From the NCBI GenBank assembly GCA_018821985.1, contig JAHJKP010000007.1, positions 1 through 64,000 of the forward strand: a DNA stretch of 64,000 bases, read 5' to 3'. Every line of letters starts with the position of its first letter. Position 1 is the first letter of the stretch. The stretch comes from Pseudomonadota bacterium (GTDB lineage: Bacteria > Desulfobacterota > Desulfobulbia > Desulfobulbales > Desulfocapsaceae). The notes under the pieces were generated by a model. It was not told where the DNA came from. It was given only the letters and a program-made list of their open reading frames with translations, and ran no database searches. A program made the translations under genes and the position numbers. Shown one piece after another: positions 1 through 64,000 of the stretch.

Positions 1-198
1 ATTACTTCCTATCAATTTCTGTAGGCGCTCTATCTCGTCTGCAGCTTCATGGAGCACGTTGCAATGAGGCCAATCATTCTCGGCAGCCCTTCTTGCACTG
101 TTCCGCAGTCGTGTAGTCAGTTTGATTGTGATGGTCGATTTCTCAGTAACTTCCCTTTCCAATGGTTCGGCCATCATTTCGATTTCTGACTTATTCAT
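1..198 (-). CDS. Small phage/plasmid-type hypothetical protein, cut by the window edge
   Basis: An open frame starts at ATG 198 behind a GGGAGG Shine-Dalgarno and runs off the left edge after 66 codons without a stop. The protein begins MNKSEIEMMAEPLE and continues to an LHEAADEIERLQKLI stretch. That kind of short charged helix ending is common in small phage and plasmid accessory proteins, but I cannot name a family. It is the last visible gene of the minus-strand recombination operon, and a structured leader hairpin (222-264) sits just upstream, as for its four neighbours. Function unknown. Confidence 0.6.
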   Translation of the reverse strand, partial: MNKSEIEMMAEPLEREVTEKSTITIKLTTRLRNSARRAAENDWPHCNVLHEAADEIERLQKLIGSN

Positions 199-221
199 GA
201 TTTTTCCTCCCTAATGAAAAA

Positions 222-264
222 GGGGCAAGACTTCCCCTGCAGGGGTTGTTTTGCCCCTGGTGGG
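222..264 (-). promoter_or_regulatory. Leader hairpin copy A (double stem) before the first partial gene
   Basis: Read on the minus strand, a CCCACCA lead-in is followed by an outer 7-bp stem (222-228 with 251-257) and an inner stem (234-237 with 242-245), with asymmetric internal loops between them. It ends in a short T run and is followed closely by the Shine-Dalgarno of the downstream gene. It is one of five related copies (A-E) that differ in arm sequence but keep the same pairing. Confidence 0.7.
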
Positions 265-278
265 AAATGCACTTACGG

Positions 279-554
279 TTATTGAATTTCGCTGTATTCG
301 GTAATCAATACCGGCCCTGCAATATAGTCGTCGTCCATGCCACCACTTGCATGGAGCATTTTAGTGGCATCAGGATTAACTTGGTGCGGCTTCAACTTGC
401 CTTCTTCGTCAAGCCACATTACTCGACCATCCTCTATGGTAATTGCTTGCACCATAGTGCAGGAAAGCAGAGAATACATTTCGTTCAGCGTAAATTCATT
501 TTCCTTCGCATAAACATTTGTTGTGATTCCATCGGGTGTGATAAGTACAGCCAT
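279..554 (-). CDS. DUF3846-like small protein
   Basis: A 91-residue protein starting MAVLITPDGITTNVYAKE, with a late MDDDYIAGPVLIT segment. The opening VLITPDG strand and the closing D-D-x-I-x-G-P-V-L-I pattern resemble DUF3846 proteins, which occur in phages and conjugative elements and have no established function. A GCCTCC (Shine-Dalgarno GGAGGC on the coding strand) lies just before the ATG at 554. The gene sits between ssb and the partial gene in one minus-strand operon, and leader hairpin B precedes it. Family assignment is by eye and moderately sure. Confidence 0.65.
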   Translation of the reverse strand: MAVLITPDGITTNVYAKENEFTLNEMYSLLSCTMVQAITIEDGRVMWLDEEGKLKPHQVNPDATKMLHASGGMDDDYIAGPVLITEYSEIQ

Positions 555-581
555 GATCTTGCCTCCTGAAAAAGTAAAAAA

Positions 582-623
582 GGGGCACGACTTCCCTTTC
601 AGGGGTTGTTTGCCCCTGTTGGG
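582..623 (-). promoter_or_regulatory. Leader hairpin copy B (double stem) before the DUF3846-like gene
   Basis: The outer stem is 6 bp (582-587 with 611-616); the inner stem is 594-597 with 601-604. On the coding strand it has the same CCCAaCAGGGGCAAACAACCC start as copy A, with altered loop bases. It lies between the end of ssb and the Shine-Dalgarno of the DUF3846-like gene. Confidence 0.7.
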
Positions 624-661
624 TGAACTGTTGATGAACTGGTTTTTTATGCTACGTCAGA

Positions 662-1060
662 TTAAAACGGAACGTCGGTGTCCGGCAATGGTGGGTTATC
701 CCCATTAGGAGCCGAAGACGAGTCAGTTTCCTTATCAAAATTATTGCCACCAAGCATTTCCATACTCTTGGCAATAATCTCAGTGGTGTATCGAGTAATA
801 CCGTTCTCTTCCCACTTTCTGGTTTGCATCTTACCCTCAATATAGACTTTCGAGCCTTTCTTGAGGTGATCTCCGCATATTTCGGCCAGTCCTCTCCAGG
901 CTACAATTCGGTGCCAGTCGGTATGCTCCTGCTGTACTCCTTCTGCATCTTTCCACTTTTCAGTAGTAGCGACAGAAAAAGTGGCCACAGCAGTGCCTTT
1001 CTGGGTGTAACGAATTTCTGGGTCATTGCCTAAATTGCCGATTACCATTGCTTTGTTCAT
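662..1060 (-). CDS. ssb: Single-stranded DNA-binding protein
   Basis: A 132-residue OB-fold SSB. The opening MNKAMVIGNLGNDPEIRYTQ, the central HRIVAWRGLAEICGDHLKKG and the GSKVYIEGKMQTRKWEE strands are typical of the family. The last residues DTDVPF form the acidic tip that in other SSBs recruits partner proteins. It coats single strands during replication or recombination. Here it lies between a Cas4-like nuclease and a DUF3846-like gene, in an operon with a Rad52-like annealing protein, so it is probably the element's own SSB and not the housekeeping copy. Leader hairpin C precedes it. Confidence 0.95.
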   Translation of the reverse strand: MNKAMVIGNLGNDPEIRYTQKGTAVATFSVATTEKWKDAEGVQQEHTDWHRIVAWRGLAEICGDHLKKGSKVYIEGKMQTRKWEENGITRYTTEIIAKSMEMLGGNNFDKETDSSSAPNGDNPPLPDTDVPF

Positions 1061-1092
1061 GATGTTGTTCTCCTAAAAGGATCGATAAGGTT

Positions 1093-1141
1093 CAGGAAAA
1101 TACATATCCCCACAATGGGAATTGTTTTTCCCTGACATGGG
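1093..1141 (-). promoter_or_regulatory. Leader hairpin copy C (double stem) before ssb
   Basis: The outer stem is CAGGAAAA (1093-1100) against 1126-1134 with one bulged C. The inner stem is 1107-1110 with 1117-1120. The outer arms share little sequence with copies A and B, yet pairing is kept, which is the signature of a conserved RNA fold. The CCCATG lead-in is retained. Confidence 0.65.
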
Positions 1142-1142
1142 T

Positions 1143-2141
1143 TTATGCTGCTTTTTTGGTTGTGGCTGGTTTGATTGCTTTTGACTTTTTGATCTCCAGG
1201 AAAGAAAACGAACTTGATTCCTGAAAATCATTTACCGTATGGCCCTGGTCAGCCAAGAACGCTGTCAGGCGGCTGATATCAAAAGACTTGCGGGAACGGA
1301 TTGCTTTGGAAAGGATACTGCCATTGACTTTAATCGGATGCCCTGCCCTTTCTACGATCTGAAACAGATTGGCTTTTTTGGGTTCGATCTGGTTTTTCAG
1401 GCTTTTTTCCTTCTCTTGCAATTCCTGTAATTCTGCCACTGTATTTTCCAGCTCCGGAACCTCTTCGGCTGCAAATCTTGGACAGGTGGTGAGATGATTG
1501 CAATAGCCACATAAAGGGCTGGGTTCGGTTGCTGGTTTTACTGGATGGCCGATCAACATGAACTGATAATTTGTCCAGATAGTTGAAGCCCGTTCGAGTA
1601 ATCCTGCATACATTGTATCCTCTGGGGTATATCCATTAAAAAAACCAACCTCGCCGCTACCCAAATCAATTGCCAGTACCGCAGCCTTGATCGTGTAATC
1701 AGGAAATTGTTCTTTTAACGCTCCCATCTGCATGTACAGTTGAGATTCCCAGGAGGCGTAAGGAACATCGGGAAGTGAGCTTACGCTCTTAATCTCCAGA
1801 ATGGCCTTAATTTTTGGTTGGGTAGATGTAAAGACAAAGTCGATATGGACTTTGATAGGTGTGGTACCGGAAGCAATAACCTCAACCTGACGGTCAAAAT
1901 TATCATAGCCGGCAGCGGTCATTGCGTTTGCGACAATATCCTCGGCCATATGTCCTCTTTGGAAGCGGAGCAATGTGGCAAGGTCATGTTCACCGGGTTG
2001 AAGCCGTTCAAAAATTACCTTTCGTGGGCAAGTTCCAATATCGGATGCGCCAAGGTAGCTGCTTCGATCTCCAAGGGTGGTCAGGGTGTGTTGTTTGCTT
2101 AATGCCTGCAGACTGGTCAATAAAAGGGTTTTCATGTCCAT
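1143..2141 (-). CDS. Cas4/AddB-like PD-(D/E)XK nuclease with Fe-S cluster cysteines
   Basis: A 332-residue protein with a RecB/Cas4-type nuclease core: D101 in HIDFVF, E116-x-K118 in AILEIKS, and the QLYMQ helix at 134-138. One cysteine at 38 (IGTCPRK) and three at 211, 214 and 220 (CGYCNHLTTC) have the spacing of the 4Fe-4S ring that closes Cas4 and AddB nucleases. Residues 228-255 look coiled-coil, and a lysine-rich tail ends the protein. The start at 2141 has AAGGAGG six bases upstream. With the Rad52-like protein and SSB next door, the most likely role is the exonuclease of a phage-style annealing recombination module. No cas genes are nearby, so CRISPR adaptation is unlikely. Confidence 0.85.
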   Translation of the reverse strand: MDMKTLLLTSLQALSKQHTLTTLGDRSSYLGASDIGTCPRKVIFERLQPGEHDLATLLRFQRGHMAEDIVANAMTAAGYDNFDRQVEVIASGTTPIKVHIDFVFTSTQPKIKAILEIKSVSSLPDVPYASWESQLYMQMGALKEQFPDYTIKAAVLAIDLGSGEVGFFNGYTPEDTMYAGLLERASTIWTNYQFMLIGHPVKPATEPSPLCGYCNHLTTCPRFAAEEVPELENTVAELQELQEKEKSLKNQIEPKKANLFQIVERAGHPIKVNGSILSKAIRSRKSFDISRLTAFLADQGHTVNDFQESSSFSFLEIKKSKAIKPATTKKAA

Positions 2142-2171
2142 GTCGGTCCTCCTTCAAGTGTGTAGAGTTGA

Positions 2172-2222
2172 GGGAGAAGACACGGATTCCCCTTGAGGGA
2201 ATGGTGCTGCTCCCCCAGTGGT
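2172..2222 (-). promoter_or_regulatory. Leader hairpin copy D (double stem) before the nuclease gene
   Basis: The outer stem is GGGAG (2172-2176) with CTCCC (2210-2214); the inner stem is ATTCCC (2186-2191) with GGGAAT (2197-2202). Arm sequences differ from A-C while the two-stem layout is conserved. The element lies between the rad52-like stop and the nuclease Shine-Dalgarno. Confidence 0.65.
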
Positions 2223-2247
2223 TAAAAACGTTTTTTATGAGTCTGGC

Positions 2248-2931
2248 TTAATGGGTCAGTTCTTTGTACCAGTTCTTTTGCTCTTTATTCCATTTGAAAC
2301 CCGCCGATTTCAGTAGTTCCTTCTTATCGAAGAGTTTGCTGCCTACTGCCACGACAAAACCGTCAAAATGCTGATAGTCGATACCGGCAATTTTAGGTAA
2401 GGACGCAGAGGAAGCAGATTCTGGTGGAATGAGTAAAGTCTGAACTGGTGGTTGTGGTATCGGCTGCTGTACAGGTTGAGGTGATGATGCTGGTTGCGGC
2501 TTGTGTTGTGAACTGTGTGGCTGGGTAGAGTTGTAAATATTCCCAAGGAGACCACGGTAAGCGTCGCTGCCAATGCTGACCAGAGAAAAGCATTTCTGAA
2601 TCGCATCAGTGATCGCTCCTTTCTGGGCATCGCCAACATTACCTCGAACAATTTGCATCTGTCCCTTGTGGGAACCTTTACAGAGCCAGTCGTTATCTAT
2701 TTTCAAAAATAATCTGACTTCTGCCACTGCCTGTGCCTCAAATATTTCTTCTTTGATCAGTTCATAACGCCAGTTATCGGGTGAAATGATTTGATTGACT
2801 GCGTCAAAAACATACTGCGGCCTGTAGCCATAGCGAATTTGACCTCCGAAATCTATTTTCTGGACAGCATTGATGCCAAAACTTCTGAGCAGTTCATTGA
2901 TTTCGTTGATTTTTACGGTCAGTGTTGACAT
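2248..2931 (-). CDS. Rad52-like single-strand annealing protein
   Basis: A 227-residue protein. Residues 1-135 match the bacterial/phage Rad52-Rad22 pattern, with GNVGDAQKGAITDAIQKCF followed by SLVSIGSDAYRGLLG, where a lone strand-annealing protein folds into a ring. Residues 136-180 are a proline, serine and glutamine-rich linker. The last 45 residues (FDGFVVAVGSKLFDKKELL, then AGFKWNKEQKNWYK) form a small separate domain of the KSAGFKWN-x-x-x-KxWY type seen at the ends of other DNA-processing proteins. It heads the minus-strand operon with the nuclease and SSB, forming an annealase-exonuclease-SSB set like the bet/exo/ssb set of SXT-type elements. Start 2931 has AGGAG upstream. Confidence 0.8.
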   Translation of the reverse strand: MSTLTVKINEINELLRSFGINAVQKIDFGGQIRYGYRPQYVFDAVNQIISPDNWRYELIKEEIFEAQAVAEVRLFLKIDNDWLCKGSHKGQMQIVRGNVGDAQKGAITDAIQKCFSLVSIGSDAYRGLLGNIYNSTQPHSSQHKPQPASSPQPVQQPIPQPPVQTLLIPPESASSASLPKIAGIDYQHFDGFVVAVGSKLFDKKELLKSAGFKWNKEQKNWYKELTH

Positions 2932-2960
2932 GTTTTTTTCTCCTGTGGATGTTGATTATA

Positions 2961-3008
2961 GGAGAAAAAAACTATACCCCTGTCGGGAGTTATTTTTCTC
3001 CCGGTGGG
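2961..3008 (-). promoter_or_regulatory. Leader hairpin copy E (double stem) before the rad52-like gene
   Basis: The outer stem is 9 bp (GGAGAAAAA 2961-2969 with 2993-3001); the inner stem is 2978-2980 with 2985-2987. It is preceded on the coding strand by ACCCACC. This is the first copy of the series, nearest the presumed promoter. Confidence 0.65.
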
Positions 3009-3041
3009 TTGGTACTGCTTATGGATGTTCAAAAACAAGAA

Positions 3042-3071
3042 ATTTTAAAACACATACAAAACAATACGCAA
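3042..3071 (-). promoter_or_regulatory. Possible sigma70-type promoter of the recombination operon
   Basis: On the minus strand, TTGCGT (3066-3071) and TAAAAT (3042-3047) are 18 bp apart, upstream of leader hairpin E. The match is only moderate and the region is AT-rich, so this is tentative. The rest of 3009-3464 shows no convincing gene. Confidence 0.3.
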
Positions 3072-3464
3072 TGACTTGAGATGTAATAGTATTTTACTTC
3101 TTGAGATTGACTAAAAAGAGGTGTGGGGGTGCAAAAAGAATGAAGATTCAAGTGTAAAAAATGAATCTTGTTGGAGCGGGCCATAACTGCATTCACAAGA
3201 GGAAGTTCGCTTTTGCGATTAAACTATTCTGTAAAATTTTATATGGCTGACACAAGGTTCCAAGGGTCAATTATTCAATCATTAAAAGAAAGAATGATGC
3301 CCAGCTATTTCCCGGAAGGGATTACTTAAATGAATTAAGTGGAATTTATATTCAAAATAAATCTTCTTTTTTATGAAAAATCAAGAAAATTCTTCAATAC
3401 TGCACGAAACGACACCTTGTCTTAGTAGCCCATCTGCGCTAAATATGCATGACAGAGGTGAATC

Positions 3465-3533
3465 ATGGGAAAAACAGCCACCGTGCGCGCCCGTATTCAG
3501 CCAGGGCTGAACCATTGGATCGAAAAGCCTTAA
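3465..3533 (+). pseudogene. Truncated RelB/DinJ-type antitoxin remnant
   Basis: A 22-codon frame reads MGKTATVRARIQPGLNHWIEKP and then stops. The first 15 residues have the ribbon strand of RelB/DinJ antitoxins (xVRARI-P-L), but the rest of the usual 80-90 residues is missing. It lies just before the Fic gene and overlaps none of it. It looks like a leftover of a toxin-antitoxin pair cut by recombination. It is too short to be certain. Confidence 0.45.
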
Positions 3534-3555
3534 AGCATCAAGGGAAGGAGGACCT

Positions 3556-4593
3556 ATGAGTAACCAAGCACCCTACCAACCACCCTACACCATCACCCCG
3601 GCCATTGTGAATCTGGTCGCGAAGATCAGTGAAACCGTCGGGCGCTTGTCAGTACTGACCGATGCCGCCAAGGTACTGCGGCTAAGGCGTATCAACCGCA
3701 TTCGCACCATCCGGGGATCGCTGGCCATCGAAGGCAACACCCTGAGCGAGGAACAGATCACTGCGATCCTGGATGGCAAGCTGGTCATCGCTCCACCCCG
3801 GGAGATTCAGGAGGTGCGTAACGCCATTACAGCCTATAACTGTTTCGAACAGTGGCGCCCGGAGACGGAAGCGGAGTTGCTGGATGCGCACCGAATCCTT
3901 ATGGCTGGGTTGATTGATAACGCCGGGGCCTATCGGCGCAGCGGCGTGGGGGTGATGGCAGGTGGTCAGGTTATCCATATGGCACCCCCGGCGGATCGTG
4001 TTCCAGTATTGATGCACGATCTGCTCCAGTGGATAGATGCCTCCGACCAACATCCATTGATTACCAGCTCGGTATTTCATTACGAGTTCGAATTTATTCA
4101 TCCCTTTGCGGACGGCAATGGCCGCATGGGGCGGCTGTGGCAGACATTGATTCTGACTCGCTGGAATTCACTGTTTTCCGATATCCCGGTCGAAAGTCTA
4201 GTCCATGAACATCAAGCGGAGTATTATCAGGCATTACAAGAGAGCACGGAACAGACTGATTCTATGTTTTTTATTGAGTTCATGCTCAAGATGATTCTTG
4301 ACGCCGTATCGTCTGCCACCCCCCAAGTCGCACCACAAGTCACCCCCCAAGTCAAACGTTTGCTGGCAGTCATAGATAAAGAGATGACTCGCGAGGAACT
4401 CCAAAGTGCCCTCGACTTACAGGACCGCAAGTCATTCCGCGAGCGTTATCTCAAGCCTTCCCTTGCCGAAGGATTGATCGAAATGACCATCCCCGAAAAA
4501 CCCAACAGCCGCTTACAGAAATACCGTCTGACCGACAAGGGACAACGCTGGTTGCAGGGGCGTAATAGTAAAGAAGCACCAACCTCCGTATAG
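3556..4593 (+). CDS. Fic family protein (class II, self-inhibited type)
   Basis: A 345-residue Fic protein with the complete active motif HPFADGNGRMGR at 182-193, so AMP (or another nucleotide) transfer to a target protein is expected. An N-terminal S-L-A-I-E-G-N stretch (55-61) fits the inhibitory (S/T)xxxE(G/N) helix, placing it in the group that restrains itself without a separate antitoxin. After residue 255 comes a repeated TPQV-APQV-TPQV linker and then a winged-helix-like C-terminal domain, the usual layout for this family. GGAAGGAGG precedes the ATG. Base composition is more GC-rich than the flanking DNA, suggesting separate arrival. The target is unknown. Confidence 0.92.
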   Translation: MSNQAPYQPPYTITPAIVNLVAKISETVGRLSVLTDAAKVLRLRRINRIRTIRGSLAIEGNTLSEEQITAILDGKLVIAPPREIQEVRNAITAYNCFEQWRPETEAELLDAHRILMAGLIDNAGAYRRSGVGVMAGGQVIHMAPPADRVPVLMHDLLQWIDASDQHPLITSSVFHYEFEFIHPFADGNGRMGRLWQTLILTRWNSLFSDIPVESLVHEHQAEYYQALQESTEQTDSMFFIEFMLKMILDAVSSATPQVAPQVTPQVKRLLAVIDKEMTREELQSALDLQDRKSFRERYLKPSLAEGLIEMTIPEKPNSRLQKYRLTDKGQRWLQGRNSKEAPTSV

Positions 4594-5015
4594 AAATCTT
4601 CTACAACAGGATTAGCACCAATCACCACCCAACTCTGTACCGCCAACAAAATCAGACTCTTTCGTAGCCTCTTCCGGGGACGAATCGATGTCTATCCGCA
4701 ACGATAGAACAGACGCTGAAATATTCGTCACAATATTAATTGCGAGACAAGAGTTTTATGATCAGCGCTTTTTCGCAATTGCCTTTCGCCTAATACTCAT
4801 CACCCTTACGGGAAGAAAATCCTCCTCCGCCCCTGCAAAAATACACATAAAATAGCTGAACATACTGCAATAACAGCTACCTTCCACAATCCTGTCATTT
4901 AATGACTGGGGAAATAAAACGCAAAATTTGCATGCCTTTTTTCAAAAAATCAAAAAAAAACTCCAAAAACCCTTACATGCCCGGAAAGATATTATAGGAG
5001 GACAATCCGGCAGCG
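4594..5015 (+). other. 422-bp gap without a recognisable gene
   Basis: No convincing frame on either strand. The right half is AT-rich with A and T runs, and could hold the promoter of the conjugation-like operon that starts at 5016. I see no clear oriT-like inverted repeat. Confidence 0.5.
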
Positions 5016-5753
5016 ATGCAAACCCAATATAACGAAATCATCAATTCTTTTGTCGATAAGTACGGCCTGAGCCGTGGCCAGATCATTGCCGAGATTGAAA
5101 AAACTCTTTCGGCCATGCTATCGCAGTGGCACGGTACAAGCACGGTTGTTCTGTTTGGTGATGATCAGCTTCAGGCCCTACGCTACGCCGAACATCCAGG
5201 CATGACCTTGCAGAATCAGCTTGAACTTATCTCTGCAAGAGGCTGGAATACCATTGTTAGAGTACTCGATCACAATCTTGGTCAAGCCGCCTGTCTGCAC
5301 GAAGTGGCCCATTACAAGCGGCGGGAACAGGAGATGCGCTGGGGAGAAATCATCCGCAGGAATGATGATGGATTTCTGGTGGAATTGGAGATCGAAGAAG
5401 GCCAGCCCATCCTTGCCGAATGTCCCTGGAATCGTATCGGGGTGCATGAGCGGAAAGAGTTGTCCGTCGGCCAGAAGCGGGCATTTCATTTGCGCCGTAT
5501 TGACCCAATACTGTTGCGCGGTATTGCCCGGGTTCAGGTAACGGTTGATCGAGTCTCAAAAAACCTGGTGACCACCCTTTTGCGGGAGCACCTTGGGGGA
5601 ACGACAGGAATCCATGTTCATTGCGTTAAACGCTATGTAGGCCACAAAAGTTTTGTAGCGGCCAGTGGTTTCCTGCCTAAAAATATCATCAAGGCCGTAT
5701 CGCAAGAACTGCGGGAGCATATTCAGGTATCAGTTGGAGAAAAGAAGATTTGA
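5016..5753 (+). CDS. NusA-like (S1/KH-resembling) hypothetical protein of a conjugation-like operon
   Basis: A 245-residue soluble protein with no family I can name firmly. Residues 105-170 (RWGEIIRRNDDGFLVELEIE to LSVGQKRAFHLRRID) read like an S1 domain. The following VDRVSKNLVTTLLREHL and HVHCVKRYVGHKSFVAAS match the order of the NusA S1-to-KH1 junction. The similarity is by pattern only. An AGGAGG lies 14 bases before the ATG, a longer gap than usual. The gene overlaps the start of the TraD-like gene (TTGA overlap at 5750-5753), so the two are probably made together. Confidence 0.6.
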   Translation: MQTQYNEIINSFVDKYGLSRGQIIAEIEKTLSAMLSQWHGTSTVVLFGDDQLQALRYAEHPGMTLQNQLELISARGWNTIVRVLDHNLGQAACLHEVAHYKRREQEMRWGEIIRRNDDGFLVELEIEEGQPILAECPWNRIGVHERKELSVGQKRAFHLRRIDPILLRGIARVQVTVDRVSKNLVTTLLREHLGGTTGIHVHCVKRYVGHKSFVAASGFLPKNIIKAVSQELREHIQVSVGEKKI

Positions 5754-7114
5754 TTTGGCGGAAAAAACAGATGGAACCATGGACCCATATCGGCACAGGT
5801 ATTCATCTGGACCATCCAGACAAGATAATGCCGCTTGGGCTTCCTGATAGTCACCGCAAGGGACATTTCTGGTGTTTTGGGACAACCAGGGTAGGCAAAA
5901 CCCGCACCATGGAGGGGATTATCGAGCAGGACATCCGCAAGGGATATTCCGTGGTAGCCATCGACCCCAAGGGCGATATTGATCTGTTTTCCAAGATCGT
6001 TCAGGTGGCACTCGATACAGGCCGGGAAAAAGATTTAATGCTCATCACCCCTATCTTCCCCCAATACAGCGCCACCCTTGACCCCCTTTCCACCTATTAC
6101 ATGATCGAAGAACTGGTGGCCCATGTCACCGCTGGCGTGGCACTGGGGAAAGAACCGTATTTCTTCTCTGTAGCCTACGAGATCAGCCTGGTGGTGGTAC
6201 AGGCCCTCGTCCTGCTGGCCGAAGCAACTGGAAGAAAGCCGTCCTTCAACCTCAACGAGATTAAAAACCATATCAGTCACCAGGACCTGGAGAAACTCAA
6301 AGAGAAGATCGACTATATCGACACGCCGCAGGCCCAGCAACTTGCCCTGGATTTACAAAAGATACTTTCCACTCCGGCAGATTACTATTCCAAGGTTGCC
6401 AGTTCCTTACGTGTCGCCCTCACAGAATTGACTTCGGGCAATGTAGGTCAGATTATCGGTCATGCCGATGAAAACCGTTTTATTGATCGCCTGGAGCAAA
6501 ACAAGGGGGTCATCATGGTGGTTCAGCTAGGATCCCTGCTTACCAAGCGGGCGGCTTATACCGCCGGCAAAGTCATCGCTTCCATGATTCAGGCTTTTGT
6601 TGGCCGCAGATATTCCAGCGACAAACAAGTTACCCCGCCCTTGTCCCTGCATATTGATGAGGCTCAATCTGTTCTGTACCAGGGGATTGAAGAACTTTTC
6701 GCCAAGGCCGGCGGAGCTGGGGTCTATATCCATGGTTATTGCCAGTCTGTCAGTCAACTCTATGCCGAAATTGGCATTGATCGAGCAAACACTATCCTGG
6801 ACAATTGCAATACCAAGCTGTTTATGCGGGTACCGGATTCCAAGACTGCAAGCTATGTCTCGGAGCATCTTGGGGAAAAAAGAGTTTTCAGCCCGATTAT
6901 TTCTTTGGGCGGCGGCCTGTCCATCAGAGAAACCGAAGATGTGCGGGTGAAGCATACCGAGGTGCTGAGTATGGCTCCAAGGCAGTTCTTTCTAACCACC
7001 TATTCCGGGATTTACCGAGGAATAACGGCGGATGTTTCTGGTGCCAGTCTCAGGGTGATCTTTCCAGAAATAAGGCCTCAATGGTCAGCAGGGGAAGCAG
7101 AGGGAACCGTATGA
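5750..7114 (+). CDS. TraD/VirD4-type conjugative coupling ATPase, soluble form
   Basis: A P-loop ATPase with Walker A GTTRVGKT (residues 44-51) and Walker B LSLHIDEAQS (DE at 303-304), and a VVAIDPKGD segment after the P loop typical of TraD/TraG coupling proteins. These hexamers feed DNA into a type IV secretion channel. It is 454 residues and lacks the N-terminal membrane helices of classical TraD. The membrane anchor may come from its operon partners, which do have such helices. The TTG start at 5750 overlaps the previous stop and has GGAGA upstream; ATG at 5771 (MEPWTHIGTG) is the alternative. Its stop overlaps the next ATG (ATGA). Confidence 0.8.
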   Translation: MIWRKKQMEPWTHIGTGIHLDHPDKIMPLGLPDSHRKGHFWCFGTTRVGKTRTMEGIIEQDIRKGYSVVAIDPKGDIDLFSKIVQVALDTGREKDLMLITPIFPQYSATLDPLSTYYMIEELVAHVTAGVALGKEPYFFSVAYEISLVVVQALVLLAEATGRKPSFNLNEIKNHISHQDLEKLKEKIDYIDTPQAQQLALDLQKILSTPADYYSKVASSLRVALTELTSGNVGQIIGHADENRFIDRLEQNKGVIMVVQLGSLLTKRAAYTAGKVIASMIQAFVGRRYSSDKQVTPPLSLHIDEAQSVLYQGIEELFAKAGGAGVYIHGYCQSVSQLYAEIGIDRANTILDNCNTKLFMRVPDSKTASYVSEHLGEKRVFSPIISLGGGLSIRETEDVRVKHTEVLSMAPRQFFLTTYSGIYRGITADVSGASLRVIFPEIRPQWSAGEAEGTV

Positions 7115-8478
7115 ATACTGTTCAGGTTAAGACCGTCCTGAGCATAGCACTTTTATTACTGCTGGGAACAAGCTGTTTTCTCCTCTGGAGATCAGGGAAA
7201 AAAACATCTGTTGCCAAGCGGAAAATCCCGCAGGATATAGAGGCCCTTGTTGTCGATGGGAAAATACCGCTGCAGGATATAGCAGCGCAGTTATGGCTTA
7301 AAAGAGGAGAAGTCCATATTGCAGAATTGGCTCCGATCTGGCGGGAGGAAAAGGTACAGGTTGCCACCGACAAACCATGTGAGTTTGAGAACAGACGAAT
7401 ACAGGCTTTTTATGCGGAGCATGTTCAAAAATTGCGTAATGCCAGTCAACAGCAAGAGGTATGCCGTAACCTTTTGTCATTGCTGGATAGAGAAGGTCAA
7501 TGCCCGTCTGTGGTCAATGCCTCCGACGACGTGGAAGCCTCTTGGGATTCCAACACATATACCTTGCTTGGCAAAACAAATCTTCTCGACCATTCCTTGA
7601 ATGTGGCCTTACAGATAATCCAGCTACTGCAGGAATCTAATGCCGATCATATCGTACCGGATGCCCTGGTTGCGGCTTTGGCCCATGATCTGGGGAAACT
7701 GCCCTCTATCCGCGGTCATTTGTACAGTTTAGGCGAACATCCCTTGGCCGCTGGTCGTGTCCTGGCCGGGCTTGAATCATTCAAGCAGCTTGTTAAACAA
7801 GAGGAAATTTCACGAGCCATCAAACTCCATCACAAGCGGCCTGACGACGTTCTTGGCAAGACCTTGAAGCGAGCAGATCAACTTGCCCGGCAAGAAGAAA
7901 TGGAGCAAGCCTTGGAACAACTACCGCCCTTAGAGGAACCGGCGAAAAAACGAAAAATTGAAAAAACGCAGGTGGATTTCCTTGCCCCAGAAGACGCTGA
8001 AAAGAAAATGGAAGTCCCCAAACTCATTGACCTGTCCAGATGGTTTGACGCCCCTGCTTTTCTGGAACAGATGCGGCCCCATATCAACAAGGTTACAGCT
8101 GGGAGGAAGTTCATGGCCTTTTCAATGCCCAATGGCTATGTCTATTTTCAGCCAAAAGTCCTGGAAGAGATCGCCAAAAAACAGGCGGAACGTGCCGGAG
8201 TGCTGGATGTGGCAACCATGGAGGCAGATGAAATGCGGCAGGTATTGTTATCTATCGTTTTTCAGCTTCGGCGGGAGGATGTCATTGCAGATATTGGTTT
8301 GAAAAAGAATTATTTCGGCGGGTACTTCACTATTAACATGAAATCAAAAAACAGCATGAAGGGCTACTACACGCCCTGCCATGCTGAGGCTTTTGGCTCT
8401 ATTGCTGTCATGGAATCGCTCAAAACCGGCATTCTTCTAGATTTTGTTTCCGTTGAATCATTTCATGAGGAAAAATAA
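7111..8478 (+). CDS. Membrane-anchored HD-domain protein, possible MOBH-type relaxase
   Basis: A 455-residue protein with one N-terminal membrane helix (about 6-27). An HD-hydrolase core follows: H161 (LLDHSLNVA), H192-D193 (ALAHDLGK), H210, H240-H241 (KLHHKR) and D256. Residues 270-300 are charged and helical, and 305-455 form a second domain that looks like a winged helix. HD folds occur in the MOBH relaxases of SXT/R27-type elements, and the gene directly follows the coupling ATPase with an ATGA overlap. A relaxase or relaxase-accessory role is therefore a reasonable inference, but an ordinary HD phosphohydrolase is possible. I chose ATG 7111 because of that overlap; the frame is open further upstream. 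Confidence 0.65.
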   Translation: MNTVQVKTVLSIALLLLLGTSCFLLWRSGKKTSVAKRKIPQDIEALVVDGKIPLQDIAAQLWLKRGEVHIAELAPIWREEKVQVATDKPCEFENRRIQAFYAEHVQKLRNASQQQEVCRNLLSLLDREGQCPSVVNASDDVEASWDSNTYTLLGKTNLLDHSLNVALQIIQLLQESNADHIVPDALVAALAHDLGKLPSIRGHLYSLGEHPLAAGRVLAGLESFKQLVKQEEISRAIKLHHKRPDDVLGKTLKRADQLARQEEMEQALEQLPPLEEPAKKRKIEKTQVDFLAPEDAEKKMEVPKLIDLSRWFDAPAFLEQMRPHINKVTAGRKFMAFSMPNGYVYFQPKVLEEIAKKQAERAGVLDVATMEADEMRQVLLSIVFQLRREDVIADIGLKKNYFGGYFTINMKSKNSMKGYYTPCHAEAFGSIAVMESLKTGILLDFVSVESFHEEK

Positions 8479-8480
8479 AC

Positions 8481-9254
8481 ATGGGAAACAGCATAAACAG
8501 CAGCGGCTTCAGCGGCTATAAAGCTGGCGGTGGCAGTGGCGGCGGCTCATACAGCCCCAATGCCACTGTCATTACAACAGGTGGTTCCGCTTCCGGCCCA
8601 CCACCTTTGCGGCCAAAAAATATCATCAATGCAATCTCCGATATTCAGCAGTTTTATGTGATCGAGAAGCAGGGCCAGGAGATACCGGCAGAATTTCTAA
8701 CACTGGAAGGATCTTTGGATTTTTTCAAGATCGGGGGGAAAAGCGGCCTGAATGAAGGGCTGCTCCTGATCTTGCTCTTGCCAATAGTCGAATTTTATTT
8801 GATGCCCTTTGTTCTGAAATCCCCTGGTTTGTTCCTGAAGATCATGTTCGGGTCAATTCCTTATCTGCCGATAATCATCAATACCTTTCTATGCGCCTAT
8901 GTCAGTCGGTATTTTATCGGCAACATCACCCGCAAGGCAATAAATTCCCTGTTTTCAGGGCGGATGATCATGCTGGTGGTGAAAAGTTTTTTGATCTATG
9001 TCTTCTATACCCTACTCACCGGCCTGAGTACCCCGGAAAGGGTCTGGTTAATCGCCCAACATGCCAAGAAAAACAGTGAAGCAATCTATACCGGCTACAT
9101 GACGATGTTGCCTCATATCATGCCGATAGCCATTCGTTGTTCTCTGCTTGTGCTGATGGCCGCAATCCTACCTTACGGTGCTGTCTTTTTCATGGATATG
9201 TGGCGGCGGCACAAAATCAAACGCAACCATGCCAGGATCTCTGGCAAATTCTGA
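8481..9254 (+). CDS. Polytopic membrane protein of the conjugation-like operon
   Basis: 257 residues. Residues 1-45 are glycine, serine and proline rich and probably unfolded. About four membrane segments follow (roughly 86-110, 115-143, 160-180 and 206-240), and a basic tail RRHKIKRNHAR suggests a cytoplasmic C-terminus. It starts two bases after the HD gene ends, so it is in the same operon. No family recognised. A role as membrane anchor or channel component for the soluble coupling ATPase is a guess based on position. Confidence 0.65.
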   Translation: MGNSINSSGFSGYKAGGGSGGGSYSPNATVITTGGSASGPPPLRPKNIINAISDIQQFYVIEKQGQEIPAEFLTLEGSLDFFKIGGKSGLNEGLLLILLLPIVEFYLMPFVLKSPGLFLKIMFGSIPYLPIIINTFLCAYVSRYFIGNITRKAINSLFSGRMIMLVVKSFLIYVFYTLLTGLSTPERVWLIAQHAKKNSEAIYTGYMTMLPHIMPIAIRCSLLVLMAAILPYGAVFFMDMWRRHKIKRNHARISGKF

Positions 9255-9275
9255 AAATTCTAACTGGAGGAAAAA

Positions 9276-9647
9276 ATGGAAGAAAGGGTAGAACAAAGGC
9301 AGAAAATGACCAGAGAAGAGATTTTAGAGAAAAAAATTTCAATGGCTCGGGAACGCGGCTCCAGGATCATGAAAATCAACTCGCCGCTGGGCAGCATCAT
9401 GTTCAACGTCTTACGTCAGTTCGATCAGGCTTATGCTCATTTTAAAGGGCAATTGGGTGAACCAGGGGGAATCTCCCATGAAGAAGGGGCTGCGCTCATG
9501 GATGAGGCGCGGAAGATCACCATGGCCTTCTCTGAGTTCACTGGCAAGTTGAGCAAGCAGGTCAGATTCAAGTATTACGTGCCTCAGGAGTTGCAGGAGA
9601 TGCGGCAAGTTACAAATAGAAAGAAAGATGATCTCTCGACAAAGTGA
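9276..9647 (+). CDS. Small charged helical protein, last gene of the conjugation-like operon
   Basis: 123 residues, mostly predicted helix, rich in Lys, Arg and Glu, with no signal or membrane segment. ATG 9276 has GGAGG upstream (9266-9270), 21 bases after the previous gene. No family recognised. It ends before a structured region (9649-9705) that may terminate the operon. Confidence 0.6.
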   Translation: MEERVEQRQKMTREEILEKKISMARERGSRIMKINSPLGSIMFNVLRQFDQAYAHFKGQLGEPGGISHEEGAALMDEARKITMAFSEFTGKLSKQVRFKYYVPQELQEMRQVTNRKKDDLSTK

Positions 9648-10018
9648 CCGGGGATGGGAGACTGGGTTATATGATGGTTACCAGTCTCTCATGCAGCCCC
9701 ATCCAGCACGGAACTTATATATTTAACGGCTATTGTGGATTGCGGATTTACGATCAAAATTTCCCTGGATCTTACAATCTGGTCAATCGTTAATATGGAT
9801 ATTGATTTTCTAAAATGGGATGATTTATAGGAGATATCTTTACTCTCGGAATCGAAGCTCCAAGCTGGCGATGCACAGTAGTAACGTTATCCCGAGAGCA
9901 GTTGGTTAAAATCAGATATTCGATATGGCAATGTTAACGTAAAAATCACCAGTTCATCTGGTGCATTTTAGAGTCAATGTTGCCACAGGAATGACAGTTG
10001 TGTCTGATAGCTGAAAGC
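9648..10018 (+). other. Gap between the conjugation-like operon and the minus-strand trio, with hairpins
   Basis: No gene seen. Bases 9654-9705 can fold (GAGACTGG with CCAGTCTC, and GGATGGG with a CCCATCC end) right after the last plus-strand stop, without a strong T run. A second short hairpin (CACCAG with CTGGTG) lies near 9950-9965. These may be transcription ends of the converging operons. Confidence 0.45.
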
Positions 10019-10996
10019 TCAACGAGGAAGAACGACTGCATTATTTAGAGTCTTGATATCGGTTCCTTCAGGAAGCTCAATCTCGGAGGGGATCAAGATT
10101 TGCTGTTTGTATTTCTGTTTCTTCCCCCTTAAATATATCATGACATTTCTTCGTTCTTGGTTGATTAAAGATTGCAAAAAGATTGAGTATATTGACTGGT
10201 TTTTAGTGTGCTTGCCCCGCCCTAAACTGGTTTCTTTTTTGACAGCGTCCATAAGATTGTTTAAATCTAAATTGATTGCTGAAAGTACATTTGCTGTTAC
10301 TTCCGCAAGCCTTTTTAAGTCATAAGGAATGATACTCTCCGATTCACTTCCCCATTCATTTCTTATAAATTGAACAATCAATCCCATTTTTTCATAGGAC
10401 TCATTTTTTTGGTCAAGAAATCTAGAACTCGACAGGCTCTCCATTTCCAATATTGATAAGTCTACGTTATCGAGAACGGCTTTAATTTGCGCAGCCAATC
10501 TCTCTTTACTCCAACTTACAGTACCACCTTTATATGCAAAATCATGTGTTGCTTTATTGCAAGCATGTTCCAGTAAGGTCTTAACCTGTACTTCAAATAC
10601 ACAGCTATCTAAATAATTCTCAGTAACACCTTTCTTAAGCCTACCATTCATTCGGATGCTGTTGAAAGAAAAATCAGTTGGTCTAGATTTAATCGTCTCG
10701 CCAGGTTTTTTGTCGAACACATCGTAACACTCCGATATAAGCTCCACTGCATCGGCGACATACCGTAAATTTGGCACTACGATGGTACATGCATAAAAAT
10801 CATCGATTTCGGTATCATTATATCTTCCGGTAGACAGCTTTAACGCATAGCTTTCTTCTGATTTTAGACGGTGCTCAAAGAACCAGTCATTTTTTTCACA
10901 TGATTCTACAAGAAGATGACCTACCTCTGCTTTCAAAGCAGAGTATTTTTCCAAGAGTTCTTGGTGTTTAACTCGTATAGAATTCTCAACTTTCAT
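10019..10996 (-). CDS. RelA/SpoT-fold nucleotidyltransferase (third gene of candidate defence trio)
   Basis: 325 residues. Residues 40-160 follow the (p)ppGpp-synthetase fold: EHRLKSEESYALK (R43, K45, S49, K53), then IDDFYACTIVV with acidic D65-D66, then FEVQVKT with E135 and Q137, and HACNKATHDFAYK with H144, H151 and Y155-K156. No HD hydrolase, TGS or ACT domain is present, so it is a stand-alone synthetase-type protein like those used as toxins or phage-triggered effectors (toxSAS, CapRel). The usual GYxSxH loop reads differently here (DFSFNSIRM), so substrate may differ. Its ATG overlaps the end of the DUF262 gene by 11 bases, implying coupled translation. Confidence 0.75.
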   Translation of the reverse strand: MKVENSIRVKHQELLEKYSALKAEVGHLLVESCEKNDWFFEHRLKSEESYALKLSTGRYNDTEIDDFYACTIVVPNLRYVADAVELISECYDVFDKKPGETIKSRPTDFSFNSIRMNGRLKKGVTENYLDSCVFEVQVKTLLEHACNKATHDFAYKGGTVSWSKERLAAQIKAVLDNVDLSILEMESLSSSRFLDQKNESYEKMGLIVQFIRNEWGSESESIIPYDLKRLAEVTANVLSAINLDLNNLMDAVKKETSLGRGKHTKNQSIYSIFLQSLINQERRNVMIYLRGKKQKYKQQILIPSEIELPEGTDIKTLNNAVVLPR

Positions 10997-12140
10997 AATT
11001 TTTTATAAAAGTTGAGAATGACTCATGACGCTTTTTCCGATGGTCCTCTTCCGTGGCGGCCCCCATACTGCTGTATGTGTAAGTCATTACAACCGCAGGG
11101 TATGTCGATATATCCCCACCTTGTTTTACTTTAATAAATACCTCATCGATTTGTGAGAGAAAGGAGTCAAATATTTCAGCCATCTTCTCAGGTGTTAGCG
11201 TATCGACAATCTCAGAAAGTGCCAATAATGCCCAAAGAGAGTACAGGTCCGTAGTTAACCTTTTGGCATGATTAGTTATGCAGTGGTTCGCTTCTTCCAT
11301 GTTAAAAATAAAATCTTTTAAGAAAGAAAAACGATCTTCAAAAATCTTAATATCTTCTTTGGTTAGAAAAATGTATGGCTCATCATCATCTGGATCTAAT
11401 ACTAAAGCTAAATCAGCATCATTGTCAGGTAGCTCAGATAACTCAAAATTATACTTGCCGTATAAAATGTCAATATCGCTCTGGGGGAAGCCAACAAATC
11501 GCTTTTCCAGTATCAAAAGCATAAGAGTTGAAATAAATTCAACATCCTTCATGCGCCTATTTTTTTGGGTAGAAGAGACTTTTATATTTTTCCAGAAAAG
11601 TCCAGGGTTAGCCGTCAAGTCCTTTACTTCTGATTCAGCTCGATTGATAAACCAACCATCATATCTTGCATGCCTTAATTCTTGTGGAGTTAGCTGTTTC
11701 TGGCTTCTATTAACCCTGAAGAAAACCTCGTTCCAGTCTTCTTCAGCATGCATTGAGAACAACTGTTCTACTGAGAAAACATAATTGTAAAATTTGGAAG
11801 AATACTCGGCACTTATATCTTTAAATTTCTTGCCTCTAAGCTCAACAATTGGGAAGTTTTGTGGAATTGCATATTTGTTATGATAGTACCTTAACACAGT
11901 CTGTAGACGTTGCTTTCCATCAACTACATTATACTTAGGGCCTTTGGTAGTATTTTCCTTTTGGAGGTAAATGGCAGGGCTAGGATAATTATTAAATATG
12001 GTATCCAGGAAAAAATATCTATCTTTAGGCGTCCAGACACTGCGTCTTTGATAAGGTGGCTCGAGATCAAGTCTTTCTTGATTTTCCATATCTATGAACC
12101 AAGATAAATCCTGCTGATTTGGTGAACGATTAATTGGCAT
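10986..12140 (-). CDS. DUF262 (ParB/Srx-fold) protein without the DUF1524 nuclease half
   Basis: 384 residues with the DUF262 motifs in order: PPYQRRSVW (28-36), VVDGKQRLQT (72-81) and FFRVNRSQKQLTPQELRHA (from 140). DUF262 binds and hydrolyses nucleotides in GmrSD, SspE and related systems that attack modified or invading DNA. Here the C-terminal HNH domain (DUF1524) usual in GmrSD is absent; the C-terminal half is a helical region I do not recognise. The Shine-Dalgarno lies inside the end of the methyltransferase gene, four bases from the ATG-proximal stop. The DNA is clearly AT-rich compared with the restriction operon to the right. Confidence 0.85.
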   Translation of the reverse strand: MPINRSPNQQDLSWFIDMENQERLDLEPPYQRRSVWTPKDRYFFLDTIFNNYPSPAIYLQKENTTKGPKYNVVDGKQRLQTVLRYYHNKYAIPQNFPIVELRGKKFKDISAEYSSKFYNYVFSVEQLFSMHAEEDWNEVFFRVNRSQKQLTPQELRHARYDGWFINRAESEVKDLTANPGLFWKNIKVSSTQKNRRMKDVEFISTLMLLILEKRFVGFPQSDIDILYGKYNFELSELPDNDADLALVLDPDDDEPYIFLTKEDIKIFEDRFSFLKDFIFNMEEANHCITNHAKRLTTDLYSLWALLALSEIVDTLTPEKMAEIFDSFLSQIDEVFIKVKQGGDISTYPAVVMTYTYSSMGAATEEDHRKKRHESFSTFIKNYES

Positions 12141-12144
12141 TTTT

Positions 12145-13722
12145 TTAATTCCCCTTTAGTCTTTTTGTAATAAGAGACTTTCTTATACCCTGAATATTTT
12201 CAATTTCTGGTTGTAACAATCCTAGTTTTGTCAATATTTCTTTGTCTTGGTGAGCTAAGAGCTCATCAAAACTCATTGTTGTAAATTTCTTTCGGAACCT
12301 CGCAAAAGCTTCATTGTCGATACGTTGGTACGGAATTGGAATGCCTTTGAACTCATTAGGCGTTAGCTCCAGAACTCCTCCACCATAGCTTCGACCTCTC
12401 AACTCACAGAACACTAGAGTAAGTGAGTTATAGAAAGAATATATAACGCTTTGCATATCAACCCCCTCAAGTGGGGTCACTCTATATGCCGTATCAGTTA
12501 CAAGGACGTTTGCTTCATTGAGAATTAGCTTTGGGATTTCATGTATTCTCTTGAAAAAGAATGCTGGGCTCTCCCATATCACCGGTATTTTATACCAAGG
12601 AGTTCTCTTTTTCATTTTGTAGCGATTAGTTAACCCCATCAGCTCCCCTTCCTTTAGGTGCTTTGCAATAAGGGGAGGAGGATCTGGCATATTGAAGTCG
12701 CATAGCAAGTGGCAAGACACACCATTTCCTTCAATCTTCTGAAAGGCAGTTTTATCAAGAACGACGTCACCTTGAATGCATGAACTTTTTTGGATAATTG
12801 GTCTACTTATATTGTTTTCACCAAAAGAATTTATCTTTTCCTTGTCCAATATAAAAAACTTATTAGCAGCAGTCACAATGCCAGCGACCGCTACGCAACA
12901 ATCACTGATCAAAGGGAGCATATCAATCGTTTTGTGGAGAAATGCCAAATCATCTTCGGAGACCGATATTTGTGACCATTTATTTGAAATGCCTTGATCT
13001 ATGATTTTTTGTTGTAGACGAGGTTTCCCCGTAAGATTAGTTTCATTTTCACATACGAAGAACCCTTTATTACTGGATGATTTATAGCACTCTATCACAA
13101 CAACATCTTGTTCGATTCCGTCAAATTGGAAATGATCAAAAATATGCAAATTTATTTGTTGAAATGTTTTTATTAGTAGTGATCTCAACCAACCAGCATG
13201 ATTTACATATAACAATTCTTTAGGGACTATAAGATGTAGAGAACCTTCATCAGAAAGACAGTTTATCGACTTTAAAACAAAAAATGTCCAAAGGTTTCGA
13301 AAGTTCTTACTCTCAACACCCTTTTTCTCAAAATAGTCTCTACATCTCGATGAGCAATCATGATCTAAGATTTTATAACTAACATAAGGTGGGTTACCAA
13401 CAACAATGTCGTATTTTTTAGATGACTCTTCAACGTCTATAAAATCTGTGCATAAGAATGAGGTAGATATATTCGAAAACAAACTAGCCTGACAGTGATC
13501 AATAAACTCAATGTCATTATCATAGGCATCTACATGTATATCGAGATTTCCCTCTTCGGAAATACCGTTTAGCGCTTTGACAAATGAACCATGCCCAACG
13601 CTGGGCTCTAGAACGTTAAGCTTGCCATGGTGCCTACCTATGTTAGCTAAAAGATTGCCACAAATATACCTAGAGAGTTTTTCTGGCGTAAAGAAGGATC
13701 CCTTTTTCTTGTTATTAACCAA
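12145..13722 (-). CDS. N6-adenine DNA methyltransferase, gamma (TaqI/Eco57I) type
   Basis: 525 residues. The GSFFTPEKLSRYI opening and SAM-binding motif I LEPSVGHGSF (38-47) are followed by catalytic NPPY (110-113). This order defines gamma-class methylases such as M.TaqI. The C-terminal half (about 230-480), including GRSYGGGVLELTPNEFKGIPIP, is the target-recognition part. It should methylate adenine in a specific sequence. The only in-frame start here is TTG 13722, with GGGAAG upstream. It is the first gene of the minus-strand trio with DUF262 and RelA/SpoT-fold partners, so it probably marks self DNA. No ordinary Type II nuclease is adjacent. Confidence 0.88.
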   Translation of the reverse strand: MVNNKKKGSFFTPEKLSRYICGNLLANIGRHHGKLNVLEPSVGHGSFVKALNGISEEGNLDIHVDAYDNDIEFIDHCQASLFSNISTSFLCTDFIDVEESSKKYDIVVGNPPYVSYKILDHDCSSRCRDYFEKKGVESKNFRNLWTFFVLKSINCLSDEGSLHLIVPKELLYVNHAGWLRSLLIKTFQQINLHIFDHFQFDGIEQDVVVIECYKSSSNKGFFVCENETNLTGKPRLQQKIIDQGISNKWSQISVSEDDLAFLHKTIDMLPLISDCCVAVAGIVTAANKFFILDKEKINSFGENNISRPIIQKSSCIQGDVVLDKTAFQKIEGNGVSCHLLCDFNMPDPPPLIAKHLKEGELMGLTNRYKMKKRTPWYKIPVIWESPAFFFKRIHEIPKLILNEANVLVTDTAYRVTPLEGVDMQSVIYSFYNSLTLVFCELRGRSYGGGVLELTPNEFKGIPIPYQRIDNEAFARFRKKFTTMSFDELLAHQDKEILTKLGLLQPEIENIQGIRKSLITKRLKGN

Positions 13723-14147
13723 TATGTTCTTCCCAGAGAAGTGTATGCATTAGAGGTTTCTTCCCCCTTAGGTTGCTGAAGTACAAAAAATTTCCTTCAA
13801 ATTACTCTATGTTGAAGCCAATTCCTATGACTTGATGATGATATGGTAAGCAATCGCTAAGAAAACGGGTTCAGACTGACATTTTGACTTTGTAACAAAT
13901 CAAGGTTTAAATCGCAGGTAGATGGGGGGGCACCATACTTAATTACTTCCAATTTGAACCATAGTTAAAGAATCCATTCGCAAGCTCAAGCATTTAAGCA
14001 AAACCGTAATTTAACTTTCCTGAACATATTCGATCTATCAAAAGTAAAGATCTTTCCAAAAGATCTAAACAAATTGAAAATTCAGGCGATGCCTAAGATA
14101 TATAAGATAACAAGCTTGTATATCTCTATGAGTTGGGCAAAAAGAGG
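13723..14147 (-). other. AT-rich 425-bp gap upstream of the candidate defence trio
   Basis: No gene seen on either strand. It should hold the promoter of the trio, reading left, but I see no consensus strong enough to call. Confidence 0.4.
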
Positions 14148-14348
14148 TTATTTCTTACAAATTAAGAACAGGATCGACAGCACCACGGAAATGACAATGC
14201 ACGTGGTCAGGTGAAAATAAAACTTAAAACTCCAAGATTTGAAGACAAAATCACCTGGTAGTCGGCCCAGATTCAATTTTTGTAACAATGGCCAGCAAAG
14301 GCCAAGGACGACGAGAATAATGCCAATGGTAATCAGTATTTTTGCCAT
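14148..14348 (-). CDS. DUF2905 small membrane protein
   Basis: 66 residues with two membrane helices (about 4-22 and 45-63) separated by a conserved LNLGRLPGDFVFKSWSFKFY loop. This is the DUF2905 pattern (LGRLPGD-x-x-x-x-x-x-x-FYFPL). The family is widespread and has no established function. It stands alone between the trio and a cysteine-rich small protein. Confidence 0.85.
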   Translation of the reverse strand: MAKILITIGIILVVLGLCWPLLQKLNLGRLPGDFVFKSWSFKFYFHLTTCIVISVVLSILFLICKK

Positions 14349-14397
14349 GCTCTGCCTCTTCTATGACCCACTACTCAGGCTACACATCATGCAAGAG

Positions 14398-14592
14398 TCA
14401 AACCGCCTCCTTCAAAGCATCCTTATCCCCAACCCCTTCACAAACAGCACACAAAATATCAGAATCAGCGCTCCGATCAATCAGTTTCCATTGACCAGTC
14501 AAAATAGAGTCAATGTTTCCCTTTTTACAGGCCTCGCATACCCAGATTTCTTGATTGGTTTTATTCAATGTTCGGTATTTGTACTTGTTCAT
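14398..14592 (-). CDS. Small zinc-ribbon-like protein with two CxxC pairs
   Basis: 64 residues beginning MNKYKYRTLNKTNQE. It has one CxxC at CEAC and another at CAVC about 30 residues later, a layout that could bind one zinc. No family recognised. The frame stays open 46 codons upstream, but I prefer ATG 14592, because the upstream part overlaps the HU-like fragment read in another frame. Confidence 0.5.
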   Translation of the reverse strand: MNKYKYRTLNKTNQEIWVCEACKKGNIDSILTGQWKLIDRSADSDILCAVCEGVGDKDALKEAV

Positions 14593-14600
14593 GATTTCTA

Positions 14601-14675
14601 TTATATTTTCTCTGCTGCAACCTTGGCGAGGCCTGCTGATTCGGCAACCTTGCTGACGAGTTCTGACTTGTTCAT
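14601..14675 (-). pseudogene. Truncated HU-like DNA-binding protein remnant
   Basis: A 24-codon frame, MNKSELVSKVAESAGLAKVAAEKI then stop, matches the first helix-turn of bacterial HU/IHF proteins (MNKxELVxxVAxxAGLxKxxAE). The remaining two-thirds (beta arms) is missing. A Shine-Dalgarno-like AGGAAAAAA lies before the ATG. Most likely this is the 5' stub of an HU gene joined by deletion to the small cysteine-rich gene. Confidence 0.5.
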
Positions 14676-14773
14676 GATTTTTTCCTATTGATTTTATAGT
14701 TATGTGGAACGGATAATCCTTTAATGACAAAACAATGGTACGAATACTAGCAGGAAGTGAGGCACAAAATCTG

Positions 14774-14983
14774 TCATTTCCAGCTTAGGAGCATAGCACT
14801 CGCCGCCGGCAAGAGCAGTAGCGCAACAATACCGAAGCAGCCGCCCTTCCCAACCTTTCGCTCTCGGCCCTGTTTTTCAAGCTCCTCATAGAGGATGAAA
14901 TCAAGAGCATCGTCATCGGCAATGATGTTGTCATGCCTGTCTTCATGCATAGAATGTATATTGACTTCGGCATCATCGGTCAT
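14774..14983 (-). CDS. Small acidic protein with one C-terminal membrane helix
   Basis: 69 residues. An acidic head (ADDDALDFILYEELEKQ) is followed by a GKGGCFGIVALLLLPAASAML segment that would span the membrane once. No family recognised. It lies 28 bases downstream of the DUF5655 nuclease gene on the same strand and may be co-transcribed with it. Confidence 0.5.
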   Translation of the reverse strand: MTDDAEVNIHSMHEDRHDNIIADDDALDFILYEELEKQGRERKVGKGGCFGIVALLLLPAASAMLLSWK

Positions 14984-15010
14984 GCGAGATCATCTTATCT
15001 GCAAATCTTT

Positions 15011-15925
15011 TCAACTCGTCTCATAACTTTTCAATAAAAGAGGTTTTGCCTTTTCAAAATCATCCATTGAACCAATTGTTATTTCCAGGTCACCAGTCCC
15101 AAAATGACCGGTTTTCTTGACGTCACGGGTAAAACCCTTTTCAAGGTCTATTGACTCAGGGTCAACTTTGACATACACCAAAAGCTTACCGGTGCCCGTA
15201 TGCACCTCAACGCAGGCGAAATTTTTGATCCGTTTAAAGGCAAAATAAAACTTCAAAATCTTAAACTGAACATCGTCCCCCAGCGCCAGCAAATATACTT
15301 TTACTTCCTCATAAAGGTCTTTCTGCTCCTGTTTGGCTTTCGCTAGATATTCCGTAACAGTCTTATACGGACTCTTGCCAGGCTTAACCGGCTTTTCATT
15401 ATCAGAATATGCTACAACCGCTGTAGTAGCATTAACCAGTTCCAGCAGAAGCAGGTCATCCCCATACCGCCGGTATCGGATAAGTTCTATATTCCGATTG
15501 ATCTGCTGAACGGCATGTGCATCATACTTGGTAAAATCCCCTGCAATACAAAGCAGCCTCGGACTTGGCCACTCAATATCATCGGAAACGTCCTTGCCAA
15601 GCTTCTTCATGACCAGAAGGACAAACTCCGCCTTATGGTCCATCAACCAGTCAAGATAAAACAGGCCCTGGTTGATGACGTTTTCGTTCATGGTCCGTTT
15701 ATATTCAATGATTACCGGGCAGCCGTTCTCATCGACCCCAAGGGTATCAATCTTGCCACCATGGGTTTTACCGGTGAAATATTCAGTTGCCAGAAAGCGG
15801 ACGCCAAGAAAAATCTCAAGATGAGCTTCCAACTGGGTCTGAAGTGACTTCTCCACCGAGGCGGATCGCCCCTCAAGCTCAATGACTTCGTTTTCCTGAA
15901 TCCTGAATAGTTTGATATCACTCAT
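15011..15925 (-). CDS. NucS-like PD-(D/E)XK nuclease with C-terminal DUF5655
   Basis: 304 residues. Residues 30-125 carry a PD-(D/E)XK nuclease core: D60 in GGKIDTLGV, and E74-x-K76 in VIIEYKR, followed by a QGLFYLDWL helix. Residues about 195-300 match the DUF5655 pattern, found attached to such nucleases or alone in defence regions. The pair is often predicted to cut DNA or RNA of invaders, but the substrate is not known. It follows hsdM at a 114-base distance on the same strand, so it may ride with the Type I operon. Start 15925 (MSDIKLFRIQ) is the only good ATG. Confidence 0.8.
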   Translation of the reverse strand: MSDIKLFRIQENEVIELEGRSASVEKSLQTQLEAHLEIFLGVRFLATEYFTGKTHGGKIDTLGVDENGCPVIIEYKRTMNENVINQGLFYLDWLMDHKAEFVLLVMKKLGKDVSDDIEWPSPRLLCIAGDFTKYDAHAVQQINRNIELIRYRRYGDDLLLLELVNATTAVVAYSDNEKPVKPGKSPYKTVTEYLAKAKQEQKDLYEEVKVYLLALGDDVQFKILKFYFAFKRIKNFACVEVHTGTGKLLVYVKVDPESIDLEKGFTRDVKKTGHFGTGDLEITIGSMDDFEKAKPLLLKSYETS

Positions 15926-16039
15926 TGGCTTTTTGCCTTACGCTTATGTGTTTTTTACGAAAATCATCGAAAATAAATCAGACCCTATTTTTTCATCACT
16001 CCTGCAAATGTATCTTCTCTATTTTCATCAACTTACCAT

Positions 16040-17530
16040 TCATTCTGCTACTCCCAAATCATCTGCTATCTCTTGAAATTGCTCCAAGGCGGCTCGGAGA
16101 TCTTCGATAATTTCAGCGGCGATGATGCCGGGTTCGGGCAGGTTGTCAGAATCTTCCAGGGATTCATCCTTGAGCCAGAAGATATCGAGGCTGGCCTTGT
16201 CGCGGTTGATGATTTCGTCATAGTTATAGACCCGCCAGCGCCCAGCCTGATTATCTTCAGACCAGGTGGGGTTGCGATCCTGACGATTGGCAGGGTTGTA
16301 ACATTCGACAAACTCGTCCAGGTCGTCCCGTTTTAAAGGATTGGTTTTGAGGGTGAAGTGGATGTTGGTGCGGAGATCGTATATCCAAAGTTTTCTGGTC
16401 CACGGGGTTTCCGAGGCCGGTTTTTTGTCGAAGAAGAGAACGTTGGCCTTGACCCCCTGGGCATAAAACAACCCGGTCGGCAGACGCAGCAGGGTGTGGA
16501 CATCACAATCATGCAGAAGCTTGCGGCGTACGGTCTCACCGGCCCCGCCTTCAAACAGCACATTATCCGGCACCACGATCCCGCAGCGGCCGTGCTGTTT
16601 GAGTAGGGTTTTTACGTGCTGGAGGAAGTTAAGTTGTTTGTTGGAGGTGGTGGCCCAGAAGTCCTCCCGCTCGACAATATCCGTCTCCTTGGAAGCCTTG
16701 CCGTCTTCGCCGACAATGGTGGTGCTGCTCTTCTTACCGAAAGGGGGATTAGTCAGGACAATATCGAAACGGTCGCCTGGATCGGCAGCCAAGGCATCGC
16801 TCACTGTCAATGGAAGTTTACCGTCGTCGTTATTGCCGATGCCGTGCAGCATAAGGTTCATGGCACAAAGGCGGGCTGTACTCTGGACCAGCTCCCAGCC
16901 GGAAAAGGTGACGTCCTTGAGGGCGTGCTTCTCCTCCTTAGTCATATTAGGGTTGTTGGCGATGATATTGTCATGGGCTGCCAGCAAAAAACCGCCGGTT
17001 CCACAGGCAGGATCGCAGATTTTCTCGCCAGGTTTCGGTTGGATGACATCGATCATGGCCCGGATCAGGGGGCGCGGAGTGAAATACTGACCGGCCCCGG
17101 ATTTAGTATCCTGAGCGTTCTTTTCCAACAAGCCCTCGTAGGCATCGCCTTTGACATCGGCGCTCATCACCGACCAGTTTTCCTTGCCGATCAGATCGAC
17201 CAGCAGGCGGCGCAGTTTGGCCGGGTCCTGAAACTTATTCTGCGATTTATTGAAGATCAGGCCGAGCAGGCCTTTTTCCTTACCCAATTGATCCAGGAGA
17301 TGACGGTAATGATCAAAAAGCTCATCGCCATCTTTCTTGATCAAGCTGGGCCAGTCGTACCCTGCCGGCACCGCACTTGGCTTGTTGTAAGGGGCCTTAG
17401 TCCGCTCATCCGACATCTTGAGAAATAGTAGATACGTCAACTGCTCGACGTAATCGCCATAACTCATCCCGTCGTCGCGCAAGACGTTACAGTAATTCCA
17501 TAGTTTTTGTACGATATTCACTGAGGTCAT
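16040..17530 (-). CDS. hsdM: Type I restriction-modification methyltransferase subunit
   Basis: 496 residues of HsdM. An N-terminal helical domain with LTYLLFLKMSDE precedes the SAM motif CDPACGTGGFLLAA and the catalytic NPPFG motif. TPRPLIRAMIDVI is the usual signature before the SAM site. It forms the M2S1 methylase with HsdS and, with HsdR, the restriction complex. The C-terminal part (LKDESLEDSDNLPEPGII) contacts HsdS. The gene is separated from hsdS by an OLD-type ATPase gene, unlike the usual M-S adjacency. It begins 10 bases after the OLD stop. Confidence 0.95.
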   Translation of the reverse strand: MTSVNIVQKLWNYCNVLRDDGMSYGDYVEQLTYLLFLKMSDERTKAPYNKPSAVPAGYDWPSLIKKDGDELFDHYRHLLDQLGKEKGLLGLIFNKSQNKFQDPAKLRRLLVDLIGKENWSVMSADVKGDAYEGLLEKNAQDTKSGAGQYFTPRPLIRAMIDVIQPKPGEKICDPACGTGGFLLAAHDNIIANNPNMTKEEKHALKDVTFSGWELVQSTARLCAMNLMLHGIGNNDDGKLPLTVSDALAADPGDRFDIVLTNPPFGKKSSTTIVGEDGKASKETDIVEREDFWATTSNKQLNFLQHVKTLLKQHGRCGIVVPDNVLFEGGAGETVRRKLLHDCDVHTLLRLPTGLFYAQGVKANVLFFDKKPASETPWTRKLWIYDLRTNIHFTLKTNPLKRDDLDEFVECYNPANRQDRNPTWSEDNQAGRWRVYNYDEIINRDKASLDIFWLKDESLEDSDNLPEPGIIAAEIIEDLRAALEQFQEIADDLGVAE

Positions 17531-17540
17531 AGAAATTGGT

Positions 17541-19496
17541 TTAACTCAAAAATGAATTTAATGTTTCAAAAACCTTCTCAACACCATCTAAGGTTTGCGT
17601 GACTACAGCGTCATCTCCGTCCAACAACTCCGGATGCCTCAGAAGCCAATTTGCAGGTGAAAAATGATCAAACTCTGGAACGTTAGGAGGCATAGTTTTA
17701 AATAATGTTTCTGCCTGCTTCACGATCCGCTCTGTTTTTGGAACAGATTGTTCTAACATCTTGGTATCTATCTTATTAGCTTTAAGAAGTGAGAACGCCT
17801 CATTGATCAAAACGCAAAACAATTCGGGATGTAACAGGTCTTCTATGTCGCTTTCACTTTTACCTGTAAAGTCGGCAACAGTGAGAACTTGCTCTGTTTT
17901 GAGTATTTCACTCTCCCTGAGTCTTTGAATTTTTGCCTTATCACCATGGGCGAAATCACTAAGAACAGCGATATTCAGTTTGTTCCCACCAAACAAGGAT
18001 GCAAAGGACCAAATTTTATCAATCCCACCAGTCGGACAAATAACCCAACGTGGGTCAAGAGATTGTCTTTTCCTATCTTTCAAAGCCTGCGATAACACTT
18101 GCAGATAAAGTATGTCAGAAGGTCCTTCAACTAGTAATGTGTTTTGTCCAATAAACAATGATTGCGTGATCTCATAGCCCAGATGACCTTGGAGTGGGAA
18201 CAGAGTATCTTTATCAACTGATAAAATATCGGAAGAAACTTTTGTCCCAAAGACTGCAGGCTTTCCTTTCTCATCTCTTTTAATGACATCTTCAACTACA
18301 CGAACATCAGCTAGCTGCTCTGCTGGTACCATAAAAGGTGAATGAGTCGTATATATTACCTGATAATCTGGCAGCAACCTTTCTTGAATATAACGGAGCA
18401 AATCAGATTGTGCTTTCCCATGCAATGTCAGGCCAGGTTCATCTAACAAAATAATTGCGTTGCCAGTGGTTTTCTTCAACTGTTTAAATTGTGCCAAAAA
18501 GGAGAAAAACCAAACAAAACCAGCACTCCACTCGGAAAGGGGGATTGACGCACGATGATATTGATTATAGATGCGAATTTTTGCTATTGTCCCAGAATTG
18601 AAAGGGGCTGGATCTTCAGGTTTGCCTTCACCTAATTCTATTTGAACCTGGAGAGCTTCGTTTTGACTCCAAAACTCAAATATCTCATCCGTGATATCGT
18701 TGGAAGCTCCTTCACATTGGGCTTTTAGCTCTTCATATTTCCCGGCCTCTTGTAGTTCTTCAACTGAAGTACCAGCATATTCGAGAAAATCTAGAAAAAT
18801 TTTATCACCAATATTGACCGTATTTTGTGCTTTGTATTTCGTTAGTTTTGCAATAGATATCTCTCCAGACATCCTATCAAAGTGTGAAGTATAGAAAAAT
18901 TTTGGCAACCGGCTACTCAATAGATCAATTGCCTTTAAATCAGCTCTGTTTTCCCTAAAAGTTTTTATTTCATTAATTATTAATTGTTGTTTTTCTGTTA
19001 TCTGTGATTTTTCTAATACATTTCCAACGTTATTGGTTTTTCCAGCACTTTTGATAGCGGCCTTTTCAGCCGCATTCAGTTTGTATTTTGAGGCTAAATT
19101 TTCTAAAACTTTTTGTTCATTAATTTTAATTTCCCAGTATGGATTCTTACAACCAATCCCAGTCCATATTTCAAAGATAGTAGATAAAATCACGCCGGCA
19201 CCGAGTTCCTTTTCAACAAGGGCAACTTCATAATCTTCCAGCTCCCACCAAGTTCTAACAACTTCTGATTCCCCACTTGGATGGCGTTCATTAAACCGAG
19301 CTAAATATCGTCGAGGATAGTCTCGACTCCGGTCGTACTCGAAAGGACTAAATGATCTCAGGCCTTGGAGAGCATGTAAAATTGCAGTTTTCCCTGCCTC
19401 ATTTTTCCCGACTAAACATGTAAGGTTGGATATTGCAAATTCATTGCTATCTTCAATTGAACGGAAGTTTTTAATCCTTACTTTTGTAAGTTTCAT
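17541..19496 (-). CDS. OLD-family AAA ATPase with TOPRIM nuclease, embedded in the hsd operon
   Basis: 651 residues. The SMC-like N-terminus KVRIKNFRSIED is followed by Walker A GKNEAGKT (30-37). The signature and Walker B IILLDEPGLTLHG come about 300 residues later, with a split ABC-type ATPase between. The C-terminal TOPRIM domain shows LLVEGPSDILYLQ and a later VLSDFAHGD. OLD proteins nick or degrade DNA, and relatives act in Gabija and as RloA-type accessories of Type I loci. It lies between hsdS and hsdM in the same transcript (30 and 10 base spacings), so it probably adds a second antiviral activity to the restriction system. Confidence 0.88.
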   Translation of the reverse strand: MKLTKVRIKNFRSIEDSNEFAISNLTCLVGKNEAGKTAILHALQGLRSFSPFEYDRSRDYPRRYLARFNERHPSGESEVVRTWWELEDYEVALVEKELGAGVILSTIFEIWTGIGCKNPYWEIKINEQKVLENLASKYKLNAAEKAAIKSAGKTNNVGNVLEKSQITEKQQLIINEIKTFRENRADLKAIDLLSSRLPKFFYTSHFDRMSGEISIAKLTKYKAQNTVNIGDKIFLDFLEYAGTSVEELQEAGKYEELKAQCEGASNDITDEIFEFWSQNEALQVQIELGEGKPEDPAPFNSGTIAKIRIYNQYHRASIPLSEWSAGFVWFFSFLAQFKQLKKTTGNAIILLDEPGLTLHGKAQSDLLRYIQERLLPDYQVIYTTHSPFMVPAEQLADVRVVEDVIKRDEKGKPAVFGTKVSSDILSVDKDTLFPLQGHLGYEITQSLFIGQNTLLVEGPSDILYLQVLSQALKDRKRQSLDPRWVICPTGGIDKIWSFASLFGGNKLNIAVLSDFAHGDKAKIQRLRESEILKTEQVLTVADFTGKSESDIEDLLHPELFCVLINEAFSLLKANKIDTKMLEQSVPKTERIVKQAETLFKTMPPNVPEFDHFSPANWLLRHPELLDGDDAVVTQTLDGVEKVFETLNSFLS

Positions 19497-19526
19497 AATT
19501 TCTCCTAATTTATATTTAGTGAAATT

Positions 19527-20981
19527 TCATAGAACACCAGAAAATGCCTTGCTTAAAATCGCCTGGCGGAGGCGTTCAGCGCGGTGCAAATTAGTATCAA
19601 GCAAACCATCAATGACTGATACGACGGAAAGCCTTCTGTCAACCTCGTTTAAAATTACTGCCTGCTCTTCTTTAGAGCAAACTGGTACTATCAACGACTG
19701 CAATTCCCCAGAGTTTATGTTGTTGACGCCGCTTGTTGATTTGGCCTTAAACTCTATTTGTTTGCGAAGTAACAAAGATGAAAAGCAATTGACTAAATAT
19801 TCACTAAATAAAACTTCCTTTATTGGCCTCAGCCTTATCAAATAACCGGCGTATAGATATTTCTCGTCCTGCTTTTTTATCAAAGCACATTTACCTACGA
19901 GAGAGACACTACCATTAGAACGAATTGTCAGGATATCACCTTCTGCCAAGTCGTATATCTGGCATTCTTTCTCGTCAAATTCAGCAAATTTAAGGTCGCG
20001 AGAGTCAATAAATCCATTAACAACATTAGGTATTCTTAAAACTCCGACACCTTTTGTTCCATAATCGCATTTCTTCGAGGTGCCATACTTGGGCTCATTT
20101 ATTAATTCTCCCAGCCTAATGTATACCCAACTAGACGGCAAATCGGGAAGTTGACCAACCTCCCCCATTGAAATTTTGGTTACTACCCCATATTTCTTCT
20201 TCCAATTATCATCCTTCGGGAGTTTGCCTTTGGCTTTCATCTTGGCGAGTTCGGCTTCTTGCCATTTTTGGCGGCGTTTGGCGAGGATGCGTTCGAGGAG
20301 TTTGGAGGCTGGTTCTACATCGGGATGTTGTTTGCGCCATTCTTCGGTGAGTTTGCCCTCGATGGCGGCTTTGAGAACAGCGGCTTTGTAGCGTTTAAGG
20401 TTGGCCTTGACGCGCTTGAGGTTGGCAACGGCTTCATCAAGCCGGGAAAATTGTTTTTCGATTTCCGCAACGATGCGTTTTTGTTGCTCAAGAGGGGCAA
20501 CTCTAATCGGGGTTTGACCGAGAGTTTTTAAATAAACCCCTTTTTGGGCAGTACCTCGGGCATTCTTGATAAAATGCCTTTGAATAAAGGGGGCCTGAAG
20601 TTGATACATCAAATACTTTGGAAGTACCCCATTAGGCGTTAAGACAGCAACGCTACGTTGAAGGGCGAAATCTTTTAGACCTGTCGGAACTACAGCCGAA
20701 CGACCGATAGTGCCGACTATCGTAAGAAGAACATCACCGGGCTCGATACGAGTTCGCGCATGCTCTTTTTCAAAATCGTCTTCAGAGATGAAACGGAAAT
20801 TATCGAATACTATTTGGTTGTTCTCTATATTGCGAGCGCTCAACATGGGAAACCCACTTTCTTTTTTACTTGGTGGATTGTGTGAACCGTCTACCAGTTT
20901 TGAGACAACTTCTTTGAGGACAAGGCTTTCCCATTTTTCTGGTAAAGGTCCCAACTTTTCGTAATCCTTAATATTGGTCAC
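19527..20981 (-). CDS. hsdS: Type I restriction-modification specificity subunit
   Basis: 484 residues with two target-recognition domains (about 15-165 and 265-420) split by a central coiled coil containing EQQKRIVAEIEKQFSRLDEA and KRYKAAVLKAAIEGKL. It ends with a second short coil RLRQAILSKAFSGVL. This is the standard HsdS layout and sets the bipartite DNA target. The GTG start at 20981 overlaps the stop of an hsdR-like tail fragment (GTGA), showing that hsdS once followed hsdR directly. Confidence 0.94.
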   Translation of the reverse strand: MTNIKDYEKLGPLPEKWESLVLKEVVSKLVDGSHNPPSKKESGFPMLSARNIENNQIVFDNFRFISEDDFEKEHARTRIEPGDVLLTIVGTIGRSAVVPTGLKDFALQRSVAVLTPNGVLPKYLMYQLQAPFIQRHFIKNARGTAQKGVYLKTLGQTPIRVAPLEQQKRIVAEIEKQFSRLDEAVANLKRVKANLKRYKAAVLKAAIEGKLTEEWRKQHPDVEPASKLLERILAKRRQKWQEAELAKMKAKGKLPKDDNWKKKYGVVTKISMGEVGQLPDLPSSWVYIRLGELINEPKYGTSKKCDYGTKGVGVLRIPNVVNGFIDSRDLKFAEFDEKECQIYDLAEGDILTIRSNGSVSLVGKCALIKKQDEKYLYAGYLIRLRPIKEVLFSEYLVNCFSSLLLRKQIEFKAKSTSGVNNINSGELQSLIVPVCSKEEQAVILNEVDRRLSVVSVIDGLLDTNLHRAERLRQAILSKAFSGVL

Positions 20982-21024
20982 GCCACCAAAGCCTCATTCA
21001 ATTCTTCAATCATCATACTTAACC
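20979..21024 (-). pseudogene. Leftover 3' end of a second hsdR copy
   Basis: On the minus strand, just before hsdS, the frame reads GLSMMIEELNEALVA and stops. The intact HsdR ends GLNVILEELNETLAA and stops. At DNA level the two share an identical 17-bp core (20993-21009 and 21607-21623). The small ORF and broken rhuM gene lie exactly between these repeats. Confidence 0.7.
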
Positions 21025-21474
21025 CCGATCTCCAGGCATAAAAAAACCCGCCAAAGTGTGCGTGCTAAATGGGCAAAGGCATGGCGGGTGTGTCACGCTC
21101 ACTGTAAAATAAGTCGGATAAACATTCAAGCCTCGCGCCCATTGCCGGAAGCGAGTGGCAATATGGCTCTTGATCCGGTAGCCCACCGAGATGATGGCGT
21201 CGAGACTGTAAAAAAATGTCTGGTATCTTTTGCCATCGGCGGCAGTTGTAAAGAATTTCTTTACAACTGAACTTTCTTCCAGCTCGCCCTCTTCAAAGAT
21301 ATTATTCAGGTGCTGACCAATGTTTTGCTTACTGGTCTGAAACAACTCGGCCATGTGCTTCTGTGTGAGCCAGACGGTTTCATCCTGAAGCTGCACTTCG
21401 ATTTTGGTCTGGCCGTCCTCTGCCTGATAGATCAGCATCTGAGAAGTTGTTTGCAGCCCTTTTTCATCGCTCAT
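21019..21474 (-). pseudogene. RhuM-family protein, truncated at the C-terminus
   Basis: Residues 1-113 have the RhuM start (WLTQKHMAELFQTSKQNIGQ, FFYSLDAIISVGYRI and FRQWA), typical of a family of about 330 residues that often sits inside Type I restriction operons. After FRQWAR the sequence changes to unrelated residues and stops at 151, so about half the protein, including the usual C-terminal domain, is gone. The lost part is replaced by a segment with an inverted repeat (see the 21042-21086 hairpin). Its ATG overlaps the stop of the small ORF upstream (ATGA). Probably non-functional. Confidence 0.75.
21042..21086 (-). terminator. Hairpin with T run inside the rhuM remnant
   Basis: On the minus strand, ACCCGCCA and TGGCGGGT pair around a loop of about 30 bases and are followed by a run of seven Ts. 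It resembles a terminator brought in by recombination. If active, it would lower hsdS, OLD and hsdM expression from the hsdR promoter. Confidence 0.45.
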
Positions 21475-21590
21475 GGCGTCACCTTCTTTTTGACCTGTCG
21501 AGCAATCCTCGGAAGTTGCTTTTTCCCAAACACATCAACCTTGCTGTCAACTGCATCACAGATAATTATTTCACCGTGTTCACTCTGCAT
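21471..21590 (-). CDS. 39-residue ORF between hsdR and the rhuM remnant
   Basis: Starts at ATG 21590, one base after the hsdR stop, and its TGA overlaps the rhuM ATG. The product MQSEHGEIIICDAVDSKVDV continues to a basic end (KKQLPRIARQVKKKV). No family recognised. The tight coupling on both sides argues that it is translated; it could equally be a remnant. Confidence 0.4.
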   Translation of the reverse strand: MQSEHGEIIICDAVDSKVDVFGKKQLPRIARQVKKKVTP

Positions 21591-21591
21591 C

Positions 21592-24390
21592 TTAAGCCGC
21601 CAATGTCTCATTCAATTCTTCAAGAATCACATTCAGCCCATCACCAAAAAGTTGATGCACCTTGCCCAGACCGCCTTGCTGAGAGAACGGCGCATAATCG
21701 AAATCATCCGTCTCAATACCAAGATTGGCGGCGATATGGTCACGGATCATCACGAGCCACTGGCGTTGTTCATCGGTAAACTTCTTGCCGGTTGCCTCCT
21801 GCCGGGAAAGCCAAGCCTTGAAGTTGACCTCGACCTTGTCCGGAAACGGCACCAGTTCATTCTCCTGATGCATGGCAAAACGAACCAGAGAAACCAGATC
21901 GGTCAGGATATGCGGACCATTGGCTCCCTTGACCCTGGCCTTCTCCAGGGCCGCATACCCATCCCAGAGAGTATCGACCCGGAAATGGTGCGGCGGCTTT
22001 TCGATCAGCCCGGCCAGCTCTTTGATATCCTCAAAACGAAGGCGACTCTTATAGGGTTTGCTGTAAAGAATCTGCAGGGCGGTAATCTCGTCGCGGTTAT
22101 CAGCCAGGAATTGCTCAAAGGATTGGACCATCGACTTGACCTTTTCCAGGGCCTCGGCGGAAAATTCGGCAGAGATCAGCTGATCTTCACTGATGTTGTC
22201 AATGACCTGCTCGTTCTTCTTCTTGACCTCGACCAGGAAGTTGCGGAGCTGGGGATTATGGAGCGGTCGGGTCGCCTCGACAATCAAGGAAACGGCGGCC
22301 TGTTTGATCTGCGCTTCGCTGGGTTCGGCCCCGCCATTATCCTGTTTGGCCTTGGCAATAGAGTTGTCGGGCTTGAGGGCAATGACCAGATCTGTAGTCA
22401 ACTGCTCCAGGGTCTTGCCGCCGGAAAGCTCGGTGACCTTTTGATCATCCCCCCTGGTAATCTGCCGACCGATCCGGGCCATCCGGGCGGCAAGGGACGA
22501 GATCACATCCGATTCGGTATTACCGAGGCTCACCGCCTGCAGGAGTTTTTCGAAACTAACCGTGGGCTTTCTCTCCATGGGCCGGGAGTCAGTCTTGTCC
22601 AGCTCGCAGACGCCGACGCAATCGACAATGACGAAATGGTCCTTGACCTTGGCATCCGGGGTTACCGACTGCAGATCGTTGCTGTTGATGATCCGCACAC
22701 CGCGGCCTTTCATCTGCTCGAAGAAGGAGCGGGATTTCACAGCCCGCATAAACATGACAATTTCCAGCGGTTTGATATCTGTACCGGTGGCGATCATATC
22801 GACGGTGACGGCAATACGCGGGTTGAAGCTGTTGCGGAATTCGGCGATGAGTTCTTCGGGTTTCTTGCCGGTGGTCTTATAGGTAATCTTCTGGGCGAAA
22901 TCATTCCCCTTACCGAACTCCTCGCGGATACACTTGACTATATCCTCGGCGTGGCTGTCGTCCTTGGCAAAGATCAGGGTCTTGGGGACATATTCCCGGC
23001 CGGGGAAAATCTCAGTCAGCACCTTGTCCCGGAAGGTCTGGATAATTTTGCGGATCTGGTCAACAGCCACCACGTTGCGGTCAAGCGTGTTGGGGTCGTA
23101 CTCGAAATCCTCTTCCAGTTTTTCCCAGCGGGTGGTGCGGGTCTCACGGTCCCGTTTATCGATATAGTAGCCGGACTCGACCTTGGAGCCTTGTTCGGTG
23201 ATTTTGGTCTTGATCCGGTAGACATCATAATTGACGTTGACGCCATCGGCCACGGCCCGCTCGTGATCGTATTCCATCACCAGGTTGCGGTTAAAGAAGC
23301 CGAAGGTCTGCTTGGACGGGGTGGCGGTGAGGCCGATCAGGTGGGCATCAAAATACTCCAACACCTGTCGCCAGAGGTTGTAGATGGAACGATGGCATTC
23401 ATCGGTGATGATGAAGTCAAAGGTGGAGATGTCAATATTGGGATTGTATTCCAGGGGCAGGACCTCCTTGAACAGGCTGTCCATGCCCTGGGGAGATTGG
23501 TCCTCGGCCTCTTCCGGCAGCTCTTGGCCACGGAGCATCGAATAGAGCCGCTGGATCGTCGAAATGCAGACCCGGGCCGTGGTATCGATGGTGTTTGAGG
23601 TGAGGCGCTGGACTATAAACTCCTCGCTGAACTTGTAATTGTTGTAAGGCGAAACGTATTGCTGGAACTCTTTCAAGGTCTGCTTGCCCAGGTTACCGCG
23701 ATCAACCAGGAAGAGGACGCGCTTGGCTCCGGCAAACTTGATGAGCCGGTAGATTATGCTGATGGCGGTGAAGGTCTTACCGCTGCCGGTGGCCATCTGG
23801 ATGAGCGAACGGGGGCAGTCTTTGGCCAGAGATTTTTCGAGATTATGAACCGCTTGAATCTGGGCGGGCCAGAAACCGTCTTCGATGAGTGCAGGCATGT
23901 GGTGAAGTCGGCCCCGGAGGGTGGTCGATTGGCTAAGATATTTGGGGCTGACCTCAGCGGCTTGGTTGATGGCCTTCTCTGCTTCCTCGAAGATGTAATC
24001 CGGTTTATGGAAGGCAAAGACCTGCCGGGATCGGGGTTCTGGATCGAGGTTGTTAGTGAAGCGGGTTTCGTCACCGGTGGATTCATAACAGAACGGCAGG
24101 GGGCGGCTCCAGGCTGGCAGTCCATCGGGCAATCCCTTGGCGTATCTGTCAGACTGGGTTTCAACCCCGGTCAGGGTCGTGCCGGTCTTTTTGGCTTCGA
24201 TAACACCTGCGGCCCGGCCATCCACATAGAGAAGATAATCGGCAAAACCATGCCCCTGCTTCAAAGGAAATTCACGGATTGCCACACCCTTACCTGCAAA
24301 GATGTTGGTGTCCTTGACATCCTGAACAAACCAACCGGCTTGGGTAAGCAGTTGATCTATTTTTTCGCGGGCGTGATTTTCACTAGTCAT
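21592..24390 (-). CDS. hsdR: Type I restriction endonuclease subunit
   Basis: 932 residues. The N-terminal nuclease has D51 and E65-x-K67 (GFADYLLYVDGRAAGVIEAKK split across 48-68). The motor domain has Walker A MATGSGKT and the DECH box IITDECHRS, followed by helicase motifs including DMIATGTDIKPLE and QMKGRGVR. It translocates and cleaves unmethylated DNA with HsdM and HsdS. The length and EcoEI-like domain order look intact. It is the first gene of the minus-strand operon hsdR, orf39, rhuM remnant, hsdS, OLD, hsdM. Confidence 0.95.
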   Translation of the reverse strand: MTSENHAREKIDQLLTQAGWFVQDVKDTNIFAGKGVAIREFPLKQGHGFADYLLYVDGRAAGVIEAKKTGTTLTGVETQSDRYAKGLPDGLPAWSRPLPFCYESTGDETRFTNNLDPEPRSRQVFAFHKPDYIFEEAEKAINQAAEVSPKYLSQSTTLRGRLHHMPALIEDGFWPAQIQAVHNLEKSLAKDCPRSLIQMATGSGKTFTAISIIYRLIKFAGAKRVLFLVDRGNLGKQTLKEFQQYVSPYNNYKFSEEFIVQRLTSNTIDTTARVCISTIQRLYSMLRGQELPEEAEDQSPQGMDSLFKEVLPLEYNPNIDISTFDFIITDECHRSIYNLWRQVLEYFDAHLIGLTATPSKQTFGFFNRNLVMEYDHERAVADGVNVNYDVYRIKTKITEQGSKVESGYYIDKRDRETRTTRWEKLEEDFEYDPNTLDRNVVAVDQIRKIIQTFRDKVLTEIFPGREYVPKTLIFAKDDSHAEDIVKCIREEFGKGNDFAQKITYKTTGKKPEELIAEFRNSFNPRIAVTVDMIATGTDIKPLEIVMFMRAVKSRSFFEQMKGRGVRIINSNDLQSVTPDAKVKDHFVIVDCVGVCELDKTDSRPMERKPTVSFEKLLQAVSLGNTESDVISSLAARMARIGRQITRGDDQKVTELSGGKTLEQLTTDLVIALKPDNSIAKAKQDNGGAEPSEAQIKQAAVSLIVEATRPLHNPQLRNFLVEVKKKNEQVIDNISEDQLISAEFSAEALEKVKSMVQSFEQFLADNRDEITALQILYSKPYKSRLRFEDIKELAGLIEKPPHHFRVDTLWDGYAALEKARVKGANGPHILTDLVSLVRFAMHQENELVPFPDKVEVNFKAWLSRQEATGKKFTDEQRQWLVMIRDHIAANLGIETDDFDYAPFSQQGGLGKVHQLFGDGLNVILEELNETLAA

Positions 24391-24470
24391 TTACCCTCTC
24401 ATTACAGTTACACAATTACGGAGTCACAATATTTAATCACTGACAACCAAATCAACATGCCTCTGAACTT

Positions 24471-24600
24471 ATGATTGAAACCAATCTACCCGAGAAACTC
24501 CTTTTAGCAAGCAATTCGTTAGACCCAAGTAATTTTAGCAACATCCTGAATTTAAGAACGAAATTCAAGTCTGAATTCTCTTACCTTGAACTACATAGTT
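24471..24600 (+). pseudogene. Possible 5' fragment of an unknown gene, cut at the umuC junction
   Basis: A plus-strand frame starts at ATG 24471 (MIETNLPEKLLLASNSLDPS) and reads into the antisense of the umuC stub near 24600, stopping at 24644. It may be the start of a gene truncated by the same event that truncated umuC. The frame is short and the product unrecognised. Confidence 0.25.
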
Positions 24601-24825
24601 TGATGAAAAGACATGAACATTGTGCCTGGCAATCAGATCATTGACCTTGAACAAAGGTGCGCCCATAGGAATGCCGAGTGCCTTTGCCTCATTTGATCGC
24701 CCAACGATGCAACCATCGTTGTTGGAGAGCACGACAACCGGCTTACCGTTCAGCTCTGGCCGGAACAGTCGCTCACATGAAGCGTTAAAAATATTACAAT
24801 CAACGAGGGCGAAGACTTTCTTCAT
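24565..24825 (-). pseudogene. umuC: Truncated umuC (DNA polymerase V catalytic subunit)
   Basis: The frame from ATG 24825 reads MKKVFALVDCNIFNASCERL, then PVVVLSNNDGCIVGRSNEAK and HVFSSNY. This is the N-terminal palm and fingers of Y-family polymerase UmuC with the catalytic Asp in LVDCN. Homology stops after SSNY near 24600, and an unrelated short tail leads to a stop, so only about 77 of some 420 residues remain. No umuD is seen. A non-functional recombination leftover. Confidence 0.85.
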
Positions 24826-24924
24826 CAAACAGGCTGAGTAAAATTGATGGATACGCTGATTGTTGCAGTAATCCATATCTGCTTCCCCACAGTGCCCGCA
24901 GTTCATACTAGGGGGGTGTGGACA

Positions 24925-25524
24925 CTACGACCGCACAAAAGCCAGCAGTGGCCCATAATCATACCGGTCTGCGGCACGCAGCGCATTGATATACTGTTTC
25001 CGGCAATCCCCGGCATCGACCAGGTTGCCGCTCCCCCAGGTAAAACGGGACTGTTTGAGCCGTTGCGCCAGAATAATATCAGTCATCAGACGGGCATGAC
25101 GGCCATTGCCGTTGGCAAAGGGATGGATTGCTGTAAGCCGGTGATGAAAGCGCACGGCGATCTCATCCGGAGGGTAGGAACCATGCTCAATCCAGGCCGC
25201 GCAATCATCGCAGAGGGTCCGCAGTTCCGTGGCTATCTGCCAGGCAGGAAAACAAATATTCTTGCCGGTCTTGCGGTACGATCCCGCCCAGCGCCAGACA
25301 TTACCGAACATCCGCTTGTGCAGCCGCTTGGCAAAACCATCGGTGAGAATGTCAGGATGGGCGCGGCGGAAGGCCCAGGCTTCGGCCTCAGCAATGTTTT
25401 CCTGCTCCCACCGATCCAGCTCGGCCCGCGTGGTGATGTGAGAGAGCAGCAGCCCTTCAGCTTCATCGGGATCAAGTGGAGTTGCCCCCTCCGGGGTGTC
25501 GAATATCATGGTTTCATATCCCAT
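24925..25524 (-). CDS. Mobile mystery protein B (Fic/DOC family)
   Basis: 199 residues with Fic core HPFANGNGRHARL, preceded by VWRWAGSYRKTGKNI, and the opening DTPEGATPLDPDE typical of mobile mystery protein B. It should transfer a nucleotide or phosphate to a protein target; the target is not known. Its start overlaps the end of mobile mystery protein A by 19 bases, which is the usual gene order on mobile elements. The pair behaves like a toxin (B) with its regulator (A), although this is inferred from genetics of similar pairs. Confidence 0.92.
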   Translation of the reverse strand: MGYETMIFDTPEGATPLDPDEAEGLLLSHITTRAELDRWEQENIAEAEAWAFRRAHPDILTDGFAKRLHKRMFGNVWRWAGSYRKTGKNICFPAWQIATELRTLCDDCAAWIEHGSYPPDEIAVRFHHRLTAIHPFANGNGRHARLMTDIILAQRLKQSRFTWGSGNLVDAGDCRKQYINALRAADRYDYGPLLAFVRS

Positions 25525-25976
25525 AGATCCTTGGGCGTCTCACGCGCCAGCTCCTCGATGGCACCATCCAGGGACGCCTGTTGCTCCTTGGTGGAAAGCC
25601 CCTGCGCCTCAAGAAGCATGGTGTGGGATACCCGTTGCAGCCGCTCGCCAGCCACCGCCCTCGCCTGCGTCCTTACGGTTTCCTCAAGCGTTGAGCGGGG
25701 AACAAGAGCGTAAACAAAGACACAATCCAGAGCCTCAGCCACCTGCCGCATGGTTTTGAGCGTCAAGGCGCCCGATGGCTCGCTCTGCTCCAGCTTATGA
25801 ACGCGGGGCTGGGAGACCTGAAGCCGCCCAGCCAACTGCTTACCGGACATACCCAGGGCCTCGCGTACTGCCCGTATCCATCCCTTTGGCGGCAACTGTA
25901 AACTCTTTACCTCACCGAACCTGGCCAGGGTGGCATCGAGCTGCCGCCGGGCAATCTGTTTATATTTCGTGTTCAT
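25506..25976 (-). CDS. Mobile mystery protein A (HTH regulator)
   Basis: 156 residues. Residues 37-75 form an Xre-type helix-turn-helix (VREALGMSGKQLAGRLQVSQ), followed by HKLEQSEPSGALTLKTM, then a C-terminal helical part with RVSHTMLLEAQGLS. This matches the partner always found upstream of mobile mystery protein B. It probably represses the pair's promoter. The DNA before its ATG (25977-26080) is very AT-rich. Confidence 0.92.
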   Translation of the reverse strand: MNTKYKQIARRQLDATLARFGEVKSLQLPPKGWIRAVREALGMSGKQLAGRLQVSQPRVHKLEQSEPSGALTLKTMRQVAEALDCVFVYALVPRSTLEETVRTQARAVAGERLQRVSHTMLLEAQGLSTKEQQASLDGAIEELARETPKDLWDMKP

Positions 25977-26556
25977 AAAATAACCTTTATGTTATTCGTT
26001 ATAGATATATAAATAATATATTCATTATATAATCATGAATAGAAAATAATATCAAAGTTATTTTTAGATTAGAGAACACACCTTGAGCGGTAACGCAGAT
26101 CACGCAGTCACTCTCCCTGCAATGCAGGGAATGGCGCTACTCTTATCCTCTATATGTTTTATCCTGATCAATATAATTGAAGTGATAGACCGGCTCCCCG
26201 AGTTGTTTTTTAGAGATCTTTAACAATGATAGCCTCGTAAAAAGTCCAAAACTTGTAATCTGGCACCATAGTTCTTGAAACAGTAGGTGGCGATGTAAAA
26301 AAGAACCAGCAAACACGTTGAGAGCACATCCTGCGTAAAGCAATAATTAAACACTGTGCTTAATTATTGCTTTACTTTGCCTTGATTTTTGCATAAATAT
26401 ATGCAAAATTGATGCATAGAGGTTAATGACCTTATTTTAATCATATGAGTTTGTGTATTGGAAGTATGAAAAAAAAAGTCCAAACAGGATGGGTTTACCC
26501 AGGAAAAAGTGGAACGCCGACAATACAATCTTAATATCCATTTGAAGGGGGAAGTG
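25977..26556. other. AT-rich gap with hairpins between mobile mystery A and the excisionase gene
   Basis: No convincing gene. It holds a 7-bp inner hairpin (26114-26120 with 26124-26130). Its flank GGGAATGGCGCTACTC resembles leader hairpin D (GGGAATGGTGCTGCTC), so it may be a decayed sixth copy. It also holds the terminator-like hairpin at 26335-26375. Confidence 0.5.
26335..26375 (+). terminator. 16-bp perfect inverted repeat followed by T-rich DNA
   Basis: GTAAAGCAATAATTAA (26335-26350) pairs perfectly with 26360-26375 across a 9-base loop, and the following plus-strand bases are T-rich. It may be a terminator or a protein site near the recombination genes; no gene upstream on the plus strand needs one. 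Confidence 0.45.
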
Positions 26557-26871
26557 ATGACCCCCGATGAAGTCGCCAGTTTTTTCAAGAAGAGTACCAG
26601 TTGGGTGTACAAAAACTGGAAAATTCTAGGCGGCGTGAAACTCGGGGGCTCCCTGTTTTTTCCCAACCAGGAAGAGATGTATGATTTATTGTTTCAACAA
26701 AGGAAACCCGTGGGGGGCAGCCCTCATTCACCAGGGAAGCAGGAATCAGGAAATTCCGTTCAAGATCAGAATAAAAAACAAGCAGAGCAAAATAAACAAC
26801 TGGGAAAAATTGAGAAAGCTGCCACCGGTGGAGAAAGCTCTAACAGGCATGGTCTTTTCGGACCATGTTGA
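26557..26871 (+). CDS. Excisionase-like (AlpA/MerR-type HTH) protein
   Basis: 104 residues from ATG 26557, which has AAGGGGG five bases upstream; a GTG at 26509 would add 16 residues. The start MTPDEVASFFKKSTSWVYKN, followed by GGVKLGGSLFFPNQEE, is the winged helix-turn-helix used by excisionases and AlpA regulators. The rest (from about 60) is a glutamine and lysine-rich unstructured tail. It sits just upstream of the integrase and probably directs excision of the island or regulates the integrase. Confidence 0.75.
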   Translation: MTPDEVASFFKKSTSWVYKNWKILGGVKLGGSLFFPNQEEMYDLLFQQRKPVGGSPHSPGKQESGNSVQDQNKKQAEQNKQLGKIEKAATGGESSNRHGLFGPC

Positions 26872-26998
26872 CCGAAAGCCGTAACAATCTCCCGTCCCAC
26901 ATGACCCAGCGCTTCTATTAAACAGTTTCCTTCTCACCAGAACAGGCAAGAAGACCGGTCCGATTGACAATAATACACCAGCAAGGGTATTATCTATA

Positions 26999-27101
26999 GC
27001 GGATGTTGCCAGTTTCCTAACCATAAAAAGCCATTACAGAATTTAGATGGCTGGAAATCGGTGGTGTAAAGCTTAGAGGGTCTCTATTTTTATTAAACTA
27101 A
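26999..27101 (+). pseudogene. Degenerate second copy of the excisionase HTH
   Basis: Between the excisionase and integrase genes, the frames read ADVASFLTIK and, after a frameshift, WLEIGGVKLRGSLFLLN then stop. These match DEVASFFKKS and WKILGGVKLGGSLFFPN of the intact copy. The duplicate is broken by a frameshift and internal stop. Confidence 0.65.
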
Positions 27102-27111
27102 GAGGAACTCT

Positions 27112-28218
27112 ATGAGTATTTATTTTGTGAAAAACAAAGGGTGGAGGTACGACTTCAACCTCCTAGGGATCAGGCACACGGAAACCTGGTTTAAAACAAA
27201 AAAAGAGGCACAGCGGGCCGAATCACAAAAAAGGGAGGAACTACTCAATCCACCGCTAATTCATACCACCAAGACCGATGTTGGCTTCTTGGAGTTAGTC
27301 AACTTACGCCTGGATAATGTCAAAGCATACAACTCCGCAGCGTATTATCGAGACTACTGTTATATGGCAAAAAGATGGTTTGCCCGCTGGGGTAAACTTG
27401 ATTGCAAAGATATCACATCTTCTATGATAGAAAAATTTGTCCTTACCCGACATAAGGTTTCTTCACACACTGCCAATATGGAAATTCGTTATTTACGAGC
27501 AACTTTTAATTTTGGCAAAAAGAGGAAACTCATCGATTTTAATCCTGTTGATGGGCTGGCTTTCCTGCCAGTTGATAAACGGATCAAATATGTCCCGCCA
27601 GTTGAAGATATCGAAAAAATAATACGAGTGGCTGATCCAGGAACTCAGGATTACCTGATCACAATTTGCGATACCATGGCCAGGGTGAGTGAAGTTAACA
27701 ATCTTTGCTGGAATGATGTGAATCTGACCAACAGGTATGTAATTCTTTATACCAGAAAAAAGAGAGGCGGCCATCTAACACCCAGGAAGGTCCCTATGAC
27801 ATTGCGTCTTTTTGAAATTTTGTCCAAACGAAATGCAGCGAGAGACCCAAAAAGACCTTGGGTGTTTTGGCACAGGTATTTTGACAGCAAGGCAGGGGTG
27901 TGGAAGGAAGCCCCGTACAAAGACCGGAAGCTTATCATGAGAAGCCTGTGTAACAAAGCAGGTGTTCAGTATTTTAGATTTCATGCCCTCAGGCATGCAG
28001 GTGCTTCGATCATGGATAATAATCAGGTGCCGATTGGAACCATTCAACGAATCCTGGGTCATGAGAATCGTTCAACAACTGAAATCTATCTACATAATCT
28101 TGGCAATTCCGAGGTTGAGGCAATGATGATTCTTGAGCGAGGAATGCAAGCTTCTCACACAAATTCACACACGGATTCACACACGGAAACAAAAAGGGTT
28201 TATGTGGAAACCACATAA
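27112..28218 (+). CDS. int: Tyrosine recombinase (integrase) of the tRNA-Thr island
   Basis: 368 residues. An N-terminal arm-binding region, a core-binding helical domain (about 55-150) and the catalytic domain with R191 (MARVSEV), H291-x-x-R294 (HALRH), H317 (LGHEN) and nucleophile Y326 (TEIYLH) are all present. It should recombine attP with the tRNA-Thr 3' end. The last residues are encoded by three 12-base repeats (HTNSHTDSHTET), and the final codons lie in the tRNA terminator hairpin, only 15 bases from the tRNA. GAGGAA precedes ATG 27112. Confidence 0.95.
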   Translation: MSIYFVKNKGWRYDFNLLGIRHTETWFKTKKEAQRAESQKREELLNPPLIHTTKTDVGFLELVNLRLDNVKAYNSAAYYRDYCYMAKRWFARWGKLDCKDITSSMIEKFVLTRHKVSSHTANMEIRYLRATFNFGKKRKLIDFNPVDGLAFLPVDKRIKYVPPVEDIEKIIRVADPGTQDYLITICDTMARVSEVNNLCWNDVNLTNRYVILYTRKKRGGHLTPRKVPMTLRLFEILSKRNAARDPKRPWVFWHRYFDSKAGVWKEAPYKDRKLIMRSLCNKAGVQYFRFHALRHAGASIMDNNQVPIGTIQRILGHENRSTTEIYLHNLGNSEVEAMMILERGMQASHTNSHTDSHTETKRVYVETT

Positions 28219-28224
28219 ACCCTT
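28194..28224 (-). terminator. Perfect 14-bp hairpin, terminator of tRNA-Thr
   Basis: AAGGGTTTATGTGG pairs with its complement across an AAA loop. On the minus strand it is followed by TTTTTGTTT just past the tRNA 3' end, so it ends the tRNA transcript. It overlaps the last codons of the integrase gene on the other strand. Confidence 0.7.
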
Positions 28225-28232
28225 GATTTTAC

Positions 28233-28308
<76 letters not shown>

Positions 28309-28434
28309 TTGATCAGACGCGACCCCTGAAAAGTAGTTCCAGTAATTATCAATTTTATGGTACTGTGTCAAGATCGGATCAACACATACTCCCTGATAAT
28401 TTAACTTGAGCCCTAGGGCTCCTCTCCCCTCATT

Positions 28435-29964
28435 ATGTTTTACCTGTCACTCTTCATAGCCTGCTCTCTCTTTCTGACGGGCTGTTCAGATTCCACCTCC
28501 TCATCTGAACAATCTAACAAAGGAAATCCTAAAAAATTACAGCCCATTATCAACCCTGAACAAAAGGGATGCAGACGCTGCCACATTGTCGTTCAGGATA
28601 AGCCCCATGATTTTCCCTGTTCAACCTGCCATGCGGGCAAGGAGTCCAGCACCGATAAGAAAGACGCCCATAGCGGCCTCATTTCACAACCAACCCACCC
28701 AACATCGATGGCTCAGAGCTGCAGCAGATGTCACCCTGACCAGGTGGCAGGGACAGCGCAATCAATTCATTTTACCCTGAAAGGCGAGGTCAATCTGGTG
28801 CGCAAGTCCTTTGGCGCCCAGAAGGAACTTGATACGCTCACCCAGATCCCCATTAGCGATGCACCGGAAACAGCTCTGCAACTGGCAGACGACCTGCTGC
28901 GTCGACGCTGCCTGCGATGCCATCCATATTCCAGCGGCGACCCTTATCCCCTGGTGGGTCATGGCACAGGATGCGCGTCCTGCCATATGGATTTCTCCAA
29001 GGGTTCGCCCACCTCTCACACCTTCCTGGCAACTCCAAGTGACAAGCAATGTCTGCAATGTCACTACGGCAACTGGGTCGGTGCCGACTATCATGGCCGC
29101 TTCGAGCATGACTTCAACGAGGAATACCGAACTCCCTACATCACCAAGGACCCCTTCACCCGTCCTTATGGCGTTGAATATCATCAGTTAACCCCTGACA
29201 TCCATCAACAGCGGGGCTTAATCTGTGTTGACTGCCATAATGGTGCTGAACTCATGAACAGCCGGAAGACCAAAGTAATCCAGTGCCAGGATTGCCACCT
29301 CCAAGAGAATCTGGTAAAATCCCTGCCGGCCAATGTGACCGAGGATGAAGGGAAATTCATCCTGCACTCTAAGGGTGACAAGAAGACTCATGCAATCCCG
29401 CTCATGCGTGATCCTGCTCATACCGCCTTTAAAGATCAAATAAGCTGTCAGGCATGTCATGCTCAATGGGCCTTCAATGATACGGGAACACACCTGCTCC
29501 GCAATGACACCAGGGAAAATGACGCCTTCTGGAGACTGACGACTCAGGGCAGTTGGGAGGTGGAAAAGATTCTAACCTATAACCTGAACCCTGATTACCC
29601 CACCACTTTGGCACCAGTCATGCTTGATAAGATCACTGGTGAAGAAAAAAAAGGGATATGGCATCAGGGATATATCATGCGCCGCTGGGAAACGGTACAG
29701 CTTGACAGGGACAAAAGCGGCAGGATATCGGTCATGCGCCCGGTGTTGGATCTTCATCTGTCATGGCTTGACGAAGAAAACAAGATACGTTTTGATGCCA
29801 TTCAGGCCCAATCGTCTGACAAAGGATTACAACCTTATACCCCACATACCACAGGACCTGCAGGGATGTTTTATCGACAGCGCCTGCAGGATTTTTATCG
29901 ATTGGAAGAAAAAAAGAAAGAAGCGACTGAAAGGAAACAGCAAGGACAACAGCAGGAGAACTGA
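28435..29964 (+). CDS. Nine-haem c-type cytochrome lipoprotein
   Basis: 509 residues with a lipoprotein signal (lipobox LTGC, Cys17) and nine CXXCH haem motifs (CRRCH, CSTCH, CSRCH, CLRCH, CASCH, CLQCH, CVDCH, CQDCH and CQACH) spread over residues 40-345. The C-terminal 160 residues have no haem motif and end in a charged tail. It should be an outer-face or periplasmic electron carrier or reductase of the octahaem class; the substrate cannot be told. ATG 28435 has only a weak Shine-Dalgarno. The palindrome GAGCCCTAGGGCTC (about 28407-28420) lies upstream and may be an operator. Confidence 0.85.
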   Translation: MFYLSLFIACSLFLTGCSDSTSSSEQSNKGNPKKLQPIINPEQKGCRRCHIVVQDKPHDFPCSTCHAGKESSTDKKDAHSGLISQPTHPTSMAQSCSRCHPDQVAGTAQSIHFTLKGEVNLVRKSFGAQKELDTLTQIPISDAPETALQLADDLLRRRCLRCHPYSSGDPYPLVGHGTGCASCHMDFSKGSPTSHTFLATPSDKQCLQCHYGNWVGADYHGRFEHDFNEEYRTPYITKDPFTRPYGVEYHQLTPDIHQQRGLICVDCHNGAELMNSRKTKVIQCQDCHLQENLVKSLPANVTEDEGKFILHSKGDKKTHAIPLMRDPAHTAFKDQISCQACHAQWAFNDTGTHLLRNDTRENDAFWRLTTQGSWEVEKILTYNLNPDYPTTLAPVMLDKITGEEKKGIWHQGYIMRRWETVQLDRDKSGRISVMRPVLDLHLSWLDEENKIRFDAIQAQSSDKGLQPYTPHTTGPAGMFYRQRLQDFYRLEEKKKEATERKQQGQQQEN

Positions 29965-29987
29965 GGCTATCAGGATGTTACGAGCCG

Positions 29988-30039
29988 TTATTCTTTATCT
30001 GCTTCCCCTGGGGCGGGCGGGGAAGCAGATAAAGAATAA
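29988..30039. terminator. Bidirectional terminator, 21-bp perfect stem
   Basis: 29988-30008 pairs fully with 30019-30039 around a GC-rich 10-base loop. It separates the converging cytochrome gene and trp operon, with A/T-rich outer arms giving T runs in both directions. Confidence 0.8.
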
Positions 30040-30060
30040 AGACGGCAGGACTGTCAGGAA

Positions 30061-30726
30061 TCAGCCCTCCAAGGCCTTGTTCTGGTCTGCCAACCGTACC
30101 TGCTCCATAAAGGCGTGCAGCTTATCCACATCTTTAATGCCTGGAGCCCGCTCCACACCTGAATTCACATCAACCCCAAAGGGACGTACCTGCTTGATTG
30201 CCTCCCTCACATTTTCAGGATCAAGGCCGCCGGCAAGAATCAGGGGCGACTGCAGATGCAGCCTGCCAATGATCCGCCAGTCAAAGACCATACCGGTTCC
30301 TCCTGCTATCCCCTTACTGTAGGTATCCAACAGAAATCCCTGCGCCATCTCGTTATACGGGGTAAAAAGATCGGCCTCTGTCTCCCCGCCGACCCGGAAG
30401 GCCTTGATCACCTTGCAGGGAGCTGCCGCGCGAGCCAGACGCTCACAATACTTTGGCTCTTCGCTGCCGTGCAACTGCGCATAAGAAAGGCCGCAATAGG
30501 CAATAATTTCTTCGACTTCCTGAGGATCACGATCGACAAAGACACCTACACAATCAACAAATGGCGGCAAATCAGCAATGATCTCCCGCGCATTCTCCGG
30601 CAAGATATGACGCGGACTCTCGTCCACAAAGATAAAACCAAGGGCATCAACCCCGGCCCGTACCCCTTCTTCTGCATCGTAACGATTGGTGATGCCACAC
30701 ATCTTAACCCGCGTCCTGGCGGCCAT
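30061..30726 (-). CDS. trpF: Phosphoribosylanthranilate isomerase
   Basis: 221 residues of TrpF. The start VKMCGITN has the catalytic Cys, and FVDESPRHILPENA, then FLLDTYSKGIAGGTG with its catalytic Asp, and LAGGLDPENV are all family signatures. It makes the third step product of tryptophan synthesis (CdRP from PRA). It is the last gene of trpEGDCF, 67 bases after trpC, and ends before the bidirectional terminator. Confidence 0.95.
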   Translation of the reverse strand: MAARTRVKMCGITNRYDAEEGVRAGVDALGFIFVDESPRHILPENAREIIADLPPFVDCVGVFVDRDPQEVEEIIAYCGLSYAQLHGSEEPKYCERLARAAAPCKVIKAFRVGGETEADLFTPYNEMAQGFLLDTYSKGIAGGTGMVFDWRIIGRLHLQSPLILAGGLDPENVREAIKQVRPFGVDVNSGVERAPGIKDVDKLHAFMEQVRLADQNKALEG

Positions 30727-30793
30727 GTTTCCTCCATCTTTTTATTAACAGTTCAGGGTGCCTTGAAAAAGTTCAAAGTATCCTGCCAATGAC

Positions 30794-31570
30794 TCAAAGA
30801 CCACGCAGGCCCTGCAAGGTATTCCCGCCGGCGCTACCGCGCATCAGGGTTTCACCAATCAGGGCGGCGGTTATCCCCTCTTCCTGAAGACGCTTCAGAT
30901 CGGCCTGTGTCTTCAGCCCCGACTCACCAACCACCGGAATATCCGCAGGGATCAATTTTCTAAGACGAAATGTCGTCTCAATATCCATAGAAAAATCCTT
31001 GAGATTGCGGTTATTCACGCCGATGAGGCTGCAGCCGACACCAAGCACCACCTCAAGCTCCTGCTCATCATGAACCTCAACCAGGGAATCCATGCCATAG
31101 TCACGGGCACAGGCCTGATAATCCCTTAACTGATGGGCATCAAGGATGGAAGCCATGAGCAATATGGCATCGGCCCCATGGACATGGGCCTCTTCGATCT
31201 GCAGCTCATCAATGATAAACTCCTTGCGCAACACCGGCAGCTTCACTTCCTCACGAACCTGAAGTAGATAGAGCAGACTGCCCTGGAAAAACTGTTCATC
31301 GGTCAGTACTGATATGGCTTGGGCACCATTATCTTCATAGTCCCTGGCAATGGCCACCGGATCAAAATCAGGCCTGATCACCCCTTTGGAGGGCGAGGCC
31401 TTCTTGATCTCGGCAATGATGGCCACACCTGGATAATCAATGAGCGCCTGACGGAAGCCCCGGGGGGGATCAATGGCTTTATGAGCAAACTGGGGAGGGA
31501 GCTGAATTCCACGCGCCTTCAGGAGGCGGACCTCTTCTTTTTTTCTGGCAACAATCGTATCTAAAATCAT
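30794..31570 (-). CDS. trpC: Indole-3-glycerol phosphate synthase
   Basis: 258 residues. IIAEIKKASPSKGVIR, SVLTDEQFFQGSL, VLRKEFIIDELQI, VGVNNRNLKDFS and VGESGLKTQAD show a complete TrpC active site (Glu, Lys, Lys and Glu in the usual places). It closes the indole ring. TrpC and TrpF are separate genes here, not the enterobacterial fusion. It lies 48 bases after trpD. Confidence 0.95.
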   Translation of the reverse strand: MILDTIVARKKEEVRLLKARGIQLPPQFAHKAIDPPRGFRQALIDYPGVAIIAEIKKASPSKGVIRPDFDPVAIARDYEDNGAQAISVLTDEQFFQGSLLYLLQVREEVKLPVLRKEFIIDELQIEEAHVHGADAILLMASILDAHQLRDYQACARDYGMDSLVEVHDEQELEVVLGVGCSLIGVNNRNLKDFSMDIETTFRLRKLIPADIPVVGESGLKTQADLKRLQEEGITAALIGETLMRGSAGGNTLQGLRGL

Positions 31571-31618
31571 CGTATAATCTATAGAATAAACAAAAAATCA
31601 AACAAACAACATGAGCTA

Positions 31619-32656
31619 TTAAGTCAGATTCCGGCAGAAGGCCACAAGCTGATCAAGCTTTGCCAGGGCCTTTCCGGAATCAATAATCTCTGCCGCCAAC
31701 CCCACCCCGGCCTGCAGATCTGCAGCCACACCGGCGGCCATCAGGGCTGCCCCGCCATTGATGAGGACCATGTCACGCTTGGCACCCTGCTCTCCCCCCA
31801 GGATAGCTCGCATCTGCGCGGCTGACTCCTGAGCAGTGGCCCCACCTTTGAGATCAGCAAGCGTGGCGCGCGGCAAGCCTAGTTGCTCCGGGGTAATAGT
31901 ATAGGTATTCACCTTACCCTCATGCAGATCAGAGACCCTGGTGCTGCCGGTGACCGTCAATTCGTCCAGATTGCCCTCGCCATGGACGACCAGCGCCCGC
32001 TTGGAGCCAAGCCTGCCAAGGACCTCGGCCAGGGGCTCGGTCAATTCCGAAGCAAAGACACCGAGCACCTGCACATTGGCACCGGCGGGATTGGTCAGCG
32101 GGCCCAGGATATTAAAGATGGTCCTGATCCCGATCTCACGCCGCGGGCCAATGGCATGTTTCATCGCCCCATGAAGAGCAGGCGCAAAGAGAAAACCGAT
32201 GCCGACCTCACGCACACAGCGTCCGATCTGGTCCGGAGTCAGAGTCAATGAAACGCCGGCGGCCTCAAGGACGTCTGCGCTGCCGCAATGACTGGAGACG
32301 GAACGGTTGCCATGTTTGGCCACCACCACCCCACCACCGGCCACCACAAAGGCGGAGGTGGTGGAGACATTAAAGGTTCCGGAACCGTCACCGCCGGTGC
32401 CGCAGGTATCCACCAGAATGCCGTCATGACTGACGTCAACGCCGGTTGCAATGGGAGTTGCCTTTTCCCGCATGACCCGCACCGCCCCGGTAATCTCGGC
32501 CACCGTTTCCCCTTTCATCCGCAGGGCCGTAATAAAGGAACCGATCTGGGCAGGGGTTGCCGATCCGCCCATGATCTCATTCATCACATCAACCATTTCA
32601 TCTTCGCTGAGATTCTGACGGGTTACTATCTGGGCAATTGCTTGTTTTATATCCAT
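31619..32656 (-). CDS. trpD: Anthranilate phosphoribosyltransferase
   Basis: 345 residues from ATG 32656 ([11 protein letters not shown]), chosen over a TTG 33 bases upstream because AGGAATAGG precedes it. The PRPP-binding [17 protein letters not shown] and [15 protein letters not shown] motifs are complete, as is [20 protein letters not shown]. It joins anthranilate to PRPP. The glutaminase domain is a separate gene (trpG), not fused as in enterics. Confidence 0.95.
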
Positions 32657-32696
32657 ATTCCTATTCCTGTCCGATCCTAATGATTTCAAAAATTCA

Positions 32697-33302
32697 CTAC
32701 CCCTTTAAGAGTGAGAGATAATCAGGGCGCATAAAATTCTTCAGCAAGGTGATACCCGCTGGGGTCATGATCGATTCAGGATGAAACTGCACCCCTTCAA
32801 TGGCCAGGGTCTTATGACGCAGCCCCATGAGCTCTCCCTCATCACTGCGAGCGCTGATTTCAAGACAATCGGGAAGAGTTGCCTCTTCTACCACCAGCGA
32901 GTGATAGCGCATACCATCAAATGGGTTCGGTAGAGAAGTAAACACCCCCTTGCCATCATGGGAGATGGGAGAGGTCTTGCCATGCATGATTCGTCTGGCC
33001 CGCACAGTTACTCCACCAAAGGCCTCACCCATGGACTGATGGCCAAGGCAGACCCCAAGGATGGGAATCTTCCCGGCAAAATATTTGATTGCGGCAATGG
33101 AGATTCCTGCCTGTGTCGGCGTACAGGGACCAGGTGAGATCAACAGCCGGTCGGGATGCAGAGCTTCGATTCCTTCGAGCGTGATCTTATCATTGCGAAA
33201 GACCTTGATCTCGGTCTTTTCACCCATGGCCGCACTGTTCCCGGCAATGGTCTGAACAATATTATAGGTAAACGAATCGTAATTATCAATGATGACCAGC
33301 AT
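32697..33302 (-). CDS. trpG: Anthranilate synthase component II (glutamine amidotransferase)
   Basis: 201 residues. The class I amidotransferase triad is visible: Cys in [11 protein letters not shown] and the His-x-Glu in [10 protein letters not shown]. It supplies ammonia to TrpE. It could also serve as PabA for folate synthesis, as in many bacteria with a single copy. It follows trpE by 3 bases. Confidence 0.95.
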
Positions 33303-33305
33303 GAT

Positions 33306-34814
33306 CTAAAACCCCTTTTCCGCAAGCTCAACAGCACGACGTAATCCCATCGATTTATTTATGGTCTCTTCAAACTCACTTGCAGGATCGGAATCATAGA
33401 CAATGCCCGCCCCCGCCTGAATCCACAGTTCCTGCCCCTGCATGACAAAGGTGCGGATGGTGATGCAGAAATCCATATTCCCGGAGAATCCAAAGTAGCC
33501 CACCGCGCCGGCATAAGGGCCACGCCGTGCCGGTTCCAGCTCTTCAATGATCTCCATGGCCCGGATCTTGGGCGCCCCGCTCACTGTCCCGGCAGGAAAA
33601 CAGGCATCCAGCACATCAAATTGATCCTTACCCTCGGCAATAATACCGTGCACCGCAGACACCAGATGCATTACATGGCTGTACTTTTCCACCACCAGAA
33701 GATCTTTGACTTCCACACTGCCATCACGAGCCACCCGGCCCACATCATTACGCCCAAGATCAACGAGCATCAGATGCTCAGCCCGCTCCTTGGGATCAGC
33801 AAGCAGTTCAAGTCGCAGGGCCTCATCCTCAGCAGGGTTCGCTCCCCTTTTCCGGGTACCGGCAATAGGCCGCAACTCGACATGTTCGCCATCCTTGCGT
33901 ACCAGTATCTCAGGCGAGGAACCGATCTGCACCAGATCGCCCAGTTTGAGAAAAAAGAGATAGGGGCTGGGATTGATATGGCGCAGGGCACGATAAAGAG
34001 TAAGCGGAGCCAGCTCTGTCCTGGTATGAAAGCGCTGTGACAACACCACCTGGATGATATCACCGGCTTTGATATAATCGCGGGCCCGTTCCACCATGGC
34101 CTTGAACTGCTGCGGCTCCATATTGGAACTGAATTCATGAGAAGAGGCACAGCCCTCTATATTGGAGGCCATGCATTCAGCCGTTACCGGGGCCTGCAGA
34201 CGTCCAATAACCTCGTCGATCTGCCTGGTGGCGCCATGGTAGGCAGATGCCGCATCCTCCTCTTCACTCAGCCGCACCCAGCAAACCACGGTTACAGTCT
34301 GCCGAAAACTGTCATGGACCAGCACCATCTTCGGCACCATGAATGAGGAATCAGGAAAGGCAAGCGGCGACTTTTCATCCGGCAGATCCTCCATGAAACG
34401 GACCATATCATAGCCAAGAAATCCCACCGCACCCCCACAAAAACGGGGGAGATCGCCATCCACCTCCGCCGCAGCAAAACCCTCCACTAGCTTTTTCAAG
34501 GCCTTCAGAGGATCACCATTATATTCCACTTTCTCTTCTTGGGAATCCCGGATGGTACAGAGCTCAATCTGGTTTCCCTTGGACGAGAAAGTCACCAGCG
34601 GGTCAAAGCCAATAAAGGAGTAGCGGCCCCATTTCTCGCCTCCTTCCATACTCTCAAAGAGGAATACATGACTCTGATTCTCGGCCACCTTGGCAAAAAG
34701 GGTAAGTGGGGTATCGAGATCTGCTATTATTTTTCGATAAACAGGAACAAGTCCGGCTTTGCCCTTCAGGTTCTGAAAAACCTCAAGGTCTGGAAAATGA
34801 TTGTGTTGTGACAT
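33306..34814 (-). CDS. trpE: Anthranilate synthase component I
   Basis: 502 residues of the chorismate-binding family. IAGTRKRGANPAEDE, LLVDLGRNDVGRV-type (here LMVDLGRND), FPAGTVSGAPKIRAMEII and GAGIVYDSDPASE are all present. An N-terminal LFAKVAENQSHVFLFESMEG segment with a Ser in the feedback site suggests tryptophan inhibition. It is the first gene of trpEGDCF; trpB and trpA are not in the window. A likely attenuator lies upstream (34897-34967). Confidence 0.96.
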   Translation of the reverse strand: MSQHNHFPDLEVFQNLKGKAGLVPVYRKIIADLDTPLTLFAKVAENQSHVFLFESMEGGEKWGRYSFIGFDPLVTFSSKGNQIELCTIRDSQEEKVEYNGDPLKALKKLVEGFAAAEVDGDLPRFCGGAVGFLGYDMVRFMEDLPDEKSPLAFPDSSFMVPKMVLVHDSFRQTVTVVCWVRLSEEEDAASAYHGATRQIDEVIGRLQAPVTAECMASNIEGCASSHEFSSNMEPQQFKAMVERARDYIKAGDIIQVVLSQRFHTRTELAPLTLYRALRHINPSPYLFFLKLGDLVQIGSSPEILVRKDGEHVELRPIAGTRKRGANPAEDEALRLELLADPKERAEHLMLVDLGRNDVGRVARDGSVEVKDLLVVEKYSHVMHLVSAVHGIIAEGKDQFDVLDACFPAGTVSGAPKIRAMEIIEELEPARRGPYAGAVGYFGFSGNMDFCITIRTFVMQGQELWIQAGAGIVYDSDPASEFEETINKSMGLRRAVELAEKGF

Positions 34815-34896
34815 GCTGACAGATCGGCAAGAGGATGATAATGAGAGAAGCTCTTCTTTTAACCCGCGAGGGGCACGCAGAAAAAACCATTCTATT

Positions 34897-34967
34897 GGAA
34901 AAAACCTTCGTAATGGGGTCGTTCTTCACACCCCCCATTACTACTTCTTTCGGGGCGTCCACCCCAT
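34897..34967 (-). promoter_or_regulatory. Candidate trp attenuator with a one-Trp leader peptide
   Basis: On the minus strand a short frame (34967-34941) encodes MGWTPRKK then stop, and its Trp codon sits inside a small GGGG...CCCC hairpin. A 9-bp hairpin (34941-34933 with 34918-34910) follows directly and leads into GAAGGTTTTTT, a terminator, about 80 bases before trpE. The CCCC of the first hairpin could also pair with the GGGG of the terminator. The layout fits ribosome-controlled attenuation, although one Trp codon and a weak Shine-Dalgarno are unusual. Confidence 0.5.
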
Positions 34968-35069
34968 AAAGCGAGCGACACTCGGAGTCTCACTGCCGGC
35001 TCACTTATCTGAACGCCCACACATTGTACAGAGACTCTACCATATATTATTTCATATGAAAACAGCATA

Positions 35070-35108
35070 AAAAAAGGCCATGAAATCTAACGACTCCATG
35101 GCCTTTAC
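35070..35108 (-). terminator. rpsT terminator
   Basis: On the minus strand AAAGGCCATG and CATGGCCTTT pair across a 14-base loop, followed by a run of Ts. It lies 60 bases past rpsT and separates it from the trp promoter region. Confidence 0.8.
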
Positions 35109-35168
35109 AATGGCACACATCGAACATTCCGGCAACCCTACTCCAAGCCGGACACCTGCCAGAACCGC

Positions 35169-35441
35169 TTAGGCGGCTGCCTGCATGTTGTTGACACGTT
35201 TGGTTAAACGAGAAACCTTACGGGATGCATTCTTTTTGTGAATAGTCCCTTTACAACCTGTCTTGGCAATAACGGGAATGGCCACCTTCAATGCCTCTTG
35301 TGCCGCCTCAACGGAACCTGCGGCAACTGCCTCGTCCACCAGACGGATTACATTTTTCATCCGTGTCTTGATGGCACGATTACGCATACGTTGAACTGTT
35401 GCCTGACGATTTCTCTTTTCTGCAGATTTATGACTAGCCAC
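35169..35441 (-). CDS. rpsT: 30S ribosomal protein S20
   Basis: 90 residues from GTG 35441 (ASHKSAEKRNRQ), with AGGAG seven bases upstream; the longer frame has no such signal. Basic helices RNRAIKTRMKNVIRLVDEAV and KGTIHKKNASRKVSRLTKRV are typical of S20, which binds 16S rRNA. A monocistronic gene with its own terminator. Confidence 0.95.
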   Translation of the reverse strand: MASHKSAEKRNRQATVQRMRNRAIKTRMKNVIRLVDEAVAAGSVEAAQEALKVAIPVIAKTGCKGTIHKKNASRKVSRLTKRVNNMQAAA

Positions 35442-35844
35442 GAATTTCTCCTGTTGTTGACTTACTAAATTGTAAAACCGGCTTTCCCGGTAATGTCTAT
35501 TATAAAATACAGACACAAAATGTCCGACTTTCTTAAAAAGAAAAAAATAAATTTAATACGATCAAACACTAAAGTCAACAGATATTGCCATCTGCACGAT
35601 TTATAATATGCTTTTTTGTATTGGGCAGCATCTTTAAATTATGAGACATTGCCTGCATATTCACAGGGGAGGGGGAAAAACTCCCTTACCCGATTCATCT
35701 TTTTATTGAGTTGGACAAACATTAATATCATGCCAGAAGATAAAGAAAAACTCAAGATGCTTGCCAGAATTCCAAATACTCCATTGACAATCATCCCAAC
35801 TTTAACAGAACATGTCAACTTGTCAAACATGCCCCTACTCCAAC
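35442..35844. other. 400-bp gap between rpsT and the tri-haem cytochrome
   Basis: No supportable gene. Short overlapping frames occur on both strands around 35616-35936 without good starts or family signs. The rpsT promoter should lie near 35460-35560. Confidence 0.4.
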
Positions 35845-36207
35845 TTATTTTTTATGACAGTCCTTACAGGATGTCGGGCCTGCTTCCTGACCTTTTTCAG
35901 CTAAATCCATGTGACATTTTCTGCACATGTTCATGACATCTTTTTTCTGCAGTTTACCTTCGGCCTTCAAGTTATCAATAGCCAGCGATTCCTTGGGGAA
36001 AAGATCATGGCAAGGCCTGCAGTCAACAAAAAGTCCCTGATGGGTAGCATGGGGAAAGGTGATAGAGCCCATACTACCCCCTTTCAGAACAATCGACTCC
36101 GCTCCTTTATCATCTCCAGCCATGCTGCTGACTGCAGACAAAAAGAGACTACCACCTATAATCATTGCACTGAACAACATACCGGTTTTCATAATTTTCC
36201 TCTTCAT
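35845..36207 (-). CDS. Tri-haem c7-type periplasmic cytochrome
   Basis: 120 residues with a Sec signal peptide (about 1-30, ending VSSMA-GDD) and three CXXCH motifs (CRPCH, CRKCH, CKDCH) with distal-ligand His in FPHATHQG. The size and spacing match the c7/cytochrome c3-like family of periplasmic carriers in sulfate and metal reducers. It would shuttle electrons between dehydrogenases and membrane complexes. An isolated gene. The lack of a fourth haem separates it from true tetrahaem c3. Confidence 0.88.
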   Translation of the reverse strand: MKRKIMKTGMLFSAMIIGGSLFLSAVSSMAGDDKGAESIVLKGGSMGSITFPHATHQGLFVDCRPCHDLFPKESLAIDNLKAEGKLQKKDVMNMCRKCHMDLAEKGQEAGPTSCKDCHKK

Positions 36208-36362
36208 GATGACTTGATGGATACGAGAGTTTCATTGAATCTCCCGGTGTTTTTCCTCAGTCGGAAATGGACTTTCAGACCGCTTGTTTTAAGGGTATAT
36301 TATGTCTCTGGTTTTTATTCATACTCCAACAGTTTCTAAGAAGAATAATCAAACCTCCATCG

Positions 36363-36625
36363 TTATCCATGTCTTATCTTAAGGAACAAAACAGACATAG
36401 CAAGACAGACGCTAATGCCATTGGCCAGAATCAAAGGGAAATCCCTGATTATAATCCCATAAACCAGCCGAAGAAACAAGCCCAGGGCAAGTATGGCATA
36501 CATCAGAAAAGAAATATCTTTGGTTTTTTTGGGATCTTCCAGGTCTTGATCACTTGGGGCAACAATGAAGAAGTCGTACATATGGCAGCGATTACCCCAA
36601 TCAAGGTTGTCCAGTCAAATTTCAT
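36363..36625 (-). pseudogene. SemiSWEET sugar transporter gene with a frameshift
   Basis: The frame from ATG 36625 (GAGGG upstream) encodes the first SemiSWEET helix (MKFDWTTLIGVIAAICTTSS, then LLPQVIKTWK) and stops at 36503. The matching remainder (KTKDISFLMYAILALGLFLR to KIRHG) is in the -1 frame down to 36363. Together they give the normal length of about 88 residues. The frames meet at CCA-AAA-AAA-CC, a seven-A run. Removing two bases (TC) before it would restore the consensus WKTKKTKD, so a 2-bp insertion is likely. Slippage on the A run, or a sequencing error, is also possible. Confidence 0.75.
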
Positions 36626-36719
36626 TCTTCAACCCTCATTGGTATTGGAATAGCACCTTACATGAAGGGAAACTTGGGTCACATTCCTCTGCTTGACAAA
36701 CGCCAGAATAGTCTTTTTA

Positions 36720-37292
36720 CTATTGATCACCCGGCGCTGTATCATGAAAAAGCACTTTTGCTTTGGAGACTCGTTCATACATTTTAAACTGGTCGTGATG
36801 AGGAACCCAATTTATAAGAAAGTTTGTAATAGCATTCCATAAGGATACCCATGCAGCCACAGTGATTCCTTCCGCAAACACCTGGCTAATGACACCGTCA
36901 TGGCCTGCATTTTTTTGATTGATCCACACTGAGATGAAAAGCAATACCATTCCGATGGAAAAAAGTATAAAAGTGGAGCGTGTCATCTTTGCTAACTCAC
37001 GAAACTCAACCACTTTTAGATATTGAAAATAATTATGGATACTTCTTTGCACACGAGACGTCAGGCTAATGTCAGCTGATACGGCAAAGCGAAATTGTAT
37101 AACAAAATCCTCTTTTCCAATTTCACTTACTGCATCAATAAGATATTCTACAAGATCCTGATCCAGATCTTTTTTCCTATAGGGTGCATACTTGTCTAAA
37201 TCATTATAGAGATCCCCTACCTTCCCAGCAGCAATATCTATTATGACTTTATTATCCGAGGTGCGGGAATAACGATCTAGTATCTTTCTCAT
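36720..37292 (-). CDS. Hypothetical protein with two membrane helices
   Basis: 190 residues from ATG 37292 (MRKILDRYSR); a TTG 45 bases upstream is possible and neither has a clear Shine-Dalgarno. Residues 1-95 are soluble and charged. Membrane helices follow at about 107-125 (FILFSIGMVLLFISVWI) and 138-160. No family recognised. It follows the LTA-synthase-like gene on the same strand by about 107 bases. Confidence 0.65.
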   Translation of the reverse strand: MRKILDRYSRTSDNKVIIDIAAGKVGDLYNDLDKYAPYRKKDLDQDLVEYLIDAVSEIGKEDFVIQFRFAVSADISLTSRVQRSIHNYFQYLKVVEFRELAKMTRSTFILFSIGMVLLFISVWINQKNAGHDGVISQVFAEGITVAAWVSLWNAITNFLINWVPHHDQFKMYERVSKAKVLFHDTAPGDQ

Positions 37293-37399
37293 TTTAATTA
37301 AAAAAAACCGATTAAGGTAACCAGCAGGGAGCGCCAATTTTGTTCATGAACTTGACGACCATTTCATTTAACTTAATCACTAAATTAAAAAAATATTCA

Positions 37400-39379
37400 T
37401 TACAAGTATCTTCTTCCAGTGTCTTTCACCTCCACCTCTTTCCAACGGTTCAATCTCCTTTTGAGAATGAAATCAGCTCCCTGATAAAGGGCCATTGTCT
37501 CCAGAACATTGCCATTTTTCGGATCGGCCGGAATGCTCTGCTCGTTATGAAGAGGATCTTTAATCACAGTCATCTGTTTGACAGGAGCCAGAATGGTCAA
37601 CTCATCATTCTCATAAACGCCCAGTCTTTGATAATTACTGATAAGGGCTCTTTCCTGAAAGGTATCACTTAGAATATCCTGACCGAAAAAATGGCTTTCA
37701 TATCTGATTCCCAACAGAGCAAGAAGTGTTGGCGCAATATCAATCTGGCCGCTCAGCTTGTTTACAGTTTGAGCATTTATATGCCCAGGTGAGTAAATCA
37801 GAAGCGGAATATGATATCGTTCGACAGGTAGCTCCGCCCTTCCGGCAACGGCAGCGCAATGGTCAGCCACAATAACGAACACAGTATCATTATACCATTT
37901 CTGTTTTTCAGAAGATGTGATGAGTTGTCGCAAGGCATAATCAGTGTATTTGACCCCCCCGGAACGTCCGGTACCGGAGGGAATGTCTATTTTCCCCTCC
38001 GGATAGGTATAAGGGCGGTGATTGCTGGTGGTCATGATATGATAAAAGAATGGTTTTCCGGCTGCATACGACACATTCGCCTCAGCAATTGCTCTTCTGT
38101 AGATATCTTCGTCTGCCACACCCCATGCATTTTCAAAGGTAATTTCGTCGGCGTTAAGATCACTTTGATCTACTGTACGATAGCCATTTCCTGAAAAAAA
38201 CGCGTTCATATTGTCAAAAAAGCCACGGCCGCCATACAAAAACGCCACATCGTAGCCATTATCTTTAAACACCTTGCCCAGATTATAAATTTTCGCATTA
38301 TCGGGACGTTTCACCAAAGATCTTCCAGGAGTTGGTGGAAGGGAGAGAGTTATTGACTCCAGCCCACGGGTTGTCCGGGTACCAGTGGCATAAAAATTGG
38401 TAAAAAACAGCCCTTTCTCAAACATTTGATCCATAAAAGGAGTGATGTCTTCTTTCTGGCCAAATCTGGTGAGGAATTCAGCACTCAGGCTCTCGACAGA
38501 AATGAGGATCACATTGAGTTTTTCAGTATTTTTTGTGGGCACCACATCTCTTGAGATATCAAAAAGAGCTCCCTCATTATTTTTTTTGCCGACTGACTCT
38601 TTTAAACGCCTCGAAAGTTCTGCTTCACTCCCCTGGGGGTAAAAAGTCTTGTAGTCAAGGGTGTTGTTTCTGAAGGCTGCAACAAATTGATAAGGACCAT
38701 TCGAGCCCAACTCATTGATATAGTTGTTATCAGAAAGCCCACGCAAGGACTGACCAACGAAGAGATAGGAACAGAGCGCCAGGGTGAAGATTGAGGCAGC
38801 AAAGGTCAACCTGCCACTAAACTTCTCTCGAACCTGCAAAATGCCGACAAGAGCAGGTTTCAGCATGGCAAAGGTGAGAGCGGAGGCAAGAAAGAGTCCA
38901 ACAAAAATTGGGAGAACCGGATAAGATTCATAAACATTCCTGGCCACTTCATCCGTGTACATGAGATAGTCAATGGAAATAAAATTGAATCTGGTATTGA
39001 ACTCATTCCAGAATAGCCATTCTGCAAATGTCACACAATAAGCCCCGTAAAGCAGCAGAAATGCGAAGAGAAAAGTTGTATATTTATAGACTTTACTTCT
39101 GTAGAGAGCCTGGGGAAGGAAAAGAAGCAAGAAAGAAAAAAATACACTGACATATATACAAAAGACCACATCATAGAAGGTACCGATAAAAAATATCTGA
39201 CCTAGTCCCCCAAAAGTAGTCTTAGACACCTCCCAGGAACTGATCAAAAGAACAATTCGTAAAAGGGTTGAAATAGCCATATAGACTATTCCGAAAAGGG
39301 CCAACATACCAAAACGGCTATTTTTTACAGCAGCATAAATCTTTCGCATTTTTCGATCCATCTTTTCTAGTGAATTCAA
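37400..39379 (-). CDS. LTA-synthase-like membrane sulfatase (phosphoglycerol transferase family)
   Basis: 659 residues. Five N-terminal membrane helices (to about residue 215) are followed by an extracytoplasmic sulfatase domain. LNVILISVESLSAEF, the nucleophile Thr in GTRTTRGLESI, FLYGGRGFFDNMN, and the metal-binding VADHCAA are present. The family moves phosphoglycerol or phosphoethanolamine groups onto envelope glycans or lipids. In a Gram-negative the likely role is decoration of periplasmic glucans or LPS, not teichoic acid. The LTA synthase itself would be an over-call. Confidence 0.88.
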   Translation of the reverse strand: MNSLEKMDRKMRKIYAAVKNSRFGMLALFGIVYMAISTLLRIVLLISSWEVSKTTFGGLGQIFFIGTFYDVVFCIYVSVFFSFLLLFLPQALYRSKVYKYTTFLFAFLLLYGAYCVTFAEWLFWNEFNTRFNFISIDYLMYTDEVARNVYESYPVLPIFVGLFLASALTFAMLKPALVGILQVREKFSGRLTFAASIFTLALCSYLFVGQSLRGLSDNNYINELGSNGPYQFVAAFRNNTLDYKTFYPQGSEAELSRRLKESVGKKNNEGALFDISRDVVPTKNTEKLNVILISVESLSAEFLTRFGQKEDITPFMDQMFEKGLFFTNFYATGTRTTRGLESITLSLPPTPGRSLVKRPDNAKIYNLGKVFKDNGYDVAFLYGGRGFFDNMNAFFSGNGYRTVDQSDLNADEITFENAWGVADEDIYRRAIAEANVSYAAGKPFFYHIMTTSNHRPYTYPEGKIDIPSGTGRSGGVKYTDYALRQLITSSEKQKWYNDTVFVIVADHCAAVAGRAELPVERYHIPLLIYSPGHINAQTVNKLSGQIDIAPTLLALLGIRYESHFFGQDILSDTFQERALISNYQRLGVYENDELTILAPVKQMTVIKDPLHNEQSIPADPKNGNVLETMALYQGADFILKRRLNRWKEVEVKDTGRRYL

Positions 39380-39732
39380 ACAACTTTCTCGTAGGTTAAT
39401 TGGGCAAGCGGGGTACTATCTTGCTAAAGGCCGCAAAGAGAATAGCTCCTCAAATCGTGTCTCATCTGCGGAATGGTTGTAATAAAATAATTTATAAAAG
39501 GTGACTGAAGCCCTGAGCAAATCAGATGCTGGCTTAAAATCAACACTCTTGTTCGTCTCAATCAGAAAGCATCTATTATAAGGACTGACTGATCAACTGC
39601 AAGGTGGTTATAGAGCTACTAACGCTGTCGGAAAATGCGTCAGAGCAAATATGGGCCCAACTCCGTTTATGGGAAAATTCCAAACAGGATCAACATTGAA
39701 AAACAAAGCGAATTGAGAACGTCTCAAAAAAA
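39380..39732. other. 350-bp gap without a recognisable gene
   Basis: I see no frame with a plausible start and no strong hairpin. It would hold the promoter of the sulfatase gene (reading left) and the 3' end of the U32 peptidase transcript. Confidence 0.4.
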
Positions 39733-41985
39733 CTATTCAAGAGTACCCAGATAATTAAAAGTGGGGAGCTTGGCCACCCTGGCCACACCGCTGAGCCTCT
39801 CGGCCAGGGCCAGCATATCTTGCTGACTGGTGGAAAGATTGCAGAGATCAACCACCACATAATCAAGCCCCATATCCTGCATTTCTCCGAGATAAGGCAG
39901 CAGCGAAAAGGGGCGGCAAGGCACGGTCCTGACCAATCCGTCTTTCTTGTGCATGGTGAAAGACTCCCCCTTGGGGCTGACCAGGACTCGATCATACTGG
40001 AAATGGCGGGCCGCAAGCCTGGCAGTAAAAAGGGCCGGAGCGCCGTAGACAGTCAGGCCCTTACGGATACGCTGGGCATTGGTCCGACTGCCTTTGACAA
40101 TGTCCGCAAGCAGGGCGCGGTCTGCCTCGATGGAGAGCTGGGCCGCCTCCGCCCCCAGATGCTCGACCGCGGCCAGGGCCTGATTATTCATGAGGTTGAT
40201 GGTATAGTCACAGGACAAATGGACCCTCTCCCCTTGAAACATCCAGGCTTGGCTGATGTGGCCGATCTGAAAACTTTTAAAACCGGAACGCATGAGGATG
40301 GTGAGCTGTTTCTGGACCTGGGCCAGCTCTGACTCAAAGAGGATAGGGGGCAGGCACCAGGTTATATTGCGTATCCCCTGCCCCATATAGCGCTTAATCT
40401 GTCCAACCTGGCTGACCGTCGTTTTATCGATAGGCAGCAAAAAACGATCAGGGGCAAATGGCAGACGCTCCTGTAACAACTTAAGGGAATCGGTCTTCAA
40501 CCACCACTCCAGAGGCAATTTCACCTTAGCCGCCCCGCTTTTCCGCTGTGCGGCCCGCGATCTGCCATCGCTCTTTCCTCTCTTGTCAGCGGGCAACAGC
40601 AGCCTTGCATCCTTTTTTTCCGTCAGACAAACCTCTCCGCGAATGGCGGCAATGCGACCCCGCTGGGTATCCTGGACCTGGACGACAAGGTCTTTCATCT
40701 GCCCGATCGCAGGGAGTCCGAATTCGACATCAGTGACCTGCTGCCTGTTGCGCACATCCACCTTGTAGAGATCGATCATCCTTGCCCCTGGCGGGACAAG
40801 ATCGGCAGGCAGACCAATATGCACCTTATCGCCGGTCAGGGCCAGTTCCACTGGATCCTTGCCCTTGAGCATCTCCTGCAGGGTGAAACTGTGCCGCTCC
40901 CCTGATGTCTCCAAATGCAGACGCAACCGGTCTCCGACCTCCAGCTCTCCCTTCAGGGTCAGACTGCCATAGAGACCATTCTTTCGCTGCTGCACCCCAT
41001 CCAACCGGCCAAGATGCATTCCGACATTCCCGGAATGGTAAGGGGTAATCGCTTCCACTGGTTGCGGGGACTGAAAATAGCCGGGGGTGACCTTGCGGCT
41101 CATGGCCTGTTCCACCAGCTGTCCGGCCTTTCTCAACACAGAGGGAAAACTGGCCGCATCGGCATCAATCAGCATTCGGTAGGCCTGAACCACATGGGAG
41201 ACATAGTGGGCCGTGCGCAGCCTCCCTTCAATCTTCAGAGAGGCGACACCGGCCTCAGCAAGCCAGGGTACGGCCTCGAGCCCGCCCAGATCATTCATGG
41301 AGAAGAGATAGCCGCCCTTGCCGCCGGATGCTTCCCTGCTGCCCTTTTTCCCGCCTTTCGTTCCACTTTTGATTCCACCTTTTGTCGCCCAGGTGTACTG
41401 GCGCCGGCAGGGTTGGACGCAGCGGCCACGTAAACCGCTTTTGCCGCCGAGAAAGGAGGAGAAAAGACAGAGCCCCGAATAGGAAAAGCACATGGCCCCA
41501 TGGACAAAGACCTCGATCTCGGTCTCGGTCTTTTTACAGATGGCGCTGATCTCTTTTATGGTCAGCTCACGCGCAAGCACCACCCGTTCAAAGCCCATAT
41601 CGGTAAAGGAACGGACCACATCGGAATTGTGGGCAGCCATGAGGGTGGAGGCATGGAGGGTGAGACCGGGGAAATAGGCCTGCACCAGTTTGATCACCCC
41701 CAGATCCTGGACAATAAGGGCATCCGGCCTCAGCTCTTCGAGGATGGCCAGGGTCTCAATCACCTGGGGCAGATCCTGTTCCCTGACCAGACTGTTGGCG
41801 GCAAGGTAGAACTTCAGCCCATGCTCACGACAGTAGTGAATCATGGCAGCGATCTCTTCCAGACGGAGGTCACGGGCCAGATTTCTGGCGTTCAGACCAG
41901 GGGCGCCGACATAGACGGCATCAGCGCCGGCTTGAACAGCAGCCCGGAAGGACTCCATATTGCCGGCAGGGGCGAGTAATTCCAT
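39733..41985 (-). CDS. U32 family peptidase-like protein (RlhA/YhbU group)
   Basis: 750 residues. The N-terminal U32 core has MELLAPAGNMESFRAAVQAG, YVGAPGLNARN, a VHGAMCFSYSGLCLFSS cysteine pair and GRCVQPCRRQY, which in RlhA-type proteins coordinate an Fe-S cluster. A middle part (about 330-470) matches the DUF3656-type insert of the long U32 subgroup. The C-terminal part is a second TIM-barrel-like region (LGEMQDMGLDYVVVDLCNLS). Members hydroxylate rRNA or tRNA bases or are called collagenases; RNA hydroxylation is the better-supported role. It stands alone. Confidence 0.85.
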   Translation of the reverse strand: MELLAPAGNMESFRAAVQAGADAVYVGAPGLNARNLARDLRLEEIAAMIHYCREHGLKFYLAANSLVREQDLPQVIETLAILEELRPDALIVQDLGVIKLVQAYFPGLTLHASTLMAAHNSDVVRSFTDMGFERVVLARELTIKEISAICKKTETEIEVFVHGAMCFSYSGLCLFSSFLGGKSGLRGRCVQPCRRQYTWATKGGIKSGTKGGKKGSREASGGKGGYLFSMNDLGGLEAVPWLAEAGVASLKIEGRLRTAHYVSHVVQAYRMLIDADAASFPSVLRKAGQLVEQAMSRKVTPGYFQSPQPVEAITPYHSGNVGMHLGRLDGVQQRKNGLYGSLTLKGELEVGDRLRLHLETSGERHSFTLQEMLKGKDPVELALTGDKVHIGLPADLVPPGARMIDLYKVDVRNRQQVTDVEFGLPAIGQMKDLVVQVQDTQRGRIAAIRGEVCLTEKKDARLLLPADKRGKSDGRSRAAQRKSGAAKVKLPLEWWLKTDSLKLLQERLPFAPDRFLLPIDKTTVSQVGQIKRYMGQGIRNITWCLPPILFESELAQVQKQLTILMRSGFKSFQIGHISQAWMFQGERVHLSCDYTINLMNNQALAAVEHLGAEAAQLSIEADRALLADIVKGSRTNAQRIRKGLTVYGAPALFTARLAARHFQYDRVLVSPKGESFTMHKKDGLVRTVPCRPFSLLPYLGEMQDMGLDYVVVDLCNLSTSQQDMLALAERLSGVARVAKLPTFNYLGTLE

Positions 41986-42019
41986 AACAACACAACCGGG
42001 TTGGCCCGGCCTTTATTTT

Positions 42020-42050
42020 TAAAGAAACCTTCTCTTGATAAGAAGGTAGA
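42020..42050 (-). terminator. Terminator of the hslR-purH-purN-pyrR operon
   Basis: On the minus strand ACCTTCT pairs with AGAAGGT around a 7-base loop and is followed by TTTCTTTAAAAAT. It lies about 230 bases past pyrR; no gene is seen in between. Confidence 0.55.
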
Positions 42051-42275
42051 TAGCCAATAGTCTTTTAGACTGTGAGCTCAACAGCCACAGACTCAACAAC
42101 CGGAGTTACTTAGGAGCCGTTGCGAAATAACCGGTGTATTTCAGAATAGTTCGGAACAGATCCCTACGCAGAGCAGAGACGATCAGTTTCACTTGCTCCA
42201 GAGATGGATGAAAAACGATAGCCGACTTTGGCTTTTCAGATGACCACATTATTTTTACAGCAGTTTGGAAGAGGT

Positions 42276-42818
42276 CTAGATATTCCTCTGGATCACCACT
42301 TCATCGTGGCCGCCATGTTCCTTGAGTAACACCTGGATGCGTTCATGGGGCTGAACCGTTGTCTGCATGCCGGTATAATCGGCTTGAATGGGAAGTTCAC
42401 GGCCACTACGGTCAACCAGCACCGCCAATTGAATGGAATGGGGACGGCCATAATCCATGATGGCATCCATGGCGGCCCTGATGGTACGGCCGGTGAAGAG
42501 GACATCATCCACCAGAATCAGCCTGCTGCCCTCCACCGTAAAGGAGATATCAGTGGTGCGGACCACGGGATTCTGGGAGATCAGGCTCCAGTCATCACGA
42601 TAGAGGGTGATATCGAGACTGCCAAAAGGGATCTCTACCCCCTCCTGCTCCTGTATAATCTTTCTGATCCGCTCAGCCAGATCCACGCCGCAGGTATGGA
42701 TACCGACAATGGCCAGGTCAGCGACAGAATGGTTGCGTTCAAGGATCTGCAGGGCAATTCTTTTCAGGGCCAGATCCATTTCCTGGGCCGTAAGAATGGT
42801 GCGCGACTCATTGCTCAT
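42276..42818 (-). CDS. pyrR: PyrR bifunctional protein (regulator / uracil phosphoribosyltransferase)
   Basis: 180 residues. The PRPP loop ILVDDVLFTGRTIRAAMD and the end segment VLVDRSGRELPIQADYTG with QPHERIQVLL match PyrR. In Gram-positives it controls pyr mRNA; in proteobacteria its regulatory role is less clear and it may act as an uracil phosphoribosyltransferase. Its start overlaps the purN stop by 4 bases, so it is co-translated with a purine gene, linking the two nucleotide pathways. Confidence 0.92.
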   Translation of the reverse strand: MSNESRTILTAQEMDLALKRIALQILERNHSVADLAIVGIHTCGVDLAERIRKIIQEQEGVEIPFGSLDITLYRDDWSLISQNPVVRTTDISFTVEGSRLILVDDVLFTGRTIRAAMDAIMDYGRPHSIQLAVLVDRSGRELPIQADYTGMQTTVQPHERIQVLLKEHGGHDEVVIQRNI

Positions 42819-43396
42819 GACTGCACCCGCTTCCAGAAAAAATCAATCCCTTTTTCATTGACCCGGTTCAGTGCCTCGGGAAAGGCCTCGCACTCTGCAA
42901 CAAAGACCTTGGCTGCAATGCTTTCAGGGGTATCGTCATAATCAAGGTCAACACTCTTCTGAACTATGATCGGCCCTTCGTCGTACACTTCACTGGCAAA
43001 ATGCACGGTACAGCCGCTGACCAGACATCCACGTTTCTTGACTGCCCTGTGCACCCGCGAGCCGTAAAAGCCATCTCCGCAGAAGGAGGGGATCAGAGAG
43101 GGATGGATATTGATCACCGACCGGGCTAGAGCCGGCGGTGGCTCATAGAGTTTCAGGAATCCGGCCAGGCAGATAATGTCTATGGAATAGTTCTTCAAGA
43201 TCGCATTGATCTCGTCATTTCCAGCCGCATAACAGGCGGGATAACCATATTTTTCCGCCTTACTCAACCCCAGCACGTCACGGACATTGGAAATGACCAC
43301 CTGAATCTTCGCATCGAGCGTGCCACTCACGATACGCTCGTGAAAATTATCAAGGGTTCTGCCGCTTCCCGATAAAAGAACCGCAATCTTCAACAT
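42815..43396 (-). CDS. purN: Phosphoribosylglycinamide formyltransferase
   Basis: 193 residues. KIAVLLSGSGRTLDNF, ICLAGFLKLYEP, the catalytic INIHPSLIPSFCGDGFYG and the TVHFASEVYDEGPII segment show a complete GAR transformylase using formyl-tetrahydrofolate. It lies 3 bases after the IMP cyclohydrolase gene in a purine-centred operon. Confidence 0.92.
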   Translation of the reverse strand: MLKIAVLLSGSGRTLDNFHERIVSGTLDAKIQVVISNVRDVLGLSKAEKYGYPACYAAGNDEINAILKNYSIDIICLAGFLKLYEPPPALARSVINIHPSLIPSFCGDGFYGSRVHRAVKKRGCLVSGCTVHFASEVYDEGPIIVQKSVDLDYDDTPESIAAKVFVAECEAFPEALNRVNEKGIDFFWKRVQS

Positions 43397-43399
43397 TTC

Positions 43400-44029
43400 T
43401 TATTCCTTCCCCGCAAAATAAGGGTTGTTCTCCACGTCAACCTTGTCCAGCCAGGCGGAGATTGCGGTATCATATTTTGAAGTCAGGGCAAAGACCTTGG
43501 CCGCCAGACGGAACCTGGTTTTAAGGGTTGTGTTTCCCTGCTCCTTGATCTCTTTTAATACCTGTGGATAGTCGGCCGGATCAACGATCACGGTGACATC
43601 ATGGAAGTTCTTGGCCGAGGCCCGGAGCATGGTGGGGCCGCCGATATCTATATTTTCGATGGCATCTGCCAGCGAGCAGTTGGGATCGGCAATGGTCTTT
43701 TCAAAGGCATACAGGTTCACGGCAATAAGATCAATGGGCTTCAGGTCATGCTCCACACATTGCTTCTGGTGTTCCGCATTGTCCCTCTGATTGAGGATAC
43801 CGCCATGCACTTTGGGATGCAGGGTCTTGACCCGGCCGTCAAGCATTTCCGGGAATCCGGTGAACTCTGACACGTCTTTGACCGGTATCCCGGCCTCTCG
43901 TATCTTTTTGGCGGTGCCGCCCGTGGAAAGGAGCTCCACCCCAAGATCGGCCAGATCTCTGGCAAATCCCTCAATCCCTGATTTGTCGGTCAGACTGATC
44001 AACGCTCGTGTAATCTTGTTCATGGTCAA
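43400..44029 (-). CDS. purH: Stand-alone IMP cyclohydrolase (PurH N-terminal domain only)
   Basis: 209 residues, equal to the MGS-like N-terminal domain of Pur[43 protein letters not shown] and [17 protein letters not shown] are all present. The AICAR formyltransferase domain (another 300 residues in the usual 510-530 residue fusion) is missing, and the frame ends normally. The second step must be done by a separate gene elsewhere (a free AICARFT or PurP type). The gene is complete, not truncated by mutation, since the operon spacing is tight. Confidence 0.92.
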
Positions 44030-44074
44030 CTCCTTTTCTGATATATTTTCAAAAGTTTTTTTCTTTTCAGTGAG

Positions 44075-44488
44075 TTATTCTATCTCATTCTTGCGGATAA
44101 ATTCTCTTATCTTCCGCCTGTCCCTCTTGCCGGGCCTTTTATCAGGCAGGGTCTGGCCGGCCGCCAACAGAGAGCGCATCCTGGCCGCCTCCTGACGCAA
44201 CTGCACGGATTCCTCGGATTCTTCATAGAGCAGTCGTGCCTCGATTGCCGGGCGCCGACACGGGGAAAGACCAAGAACGGTTATGGTAAACTCAACCTCA
44301 CCACGCCTGATCCGCAGGATATCGCCAATCTGCACGATCCGCGAAGACCGGGCTCGATTGCCATTGACCTGCACTTTACCGCCGCTGACCGCCTGCGCCG
44401 CCAGGCTTCTAGTCTTGAAAAACCTGGCAGCCCAGAGCCACTTGTCAATCCGTACCTGAATGCCTGTTTCTTCTGTCACTTCAGCCAT
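44075..44488 (-). CDS. hslR: S4-domain RNA-binding heat-shock protein 15
   Basis: 137 residues from ATG 44488 (MAEVTEETGIQVRID). A GTG four codons earlier is an alternative, since the AGGGGG next to the ATG is too close to act as its ribosome site. The S4 motif VRIDKWLWAARFFKTRSLAA and GGKVQVNGNRARSS is complete, followed by a basic helical tail. Hsp15 rescues stalled 50S subunits that carry nascent chains. It heads the operon with purH, purN and pyrR. Confidence 0.88.
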   Translation of the reverse strand: MAEVTEETGIQVRIDKWLWAARFFKTRSLAAQAVSGGKVQVNGNRARSSRIVQIGDILRIRRGEVEFTITVLGLSPCRRPAIEARLLYEESEESVQLRQEAARMRSLLAAGQTLPDKRPGKRDRRKIREFIRKNEIE

Positions 44489-44946
44489 CCCCCTGCACAC
44501 TCAACAGTGCCATTATTTGACACTGAACGGTCCCATAAAAAATAGAAGTTTACACCGAATCAGCGGGAAACGCATGAAAAAAGAGATTTTCCACTTTTGC
44601 AAGATTCACAAGCCATTGTAAGCGAATAATATCTTGTTATAAAAGTTAAAAATGACACCCTGCGCAGAAAGAAATGGCTGTAAAGAGAAAGATTATTTCG
44701 TAACGAATCCTTGTATATTATCTGCCAGACACCATTCCAAGAAACAGTCTGAAAAGATAGGCTGTTTCTTGGAAGCGGCATTAGGTGCCGTTATAAAATG
44801 AGCAAAAGAACACTGCTCATTTCATAACGGCACCTAAATTTCCACATTGTCGAACAGATAAAAAAAGGGTAAACAGAAAGTTTTGCTCGTCTGGATACAG
44901 ACAATATGAACCTTACTTATCATTTCTTATCAACTCAGGAATTTCC
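44489..44946. other. Intergenic region with two strong hairpins between divergent hslR and metF
   Basis: No gene. Hairpin 1 has 13-bp perfect arms (44735-44747 with 44762-44774). Hairpin 2 has 22-bp arms with one mismatch (44783-44804 with 44814-44835) and follows at once. Neither has a T run typical of a terminator, and divergent genes do not need one here. Confidence 0.7.
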
Positions 44947-45837
44947 ATGCTTGTAAAAGACCTTCTTGCTCAACACAAAACCACATTCAGTTTTGAATTC
45001 TTTCCGCCTAAAGAAGACGCTGCCGCTGATCGTCTTCTGACAACCATTGCCAACCTGATGCCGCTCGCTCCCTCCTATGTGAGTGTGACCTACGGCGCTG
45101 GCGGTACCACCCGGCATCGCACCCATGATCTGGTGGTCAGAATCAAGAAGGAAACCAACATCTCCGTGGTTTCCCATCTTACCTGCGTCGGTTCAAGCAG
45201 GCAGGAGATGCATGGAATACTGGAAAAATACAGGGAAGCAGGAATTCGCAATATCCTTGCCCTGCGCGGTGACCCGCCTAAGGCAATGGCTGATTTTGTG
45301 CAGCCGAAAGACGGCTTCGACTATGCCGCAGACCTGGTAGCTTACATCAAGAAACATTTCCCGGAGATGTGTGTAGGCGTAGCCGGATTTCCCGAGGGTC
45401 ATCCCAGCACACCCAATCGCCTGCAGGAAATCGACTATCTGAAGGCCAAGGTCGATGCCGGGGCTGATTATATTGTTACCCAGCTCTTCTTTGATAACCG
45501 TGACTTTTATGACTATTGCGAGCGTTGCGAGCTGGCAGGCATCAACGTGCCGAATATTGCCGGAATCATGCCGGTGACAACAAAAAGCGGCCTGATCCGC
45601 ACCGCCGAGCTTGCGGGTGGTGCCCACATCCCTGCCCGTTTACTGAAAGCGGTTTATCGGGCTGAAAATGATGAATATGTAGAAAAGGTGGGTATCCACT
45701 GGGCCACTGAACAGATCCGGGATCTACTGGATCACGATGTCCGCGGAGTTCAGTTCTTCACCTTGAACTGCTCGACCGCCACCCAGGAGATCTACAAATC
45801 CCTGGGTGTCAGGAATTCTCAGCAGCTCAGGGATTAG
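44947..45837 (+). CDS. metF: 5,10-methylenetetrahydrofolate reductase
   Basis: 296 residues. FSFEFFPPKEDAA, VSVTYGAGG, HLTCVGSSRQEM, NILALRGDPP and GVAGFPEGHPS identify MetF, with the catalytic Glu in FEFFPPK. It makes methyl-tetrahydrofolate for methionine synthesis and, in autotrophic sulfate reducers, may serve the methyl branch of the acetyl-CoA pathway. ATG 44947 is preceded by AGGAATTTCC. folE2 follows by 4 bases. Confidence 0.95.
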   Translation: MLVKDLLAQHKTTFSFEFFPPKEDAAADRLLTTIANLMPLAPSYVSVTYGAGGTTRHRTHDLVVRIKKETNISVVSHLTCVGSSRQEMHGILEKYREAGIRNILALRGDPPKAMADFVQPKDGFDYAADLVAYIKKHFPEMCVGVAGFPEGHPSTPNRLQEIDYLKAKVDAGADYIVTQLFFDNRDFYDYCERCELAGINVPNIAGIMPVTTKSGLIRTAELAGGAHIPARLLKAVYRAENDEYVEKVGIHWATEQIRDLLDHDVRGVQFFTLNCSTATQEIYKSLGVRNSQQLRD

Positions 45838-45841
45838 TCTG

Positions 45842-46600
45842 ATGGCCGCCCCCATCAACATCGAGGCCGTCGGCATCAAGGATATCAAGCTTCCGGTTCG
45901 TATCCGCGAAAAGAATGGCGGCCTGCAGAACACTGTAGCCACAGTCAGCATGCAGGCCCGCATGCCCGGGCCTTATAGGGAAAGCTGTGTTACAGTCTTC
46001 ACCTCAGCCCTCAACAAATACATGGACGAGATGAGCGTGACCATCTTTTCCAATCTGCTGGAAGAGGTCAGAGGGGCACTCAAGGCCGAATCCGCCAGTA
46101 TTATCATGTCCTTCCCCTATTTTATCGAGAAGAAGGCCCCGGTAACAGGGACCCGCAGCCTCATGGAGTACAATTGCACCTTTACCGGCACTGTGGGCAG
46201 TGAGGGGAAGGAGGAAGACTTTATCCTCTCGGTGTTGGTTCCGGTTACCACCCTCTGCCCTTGCTCCAAGGAGATCAGCGTTGTTGGGGCTCATAATCAA
46301 CGGGCGGAAGTAAGCCTCAACGTGAAATTCAGCAAATTTATCTGGGTGGAAGAACTGATCGACATGGTGGAAGAGTCGGCATCCTGCCCTGTCTATGCCC
46401 TGCTGAAACGGCCGGACGAAAAGTATGTGACGGAACAGGCCTACAACAATCCCATGTTTGTAGAGGATGTGGTGCGCAAGGTTGCGGTAGCCGCCCTGGC
46501 CCACCCGGATATCACCTGGTTTTCGGCCGGGGTGGAGAGTTTTGAGTCCATCCACAAGCACAGCGCCTACGCCTATGTAGACAGTGAAGATGTACGCTGA
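45842..46600 (+). CDS. folE2: GTP cyclohydrolase I type 2 (FolE2)
   Basis: 252 residues from ATG 45842 (MAAPINIEAVGIKDIKLPV), chosen because the family starts with this region. The metal site is shown by LCPCSKEIS and the following HNQRAEVSLNV, together with the SMQARMPGPYRESCVTVF segment. FolE2 replaces zinc FolE and can work with other metals, giving the first pterin for folate. Its place beside metF makes a small folate operon. Confidence 0.93.
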   Translation: MAAPINIEAVGIKDIKLPVRIREKNGGLQNTVATVSMQARMPGPYRESCVTVFTSALNKYMDEMSVTIFSNLLEEVRGALKAESASIIMSFPYFIEKKAPVTGTRSLMEYNCTFTGTVGSEGKEEDFILSVLVPVTTLCPCSKEISVVGAHNQRAEVSLNVKFSKFIWVEELIDMVEESASCPVYALLKRPDEKYVTEQAYNNPMFVEDVVRKVAVAALAHPDITWFSAGVESFESIHKHSAYAYVDSEDVR

Positions 46601-46759
46601 AACGAAACATCAGAGATCTTTTTTCCACCCCCCTGCCTGACCTCTTATCCTGCCCTTGACCATCCCCAAAAACCCCTTGTTTTTGATTATTGTTATGAGA
46701 TAATGATCAAGGTTGAGATGTAATTATCTAGCAACATCAAAGCACCCATTGGTGAGAGC

Positions 46760-48295
46760 ATGAACGAAGGCGGTATCCTTCTCGTGGATGACAATCTGGT
46801 CACCAGGGAAGTCTGCAAGAATGTCTTGAGCAAACTGAATGTCCCGGTGCACTGTGTGGCCGATGGCGAAGAATGTCTGGAGAAAGTCTTTTCAATCAAA
46901 CCTGATCTGATCCTCCTTGATATCAGAATACCGACAAGGAATAGTTTTAACACCCTGCAGAGGTTACAGGAAAATCAAAATTCCTGTGACATTCCAGTGA
47001 TCATACTGTCCTCAGATTCAGAGGTTGACAGTGTGGTTAAGGCACTTAGCATGGGGGCCAGGGATTACCTTAAAAAACCTTTTGCCGCCAAGGAACTGCT
47101 GGCTCGCTGCCATAATGTGCTGCGTAATCGCCAAGCTAAAAAAAGGATCGCTGATGATCTGGCCGCTGGAATTGCTATCCAGAAAAAATTCCTAACGAAT
47201 GATTCTGGAATAATTTCTGCCTTTGCCAATTTCGGTTATCAGGCAGCGCTCTTCAACAAACCCTCGGCAAACGTTTCCGGTGATTTCTACTACCCAGTCG
47301 CCATTAATGCCGACAGCATGGGCTTCTTTTTTGCCGACACCTGTGGTCATGGACTGTCCGCTGCCCTGATCTCCATGCGAATTATCGGCATGCTCAGCAC
47401 CCTACGGCATGCAACCCACACCCCTGAACTTTATCTGCAGATCATCAATGAAGATCTGTGCGGCCTGCTCCCCATGGAACGGTTCATTGCCGCCTCGTAC
47501 TGCACCGTTACCGCCTCCAGCCTGACACTGGCCAACGCCGGTCAACCGCATCCCCTCCATATACAAAAAGAGCAAATAGAGGAAATCGAGGTCAAAGGAT
47601 ATCCCGTCGGGCAATTTCTGGGCCGCACTTTTACCAATAAAAGCATCCAGATAAAAGGCGGGGACAAAATAGTCTTTTATACCGATGGATTAACTGAAGC
47701 CGAAAATCAGTTGGAAGAATGTTATAGTAAAGAGCGCCTTATTCAAGCTCTGGAGAATGGGCTCGACATGGGACTCAACATCAATGCTCTGGTTGAATTT
47801 GTCATCAATGATGTCTTTCTATTTTGTGACCCAATGGTACCGGATGATGACATCACTCTGGTCATTATTGAGAAAAAATGTTCACAATCGGGAAATACCA
47901 GAACCCTGGCCAATACCCAGGAAGCTATCGGTGAATTTCTTGAGAACTTCAGAAATCTCATTCTACATCGACTGTTCCAGGATACCCGCAAAAAAGAACA
48001 GATTGAATATGTCCTTATGGAGGCACTGGATAACGCATGGGAACATGGCAATAAAAAAAATGCATCAATGAAGATTATCGTCGATTGGACTATTACCCTT
48101 GACTTCCTTACCATTTTTATCAAAGATGAAGGAGAAGGTTTCCATCATACTATTCCATACACCATGCCACCGGATACAAACCCACGGGGACGGGGCTTGT
48201 TTACCATGAATGAATTTGCTGAGGCCATTTCTTTCAACAGCAGTGGGAACCAGATAACACTTCGCATCGCCAGAGGAGAAGATAACGATGAATGA
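46760..48295 (+). CDS. Response regulator with SpoIIE phosphatase and anti-sigma kinase-like domain
   Basis: 511 residues in three parts. Receiver (about 1-125) with phosphoacceptor Asp in DLILLDIRIP and KPF. PP2C/SpoIIE phosphatase (about 150-370) with GDFYYPV and FFFADTCGHGLSAAL metal ligands. A C-terminal RsbW-like ATPase (about 380-505) with VLMEALDNAWEHGNKK and GRGLFTMNEF. A single protein thus carries both a phosphatase and a kinase-like module for a STAS partner, as in Rsb-type partner-switching. The STAS gene overlaps its end by 8 bases. Confidence 0.9.
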   Translation: MNEGGILLVDDNLVTREVCKNVLSKLNVPVHCVADGEECLEKVFSIKPDLILLDIRIPTRNSFNTLQRLQENQNSCDIPVIILSSDSEVDSVVKALSMGARDYLKKPFAAKELLARCHNVLRNRQAKKRIADDLAAGIAIQKKFLTNDSGIISAFANFGYQAALFNKPSANVSGDFYYPVAINADSMGFFFADTCGHGLSAALISMRIIGMLSTLRHATHTPELYLQIINEDLCGLLPMERFIAASYCTVTASSLTLANAGQPHPLHIQKEQIEEIEVKGYPVGQFLGRTFTNKSIQIKGGDKIVFYTDGLTEAENQLEECYSKERLIQALENGLDMGLNINALVEFVINDVFLFCDPMVPDDDITLVIIEKKCSQSGNTRTLANTQEAIGEFLENFRNLILHRLFQDTRKKEQIEYVLMEALDNAWEHGNKKNASMKIIVDWTITLDFLTIFIKDEGEGFHHTIPYTMPPDTNPRGRGLFTMNEFAEAISFNSSGNQITLRIARGEDNDE

Positions 48296-48695
48296 TGTAC
48301 AGATTCGCCATGGACATGTCTGCATTCTTGAAGCTGAAATAACCAACACAATCAAAGAGGCGATGGAGGAATTCAAGAATAGCCTTATTGACCTCATCAA
48401 TGGCCCGCAAATTCAGGACAGCCCCTTTGACGCCTATCTCTTTCTGGACCTATCCCCGTTTACCATCATCAATTCAAGCCTGATTGGCGCCATTGGTTCC
48501 GCCATCATGAACGATAAGCTGCAAATGCTGGCCCTGTGCAATGTGCAACCCACCGTTCTTGACCTTCTTCAGCGTTTTGGCGTGGTCTCTGAAGACGGAC
48601 TGCCAAAGGATTTCAGCAGCCCTGAAATCCAGGAAAACTATAGTAAGGTAGCTGTATTTGATTCGGTGGCAGCAGGCCTGAGTAGTCTGGCCTGA
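48288..48695 (+). CDS. STAS-domain anti-sigma antagonist-like protein
   Basis: 135 residues with a STAS fold. LFLDLSPFTIINSSLIGAIG has the serine pair at the usual phospho-switch position, followed by LQMLALCNVQPTVLDLLQRF. It is the likely substrate of the phosphatase/kinase encoded by the overlapping upstream gene. The final target (sigma factor or enzyme) is not visible nearby. Confidence 0.85.
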   Translation: MNDVQIRHGHVCILEAEITNTIKEAMEEFKNSLIDLINGPQIQDSPFDAYLFLDLSPFTIINSSLIGAIGSAIMNDKLQMLALCNVQPTVLDLLQRFGVVSEDGLPKDFSSPEIQENYSKVAVFDSVAAGLSSLA

Positions 48696-49038
48696 GATCC
48701 AGAAAGAATCATATTACGACATCCACCAATCTAAAGACGTTTCTCCTCAAGACAGAGCTCCAGGTTTGATGTCTTAACACTGAGCCTTTCCCGAATATCA
48801 AGATGTCAAGCTCACCCCCACCAGCCCCTTTCGACACCTTCAAACATGAATTCGTCCGAATTCACATCCACAGCAACCTGCAACATATAAAATCGACAAG
48901 AAATTTTGGAAGATGGAACGGCTGCTAATTGTACAAGTATGCAAGCGGTCGATATTCAACGTAGAGCGGATATGACAGAGGTATCGTTCTCATTGTCATG
49001 CCCCTGAATGATGGCATTCCAGTAAAGGTGGGATAAGC
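48696..49038. other. 343-bp gap without a recognisable gene
   Basis: Converging ends of the STAS gene and the MASE3 kinase gene. No strong hairpin or gene seen. Confidence 0.4.
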
Positions 49039-51783
49039 TCAGGGGCCTTCCTGCTCTGCTTGCTTCTCCAGACTCTTGGCAACCTGGGTAAGGAGCGCAT
49101 TTCTGTTAATTGGCTTTTGCAAAAAGGCAGAGCCCCCAACCTTCTTCGCCTCGTCACCATTAAGTATCTGGCTGTAACCCGAGCAGACGATGATCGGCAG
49201 CCCTGGCCGAAGGGCCAATACCTTGGCCAGCAGTTGGTCACCGGTCATTCCCGGCATGGTCTGATCGCTAAGGATGAGATCCCAATCATCCGGCCTGTGG
49301 GAAAAGGCATGCCAGGCTTGGAGACCATTGCCGAAGGCCTCAACCCGATAGCCGGCCTTGGTCAAAAAACGGCTGACCATATCGCGAATTGCATCTTCAT
49401 CATCCACGACCATTATCCGTTCATGAGCCTTGGCCATGAGCGGCGCAATGTCGACAACCTCTGTTGCTGCCGTAGCTTCGCTGACGACCATGGGCAGATA
49501 GACATTGAAGGTCGTGCCTCGTCCCGGTTCACTGTAGACCGCGATTCTGCCTTTATGGCTTTTGACAATGCCATGGACCACAGCCAGCCCCAGGCCGGTG
49601 CCCTTACCCACCTCCTTGGTGGTAAAATAAGGCTCAAACATTCTGTCCATGACCGCTTTTTCCATGCCGCCACCGGTGTCACTGACCGACAGCATCACAT
49701 AGGGGCCAGGGACTAACTCGGCATCAGCGTCAACCGTGATCTCCTTCAGGGTAACCCCCAACACTCCGCCCTGCTCCTCCATGGCCTGATAGGCGTTGGT
49801 GGCCAGATTCATGATCAACTGATGAATCTGGGAGGGATCAGCCAAAACCACTGCCGGGGAAGTGATTTCCTGACGGATCTCAATGGTCGTGGGAATGGAG
49901 GCGCGCAGCATCTTCATGGCCTCGTTGATAACTAAGGATATCTGCAAAGCTTGCCTTTCCTCCGGTTTTTTGCGGCTGAAGGTCAGGATCTGGCGGACCA
50001 GCATTGTGGCGCGATCCGCTGCCATGAGGACCTGCTGCAGATCTTCCCGCAGCCCTTCTTGGTCCTCTTTCTTGCGCATCATGGCCAGTTCAGTAAAGCC
50101 GAGGATGGCACCGAGGATATTATTGAAATCGTGGGCTATACCGCCGGCAAGGGTGCCGATGGACTCCATCTTCTGGGCCTGCTGCAGCTGAACTTCCGCC
50201 CGTCTTAGGTCAGTAACGTCTTTGGCAATATGGACAAGTCTTTGCGCATGGCCTTTTTCATCCAAGATGGGGGCAACAGAGACCAAGAAGGTCTTGCCCT
50301 GAGTTTCATGATAGATTTCGACGCTGGAGCTCTTTAAATCTTGGAGGGCCTCTGTCACCGGACACCCCTCACAGGGGGTCGAAACACCGCGGAAGAGTTC
50401 ATAGCAAAATTTGCCGATCGCCTCCTCTTTGCTGATGTTCAATGTCTGCAGGGTGGCCTGATTAACCCGGACAATGTGCATCTGGAGATCCTGGATGGTG
50501 ATTAATTCACCAATGGAATCGAAGGTTTTTTCCCATTCGGCCTTGGCCTTGAACACTTCCTCTATCGCCTGCTTGCGCAGGGTTATGTCTGTTGCGATCT
50601 CCATCCGGACAATCCGGCCATCCGGCCATCGTATGGCCTGATCTCGGCATTCATACCAGCACTTCGTCATCGTATTCTGAAATTCCCAGACATAGACACC
50701 TGTGGGATTGCCCTCAGGATCCACCAGCCTGTCATTGGTGCAGAAGGGACATGGACCCGTCTGGTTAGCTTGCAATAGCTGCCAGCACCTTTTACCAACC
50801 ACATCCCCCCAATTTTTTTTACCATAGGCGTTCACAAAAAGGAGTTCATGGTTCTCCCTGTCCGCTACATAAACAAGGGCGTCAAGACTGTCCATGATGA
50901 TGCGGAAGTGTTCCTTGCTCTGCCTTAACGCCGACTCATTTTCTTTCAGCGCACTCATTGCCCTGTGTAGTTTTTGATACGGTTCCTGAACGATGACGAA
51001 AAATATCGCCTTACAGATAAAGATATAGGCCAGAATTTTATACAAGTGACCCAGCACATTAAAGATATCAAAGACGTCTGTATAAAGGGTAAAGGTCAGT
51101 TCGCTGAGGATGGTAATGGAGACAGCAACAAACAAACTTGCCGCGTCATAGGGCGTATCAGAGATTCTGGCCTGCTGATAAAATAAGATGGCAGAACCGA
51201 GCAGAATAGCCATGATGGTGTACTCTGCCCCAATCTTGAAGCGCGTCAGGCCCTGCCCCTCAATGTAGGTGGTTGGCCAGATATCCTGGTGATAGAGGCC
51301 CAGCCAGTAGATCAGCGCAGTGAGGATAAGGCTGCCGGACAACAGCCAGTAACGGCTCCTAGGGCTGGAAAATGGTCGCCAGGGCAGAAGGACAAAAGCA
51401 AGCATTGCCAAGGCAAAGATCAGCCGGGCCGCCAGCCAGAAGTTCAGTCCTTTTTCAGGATTGGCTGGGGTGATAAAATCCGGCATCCCCTTATAGGACA
51501 GGGTATGGGCGAAATCAAGGAGTCCCACCGCCAGAAAGGCACAACCGAGCAGGAGGATAGGAACAGGTCGTTTTTCAGTGGAGGCGTAAATGAGGGCAAA
51601 AATCATCATCGAGACAATGATGGAAAAGGTCTCACTGAAGATATGCATCGGCAGGGTCATGATGGTTGTCCCCTGCATGACCGGCAGAAGCGGGATCTTC
51701 CAAATAAGGACAAAGACGCCTGTCAAACCGAGAAGCAGCCATTGGGAGCGCCGTAATGATCTCTTTGTTGCAGAAAAAAACAT
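49039..51783 (-). CDS. MASE3-PAS hybrid sensor histidine kinase with C-terminal receiver
   Basis: About 914 residues. Seven or so N-terminal membrane helices with FAHTLSYKGMPDF form a MASE3 sensor. Then come two PAS domains (about 290-410 and 420-535; one has a CPFC pair and the other CEGCP), a HisKA with phosphoacceptor His in LAGGIAHDFNNILGAILGF, an HATPase (DPSQIHQLIMNLATNAYQAM and GKGTGLGLAVVHGIV) and a receiver with Asp in LILSDQTMPGMTG. The final output is probably phosphotransfer to another protein. TTG 51789 has the best Shine-Dalgarno spacing (AGGAG); ATG 51783 is given. Confidence 0.9.
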   Translation of the reverse strand: MFFSATKRSLRRSQWLLLGLTGVFVLIWKIPLLPVMQGTTIMTLPMHIFSETFSIIVSMMIFALIYASTEKRPVPILLLGCAFLAVGLLDFAHTLSYKGMPDFITPANPEKGLNFWLAARLIFALAMLAFVLLPWRPFSSPRSRYWLLSGSLILTALIYWLGLYHQDIWPTTYIEGQGLTRFKIGAEYTIMAILLGSAILFYQQARISDTPYDAASLFVAVSITILSELTFTLYTDVFDIFNVLGHLYKILAYIFICKAIFFVIVQEPYQKLHRAMSALKENESALRQSKEHFRIIMDSLDALVYVADRENHELLFVNAYGKKNWGDVVGKRCWQLLQANQTGPCPFCTNDRLVDPEGNPTGVYVWEFQNTMTKCWYECRDQAIRWPDGRIVRMEIATDITLRKQAIEEVFKAKAEWEKTFDSIGELITIQDLQMHIVRVNQATLQTLNISKEEAIGKFCYELFRGVSTPCEGCPVTEALQDLKSSSVEIYHETQGKTFLVSVAPILDEKGHAQRLVHIAKDVTDLRRAEVQLQQAQKMESIGTLAGGIAHDFNNILGAILGFTELAMMRKKEDQEGLREDLQQVLMAADRATMLVRQILTFSRKKPEERQALQISLVINEAMKMLRASIPTTIEIRQEITSPAVVLADPSQIHQLIMNLATNAYQAMEEQGGVLGVTLKEITVDADAELVPGPYVMLSVSDTGGGMEKAVMDRMFEPYFTTKEVGKGTGLGLAVVHGIVKSHKGRIAVYSEPGRGTTFNVYLPMVVSEATAATEVVDIAPLMAKAHERIMVVDDEDAIRDMVSRFLTKAGYRVEAFGNGLQAWHAFSHRPDDWDLILSDQTMPGMTGDQLLAKVLALRPGLPIIVCSGYSQILNGDEAKKVGGSAFLQKPINRNALLTQVAKSLEKQAEQEGP

Positions 51784-52005
51784 GGCCAAAGCACTACTCC
51801 TGATCAATAAAAGAGTGAAAGCAAGATGGAGTGGAATGTATGGGAGGAGAACTTACCTTAATTATTTATCGCGGGAAATAAAACAAATGTCAATTAAGTT
51901 TCTTGCAAGGATCCATGAATAAAGAGCATAGCTGACACCAGAGTACAGCGGCTTGACGAATGGTTCACTGCGCCTTCACAGATCGGGAAAATCCCCAGGT
52001 GTTGA

Positions 52006-53403
52006 TCAGTCGGCAACGACGCGGTTGCGGCCCTCTTTTTTGGCCCGATAGAGAGCAGCATCGACCCTTTTGATCAGGCTCTCCTGGTCATCCCCTTCCC
52101 GGTACGATGTGACCCCAAGACTGATGGTAATCGCTACCTCTTGTTGCACCGCCAGACGAATGCGTTCCGCGACATTACGGGCCTCAGGAAGACTGGCATC
52201 CGGCAGGAGAATAAGAAATTCTTCCCCACCGAAGCGCACCTTGAGATCGATGTCGCGGAGCTCGCCTGCGGCCACTCTGGTGGTCTCCACCAGGATCAGA
52301 TCGCCGGCGTCATGGCCTTGGGTATCGTTGACTTTTTTAAAATGATCAATGTCAAACATGATCACGGAAAAAGGTGTCCCGGAGCGTTTCGCCCGGGCCA
52401 GATTGTCATCCACAATGATGCCCATGTGGCGGCGGTTGGCCAGGCCGGTGAGGGGGTCACGCAGGGACAGGGCGCGGGTCTCTTCGTAGAGGCGGGCGTT
52501 GTCGATGGCTATACCGATCTGGTGGCCGAGAGCAACGAGCAGATCCTTTTTCTCTTGCTCCACCTCGGTGTTGACCGGAAGGTAGAGGCAGAGAATGCCA
52601 ACCAGGAGATCTTTGGCCTTGAGCGGAATAATGATATGGCCATGAGCAGGAATCTCCGGGTATTGCAGGGTGTGGCGTGCATCCGTTTCCGAGTTGAGCG
52701 AGACAATGACCTCCCCGGTGCGGGCCGCCAGCCCGCAGAGACAGGTATCAACGTGGCATCGACGGTGATCAGCAAGAAAATGTGGCAATAGCATCTCCTG
52801 GTCATGTCCCACCTGATGCACCATGACCAGCTCTTCATCCTGGATCAGAAATAGAACACCCTTCTGCTCCAGGCCCAGCGTCTCGATCCCGGTGATGGCT
52901 TCCAGGACATCAGCCAATGTTTCATGCAGGTCTATGGATTGATTTACTTTTTGAGAGACATGATAGAGGATGGCCAACTCGGCATTTTTGCGGCGCAATT
53001 CCTCCTGCTCCTTTTTGCGCTGGATGGCATAAGCCATGGCGCGGACTAGGATTTCCCGTTCGACCTCTCCCTTGATCAGATAGTCCTGGGCCCCCATGGT
53101 AACCGCTTCCATGCCGATAGCCTCATCGGCCAGGCCGGTGAGGACGACAACGGGGGTGGATTGTGCCTTCTCCAGCAAGGTGGTAACGGTTGCAAGCCCC
53201 TGGCTGTCGGGCAGGCCAAGGTCGGTGAGAACGACATCGACATGCTGCTCGCGGATATATTCGAGGGCTCCACTCAACCGGTTGACATGGGCCAGCTCGA
53301 AGCAATAGAGCAGACCGCAGACAGACTCGATCATATCTTTGATGAGGAAGACATCATCGGGATCGTCTTCGATCAGGAGCACCTTGATAAGCTGATTCTT
53401 CAT
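52006..53403 (-). CDS. Receiver-GAF diguanylate cyclase
   Basis: 465 residues. The receiver (1-125) has its Asp in VVLTDLGLPDSQG, a GAF domain (about 155-300) has cysteines in CHVDTCLCGLAA, and the GGDEF domain (305-465) carries an active GGEEF signature. Five residues before it is an RxxD inhibitory site (RDID). It makes cyclic di-GMP under control of phosphorylation and a GAF ligand. It is the last gene of the four-gene signalling operon, 8 bases after the small receiver protein gene ends. Confidence 0.92.
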   Translation of the reverse strand: MKNQLIKVLLIEDDPDDVFLIKDMIESVCGLLYCFELAHVNRLSGALEYIREQHVDVVLTDLGLPDSQGLATVTTLLEKAQSTPVVVLTGLADEAIGMEAVTMGAQDYLIKGEVEREILVRAMAYAIQRKKEQEELRRKNAELAILYHVSQKVNQSIDLHETLADVLEAITGIETLGLEQKGVLFLIQDEELVMVHQVGHDQEMLLPHFLADHRRCHVDTCLCGLAARTGEVIVSLNSETDARHTLQYPEIPAHGHIIIPLKAKDLLVGILCLYLPVNTEVEQEKKDLLVALGHQIGIAIDNARLYEETRALSLRDPLTGLANRRHMGIIVDDNLARAKRSGTPFSVIMFDIDHFKKVNDTQGHDAGDLILVETTRVAAGELRDIDLKVRFGGEEFLILLPDASLPEARNVAERIRLAVQQEVAITISLGVTSYREGDDQESLIKRVDAALYRAKKEGRNRVVAD

Positions 53404-53410
53404 TTCTTCT

Positions 53411-53863
53411 TTATTCCTCAGTGGGCAAAGTCACGATCTCCAGCCAGTATTCGGTAAGAACCTGAATGGCCTTCAAAAATTCATTAAAGCAAACGGGCTT
53501 GCGGATAAAGGAGTTGACCCCGAGATCATAGGCCTTGGCAATATCTTCTGCCGCACCCGAGGTGGTCAGCACCACCACCGGGATCCGGCGCAGGGTAGGA
53601 TGGGATTTGATCTGCTTGAGCGCCTCCCTTCCGTCCATCTTCGGCATATTGAGATCAAGGAGTATCAAGGTCGGCCCGGGCGATACTGTCGGCTCCGTAT
53701 ACGACCCTCTTCGCAGAAGATAATCGAGGAGTTCCTCGCCGTTCTTGACCCTGAAGAGGGTATTGAGCAGGTGCGATTCCTCAAGGGCCTCCTGAGTGAG
53801 CAGGAAATCATCATCGTCATCCTCGGCAATGAGGATCACCACCGATTTTTTAGGACTGTCCAT
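53411..53863 (-). CDS. Single-domain response regulator (Rcp1-like)
   Basis: 150 residues from ATG 53863 (MDSPKKSVVILIAEDDDDDF), which has GGAAG upstream; an earlier start would add 22 residues. Asp in LILLDLNMPKMDG and KPV are the receiver hallmarks, and FLLTQEALEES is typical of phytochrome-partner regulators. It overlaps the end of the upstream kinase gene by 14 bases and is its probable phosphotransfer partner. Confidence 0.92.
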   Translation of the reverse strand: MDSPKKSVVILIAEDDDDDFLLTQEALEESHLLNTLFRVKNGEELLDYLLRRGSYTEPTVSPGPTLILLDLNMPKMDGREALKQIKSHPTLRRIPVVVLTTSGAAEDIAKAYDLGVNSFIRKPVCFNEFLKAIQVLTEYWLEIVTLPTEE

Positions 53864-56800
53864 GTTTTTCTTCCTTTTCCTGGGGTTGGAGGGGCAGGCT
53901 GATAATAAAGGTGGCACCCTCTCCGACACTGCTGCGTGCCGTTATGGTGCCGCCGTGGCGTTTGACAATTTTATCACATATGGCAAGGCCCATGCCGGTA
54001 CCCTCATACTCATCACGGGCGTGCAGCCGCTGAAAAGGGACAAAAATTCTGTCCAGATATTTTTCATCAAAACCGATACCGTTGTCTGCGACCCTGATCT
54101 CAGCCCAGCCGTCGACCGTTTCCGTGCCTGAGACTTTCACGGTGGGAACCTCGCCCGGTGGCTGATACTTGAGGCTGTTGGTAAGCAGATTCTGAAAGAG
54201 CTGGCGCATCTGCAGGCGGTCACCGCTTATCTGCGGCAGGCCTGCCACCTCCACCTGACCGTTGGACTGGATGAGAAGTTCTTCCAGATCGGAGAGGACC
54301 TCCCGAACAACTTCGCCTAGTTCAATGGGTTCAAAGGGCTTGCCCTTGGTAGTAATCCGGGAGAATTGCAGGAGTCCGTCGATGAGGGTCCGCATCCGGC
54401 CGGCGGCATTCTGCATCCGCTCCAGGTAGTCCAGGCTGCGCTCATCCAGGGACGGACCGCCATGTTTTTTGAGGCGATCGCCAAAGGCCATGATCTTGCG
54501 CAGCGGCTCCTGCAGATCATGGGAGGCAACATAGGCAAACTGCTGGAGCTCCTCGTTGCTGCGTTCAAGCTCCCGGGTGAAACGGTTGAGTTTCTCCTCC
54601 ACCTCCTTGCGGGCCCGGATGTCGCGGGCCACGCTGAGTACCAGCCTTCTGCCATCGACCTCGATGAGTTTGGCGTTGACATCAAGGGGAAGACGCGTCC
54701 CATCCCTACAGATATGGGCCGCCTCAAACTTGCAATGGCCCTGTTCCTCCATCTCCCGGGAACGGTCCGGGAAGGTTTCCGCAAACTCGGGGGCATCGAG
54801 ATCCTTGATATTGAGGGCCAGAAATTCATCCTTTGCGTAGCCGCGCACCCTGTAGGCCGCTTCATTGGCCTCGATAATATTACCATCCAGATCATGCAGG
54901 AGGATGGCATCGTTAGCCGCATCAAGGAGCTGGGCCTTGAGTTGGATTTCGTCTTCAAGCCGCTGCCGTTTCAGTTTCTGCCACATGGCGGACATGAACA
55001 GCGAAAGCTGCCGCACATCTCCGTCGTTGTACGGTTCCTGTTTGTTACCCACGCCGACCACGGCGACAACGGTATCGCCGTCAAACACCGGCACACTCAG
55101 ATGCCGGCTGAGGGGGAAATGGCCCTCCGGCAGTCCTTTTTTGTCTTTAATCCCCTGGTAATCGTTGTGGATAACGGGCTGACGTAAACGAACGCTGTCG
55201 GCCCAGATCCCTGCCGCCTCAAGGGGGTAATGTTGGGTTGGTATGGTTGTGCATTGTTCGCCCACCTTTTTTGACCAGGCATAGAGTTGCATGGTATTGG
55301 TATCGGCATTGATAAAGTGCAGATAGCCGACCATACTCCGGGTCAACATCACGGCCTCATCGAGCGCAAAGTCGGTGAGCCCTTCTTGTGATTCCCACTT
55401 TTGCTGGTTGAGATGCAGAAGGGCAGTCAACCGTTCCTCCTCCTGACGAAGGCGACGCTCCATTTCTTTCCGTTCGCTGATGTCCAGAACTGTTCCCATG
55501 AGGTGTGTTGGGGTGCCGGATTGGTCGACAAGAAGCTCACCCTGCTCAAGGACATCACGTTGGCTGCCGTCGGGCAAGATAATCCGGTGTTCAATTTTAT
55601 AGGGTTGTTTGCCGGTCATCGTCTTGTTGACTGCCTCAACCACCGCCTGTCGATCCTCCGGATGGATCGTTTCCATAAACGTATCATAGCTGGGCGTAAA
55701 GGATTGCGGCTCCCGGCCAAAGATCCGGAAGATCTCATCGGACCACCATATATGATTGGTGACGATATCCCAGTCCCAGTTACCGAGATGGGCAATGTTT
55801 TGCGCCCGGGTAAGACTGTGCTGGGCTTCACTCAGCTCTCTCGTGCGCTCCAGAACCCGGTCTTCCAGATCGTCATAGGCGGCTTGCAATGATTCTTCTG
55901 CATGGCGCCGCTGGAAAACCTCCAGCTGCAGGGTCTCGTTTTTTTCGTGCAATTCTTCCTGGGCCTGCAGGAGGTGTACAGTTCGCTCATCAAAGGCCAG
56001 GGCCAACTCTTCCAGTTCGTCGCCGGTGCCGACCGGACTACAGGGAATGCTATTTTGATTGGTGCCAGACGCACGCACCCTGGCACACAACTGCAGAATC
56101 GGCTGCGCCATCTGATTTCCCAAGCGGGAAGCAAGGAGGATCGCCAAAACAACGAAGACGGCGCTCAGCAACAACAGACGTAAGGCCGCATTGTAAACCG
56201 GTTGCATAAATTCGCTTTTGGGCATACCGATCTCAAAACTCAACCCTAAGGTATTCACATAGCCCCCCCCCCCATCTTTGTCATGCTGATGGCGCTTGGT
56301 AACGTATTTGCTGCCAGTTCGTTCATTGGCCGTGAAGAGTAGGGTCTTGCCTTGATAGAGCCTGTATACCTGGTCTGATTGCGGGGGAAGTATTTCTTTT
56401 AAGATGGCCCCCAGATCGACAAGCACGACCACTGCCCCCTGAGTTGTTTGATAATATTGGATAGGCTGCATGATCACGAGCTTCATCTCGTTTACGAGCA
56501 GATGAAAAGTCGGTGTTCCCATAGCCAAGGTGGTACGCAGATTGGGGTCCAGCAAATACTCGGGAGCTGCCTGCCCGGAGCTTGAATAGATGACCTCGCC
56601 TGCAAAATCGACGACCGTGGTTGCGGCAATAAAGGGGGTCTTGTTAAACTCCTGTACAAATTTAGGCAGATAAAGACTTCTTCCCTGGGGATCAACGAGA
56701 CTGTTGGTCATGAATCGATTTTTGCTGAGCTGTTCAATGTTCTGCCCCAGGAAGGAAAGACGCAGATCAAGTTCACGCAGATAGGCGTGCGCCAACGCAT

Positions 56801-56972
56801 CAAGAGAACGCATCTCTTTATCCGTGATCGTTTGCTGCAGGATCAGCGAAGTGGCGGCGATGCCGACCGCCAGGACCAGAACCACAAAGGTGATGAGCTG
56901 GCGGATCACTCTTCGGCGCAGCCCTTTGGTGACTCTATCCTTCGATTTCCTGAATAATGCGTTTTTTTCCAT
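53850..56972 (-). CDS. Large membrane sensor histidine kinase (cache-PAS-GAF-PAS)
   Basis: About 1040 residues from ATG 56972, whose AAGGAAGG site is close; ATG 57014 is an alternative. An N-terminal helix, a periplasmic sensor of about 220 residues, a second helix and a HAMP-like coil come first. PAS (FGREPQSFTPSYDTF), GAF (YLHFINADTNTMQLYAWSKK) and a second PAS (LDGNIIEANEAAYRVRGY) follow. HisKA has phosphoacceptor His in YVASHDLQEPLRKI, and HATPase has NLLTNSLKYQ and EGTGMGLAICDKIV. It is coupled to a small receiver protein and lies just downstream of a dual solute-binding protein gene, so it may read ligand binding by that protein. Confidence 0.9.
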   Translation of the reverse strand: MEKNALFRKSKDRVTKGLRRRVIRQLITFVVLVLAVGIAATSLILQQTITDKEMRSLDALAHAYLRELDLRLSFLGQNIEQLSKNRFMTNSLVDPQGRSLYLPKFVQEFNKTPFIAATTVVDFAGEVIYSSSGQAAPEYLLDPNLRTTLAMGTPTFHLLVNEMKLVIMQPIQYYQTTQGAVVVLVDLGAILKEILPPQSDQVYRLYQGKTLLFTANERTGSKYVTKRHQHDKDGGGGYVNTLGLSFEIGMPKSEFMQPVYNAALRLLLLSAVFVVLAILLASRLGNQMAQPILQLCARVRASGTNQNSIPCSPVGTGDELEELALAFDERTVHLLQAQEELHEKNETLQLEVFQRRHAEESLQAAYDDLEDRVLERTRELSEAQHSLTRAQNIAHLGNWDWDIVTNHIWWSDEIFRIFGREPQSFTPSYDTFMETIHPEDRQAVVEAVNKTMTGKQPYKIEHRIILPDGSQRDVLEQGELLVDQSGTPTHLMGTVLDISERKEMERRLRQEEERLTALLHLNQQKWESQEGLTDFALDEAVMLTRSMVGYLHFINADTNTMQLYAWSKKVGEQCTTIPTQHYPLEAAGIWADSVRLRQPVIHNDYQGIKDKKGLPEGHFPLSRHLSVPVFDGDTVVAVVGVGNKQEPYNDGDVRQLSLFMSAMWQKLKRQRLEDEIQLKAQLLDAANDAILLHDLDGNIIEANEAAYRVRGYAKDEFLALNIKDLDAPEFAETFPDRSREMEEQGHCKFEAAHICRDGTRLPLDVNAKLIEVDGRRLVLSVARDIRARKEVEEKLNRFTRELERSNEELQQFAYVASHDLQEPLRKIMAFGDRLKKHGGPSLDERSLDYLERMQNAAGRMRTLIDGLLQFSRITTKGKPFEPIELGEVVREVLSDLEELLIQSNGQVEVAGLPQISGDRLQMRQLFQNLLTNSLKYQPPGEVPTVKVSGTETVDGWAEIRVADNGIGFDEKYLDRIFVPFQRLHARDEYEGTGMGLAICDKIVKRHGGTITARSSVGEGATFIISLPLQPQEKEEKHGQS

Positions 56973-57016
56973 TACCTTCCTTAACGGTGGAGTCATTGCT
57001 CTAGGCGCCAGCATCT

Positions 57017-59137
57017 TTACTCGTTGAAATTCGCCACACCAAGATCCTCTTCGCTCAGGGCATCATGCCGCTCTTTGGTAAATGGCGGCAAATACTCCTT
57101 TACCACACCTTCATGACGGGGAATCTGCTCCAGAGCCCGCACGATGGAATCCGGAGCAAGATCACCACTGTTTTTCACCCCCCTGAACAAGAGGCAAACG
57201 AGGTCATAGGCCTGGGCTGCGGGATCAATCATGGTATCGTGTTTTGACACATTTACATGATAGCGGTCCTGGTAGTGCGCAATGAACTCCTTCTTTTTCT
57301 GGCCCCTATTCGCGGCAGCAGAAAGGGTTTGCACATAGCGTACATCTAGCGGTTCGTCGTTTTGCGCCCTGATCTTTTCCAACTCAGCACTGATGTTGCC
57401 GCCAAGGAGAAAGAGAGATGCTCTGCCGGAAAGCCTCATCAGATCGCGGACAACAGTGGCAACCTCTTCATTTTCTGCAGCCAGGATAATGACTCCGGCC
57501 CCGGTTTGCAGCAGACGTTGCAGTTGCGGCAGCATGCTGTCCTGCTCCTTATCAAAGGATTCGACGGCGCAGGGTTTCATTCCTTTTGCGGCAAGAGATG
57601 CCGTTAAGCCCTTACGGGCACTCACTCCCCAGGCCGTATTTTCAAGCAAGAACCCAATGTGCGGGGAAATCTCCAGTCCCTTTTTCAGCAATAATGGGCC
57701 GGCCATGTCATCCTGGGCTGCGATACGGAAGACATAATTTGGCTGGTAACCATTTTTCACAATCTCTGAGGCAGAGGCCCACGGCACAAGATAGACAATC
57801 TTCTGCTCATGGATCAGATCAAGGAGGGCAAGTGAAACCGGGCTTTGTTGGCCGCCAACAACTGCCAGTAGATTGGGGATGGCGCTGAACCTCTTGACAT
57901 TTTTCCGAGCCCGGGCAGCGATACCGGAGTGGTCCATGGCCAGGATGCGTACCGGCTTGCCGAAGAGTCCGCCACCCTGATTAATCTCGTCCAGCGCCAT
58001 TTCCATGCCGCGCTTGATGGCCAGACCTGTTTGTGATGAGGCAAGGCTCAGGTCGGCGTTGAGACCGACAATAAACCCATCCTGGTTGCGCTGAGGGTAT
58101 TTTTGGTTGAGATACTGTTCGGTCCTGGCGAGGATCTCATCACCGATAACATACCGGTACTTTTCAGTGATGTAGGCGGTTGCCTCCCGAAAACGTACGA
58201 CCTCCTCCGCTGAGAGGGAGTCAATGTGCGTGCCGGTTTTTTTAATGCCTTCCAGAAACACTGCTTCCCTGGCCTGGGTTTCAAGGCGCTCAAAGGAGGT
58301 GAGCTCCCGCGCGGTGGCGGACAAGATCTCCTGAAGGTCCAAGGGCAATTGTTCATACACTTTTTTACTGAAGGAAAGAACATAGCAGAGGTAGGCATGA
58401 TTGCTGAGGATCAGGTGGGATTGCACCTTATGGAAACGCATGTTGTAAATGGCCACCAGCGGATTTTCCTGGCCATCGACCACCCCATCCTTCAAGGCCT
58501 GATAGGTCTGATGAAAATCGATGGGAATGGGATTAGCGCCAAAGGCCTTGAACTGATCGAGAATGATCTGGCTTGCCATGACCCGGATATTCAGACCGGA
58601 AAAGTCTTCCGGGCCGTGGATGGGTTTGTTGGCGGTAAAGTGTTTGAAGCCGTTCTCCCAGAAGGTGACACCGATCAGGCCATGGGCGGGGAGCTGATCC
58701 AGGAGGAGCCCCCCCACCTCGCCATCGAGCAGGGCATAGGCGTCCTCCCGGCTAGGAAAGAGAAAGGGCAGGTCGGCATACTGCATGGCCGGTACCAGGG
58801 TGCTCATCTTGGCCGTGGGAGTGAGTACGATATCCAGTTTCCCGTCCCGTGCCATCTCCATCATCTGCAGATCATTGCCCAGAGCCTGATTGGGGAAAAC
58901 CTCAACAAGCAGCCGGCCGTTGGATCGTTGCCGAACCAAGGCGGCAAATTTCACGGCAGCCACATGCATGGCGCTGTCTTCGGTGATGTTGTGGCCAAAG
59001 CGTAGGGTATAGGACTGTTGTCTTTGCGGTTGAGATCCTGAGTCTTCCCGGTTTTTCAGGAATAAGACGAGCAGGAGTATACCCATGAGTGCCAGGATAA
59101 CCGCCCCAACAATACCGAATCTCAGCCTTTTACCCAT
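57017..59137 (-). CDS. Fused DctP-type and LivJ-type periplasmic solute-binding protein
   Basis: 706 residues, one N-terminal membrane anchor (8-28) followed by two unrelated binding-protein folds. Residues 42-350 are a TRAP-type DctP protein (RFGHNITEDSAMHVAAVKFA, QALGNDLQMMEMARDGKLDI, VDGQENPLVAIYNMRFHKV). Residues 360-690 are an ABC branched-chain amino acid type receptor (GLNADLSLASSQTGLAIKRG, MEMALDEINQGGGLFGKPV, VVGGQQSPVSLALLDLIHEQ). No transporter membrane genes lie near; instead a sensor kinase, receiver and cyclase follow 2 bases on. It is probably a dual-ligand sensor subunit. An AGAGGA lies before the ATG. Confidence 0.88.
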   Translation of the reverse strand: MGKRLRFGIVGAVILALMGILLLVLFLKNREDSGSQPQRQQSYTLRFGHNITEDSAMHVAAVKFAALVRQRSNGRLLVEVFPNQALGNDLQMMEMARDGKLDIVLTPTAKMSTLVPAMQYADLPFLFPSREDAYALLDGEVGGLLLDQLPAHGLIGVTFWENGFKHFTANKPIHGPEDFSGLNIRVMASQIILDQFKAFGANPIPIDFHQTYQALKDGVVDGQENPLVAIYNMRFHKVQSHLILSNHAYLCYVLSFSKKVYEQLPLDLQEILSATARELTSFERLETQAREAVFLEGIKKTGTHIDSLSAEEVVRFREATAYITEKYRYVIGDEILARTEQYLNQKYPQRNQDGFIVGLNADLSLASSQTGLAIKRGMEMALDEINQGGGLFGKPVRILAMDHSGIAARARKNVKRFSAIPNLLAVVGGQQSPVSLALLDLIHEQKIVYLVPWASASEIVKNGYQPNYVFRIAAQDDMAGPLLLKKGLEISPHIGFLLENTAWGVSARKGLTASLAAKGMKPCAVESFDKEQDSMLPQLQRLLQTGAGVIILAAENEEVATVVRDLMRLSGRASLFLLGGNISAELEKIRAQNDEPLDVRYVQTLSAAANRGQKKKEFIAHYQDRYHVNVSKHDTMIDPAAQAYDLVCLLFRGVKNSGDLAPDSIVRALEQIPRHEGVVKEYLPPFTKERHDALSEEDLGVANFNE

Positions 59138-59599
59138 ACGGTTTCATCCTCTTTCCCCGCCATTCCCACAACGAGAGAAACAACATTTTTTCTTATCCAT
59201 CGGGATCTACCTTCAAGAACATTTCAGCACCCCTGATGATTGACGAGGCCCGCGACCGCTTGCCTGCCTTCTCAAATCTCTCCGGACATGTGCACCCCGT
59301 AGGCAAGCCGCTTGAGCGGGCGAGTTCGAATCTCTGCAGGTCACTCGTGATTCAATCCCATGGTCATTGAGTTCATCTATGCGCTCAGAATAACATATGT
59401 TTCCGCAATTATGAACTGATTAATAAGGCTTCAGCTTTGCTTGAGATCAGGTTGGCCTAATTCAAAGCTATGGCAGGACGTTCCGTACTCGGGCAGGAAC
59501 AAAGGGCGAACCGTTTAAGGGCAACGCAGAGATGGTGGTGTTTGCGGAGGATAATATACAGGGGGGAGGTTGCCGCAATCGCCCCGGCCCACCCTAACA

Positions 59600-59750
59600 A
59601 AAGGATCATTCTGAATCGACCTGGCTGCAGGATTCTCCTTCAACATTTTGAGGCCTTAAAGCTCTCCATCACCGCCATCTGCAGGTCCATCAAAATCAGG
59701 TCCGGGCAGACAGGGGAACAAACTTCTTTGGACACCGCCCATCAACCATG
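59600..59750 (-). pseudogene. Receiver-domain (response regulator) remnant
   Basis: On the minus strand the frame reads CPDLILMDLQMAVMESFKAS, which is the phospho-Asp region of a receiver domain (usual: DLILMDLQMPVMDGFEA). A frameshift follows and the next part, KMLKENPAARSIQ, continues the domain in another frame. No intact start or rest of the domain is left. It lies upstream of the signalling operon and may be a decayed relative. Confidence 0.6.
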
Positions 59751-59979
59751 ATATCTTCTCTTTGAGTTTCATTGGCCTTCTTCTTCGTCTTTGTTTTGGC
59801 GGCAACCAGACAACACAATAAAATTTTAAGAACTCTCTACCATTTCAAGGCATTATCAGAGATAATAGAGCAAAGACAGTCTCGCAAGAGACTCTCCAGA
59901 TATAACATCTTCAGATTAAAAAATTGCATTAGTCATCAACATATTCAAGTCCGCCCTCCCCTCCTTGTACAACGGGGGA

Positions 59980-60009
59980 GCAAACTTCCTTCCCAAGGAG
60001 GCAGTTTGC
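59980..60009 (+). promoter_or_regulatory. Bulged hairpin in the maeA leader
   Basis: Stem of 12 bp: GCAAACT (59980-59986) with 60003-60009 and TCCTT (59987-59991) with 59995-59999, with a 3-base bulge. It is about 130 bases before maeA. No T run follows, so it could be a leader structure or chance. The rest of 59138-60142 holds no supportable gene apart from the receiver remnant. Confidence 0.35.
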
Positions 60010-60142
60010 AATGAGAAAACATTTTAGCCTTGAATACAATTTCTCAGTCGGAGACTACTGAACCTTAAAAGTATTCAGTGATTTTTTTCTTCCACAGGCG
60101 GAATACAGCCAGTAAATTCTTCCACATTTGAGGAACAAGACT

Positions 60143-61876
60143 ATGGCGGAAAATTTTTATCATTTTGAGTATGACGAATACGGGAATACCAAGGCAATTA
60201 GGATAGCTGCCCGGGGTATGAGTATCCAGGCCAATAATTTTACCAACAAGGGTACCTCCTTTTCCGAAGCGGAGCGCGAGCAGCTGAAGCTCTCAGGCCT
60301 GCTCCCTCCGGCTGTTCGCTCTCTGCAAAGCCAGGTGCAAAATTCCTTGAATATCGTCAACAATAAAGCGACTGATATTGAGAAATTTATTTATGTCCGC
60401 TCCCTCTATGACCGTAACGCCACACTTGCCCATGCCCTCATCGCTGAAGATCTGGAACACCTGATGCCCATCATCTATACACCGACAGTAGGCATTGCCT
60501 GCCAGAAGTATTCCTCCATGTTTCGCATGGCAAACGGCCTCCATTTCTATCCCGGCAACATTGACCATGCTGAAGAGATTCTCGAAGTATACGGCAGCCG
60601 GGACATCAGGGTCGCGGTGGTAACCGACAACCAGGGTATTCTCGGCATTGGAGATCAGGGTGCCGGCGGCATTGCCATCTGTCTCGGCAAACTCATGCTC
60701 TATACTCAGGGAGCAGGTATCGCCCCCTGGCACTGCCTCCCCATCTCCCTGGATGTGGGAACCAACAATAAAGAACTCCTCAATGATCCGGACTACCTCG
60801 GCTGGCGTCACCCCCGTCTTGAGGGCGACGATTACATCAACTTTGTGCAGCGTTTTGCCAGGGCATTCAAGACGGTATACCCCAATGCCCTCTGTCAGTG
60901 GGAAGACTTTTCAAAACAGAATGCCTTTGCCATCCGCGATGCCTATCTCCACGACCTGATTTCCTTCAACGATGATATTCAGGGAACCGGAGCTATCACC
61001 CTGGCCGCCATCCTTACTGCCTTGAAAATTAAAAAAGAGGCCCTGATAGATCAGATTTTTCTTGTTCATGGGGCAGGAGCCGGAGGGGTTGGCATTGCAG
61101 AGCAGATTGAGACAGCCCTGCTGGCTGATGGCCTCAGCACAGAAGAGGCCAGAGCCAGGATCTTTGCCCTGGACAGCCATGGTGTTCTCACCACCGATCG
61201 GAACCTGGAGCCCTATAAAGGAAAATTCGCCAAAGATCCACACTCCCTGAGCTGGCTGAAGAATAAGGAAGACAACACCCTCCTCAATGCAATTATCAAC
61301 GAAAAGGTAACCGTCCTCATCGGCACCTCAGGTCGGGCAGGATGTTTCACCGAGGAAGTGGTCAAGGCAACACTGGCCAACACCAACAGGCCTGTCATTT
61401 TTCCATTAAGCAACCCCACGACCTATGCCGAGGCCTTGCCGGAGGACATCCATCGCTGGACCCAGGGAAAGGCATTGATCGCTACCGGCAGTCCATTTCC
61501 CCCCGTTAATGGTACGCGTATTGGTCAGTGCAATAATGTTTTCATTTTTCCAGGCGTGGGCCTGGGGATACTTGCCTCAGGCACAAGAGAGGTTCTCCCC
61601 TCCTTTTTTACGGCTGCGGCACGGGCTGTAGCAGAGATGGTTTCTCAAGGAGATCGAGATAAAGGAATTCTGACACCAGCGGTGGCCCAACTGCGTAAGG
61701 TGTGCAGGCAGGTTGCCGTGGCAGTTGGCAAGGCAGCCATCACGGATGGCGTCAGCGGTCTCTGCGTTTACAGTCAGTTTCAGCATGATAATGATCCTGA
61801 ACGACTAATGACCCTTGTTGAAAAAATGCAGTGGCGACCGACCTATTTACCCTTAGTGGCTCAAGGTCCCATTTAA
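60143..61876 (+). CDS. maeA: NAD-dependent malic enzyme
   Basis: 577 residues from ATG 60143 (MAENFYHFEYD), with GAGGA eight bases upstream. The catalytic Tyr region IIYTPTVGIACQKYS, the metal-binding FNDDIQGTGA, the dinucleotide fold VHGAGAGGVGIAEQ and GTSGRAGCFTEEVV, and the LSNPTTYAEALPED segment are all present. It oxidises malate to pyruvate and CO2. Single gene with its own leader; the following sdh operon shares the C4-acid pathway. Confidence 0.93.
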   Translation: MAENFYHFEYDEYGNTKAIRIAARGMSIQANNFTNKGTSFSEAEREQLKLSGLLPPAVRSLQSQVQNSLNIVNNKATDIEKFIYVRSLYDRNATLAHALIAEDLEHLMPIIYTPTVGIACQKYSSMFRMANGLHFYPGNIDHAEEILEVYGSRDIRVAVVTDNQGILGIGDQGAGGIAICLGKLMLYTQGAGIAPWHCLPISLDVGTNNKELLNDPDYLGWRHPRLEGDDYINFVQRFARAFKTVYPNALCQWEDFSKQNAFAIRDAYLHDLISFNDDIQGTGAITLAAILTALKIKKEALIDQIFLVHGAGAGGVGIAEQIETALLADGLSTEEARARIFALDSHGVLTTDRNLEPYKGKFAKDPHSLSWLKNKEDNTLLNAIINEKVTVLIGTSGRAGCFTEEVVKATLANTNRPVIFPLSNPTTYAEALPEDIHRWTQGKALIATGSPFPPVNGTRIGQCNNVFIFPGVGLGILASGTREVLPSFFTAAARAVAEMVSQGDRDKGILTPAVAQLRKVCRQVAVAVGKAAITDGVSGLCVYSQFQHDNDPERLMTLVEKMQWRPTYLPLVAQGPI

Positions 61877-62140
61877 CTTTGGAAAAGGATAACTGCTGAG
61901 CGCAAATAAGTATTGATAAGCATACGCCGCTATTTTATAGACAATTTCATTCTGTAGAGTCGCTGAGAAAATATTTTTCTGTTTCTCGCGCGCCTTAGGT
62001 ATCCCTGCGGGAGCTTAGTCGTTAATTTGTGGTATCGCACTGCTGCAAACAGTAATGTAATTTTACTCTCTTTGGCAACTATCATTAAAGGAAACTGTGA
62101 TCTTCACCCCTTTCAAGAGGGTGATTTTTGCGAGGTGAAA

Positions 62141-62785
62141 ATGTCCTGGATTCTTACGATACTCCGATCTTCCATCGGCAAAAAATATATCATGGCAGTA
62201 TCCGGTGCCTGCCTCTCTTTTTTCCTGCTTTCCCATCTCATCGGCAATTCCGTCTCTTTCCTGGGCAAAGAGGCATATAACTCCTATGCCAGCCATCTCC
62301 ACTCCATCGGCTTTCTCACTTATATCCTTGAGCCCTTTCTGCTTTTTGTCTTTCTGGTTCATATCCTGACCGGCATTACCCTGTTTATCGAAAACCTCTC
62401 CGCCCGACCGAACCGTTATGCCGTACCGGGAAATGAGCGTAACTGGAGCGCCTCCACCATGCCTTACACCGGGATCATTATCCTGACATTTCTCCTGGTG
62501 CATCTCCTGAACTTCCATTTTATCACCAGAACGGTCTCCACCGCCGAGCTTGTCAGAACCACCCTGAGCAATCCCTTCCTTGCCTCCTTCTATCTCTTTT
62601 CCCTGAGCGGACTGACTCTGCATGCCAGTCACGGATTCTGGAGCCTTTTTCAATCCCTGGGAATCAATCACCCGAAATACAATAAATTCCTGCAACAGGG
62701 CGGACTGGCCACGGCCGTCATCATCGGTACAATTTTCATCTTGATCCCCCTGCTGATTGTGACGACTGATTCTTTTCTCCAATAA
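62141..62785 (+). CDS. sdhC: Succinate dehydrogenase/fumarate reductase cytochrome b subunit (B-type, two-haem)
   Basis: 214 residues from ATG 62141 (MSWILTILRSSIGKKYIMAV), with GAGG upstream. The frame is open for 38 codons before but has no ribosome site. Five membrane helices carry paired histidines (SHLIGN, HILTGITLF, VHLLNFHF, LHASHGFWSLFQ), the pattern of the Wolinella/Bacillus type that holds two haems and one quinone site. It anchors the flavoprotein and iron-sulfur subunits. It opens the sdhCA(B) operon. Confidence 0.9.
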   Translation: MSWILTILRSSIGKKYIMAVSGACLSFFLLSHLIGNSVSFLGKEAYNSYASHLHSIGFLTYILEPFLLFVFLVHILTGITLFIENLSARPNRYAVPGNERNWSASTMPYTGIIILTFLLVHLLNFHFITRTVSTAELVRTTLSNPFLASFYLFSLSGLTLHASHGFWSLFQSLGINHPKYNKFLQQGGLATAVIIGTIFILIPLLIVTTDSFLQ

Positions 62786-62839
62786 ACCAAAGGCCGGGGC
62801 AGGCAGACTGAGTTACTCACTTAGCGACCAAAGGACATT

Positions 62840-64000
62840 ATGCAACTCGATCACCGTATACCATCAGGGCCCTTGACTGAAAAATGGGACCGCTTCCGTT
62901 TCGAGACCAAGCTGATCAACCCAGCCAACAAACGAAAATTTGAGATCATCGTCGTCGGTGCCGGTCTGGCAGGGGCTTCGGCCTCCGCAACGCTTGGCGA
63001 ACTCGGCTACAACGTCAAGACCTTCTGTATCCAGGACAGCCCCAGACGCGGCCACAGCATAGCAGCCCAGGGCGGGATCAACGCCGCCAAAAATTACCAG
63101 AACGACGGGGACAGTGTCTGGCGGCTCTTTTACGACACCATCAAGGGCGGGGACTTCCGGGCAAGAGAGGCCAATGTCTATCGTCTGGCCCAGATCAGCA
63201 ACCAGATCATTGATCAGTGTGTGGCCCAGGGCGTGCCTTTTGCCCGGGAATACGGCGGCCTGCTGGCGAACCGTTCCTTTGGCGGCGCCCAGGTCTCACG
63301 AACATTTTATGCCCGGGGCCAGACAGGCCAGCAACTTCTGCTCGGCGCCTACAGTGCCATGATGCGTCAGGTCAAGGCCGGCAAGGTGACCCTCCATCCC
63401 CGTTCCGAGATGATGGACCTGGTGGTCATCAATGGCCAGGCCCGCGGCATCGTCACCCGTAATCTGATTACCGGGGCCATTGAATCTTACGCCGCCGATG
63501 CCGTAGTCCTGGCCACCGGCGGCTACGGCAATGCCTATTACCTTTCCACCAATGCCATGGCCTCCAATGTCACGGCCACCTGGCGCGCTTATAAGCGTGG
63601 TGCTGCTTTTGCCAACCCCTGTTTTGTACAGATCCACCCGACCTGTATCCCCGTGCACGGTACCTATCAGTCGAAACTGACCCTGATGAGCGAGAGCCTG
63701 CGCAACGACGCTCGCGTCTGGGTGCCGGCCCGCCCCGGAGACAAACGCCCACCGGCCGAAATCCCGGAGCCTGAACGGGACTATTATCTGGAAAAGAAAT
63801 ATCCCAGTTTCGGTAATCTGGTGCCAAGAGACGTCGCCTCCAGAAACGCCAAGGAACAATGCGACCAGGGCAAAGGCGTTGGTGACACAGGGCTTGCTGT
63901 CTATCTCGATTTCAGCGAGGCCATCAACCGTCTTGGCGAGGCCGCCATCCGCCGGAAGTATGGCAATCTCTTCCATATGTATGAAAAGATCACCGGCCAG
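62840..64000 (+). CDS. sdhA: Succinate dehydrogenase/fumarate reductase flavoprotein subunit, partial
   Basis: 387 codons from ATG 62840 (AAGGA upstream) to the window edge, still open. FAD-binding [16 protein letters not shown], the covalent-FAD His in [36 protein letters not shown], and the [13 protein letters not shown] active-site segment are present. The protein is normally about 630 residues, so the last third lies outside. With the B-type cytochrome it can run as succinate dehydrogenase or fumarate reductase. Confidence 0.94.

Follow-up and report, generated by a model that had tools for sequence, protein, structure and literature searches.

Translational riboswitches and attenuators work through anti-Shine-Dalgarno (anti-SD) and anti-anti-SD helices, and operons usually have one common leader. 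Structured elements close to single-strand-binding protein (SSB) genes have been described in several settings. The passages cited here describe the STAXI RNA motif (RF01728) as tandem pseudoknots of Enterobacteriales, situated on mobile DNA close to ssb and other genes for DNA handling, and list the radC RNA motif (RF01754) for Proteobacteria with 149 positions (PMC2864571). The autogenous operator of T4/RB69 gene 32 is described as a leader structure that controls the SSB-protein gene at translation, the protein repressing its own mRNA (PMC535899). Frpo stem-loops, which carry -10/-35 boxes, are reported to precede ssb and further genes in the leading region of conjugative plasmids (PMC11541004, PMC9849209).

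The window analyzed here, a contig stretch of 64,000 nucleotides, carries on its minus strand a mobile-element DNA-recombination operon in which most separately translated genes look to have their own two-fold leader, the whole set looking as if built for translational switching. The leader consists of five segments. Fold B pairs segment 2 with 5 and segment 3 with 4 (2:5 and 3:4), while fold A pairs 2 with 3 (2:3), and perhaps 1 with 4 (1:4), leaving segment 5 free for the SD/start region of its own gene (5:SD), a pairing overlooked at first reading. The helices 2:5, 3:4, 2:3, and 5:SD use the same nucleotides and are therefore mutually exclusive. Judged from sequence, each leader is probably (about 70%) a bistable translational switch in which fold A blocks and fold B permits translation, and the device is most likely default-off.

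The Leaders of the Recombination Operon

The original prediction placed a structured RNA leader before each gene of the operon, ending just before the next SD. All five leaders were found on the minus strand, no more than a few bases from where they had been put, each preceded by an upstream gene (or by upstream region) and followed by the SD of the gene it serves. The outer arms quoted for them pair in the window copies, with a bulge in the SSB copy. Of the CCCAnC-type lead-in, CCCA is present in four of the five, and the exonuclease copy reads ACCACTG.

All coordinates that follow are on the minus strand. The leader of the Rad52-like gene lies at 2960–3007 (segment 1, 3004–3007; segment 2, 2993–3002; segment 3, 2986–2990; segment 4, 2976–2980; segment 5, 2960–2969; arm boundaries as called by script), and the SD/start region that segment 5 would pair with in fold A lies at 2929–2949. 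The gene (2248–2931) encodes a Rad52-like annealase of 227 aa. Its match to Pfam Rad52_Rad22 (E 0.009) is weaker than the family cut-off, and it shares 35.8% identity (E 2e-18) with an annotated Rad52/Rad22 family protein of Thermovibrio. The exonuclease leader occupies 2169–2221 (segments 1 to 5 at 2218–2221, 2204–2217, 2196–2202, 2186–2192, and 2169–2183), with the fold A partner of segment 5 predicted in the SD/start region at 2139–2159. It precedes a gene for a RecE/Cas4-like exonuclease of 332 aa (1143–2141), which matches phrog_434 (RecE-like recombination exonuclease, E 1.1e-14) and phrog_1990 (Cas4-domain exonuclease); Pfam gave no match at E 0.001. The SSB leader is found at 1092–1140 (segments at 1137–1140, 1123–1135, 1116–1122, 1106–1112, and 1092–1104), followed by the SD/start region at 1058–1078 and the SSB gene (662–1060; 132 aa; Pfam SSB, E 5.3e-38). 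The leader at 578–622 has its lead-in at 619–622, segments 2, 3, and 4 at 611–620, 601–604, and 594–597, and segment 5 at 578–587, extending into the linker at 588–593; covariance model R1 matches it at 580–628. It is followed by an SD/start region at 552–572 and the gene for a DUF3846 protein of 91 aa (279–554; Pfam PF12957, E 2.2e-10). The last leader, at 221–260 (segments 2 to 5 at 248–258, 242–245, 234–237, and 221–231), is matched by R1 at 220–269 (E 4e-16) and precedes the SD/start region (196–216) and start of a small-protein gene (1–198) whose ORF is cut by the contig end to 66 aa; the protein has 97 aa in the related locus L041. This leader has the appearance of a crossover point between two leader types.

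When each segment 5 was paired with each of the five SD regions (5 × 5 swap), the own SD was the best partner in only three of five leaders: those of the Rad52-like (−17.6 kcal), exonuclease (−17.4 kcal), and SSB (−11.2 kcal) genes. In the DUF3846 leader the own SD ranked second (−11.9 kcal), behind that of the exonuclease (−14.5 kcal), and in the 66-aa ORF leader the own pairing was weak (−7.5 kcal), segment 5 fitting the DUF3846 SD at −16.7 kcal. The minimum free energy structure of the full leader (RNAfold) was fold A in three of the five, those of the DUF3846, exonuclease, and Rad52-like genes; the 66-aa ORF and SSB leaders had fold B.

Related leaders occur in Thermodesulfobacteriota, both on islands and on plasmids, and in Campylobacter on a single plasmid, the named carriers being plasmids of Geobacter, Pelobacter, and Campylobacter upsaliensis. 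At least ten genes are preceded by them. Where the gap upstream of an operon gene measured 70 nt or more, a leader was present in 129 of 140 cases; among genes spaced more closely, in 3 of 23. A phage origin was considered and set aside, as tblastn with the window Rad52-like protein and the exonuclease of locus L110 gave no phage record. Viral contigs held no relative of the Rad52-like alignment and a single distant exonuclease-like locus (L009), whose upstream stretches appear by eye to be without such a leader.

Two Competing Folds Matched Gene by Gene

The hairpin of fold B is present well above chance. With a descriptor limited to the structure originally noticed (outer and inner stem), a score of at least 30 was reached by 136 of the 181 leaders that belong to operon gene families versus 4 of 98 dinucleotide shuffles. 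Among 246 other gene starts in these loci, 20 scored as high, including several operon genes outside any family cluster. A scan of the 140 SD-bearing ORFs of the window gave five starts other than operon leaders with totals of 74–85; four of these have no lead-in, and the CCC/GGG inner stem is absent from all five. Taken by itself, the total score is unspecific: 10 of 12 Thermovibrio starts reach 80, yet their 2:3 and spacer matches are not significant. The covariation called for by the original prediction was confirmed on the best 150 of 189 covariance-model hits (133 distinct rows), an alignment that is fitted to the structure and contains reverse-strand images of some hairpins: both sides changed in 12 of 14 pairs versus 6.9 pairs in shuffles, and 92.1% of cells pair versus 86.3% in shuffles, none of 500 shuffles being as high.

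MAFFT alignments across gene families shift the arms, and the tests of the two folds therefore rest on pairing within each leader compared with swaps. Because of this shift, by one base, RNAalifold returned no structure for the rad52 leaders. For the DUF932 leaders it picked the 5:SD helix. Two of the eight pairs in that helix show compensatory changes, a number of both-side-variable pairs equaled by shuffles in 334 of 500 cases.

Leaders for the swap tests were selected on fold B only, and the pairing of each was compared with swaps with other genes of the same locus. The own pairing was better than the mean swap for 2:5 in 127 of 129 leaders, for 5:SD in 112, for 2:3 in 111, and for 3:4 in 107; the figure for the negative control, 2:SD, was 55 of 129. 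After thinning to 46 leaders, permutation z values were −16.7 (2:5), −11.1 (3:4), −8.7 (2:3), −8.0 (5:SD), and +1.9 (2:SD). The match recurred in replication sets, which were not thinned for relatedness: z for 5:SD was −12.6 in the same-order set (99 leaders), −10.1 in the phylum set (51), and −5.8 in the named-plasmid set (27), and for 2:3 it was −11.9, −7.5, and −5.1, respectively. No match was seen at the remote control loci (23 leaders, likewise unthinned; 5:SD z −0.5, 2:3 z +1.2). In C. upsaliensis the SD match does not reach the last 10 nt (z +0.5). In the first set, segment 5 nucleotides used by both helices numbered 9.9 in own and 8.7 in swapped combinations, a difference too small to carry weight here. 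Helices 2:5 and 5:SD are both matched gene by gene, the alternative pairing expected of an SD-sequestering switch.

For the outer helix 1:4, which looked convincing by eye in several leaders, swaps gave support in two sets only, the same-order leaders (z −5.2) and those of the phylum (z −2.8). Support was lacking in C. upsaliensis (z −1.1), on the named plasmids (z −1.3), and among the leaders of the first set (z −0.5, p 0.098), and the helix still forms in 82% of cases after shuffling of the lead-in.

The descriptor, swap, and covariation tests together support the selection on RNA shape first proposed. The leader type is real, but the single fixed hairpin envisaged for each gene is only half of a device with two mutually exclusive folds. 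The differing arms do preserve pairing, as compensatory changes would, but they are also constrained by the gene's own SD/start region: arms differ among genes because segment 5 must fit both segment 2 and that SD.

Fold A is energetically favored in 111 of 141 leaders, with a mean A–B gap of −3.5 kcal (SD 5 kcal) that is no larger than the error of the fold energies. In a transcript ending after segment 4, 2:3 formed in 126 of 131 leaders and 3:4 in 4, and SD regions are less open than those of other genes of the loci (0.31 versus 0.44). In the proposed switch, the 5′ part would fold as 2:3 first, enclosed by 1:4 in those leaders that have it, whereupon segment 5 would cover its own SD/start region and block translation; since fold A is usually the more stable by these energies, the default would be off. 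Formation of 2:5 around 3:4 would hold segment 5 off the SD and permit translation, and one factor or condition may flip all copies together.

A Possible Trigger and Alternative Explanations

Regulation at translation by a protein or ligand had been suggested; the tests support the level, but not a ligand or loop-reading protein, as the loops are not conserved. For the same reason the factor should read shape or single strand rather than loop sequence. The foremost candidate for the trigger is the SSB or annealase encoded by the operon itself, at times when the protein is not occupied with DNA, though such feedback is a tentative hypothesis only, with the odds against it. Equally speculative is the wider picture in which one shape-reading factor, perhaps the element's SSB or annealing protein, toggles at least ten genes by way of RNA locks that are self-contained and have no binding sequence in common. 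Each private lock would be keyed to its own start region, gene and leader would form a portable cassette joining the same program wherever it landed, and leaders would double as crossover points.

A translational relay competes with this idea of the trigger but leaves the two folds untouched: a ribosome completing the upstream gene would open segment 1 and flip the leader, making each gene dependent on translation of the preceding one. Segment 1 indeed begins a median of 23 nt past the upstream stop (111 leaders), but the spacing is wide (5%–95% range, 1–136 nt) and a leader of this type also stands before the operon's first gene, for which no upstream partner is annotated, which makes a relay rather unlikely.

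Could the hairpin instead be static, with fold B alone acting as an mRNA stabilizer, processing site, or insulator? Segment 5 would then complement the SD only because purines abound in the SD and pyrimidines in the arm. The strongest match of all belongs to 2:5, and SDs are all alike, so that swapped 5:SD energies are already high (−8.5 kcal). However, the own SD beats swapped ones even over the last 10 nt only (99 of 129), equally good hairpins at remote loci show no SD match, and a static hairpin would leave 2:3 unselected. This explanation is unlikely. The reverse case, a constant brake in which fold A alone keeps every SD half closed and expression low without switching, agrees with the preference for fold A and the less open SD regions; it has no need of 2:5, yet 2:5 is matched gene by gene above every other helix, and the brake is accordingly judged improbable.

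The remaining explanations fare worse. In being compact, repeated, and able to fold in alternative ways, the leaders look like the expression platforms of riboswitches, but a small-molecule riboswitch or an operator for a loop-reading protein is very improbable and was rejected: loop length and letters vary, conserved aptamer nucleotides outside the helices were not found, and 249 anchored leaders have no constant positions besides the CC, CCC, and GGG runs that anchoring required. Intrinsic terminators or transcription attenuators would account for the 10 terminator-like sites in window positions 1–3600 (3.7 in shuffles) and for the 44 of 141 leaders with at least five T in the 8 nt past segment 5, but the remaining 97 lack the U-run that must accompany a GC-rich stem, and no SD match would be needed; they were rejected as highly improbable. 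Single-stranded DNA promoters of the Frpo kind, suggested by hairpins that precede ssb-type genes of conjugative elements as Frpo does on F (in the passages cited; PMC9849209, PMC11541004), are hardly credible and were rejected, because a −35/−10 pair occurs in 0 of 141 hairpins and 1 of 141 whole leaders versus 10.7 in shuffles, and the SD match would be left unexplained.

Relation to Known Regulatory RNAs

In place of the usual single leader, one operon here has as many as a dozen private two-state leaders, the arms of each fitted to the ribosome-binding site of its own gene. If the switching is true, it would represent operon-wide translational control without a conserved binding sequence, would let a conjugative element turn its genes for recombination and DNA protection on or off as a group, and would offer a simple design rule for synthetic riboregulators. 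Whether the level of free SSB or annealase sets translation of the element is a directly testable question.

Like STAXI, the window leaders are structured and lie near ssb and DNA-handling genes of mobile DNA, but they form one nested five-segment unit per gene start rather than tandem pseudoknots. Neither the window nor 16 related loci matched any Rfam model, RF01728 included, at the gathering score, and window positions 1–3600 gave nothing at E 10. The radC motif shares with this operon type the gene its name points to; it was rejected, its best match in the same genome reaching 18.7 bits (cut-off 40), on contig C40 and not at the leaders. As with Frpo, stem-loops stand upstream of ssb, but here they have no −10/−35 boxes and do have an SD match. 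The T4/RB69 gene 32 operator also subjects a single-strand-binding protein gene to translational control by leader structure, as predicted here; there the protein represses itself, whereas these leaders precede many genes and the regulator is only a candidate. With translational riboswitches and attenuators the leaders have in common two mutually exclusive folds, one of which sequesters the SD, but they contain no conserved loop or aptamer, occur once per separately translated gene, and have arms that fit their own SD.

Anatomy of the leaders and their two predicted folds

On the minus strand of window 1-3008 lie genes for a Rad52-like protein, a RecE/Cas4-like exonuclease, SSB and a DUF3846 protein, together with the first part of a small-protein gene. 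Five structured leaders had been predicted here, and each is present ahead of its start codon (222-264, 582-623, 1093-1141, 2172-2222 and 2961-3008). The operon carries on across another contig of the same genome (C8 of G000; locus L131, 1-3184, 3184 bases), which shares 141 identical bases with the window's left edge and adds a 72-aa gene, RadC, DUF2786 and DUF932, with leaders. On the plus strand, 3556-8478 holds a Fic family gene (3556-4593), a TraG/TraD-type coupling protein (5750-7114) and an HD-domain protein (7090-8478), content as expected of a conjugative element. A tRNA gene lies at 28236-28308 on the minus strand.

From 5' to 3', a leader consists of five segments, a linker of ∼6-20 nt, the Shine-Dalgarno (SD) and the start codon. 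Segment 1 is a CC[C/T/G] lead-in, segment 2 a purine arm and segment 3 C-rich; after a loop come the G-rich segment 4 and segment 5, a pyrimidine-rich arm. In fold B, the hairpin originally recognized, 3:4 is enclosed by 2:5. In fold A, segment 2 pairs with 3, segment 1 (where present) pairs with 4 around it, and segment 5 covers the SD and spacer, reaching the start codon in some leaders. RNAfold minimum free energy (MFE) structures of the whole window leaders adopt fold A in three cases and fold B in two. When segments 5 and SDs were exchanged among these five, segment 5 of SSB, exonuclease and rad52 preferred its own SD; that of DUF3846 and the 66-aa ORF did not.

Covariation and gene-specific pairing

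A covariance model (R1) was built from ten short-arm leaders, two rows having mistyped lead-in letters. Over 811,405 bases drawn from 59 sources it made 189 matches with E no higher than 1, some being reverse-strand images, and it found three more leaders on C8 (E 1.2e-14, 7.3e-10 and 4.3e-8). The hairpin came through this check: among the 133 distinct rows from the best 150 of the 189 matches, 12 of 14 pairs changed on both sides, against 6.9 in shuffles. For 16 DUF932 leaders aligned without regard to structure, RNAalifold picked the 5:SD helix, with UA replaced by CG in 3 sequences and CG by UA in 6. Its cells pair in 96.8% of cases (34%–50% when slid), and 9 are changed on both sides against 4.3 in shuffles (0/500); counted by pairs, 2 are so changed, a number equalled or exceeded in 334 of 500 shuffles.

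Gene specificity was assessed by pairing each segment with its partner from other genes of the same locus. Selection on fold B alone (score at least 28) gave 141 distinct leaders, 129 of them from loci that offered two or more further gene families. The leader's own 5:SD pairing was better than the mean swap in 112/129 (−11.8 versus −8.5 kcal, p 4.5e-16), and in 99/129 when only the last 10 nt, start codon included, were offered to segment 5. The own partner was likewise better for 2:3 (111/129), 2:5 (127/129) and 3:4 (107/129); for 1:4 it was so in only 68/129 (p 0.098), and for the negative control 2:SD in 55/129. After thinning to 46 leaders differing in segment 5, permutation z was −16.7 for 2:5, −11.1 for 3:4, −8.7 for 2:3, −8.0 for 5:SD and −7.4 for segment 5 with the last 10 nt, with −0.5 for 1:4 and +1.9 for 2:SD.

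Replication used loci outside those that had formed the idea (fold-B score at least 30), and its z values overstate certainty because the sets were not thinned for relatedness: for 5:SD, 2:3 and 1:4 they were −12.6, −11.9 and −5.2 in the same order (99/273 starts passing), −10.1, −7.5 and −2.8 in the phylum (51/144), −5.8, −5.1 and −1.3 in named Thermodesulfobacteriota plasmids with depositors' starts (27/60), and −2.6, −2.8 and −1.1 in Campylobacter upsaliensis (8/12), where the last 10 nt carried no signal (+0.5). Shuffled upstream regions passed at 18/273, 16/144, 3/60 and 0/12, respectively. The weight of this sequence comparison rests on the contrast with six remote control loci, L116-L121 (23/101 passing, shuffled 7/101), in which 2:5 reached −12.1, yet the switch signal was absent (5:SD −0.5, 2:3 +1.2).

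The original prediction was right in its observation and underestimated the device: comparative evidence strongly supports gene-specific, two-state leaders that would act on translation, rather than a hairpin alone.

Spread and possible mobility of the leaders

The exonuclease profile matched 22/93 family genomes, 39/257 genomes of the order at E 1e-10 (family included) and 18/395 drawn from the phylum (order members included). R1 matched 17/91 family genomes at E 1e-5, 16 of them with the exonuclease; G062, the remaining one, contains an operon fragment with RadC, 108-aa and DUF932 genes. R1 leans to the short-arm type and missed six exonuclease-positive genomes. A leader-scoring descriptor found leaders in five of these (L052, L054, L060, L062, and L066 with L067), the sixth, G058 (L031), lying outside the count.

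Operon loci were taken from the family (L040-L069), order (L090-L108) and phylum (L109-L121), with L006, L007 and the window added and L003 left out as a duplicate of L042. At a total score of at least 71, leaders precede 31/31 exonuclease, 28/30 rad52, 18/27 ssb, 11/17 RadC, 15/16 DUF932, 7/12 DUF6094 methyltransferase, 8/11 small 66-aa type, 6/11 185-aa, 10/11 SNF2-like helicase, 7/8 DUF3846, 5/5 DUF2786 and 3/3 108-aa genes. In L063 they stand on eight consecutive genes, and they are present too in the distant operons L110 and L111, where what we take to be a RecT-like protein occupies the annealase's place. Group II introns lie near two operons (L063 57-221 and L124 20328-20575; RF02001, RF02005).

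Of the operon genes, 163 have an upstream gap below 400 nt; a leader occurs in 129/140 gaps of at least 70 nt and 3/23 smaller ones. At score 80, the counts for gaps of at least 50 nt and below are 10/12 and 0/6 in Pelobacter propionicus pPRO1, and 9/14 and 1/8 in Geobacter anodireducens pSD. A private leader therefore accompanies nearly every separately started gene, and genes close behind their neighbor seldom have one. The fold-B score is passed by 12/23 starts of pSD, 12/19 of pPRO1 and 8/12 of C. upsaliensis NZ_OU701460, by only 3/18 of Desulfosarcina sp. BuS5, and by 1/14 and 0/14 of the C. iguaniorum (L125) and Nitrosophilus labii (L126) plasmids, where gaps in the homologous operons are mostly short. 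The exonuclease of these two shares 51% identity with its C. upsaliensis counterpart, and a hairpin stands at 1/28 starts versus 8/12; leaders seem to be acquired or lost together.

L041 has two near-identical leaders with a common core, one for the methyltransferase and one for the 97-aa gene, and between them lie methyltransferase, 63-aa, 185-aa and helicase genes. The window lacks these four and reads DUF3846 gene, that core, 97-aa-type gene. BLAST matches to L041 come from both sides (90% over 490 bases and 95% over 264 bases), and their overlap falls within the leader at 196-270, where a deletion or swap seems to have crossed over; on at least one occasion, therefore, leaders appear to have provided the crossover site. 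At position 2277 of oriented L066 (L066:15390-15725:-), a leader very like rad52's precedes the gene of a 111-aa protein whose family is not Rad52-like. Leaders may travel independently of genes.

Probable default state, candidate triggers and known systems

For transcripts ending after segment 4, MFE structures contain 2:3 in 126/131 leaders, 1:4 in 124 and 3:4 in 4 (10 of the 141 lacked a clear lead-in and were excluded). Shuffling segment 2 lowers 2:3 to 44%, and shuffling the lead-in leaves 1:4 in 82%. Fold A is favored in 111/141 whole leaders (mean gap −3.5, SD 5 kcal), and SD openness is 0.31 in 136 leaders versus 0.44 in 228 other genes of the loci. From these models we infer an off default, of which energies are no proof.

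As to the trigger, shape- or single-strand-reading candidates remain: SSB, annealase, helicase and upstream ribosomes. Segment 1 starts a median of 23 nt past the upstream stop, and the distances scatter widely. Neither a small-molecule aptamer nor a loop-reading protein is likely, because the 249 anchored leaders (of 318, the others having lower scores or missing anchors) have no constant positions beyond the CC, CCC and GGG runs that anchoring itself requires, and their loops vary in length and letters.

Thermovibrio ammonificans pTHEAM01 (L128, 238-7502) has an ssb/Rad52-like operon with a ∼100-nt gap and a long gene-specific hairpin before nearly every gene. Ten of 12 starts pass (shuffled 4/12), and z is −2.8 for 5:SD, +1.3 for the last 10 nt and −1.3 for 2:3; neither the 5:spacer nor the 2:3 match is significant. 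MFE structures of some of these leaders instead pair the SD with a pyrimidine run ahead of the hairpin. This is possibly an analogous but different device.

Literature searches confined to open-licence papers, without preprints, turned up no report of the leader, and Rfam 15 at gathering score left the leaders unmatched in the window and 16 related loci; up to E 10, window 1-3600 gave three matches only, all far under cut-offs and none of them to the five leaders proper. Single-strand promoters of the Frpo type (PMC11541004, PMC9849209) are an unlikely reading of the hairpins. The near absence of sigma-70-like box pairs speaks against this: none in 141 hairpins and one in 141 leaders (97 nt), against 10.7 in shuffles. 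A U-run is found in only 44/141 leaders. STAXI elements, according to PMC2864571, differ in being tandem pseudoknots. For the two-state leaders, the first candidate is the element's free SSB, which may feed back on them. Feedback by free SSB is reported for gp32 of T4 and RB69 (PMC535899), and for the present leaders it is a hypothesis.
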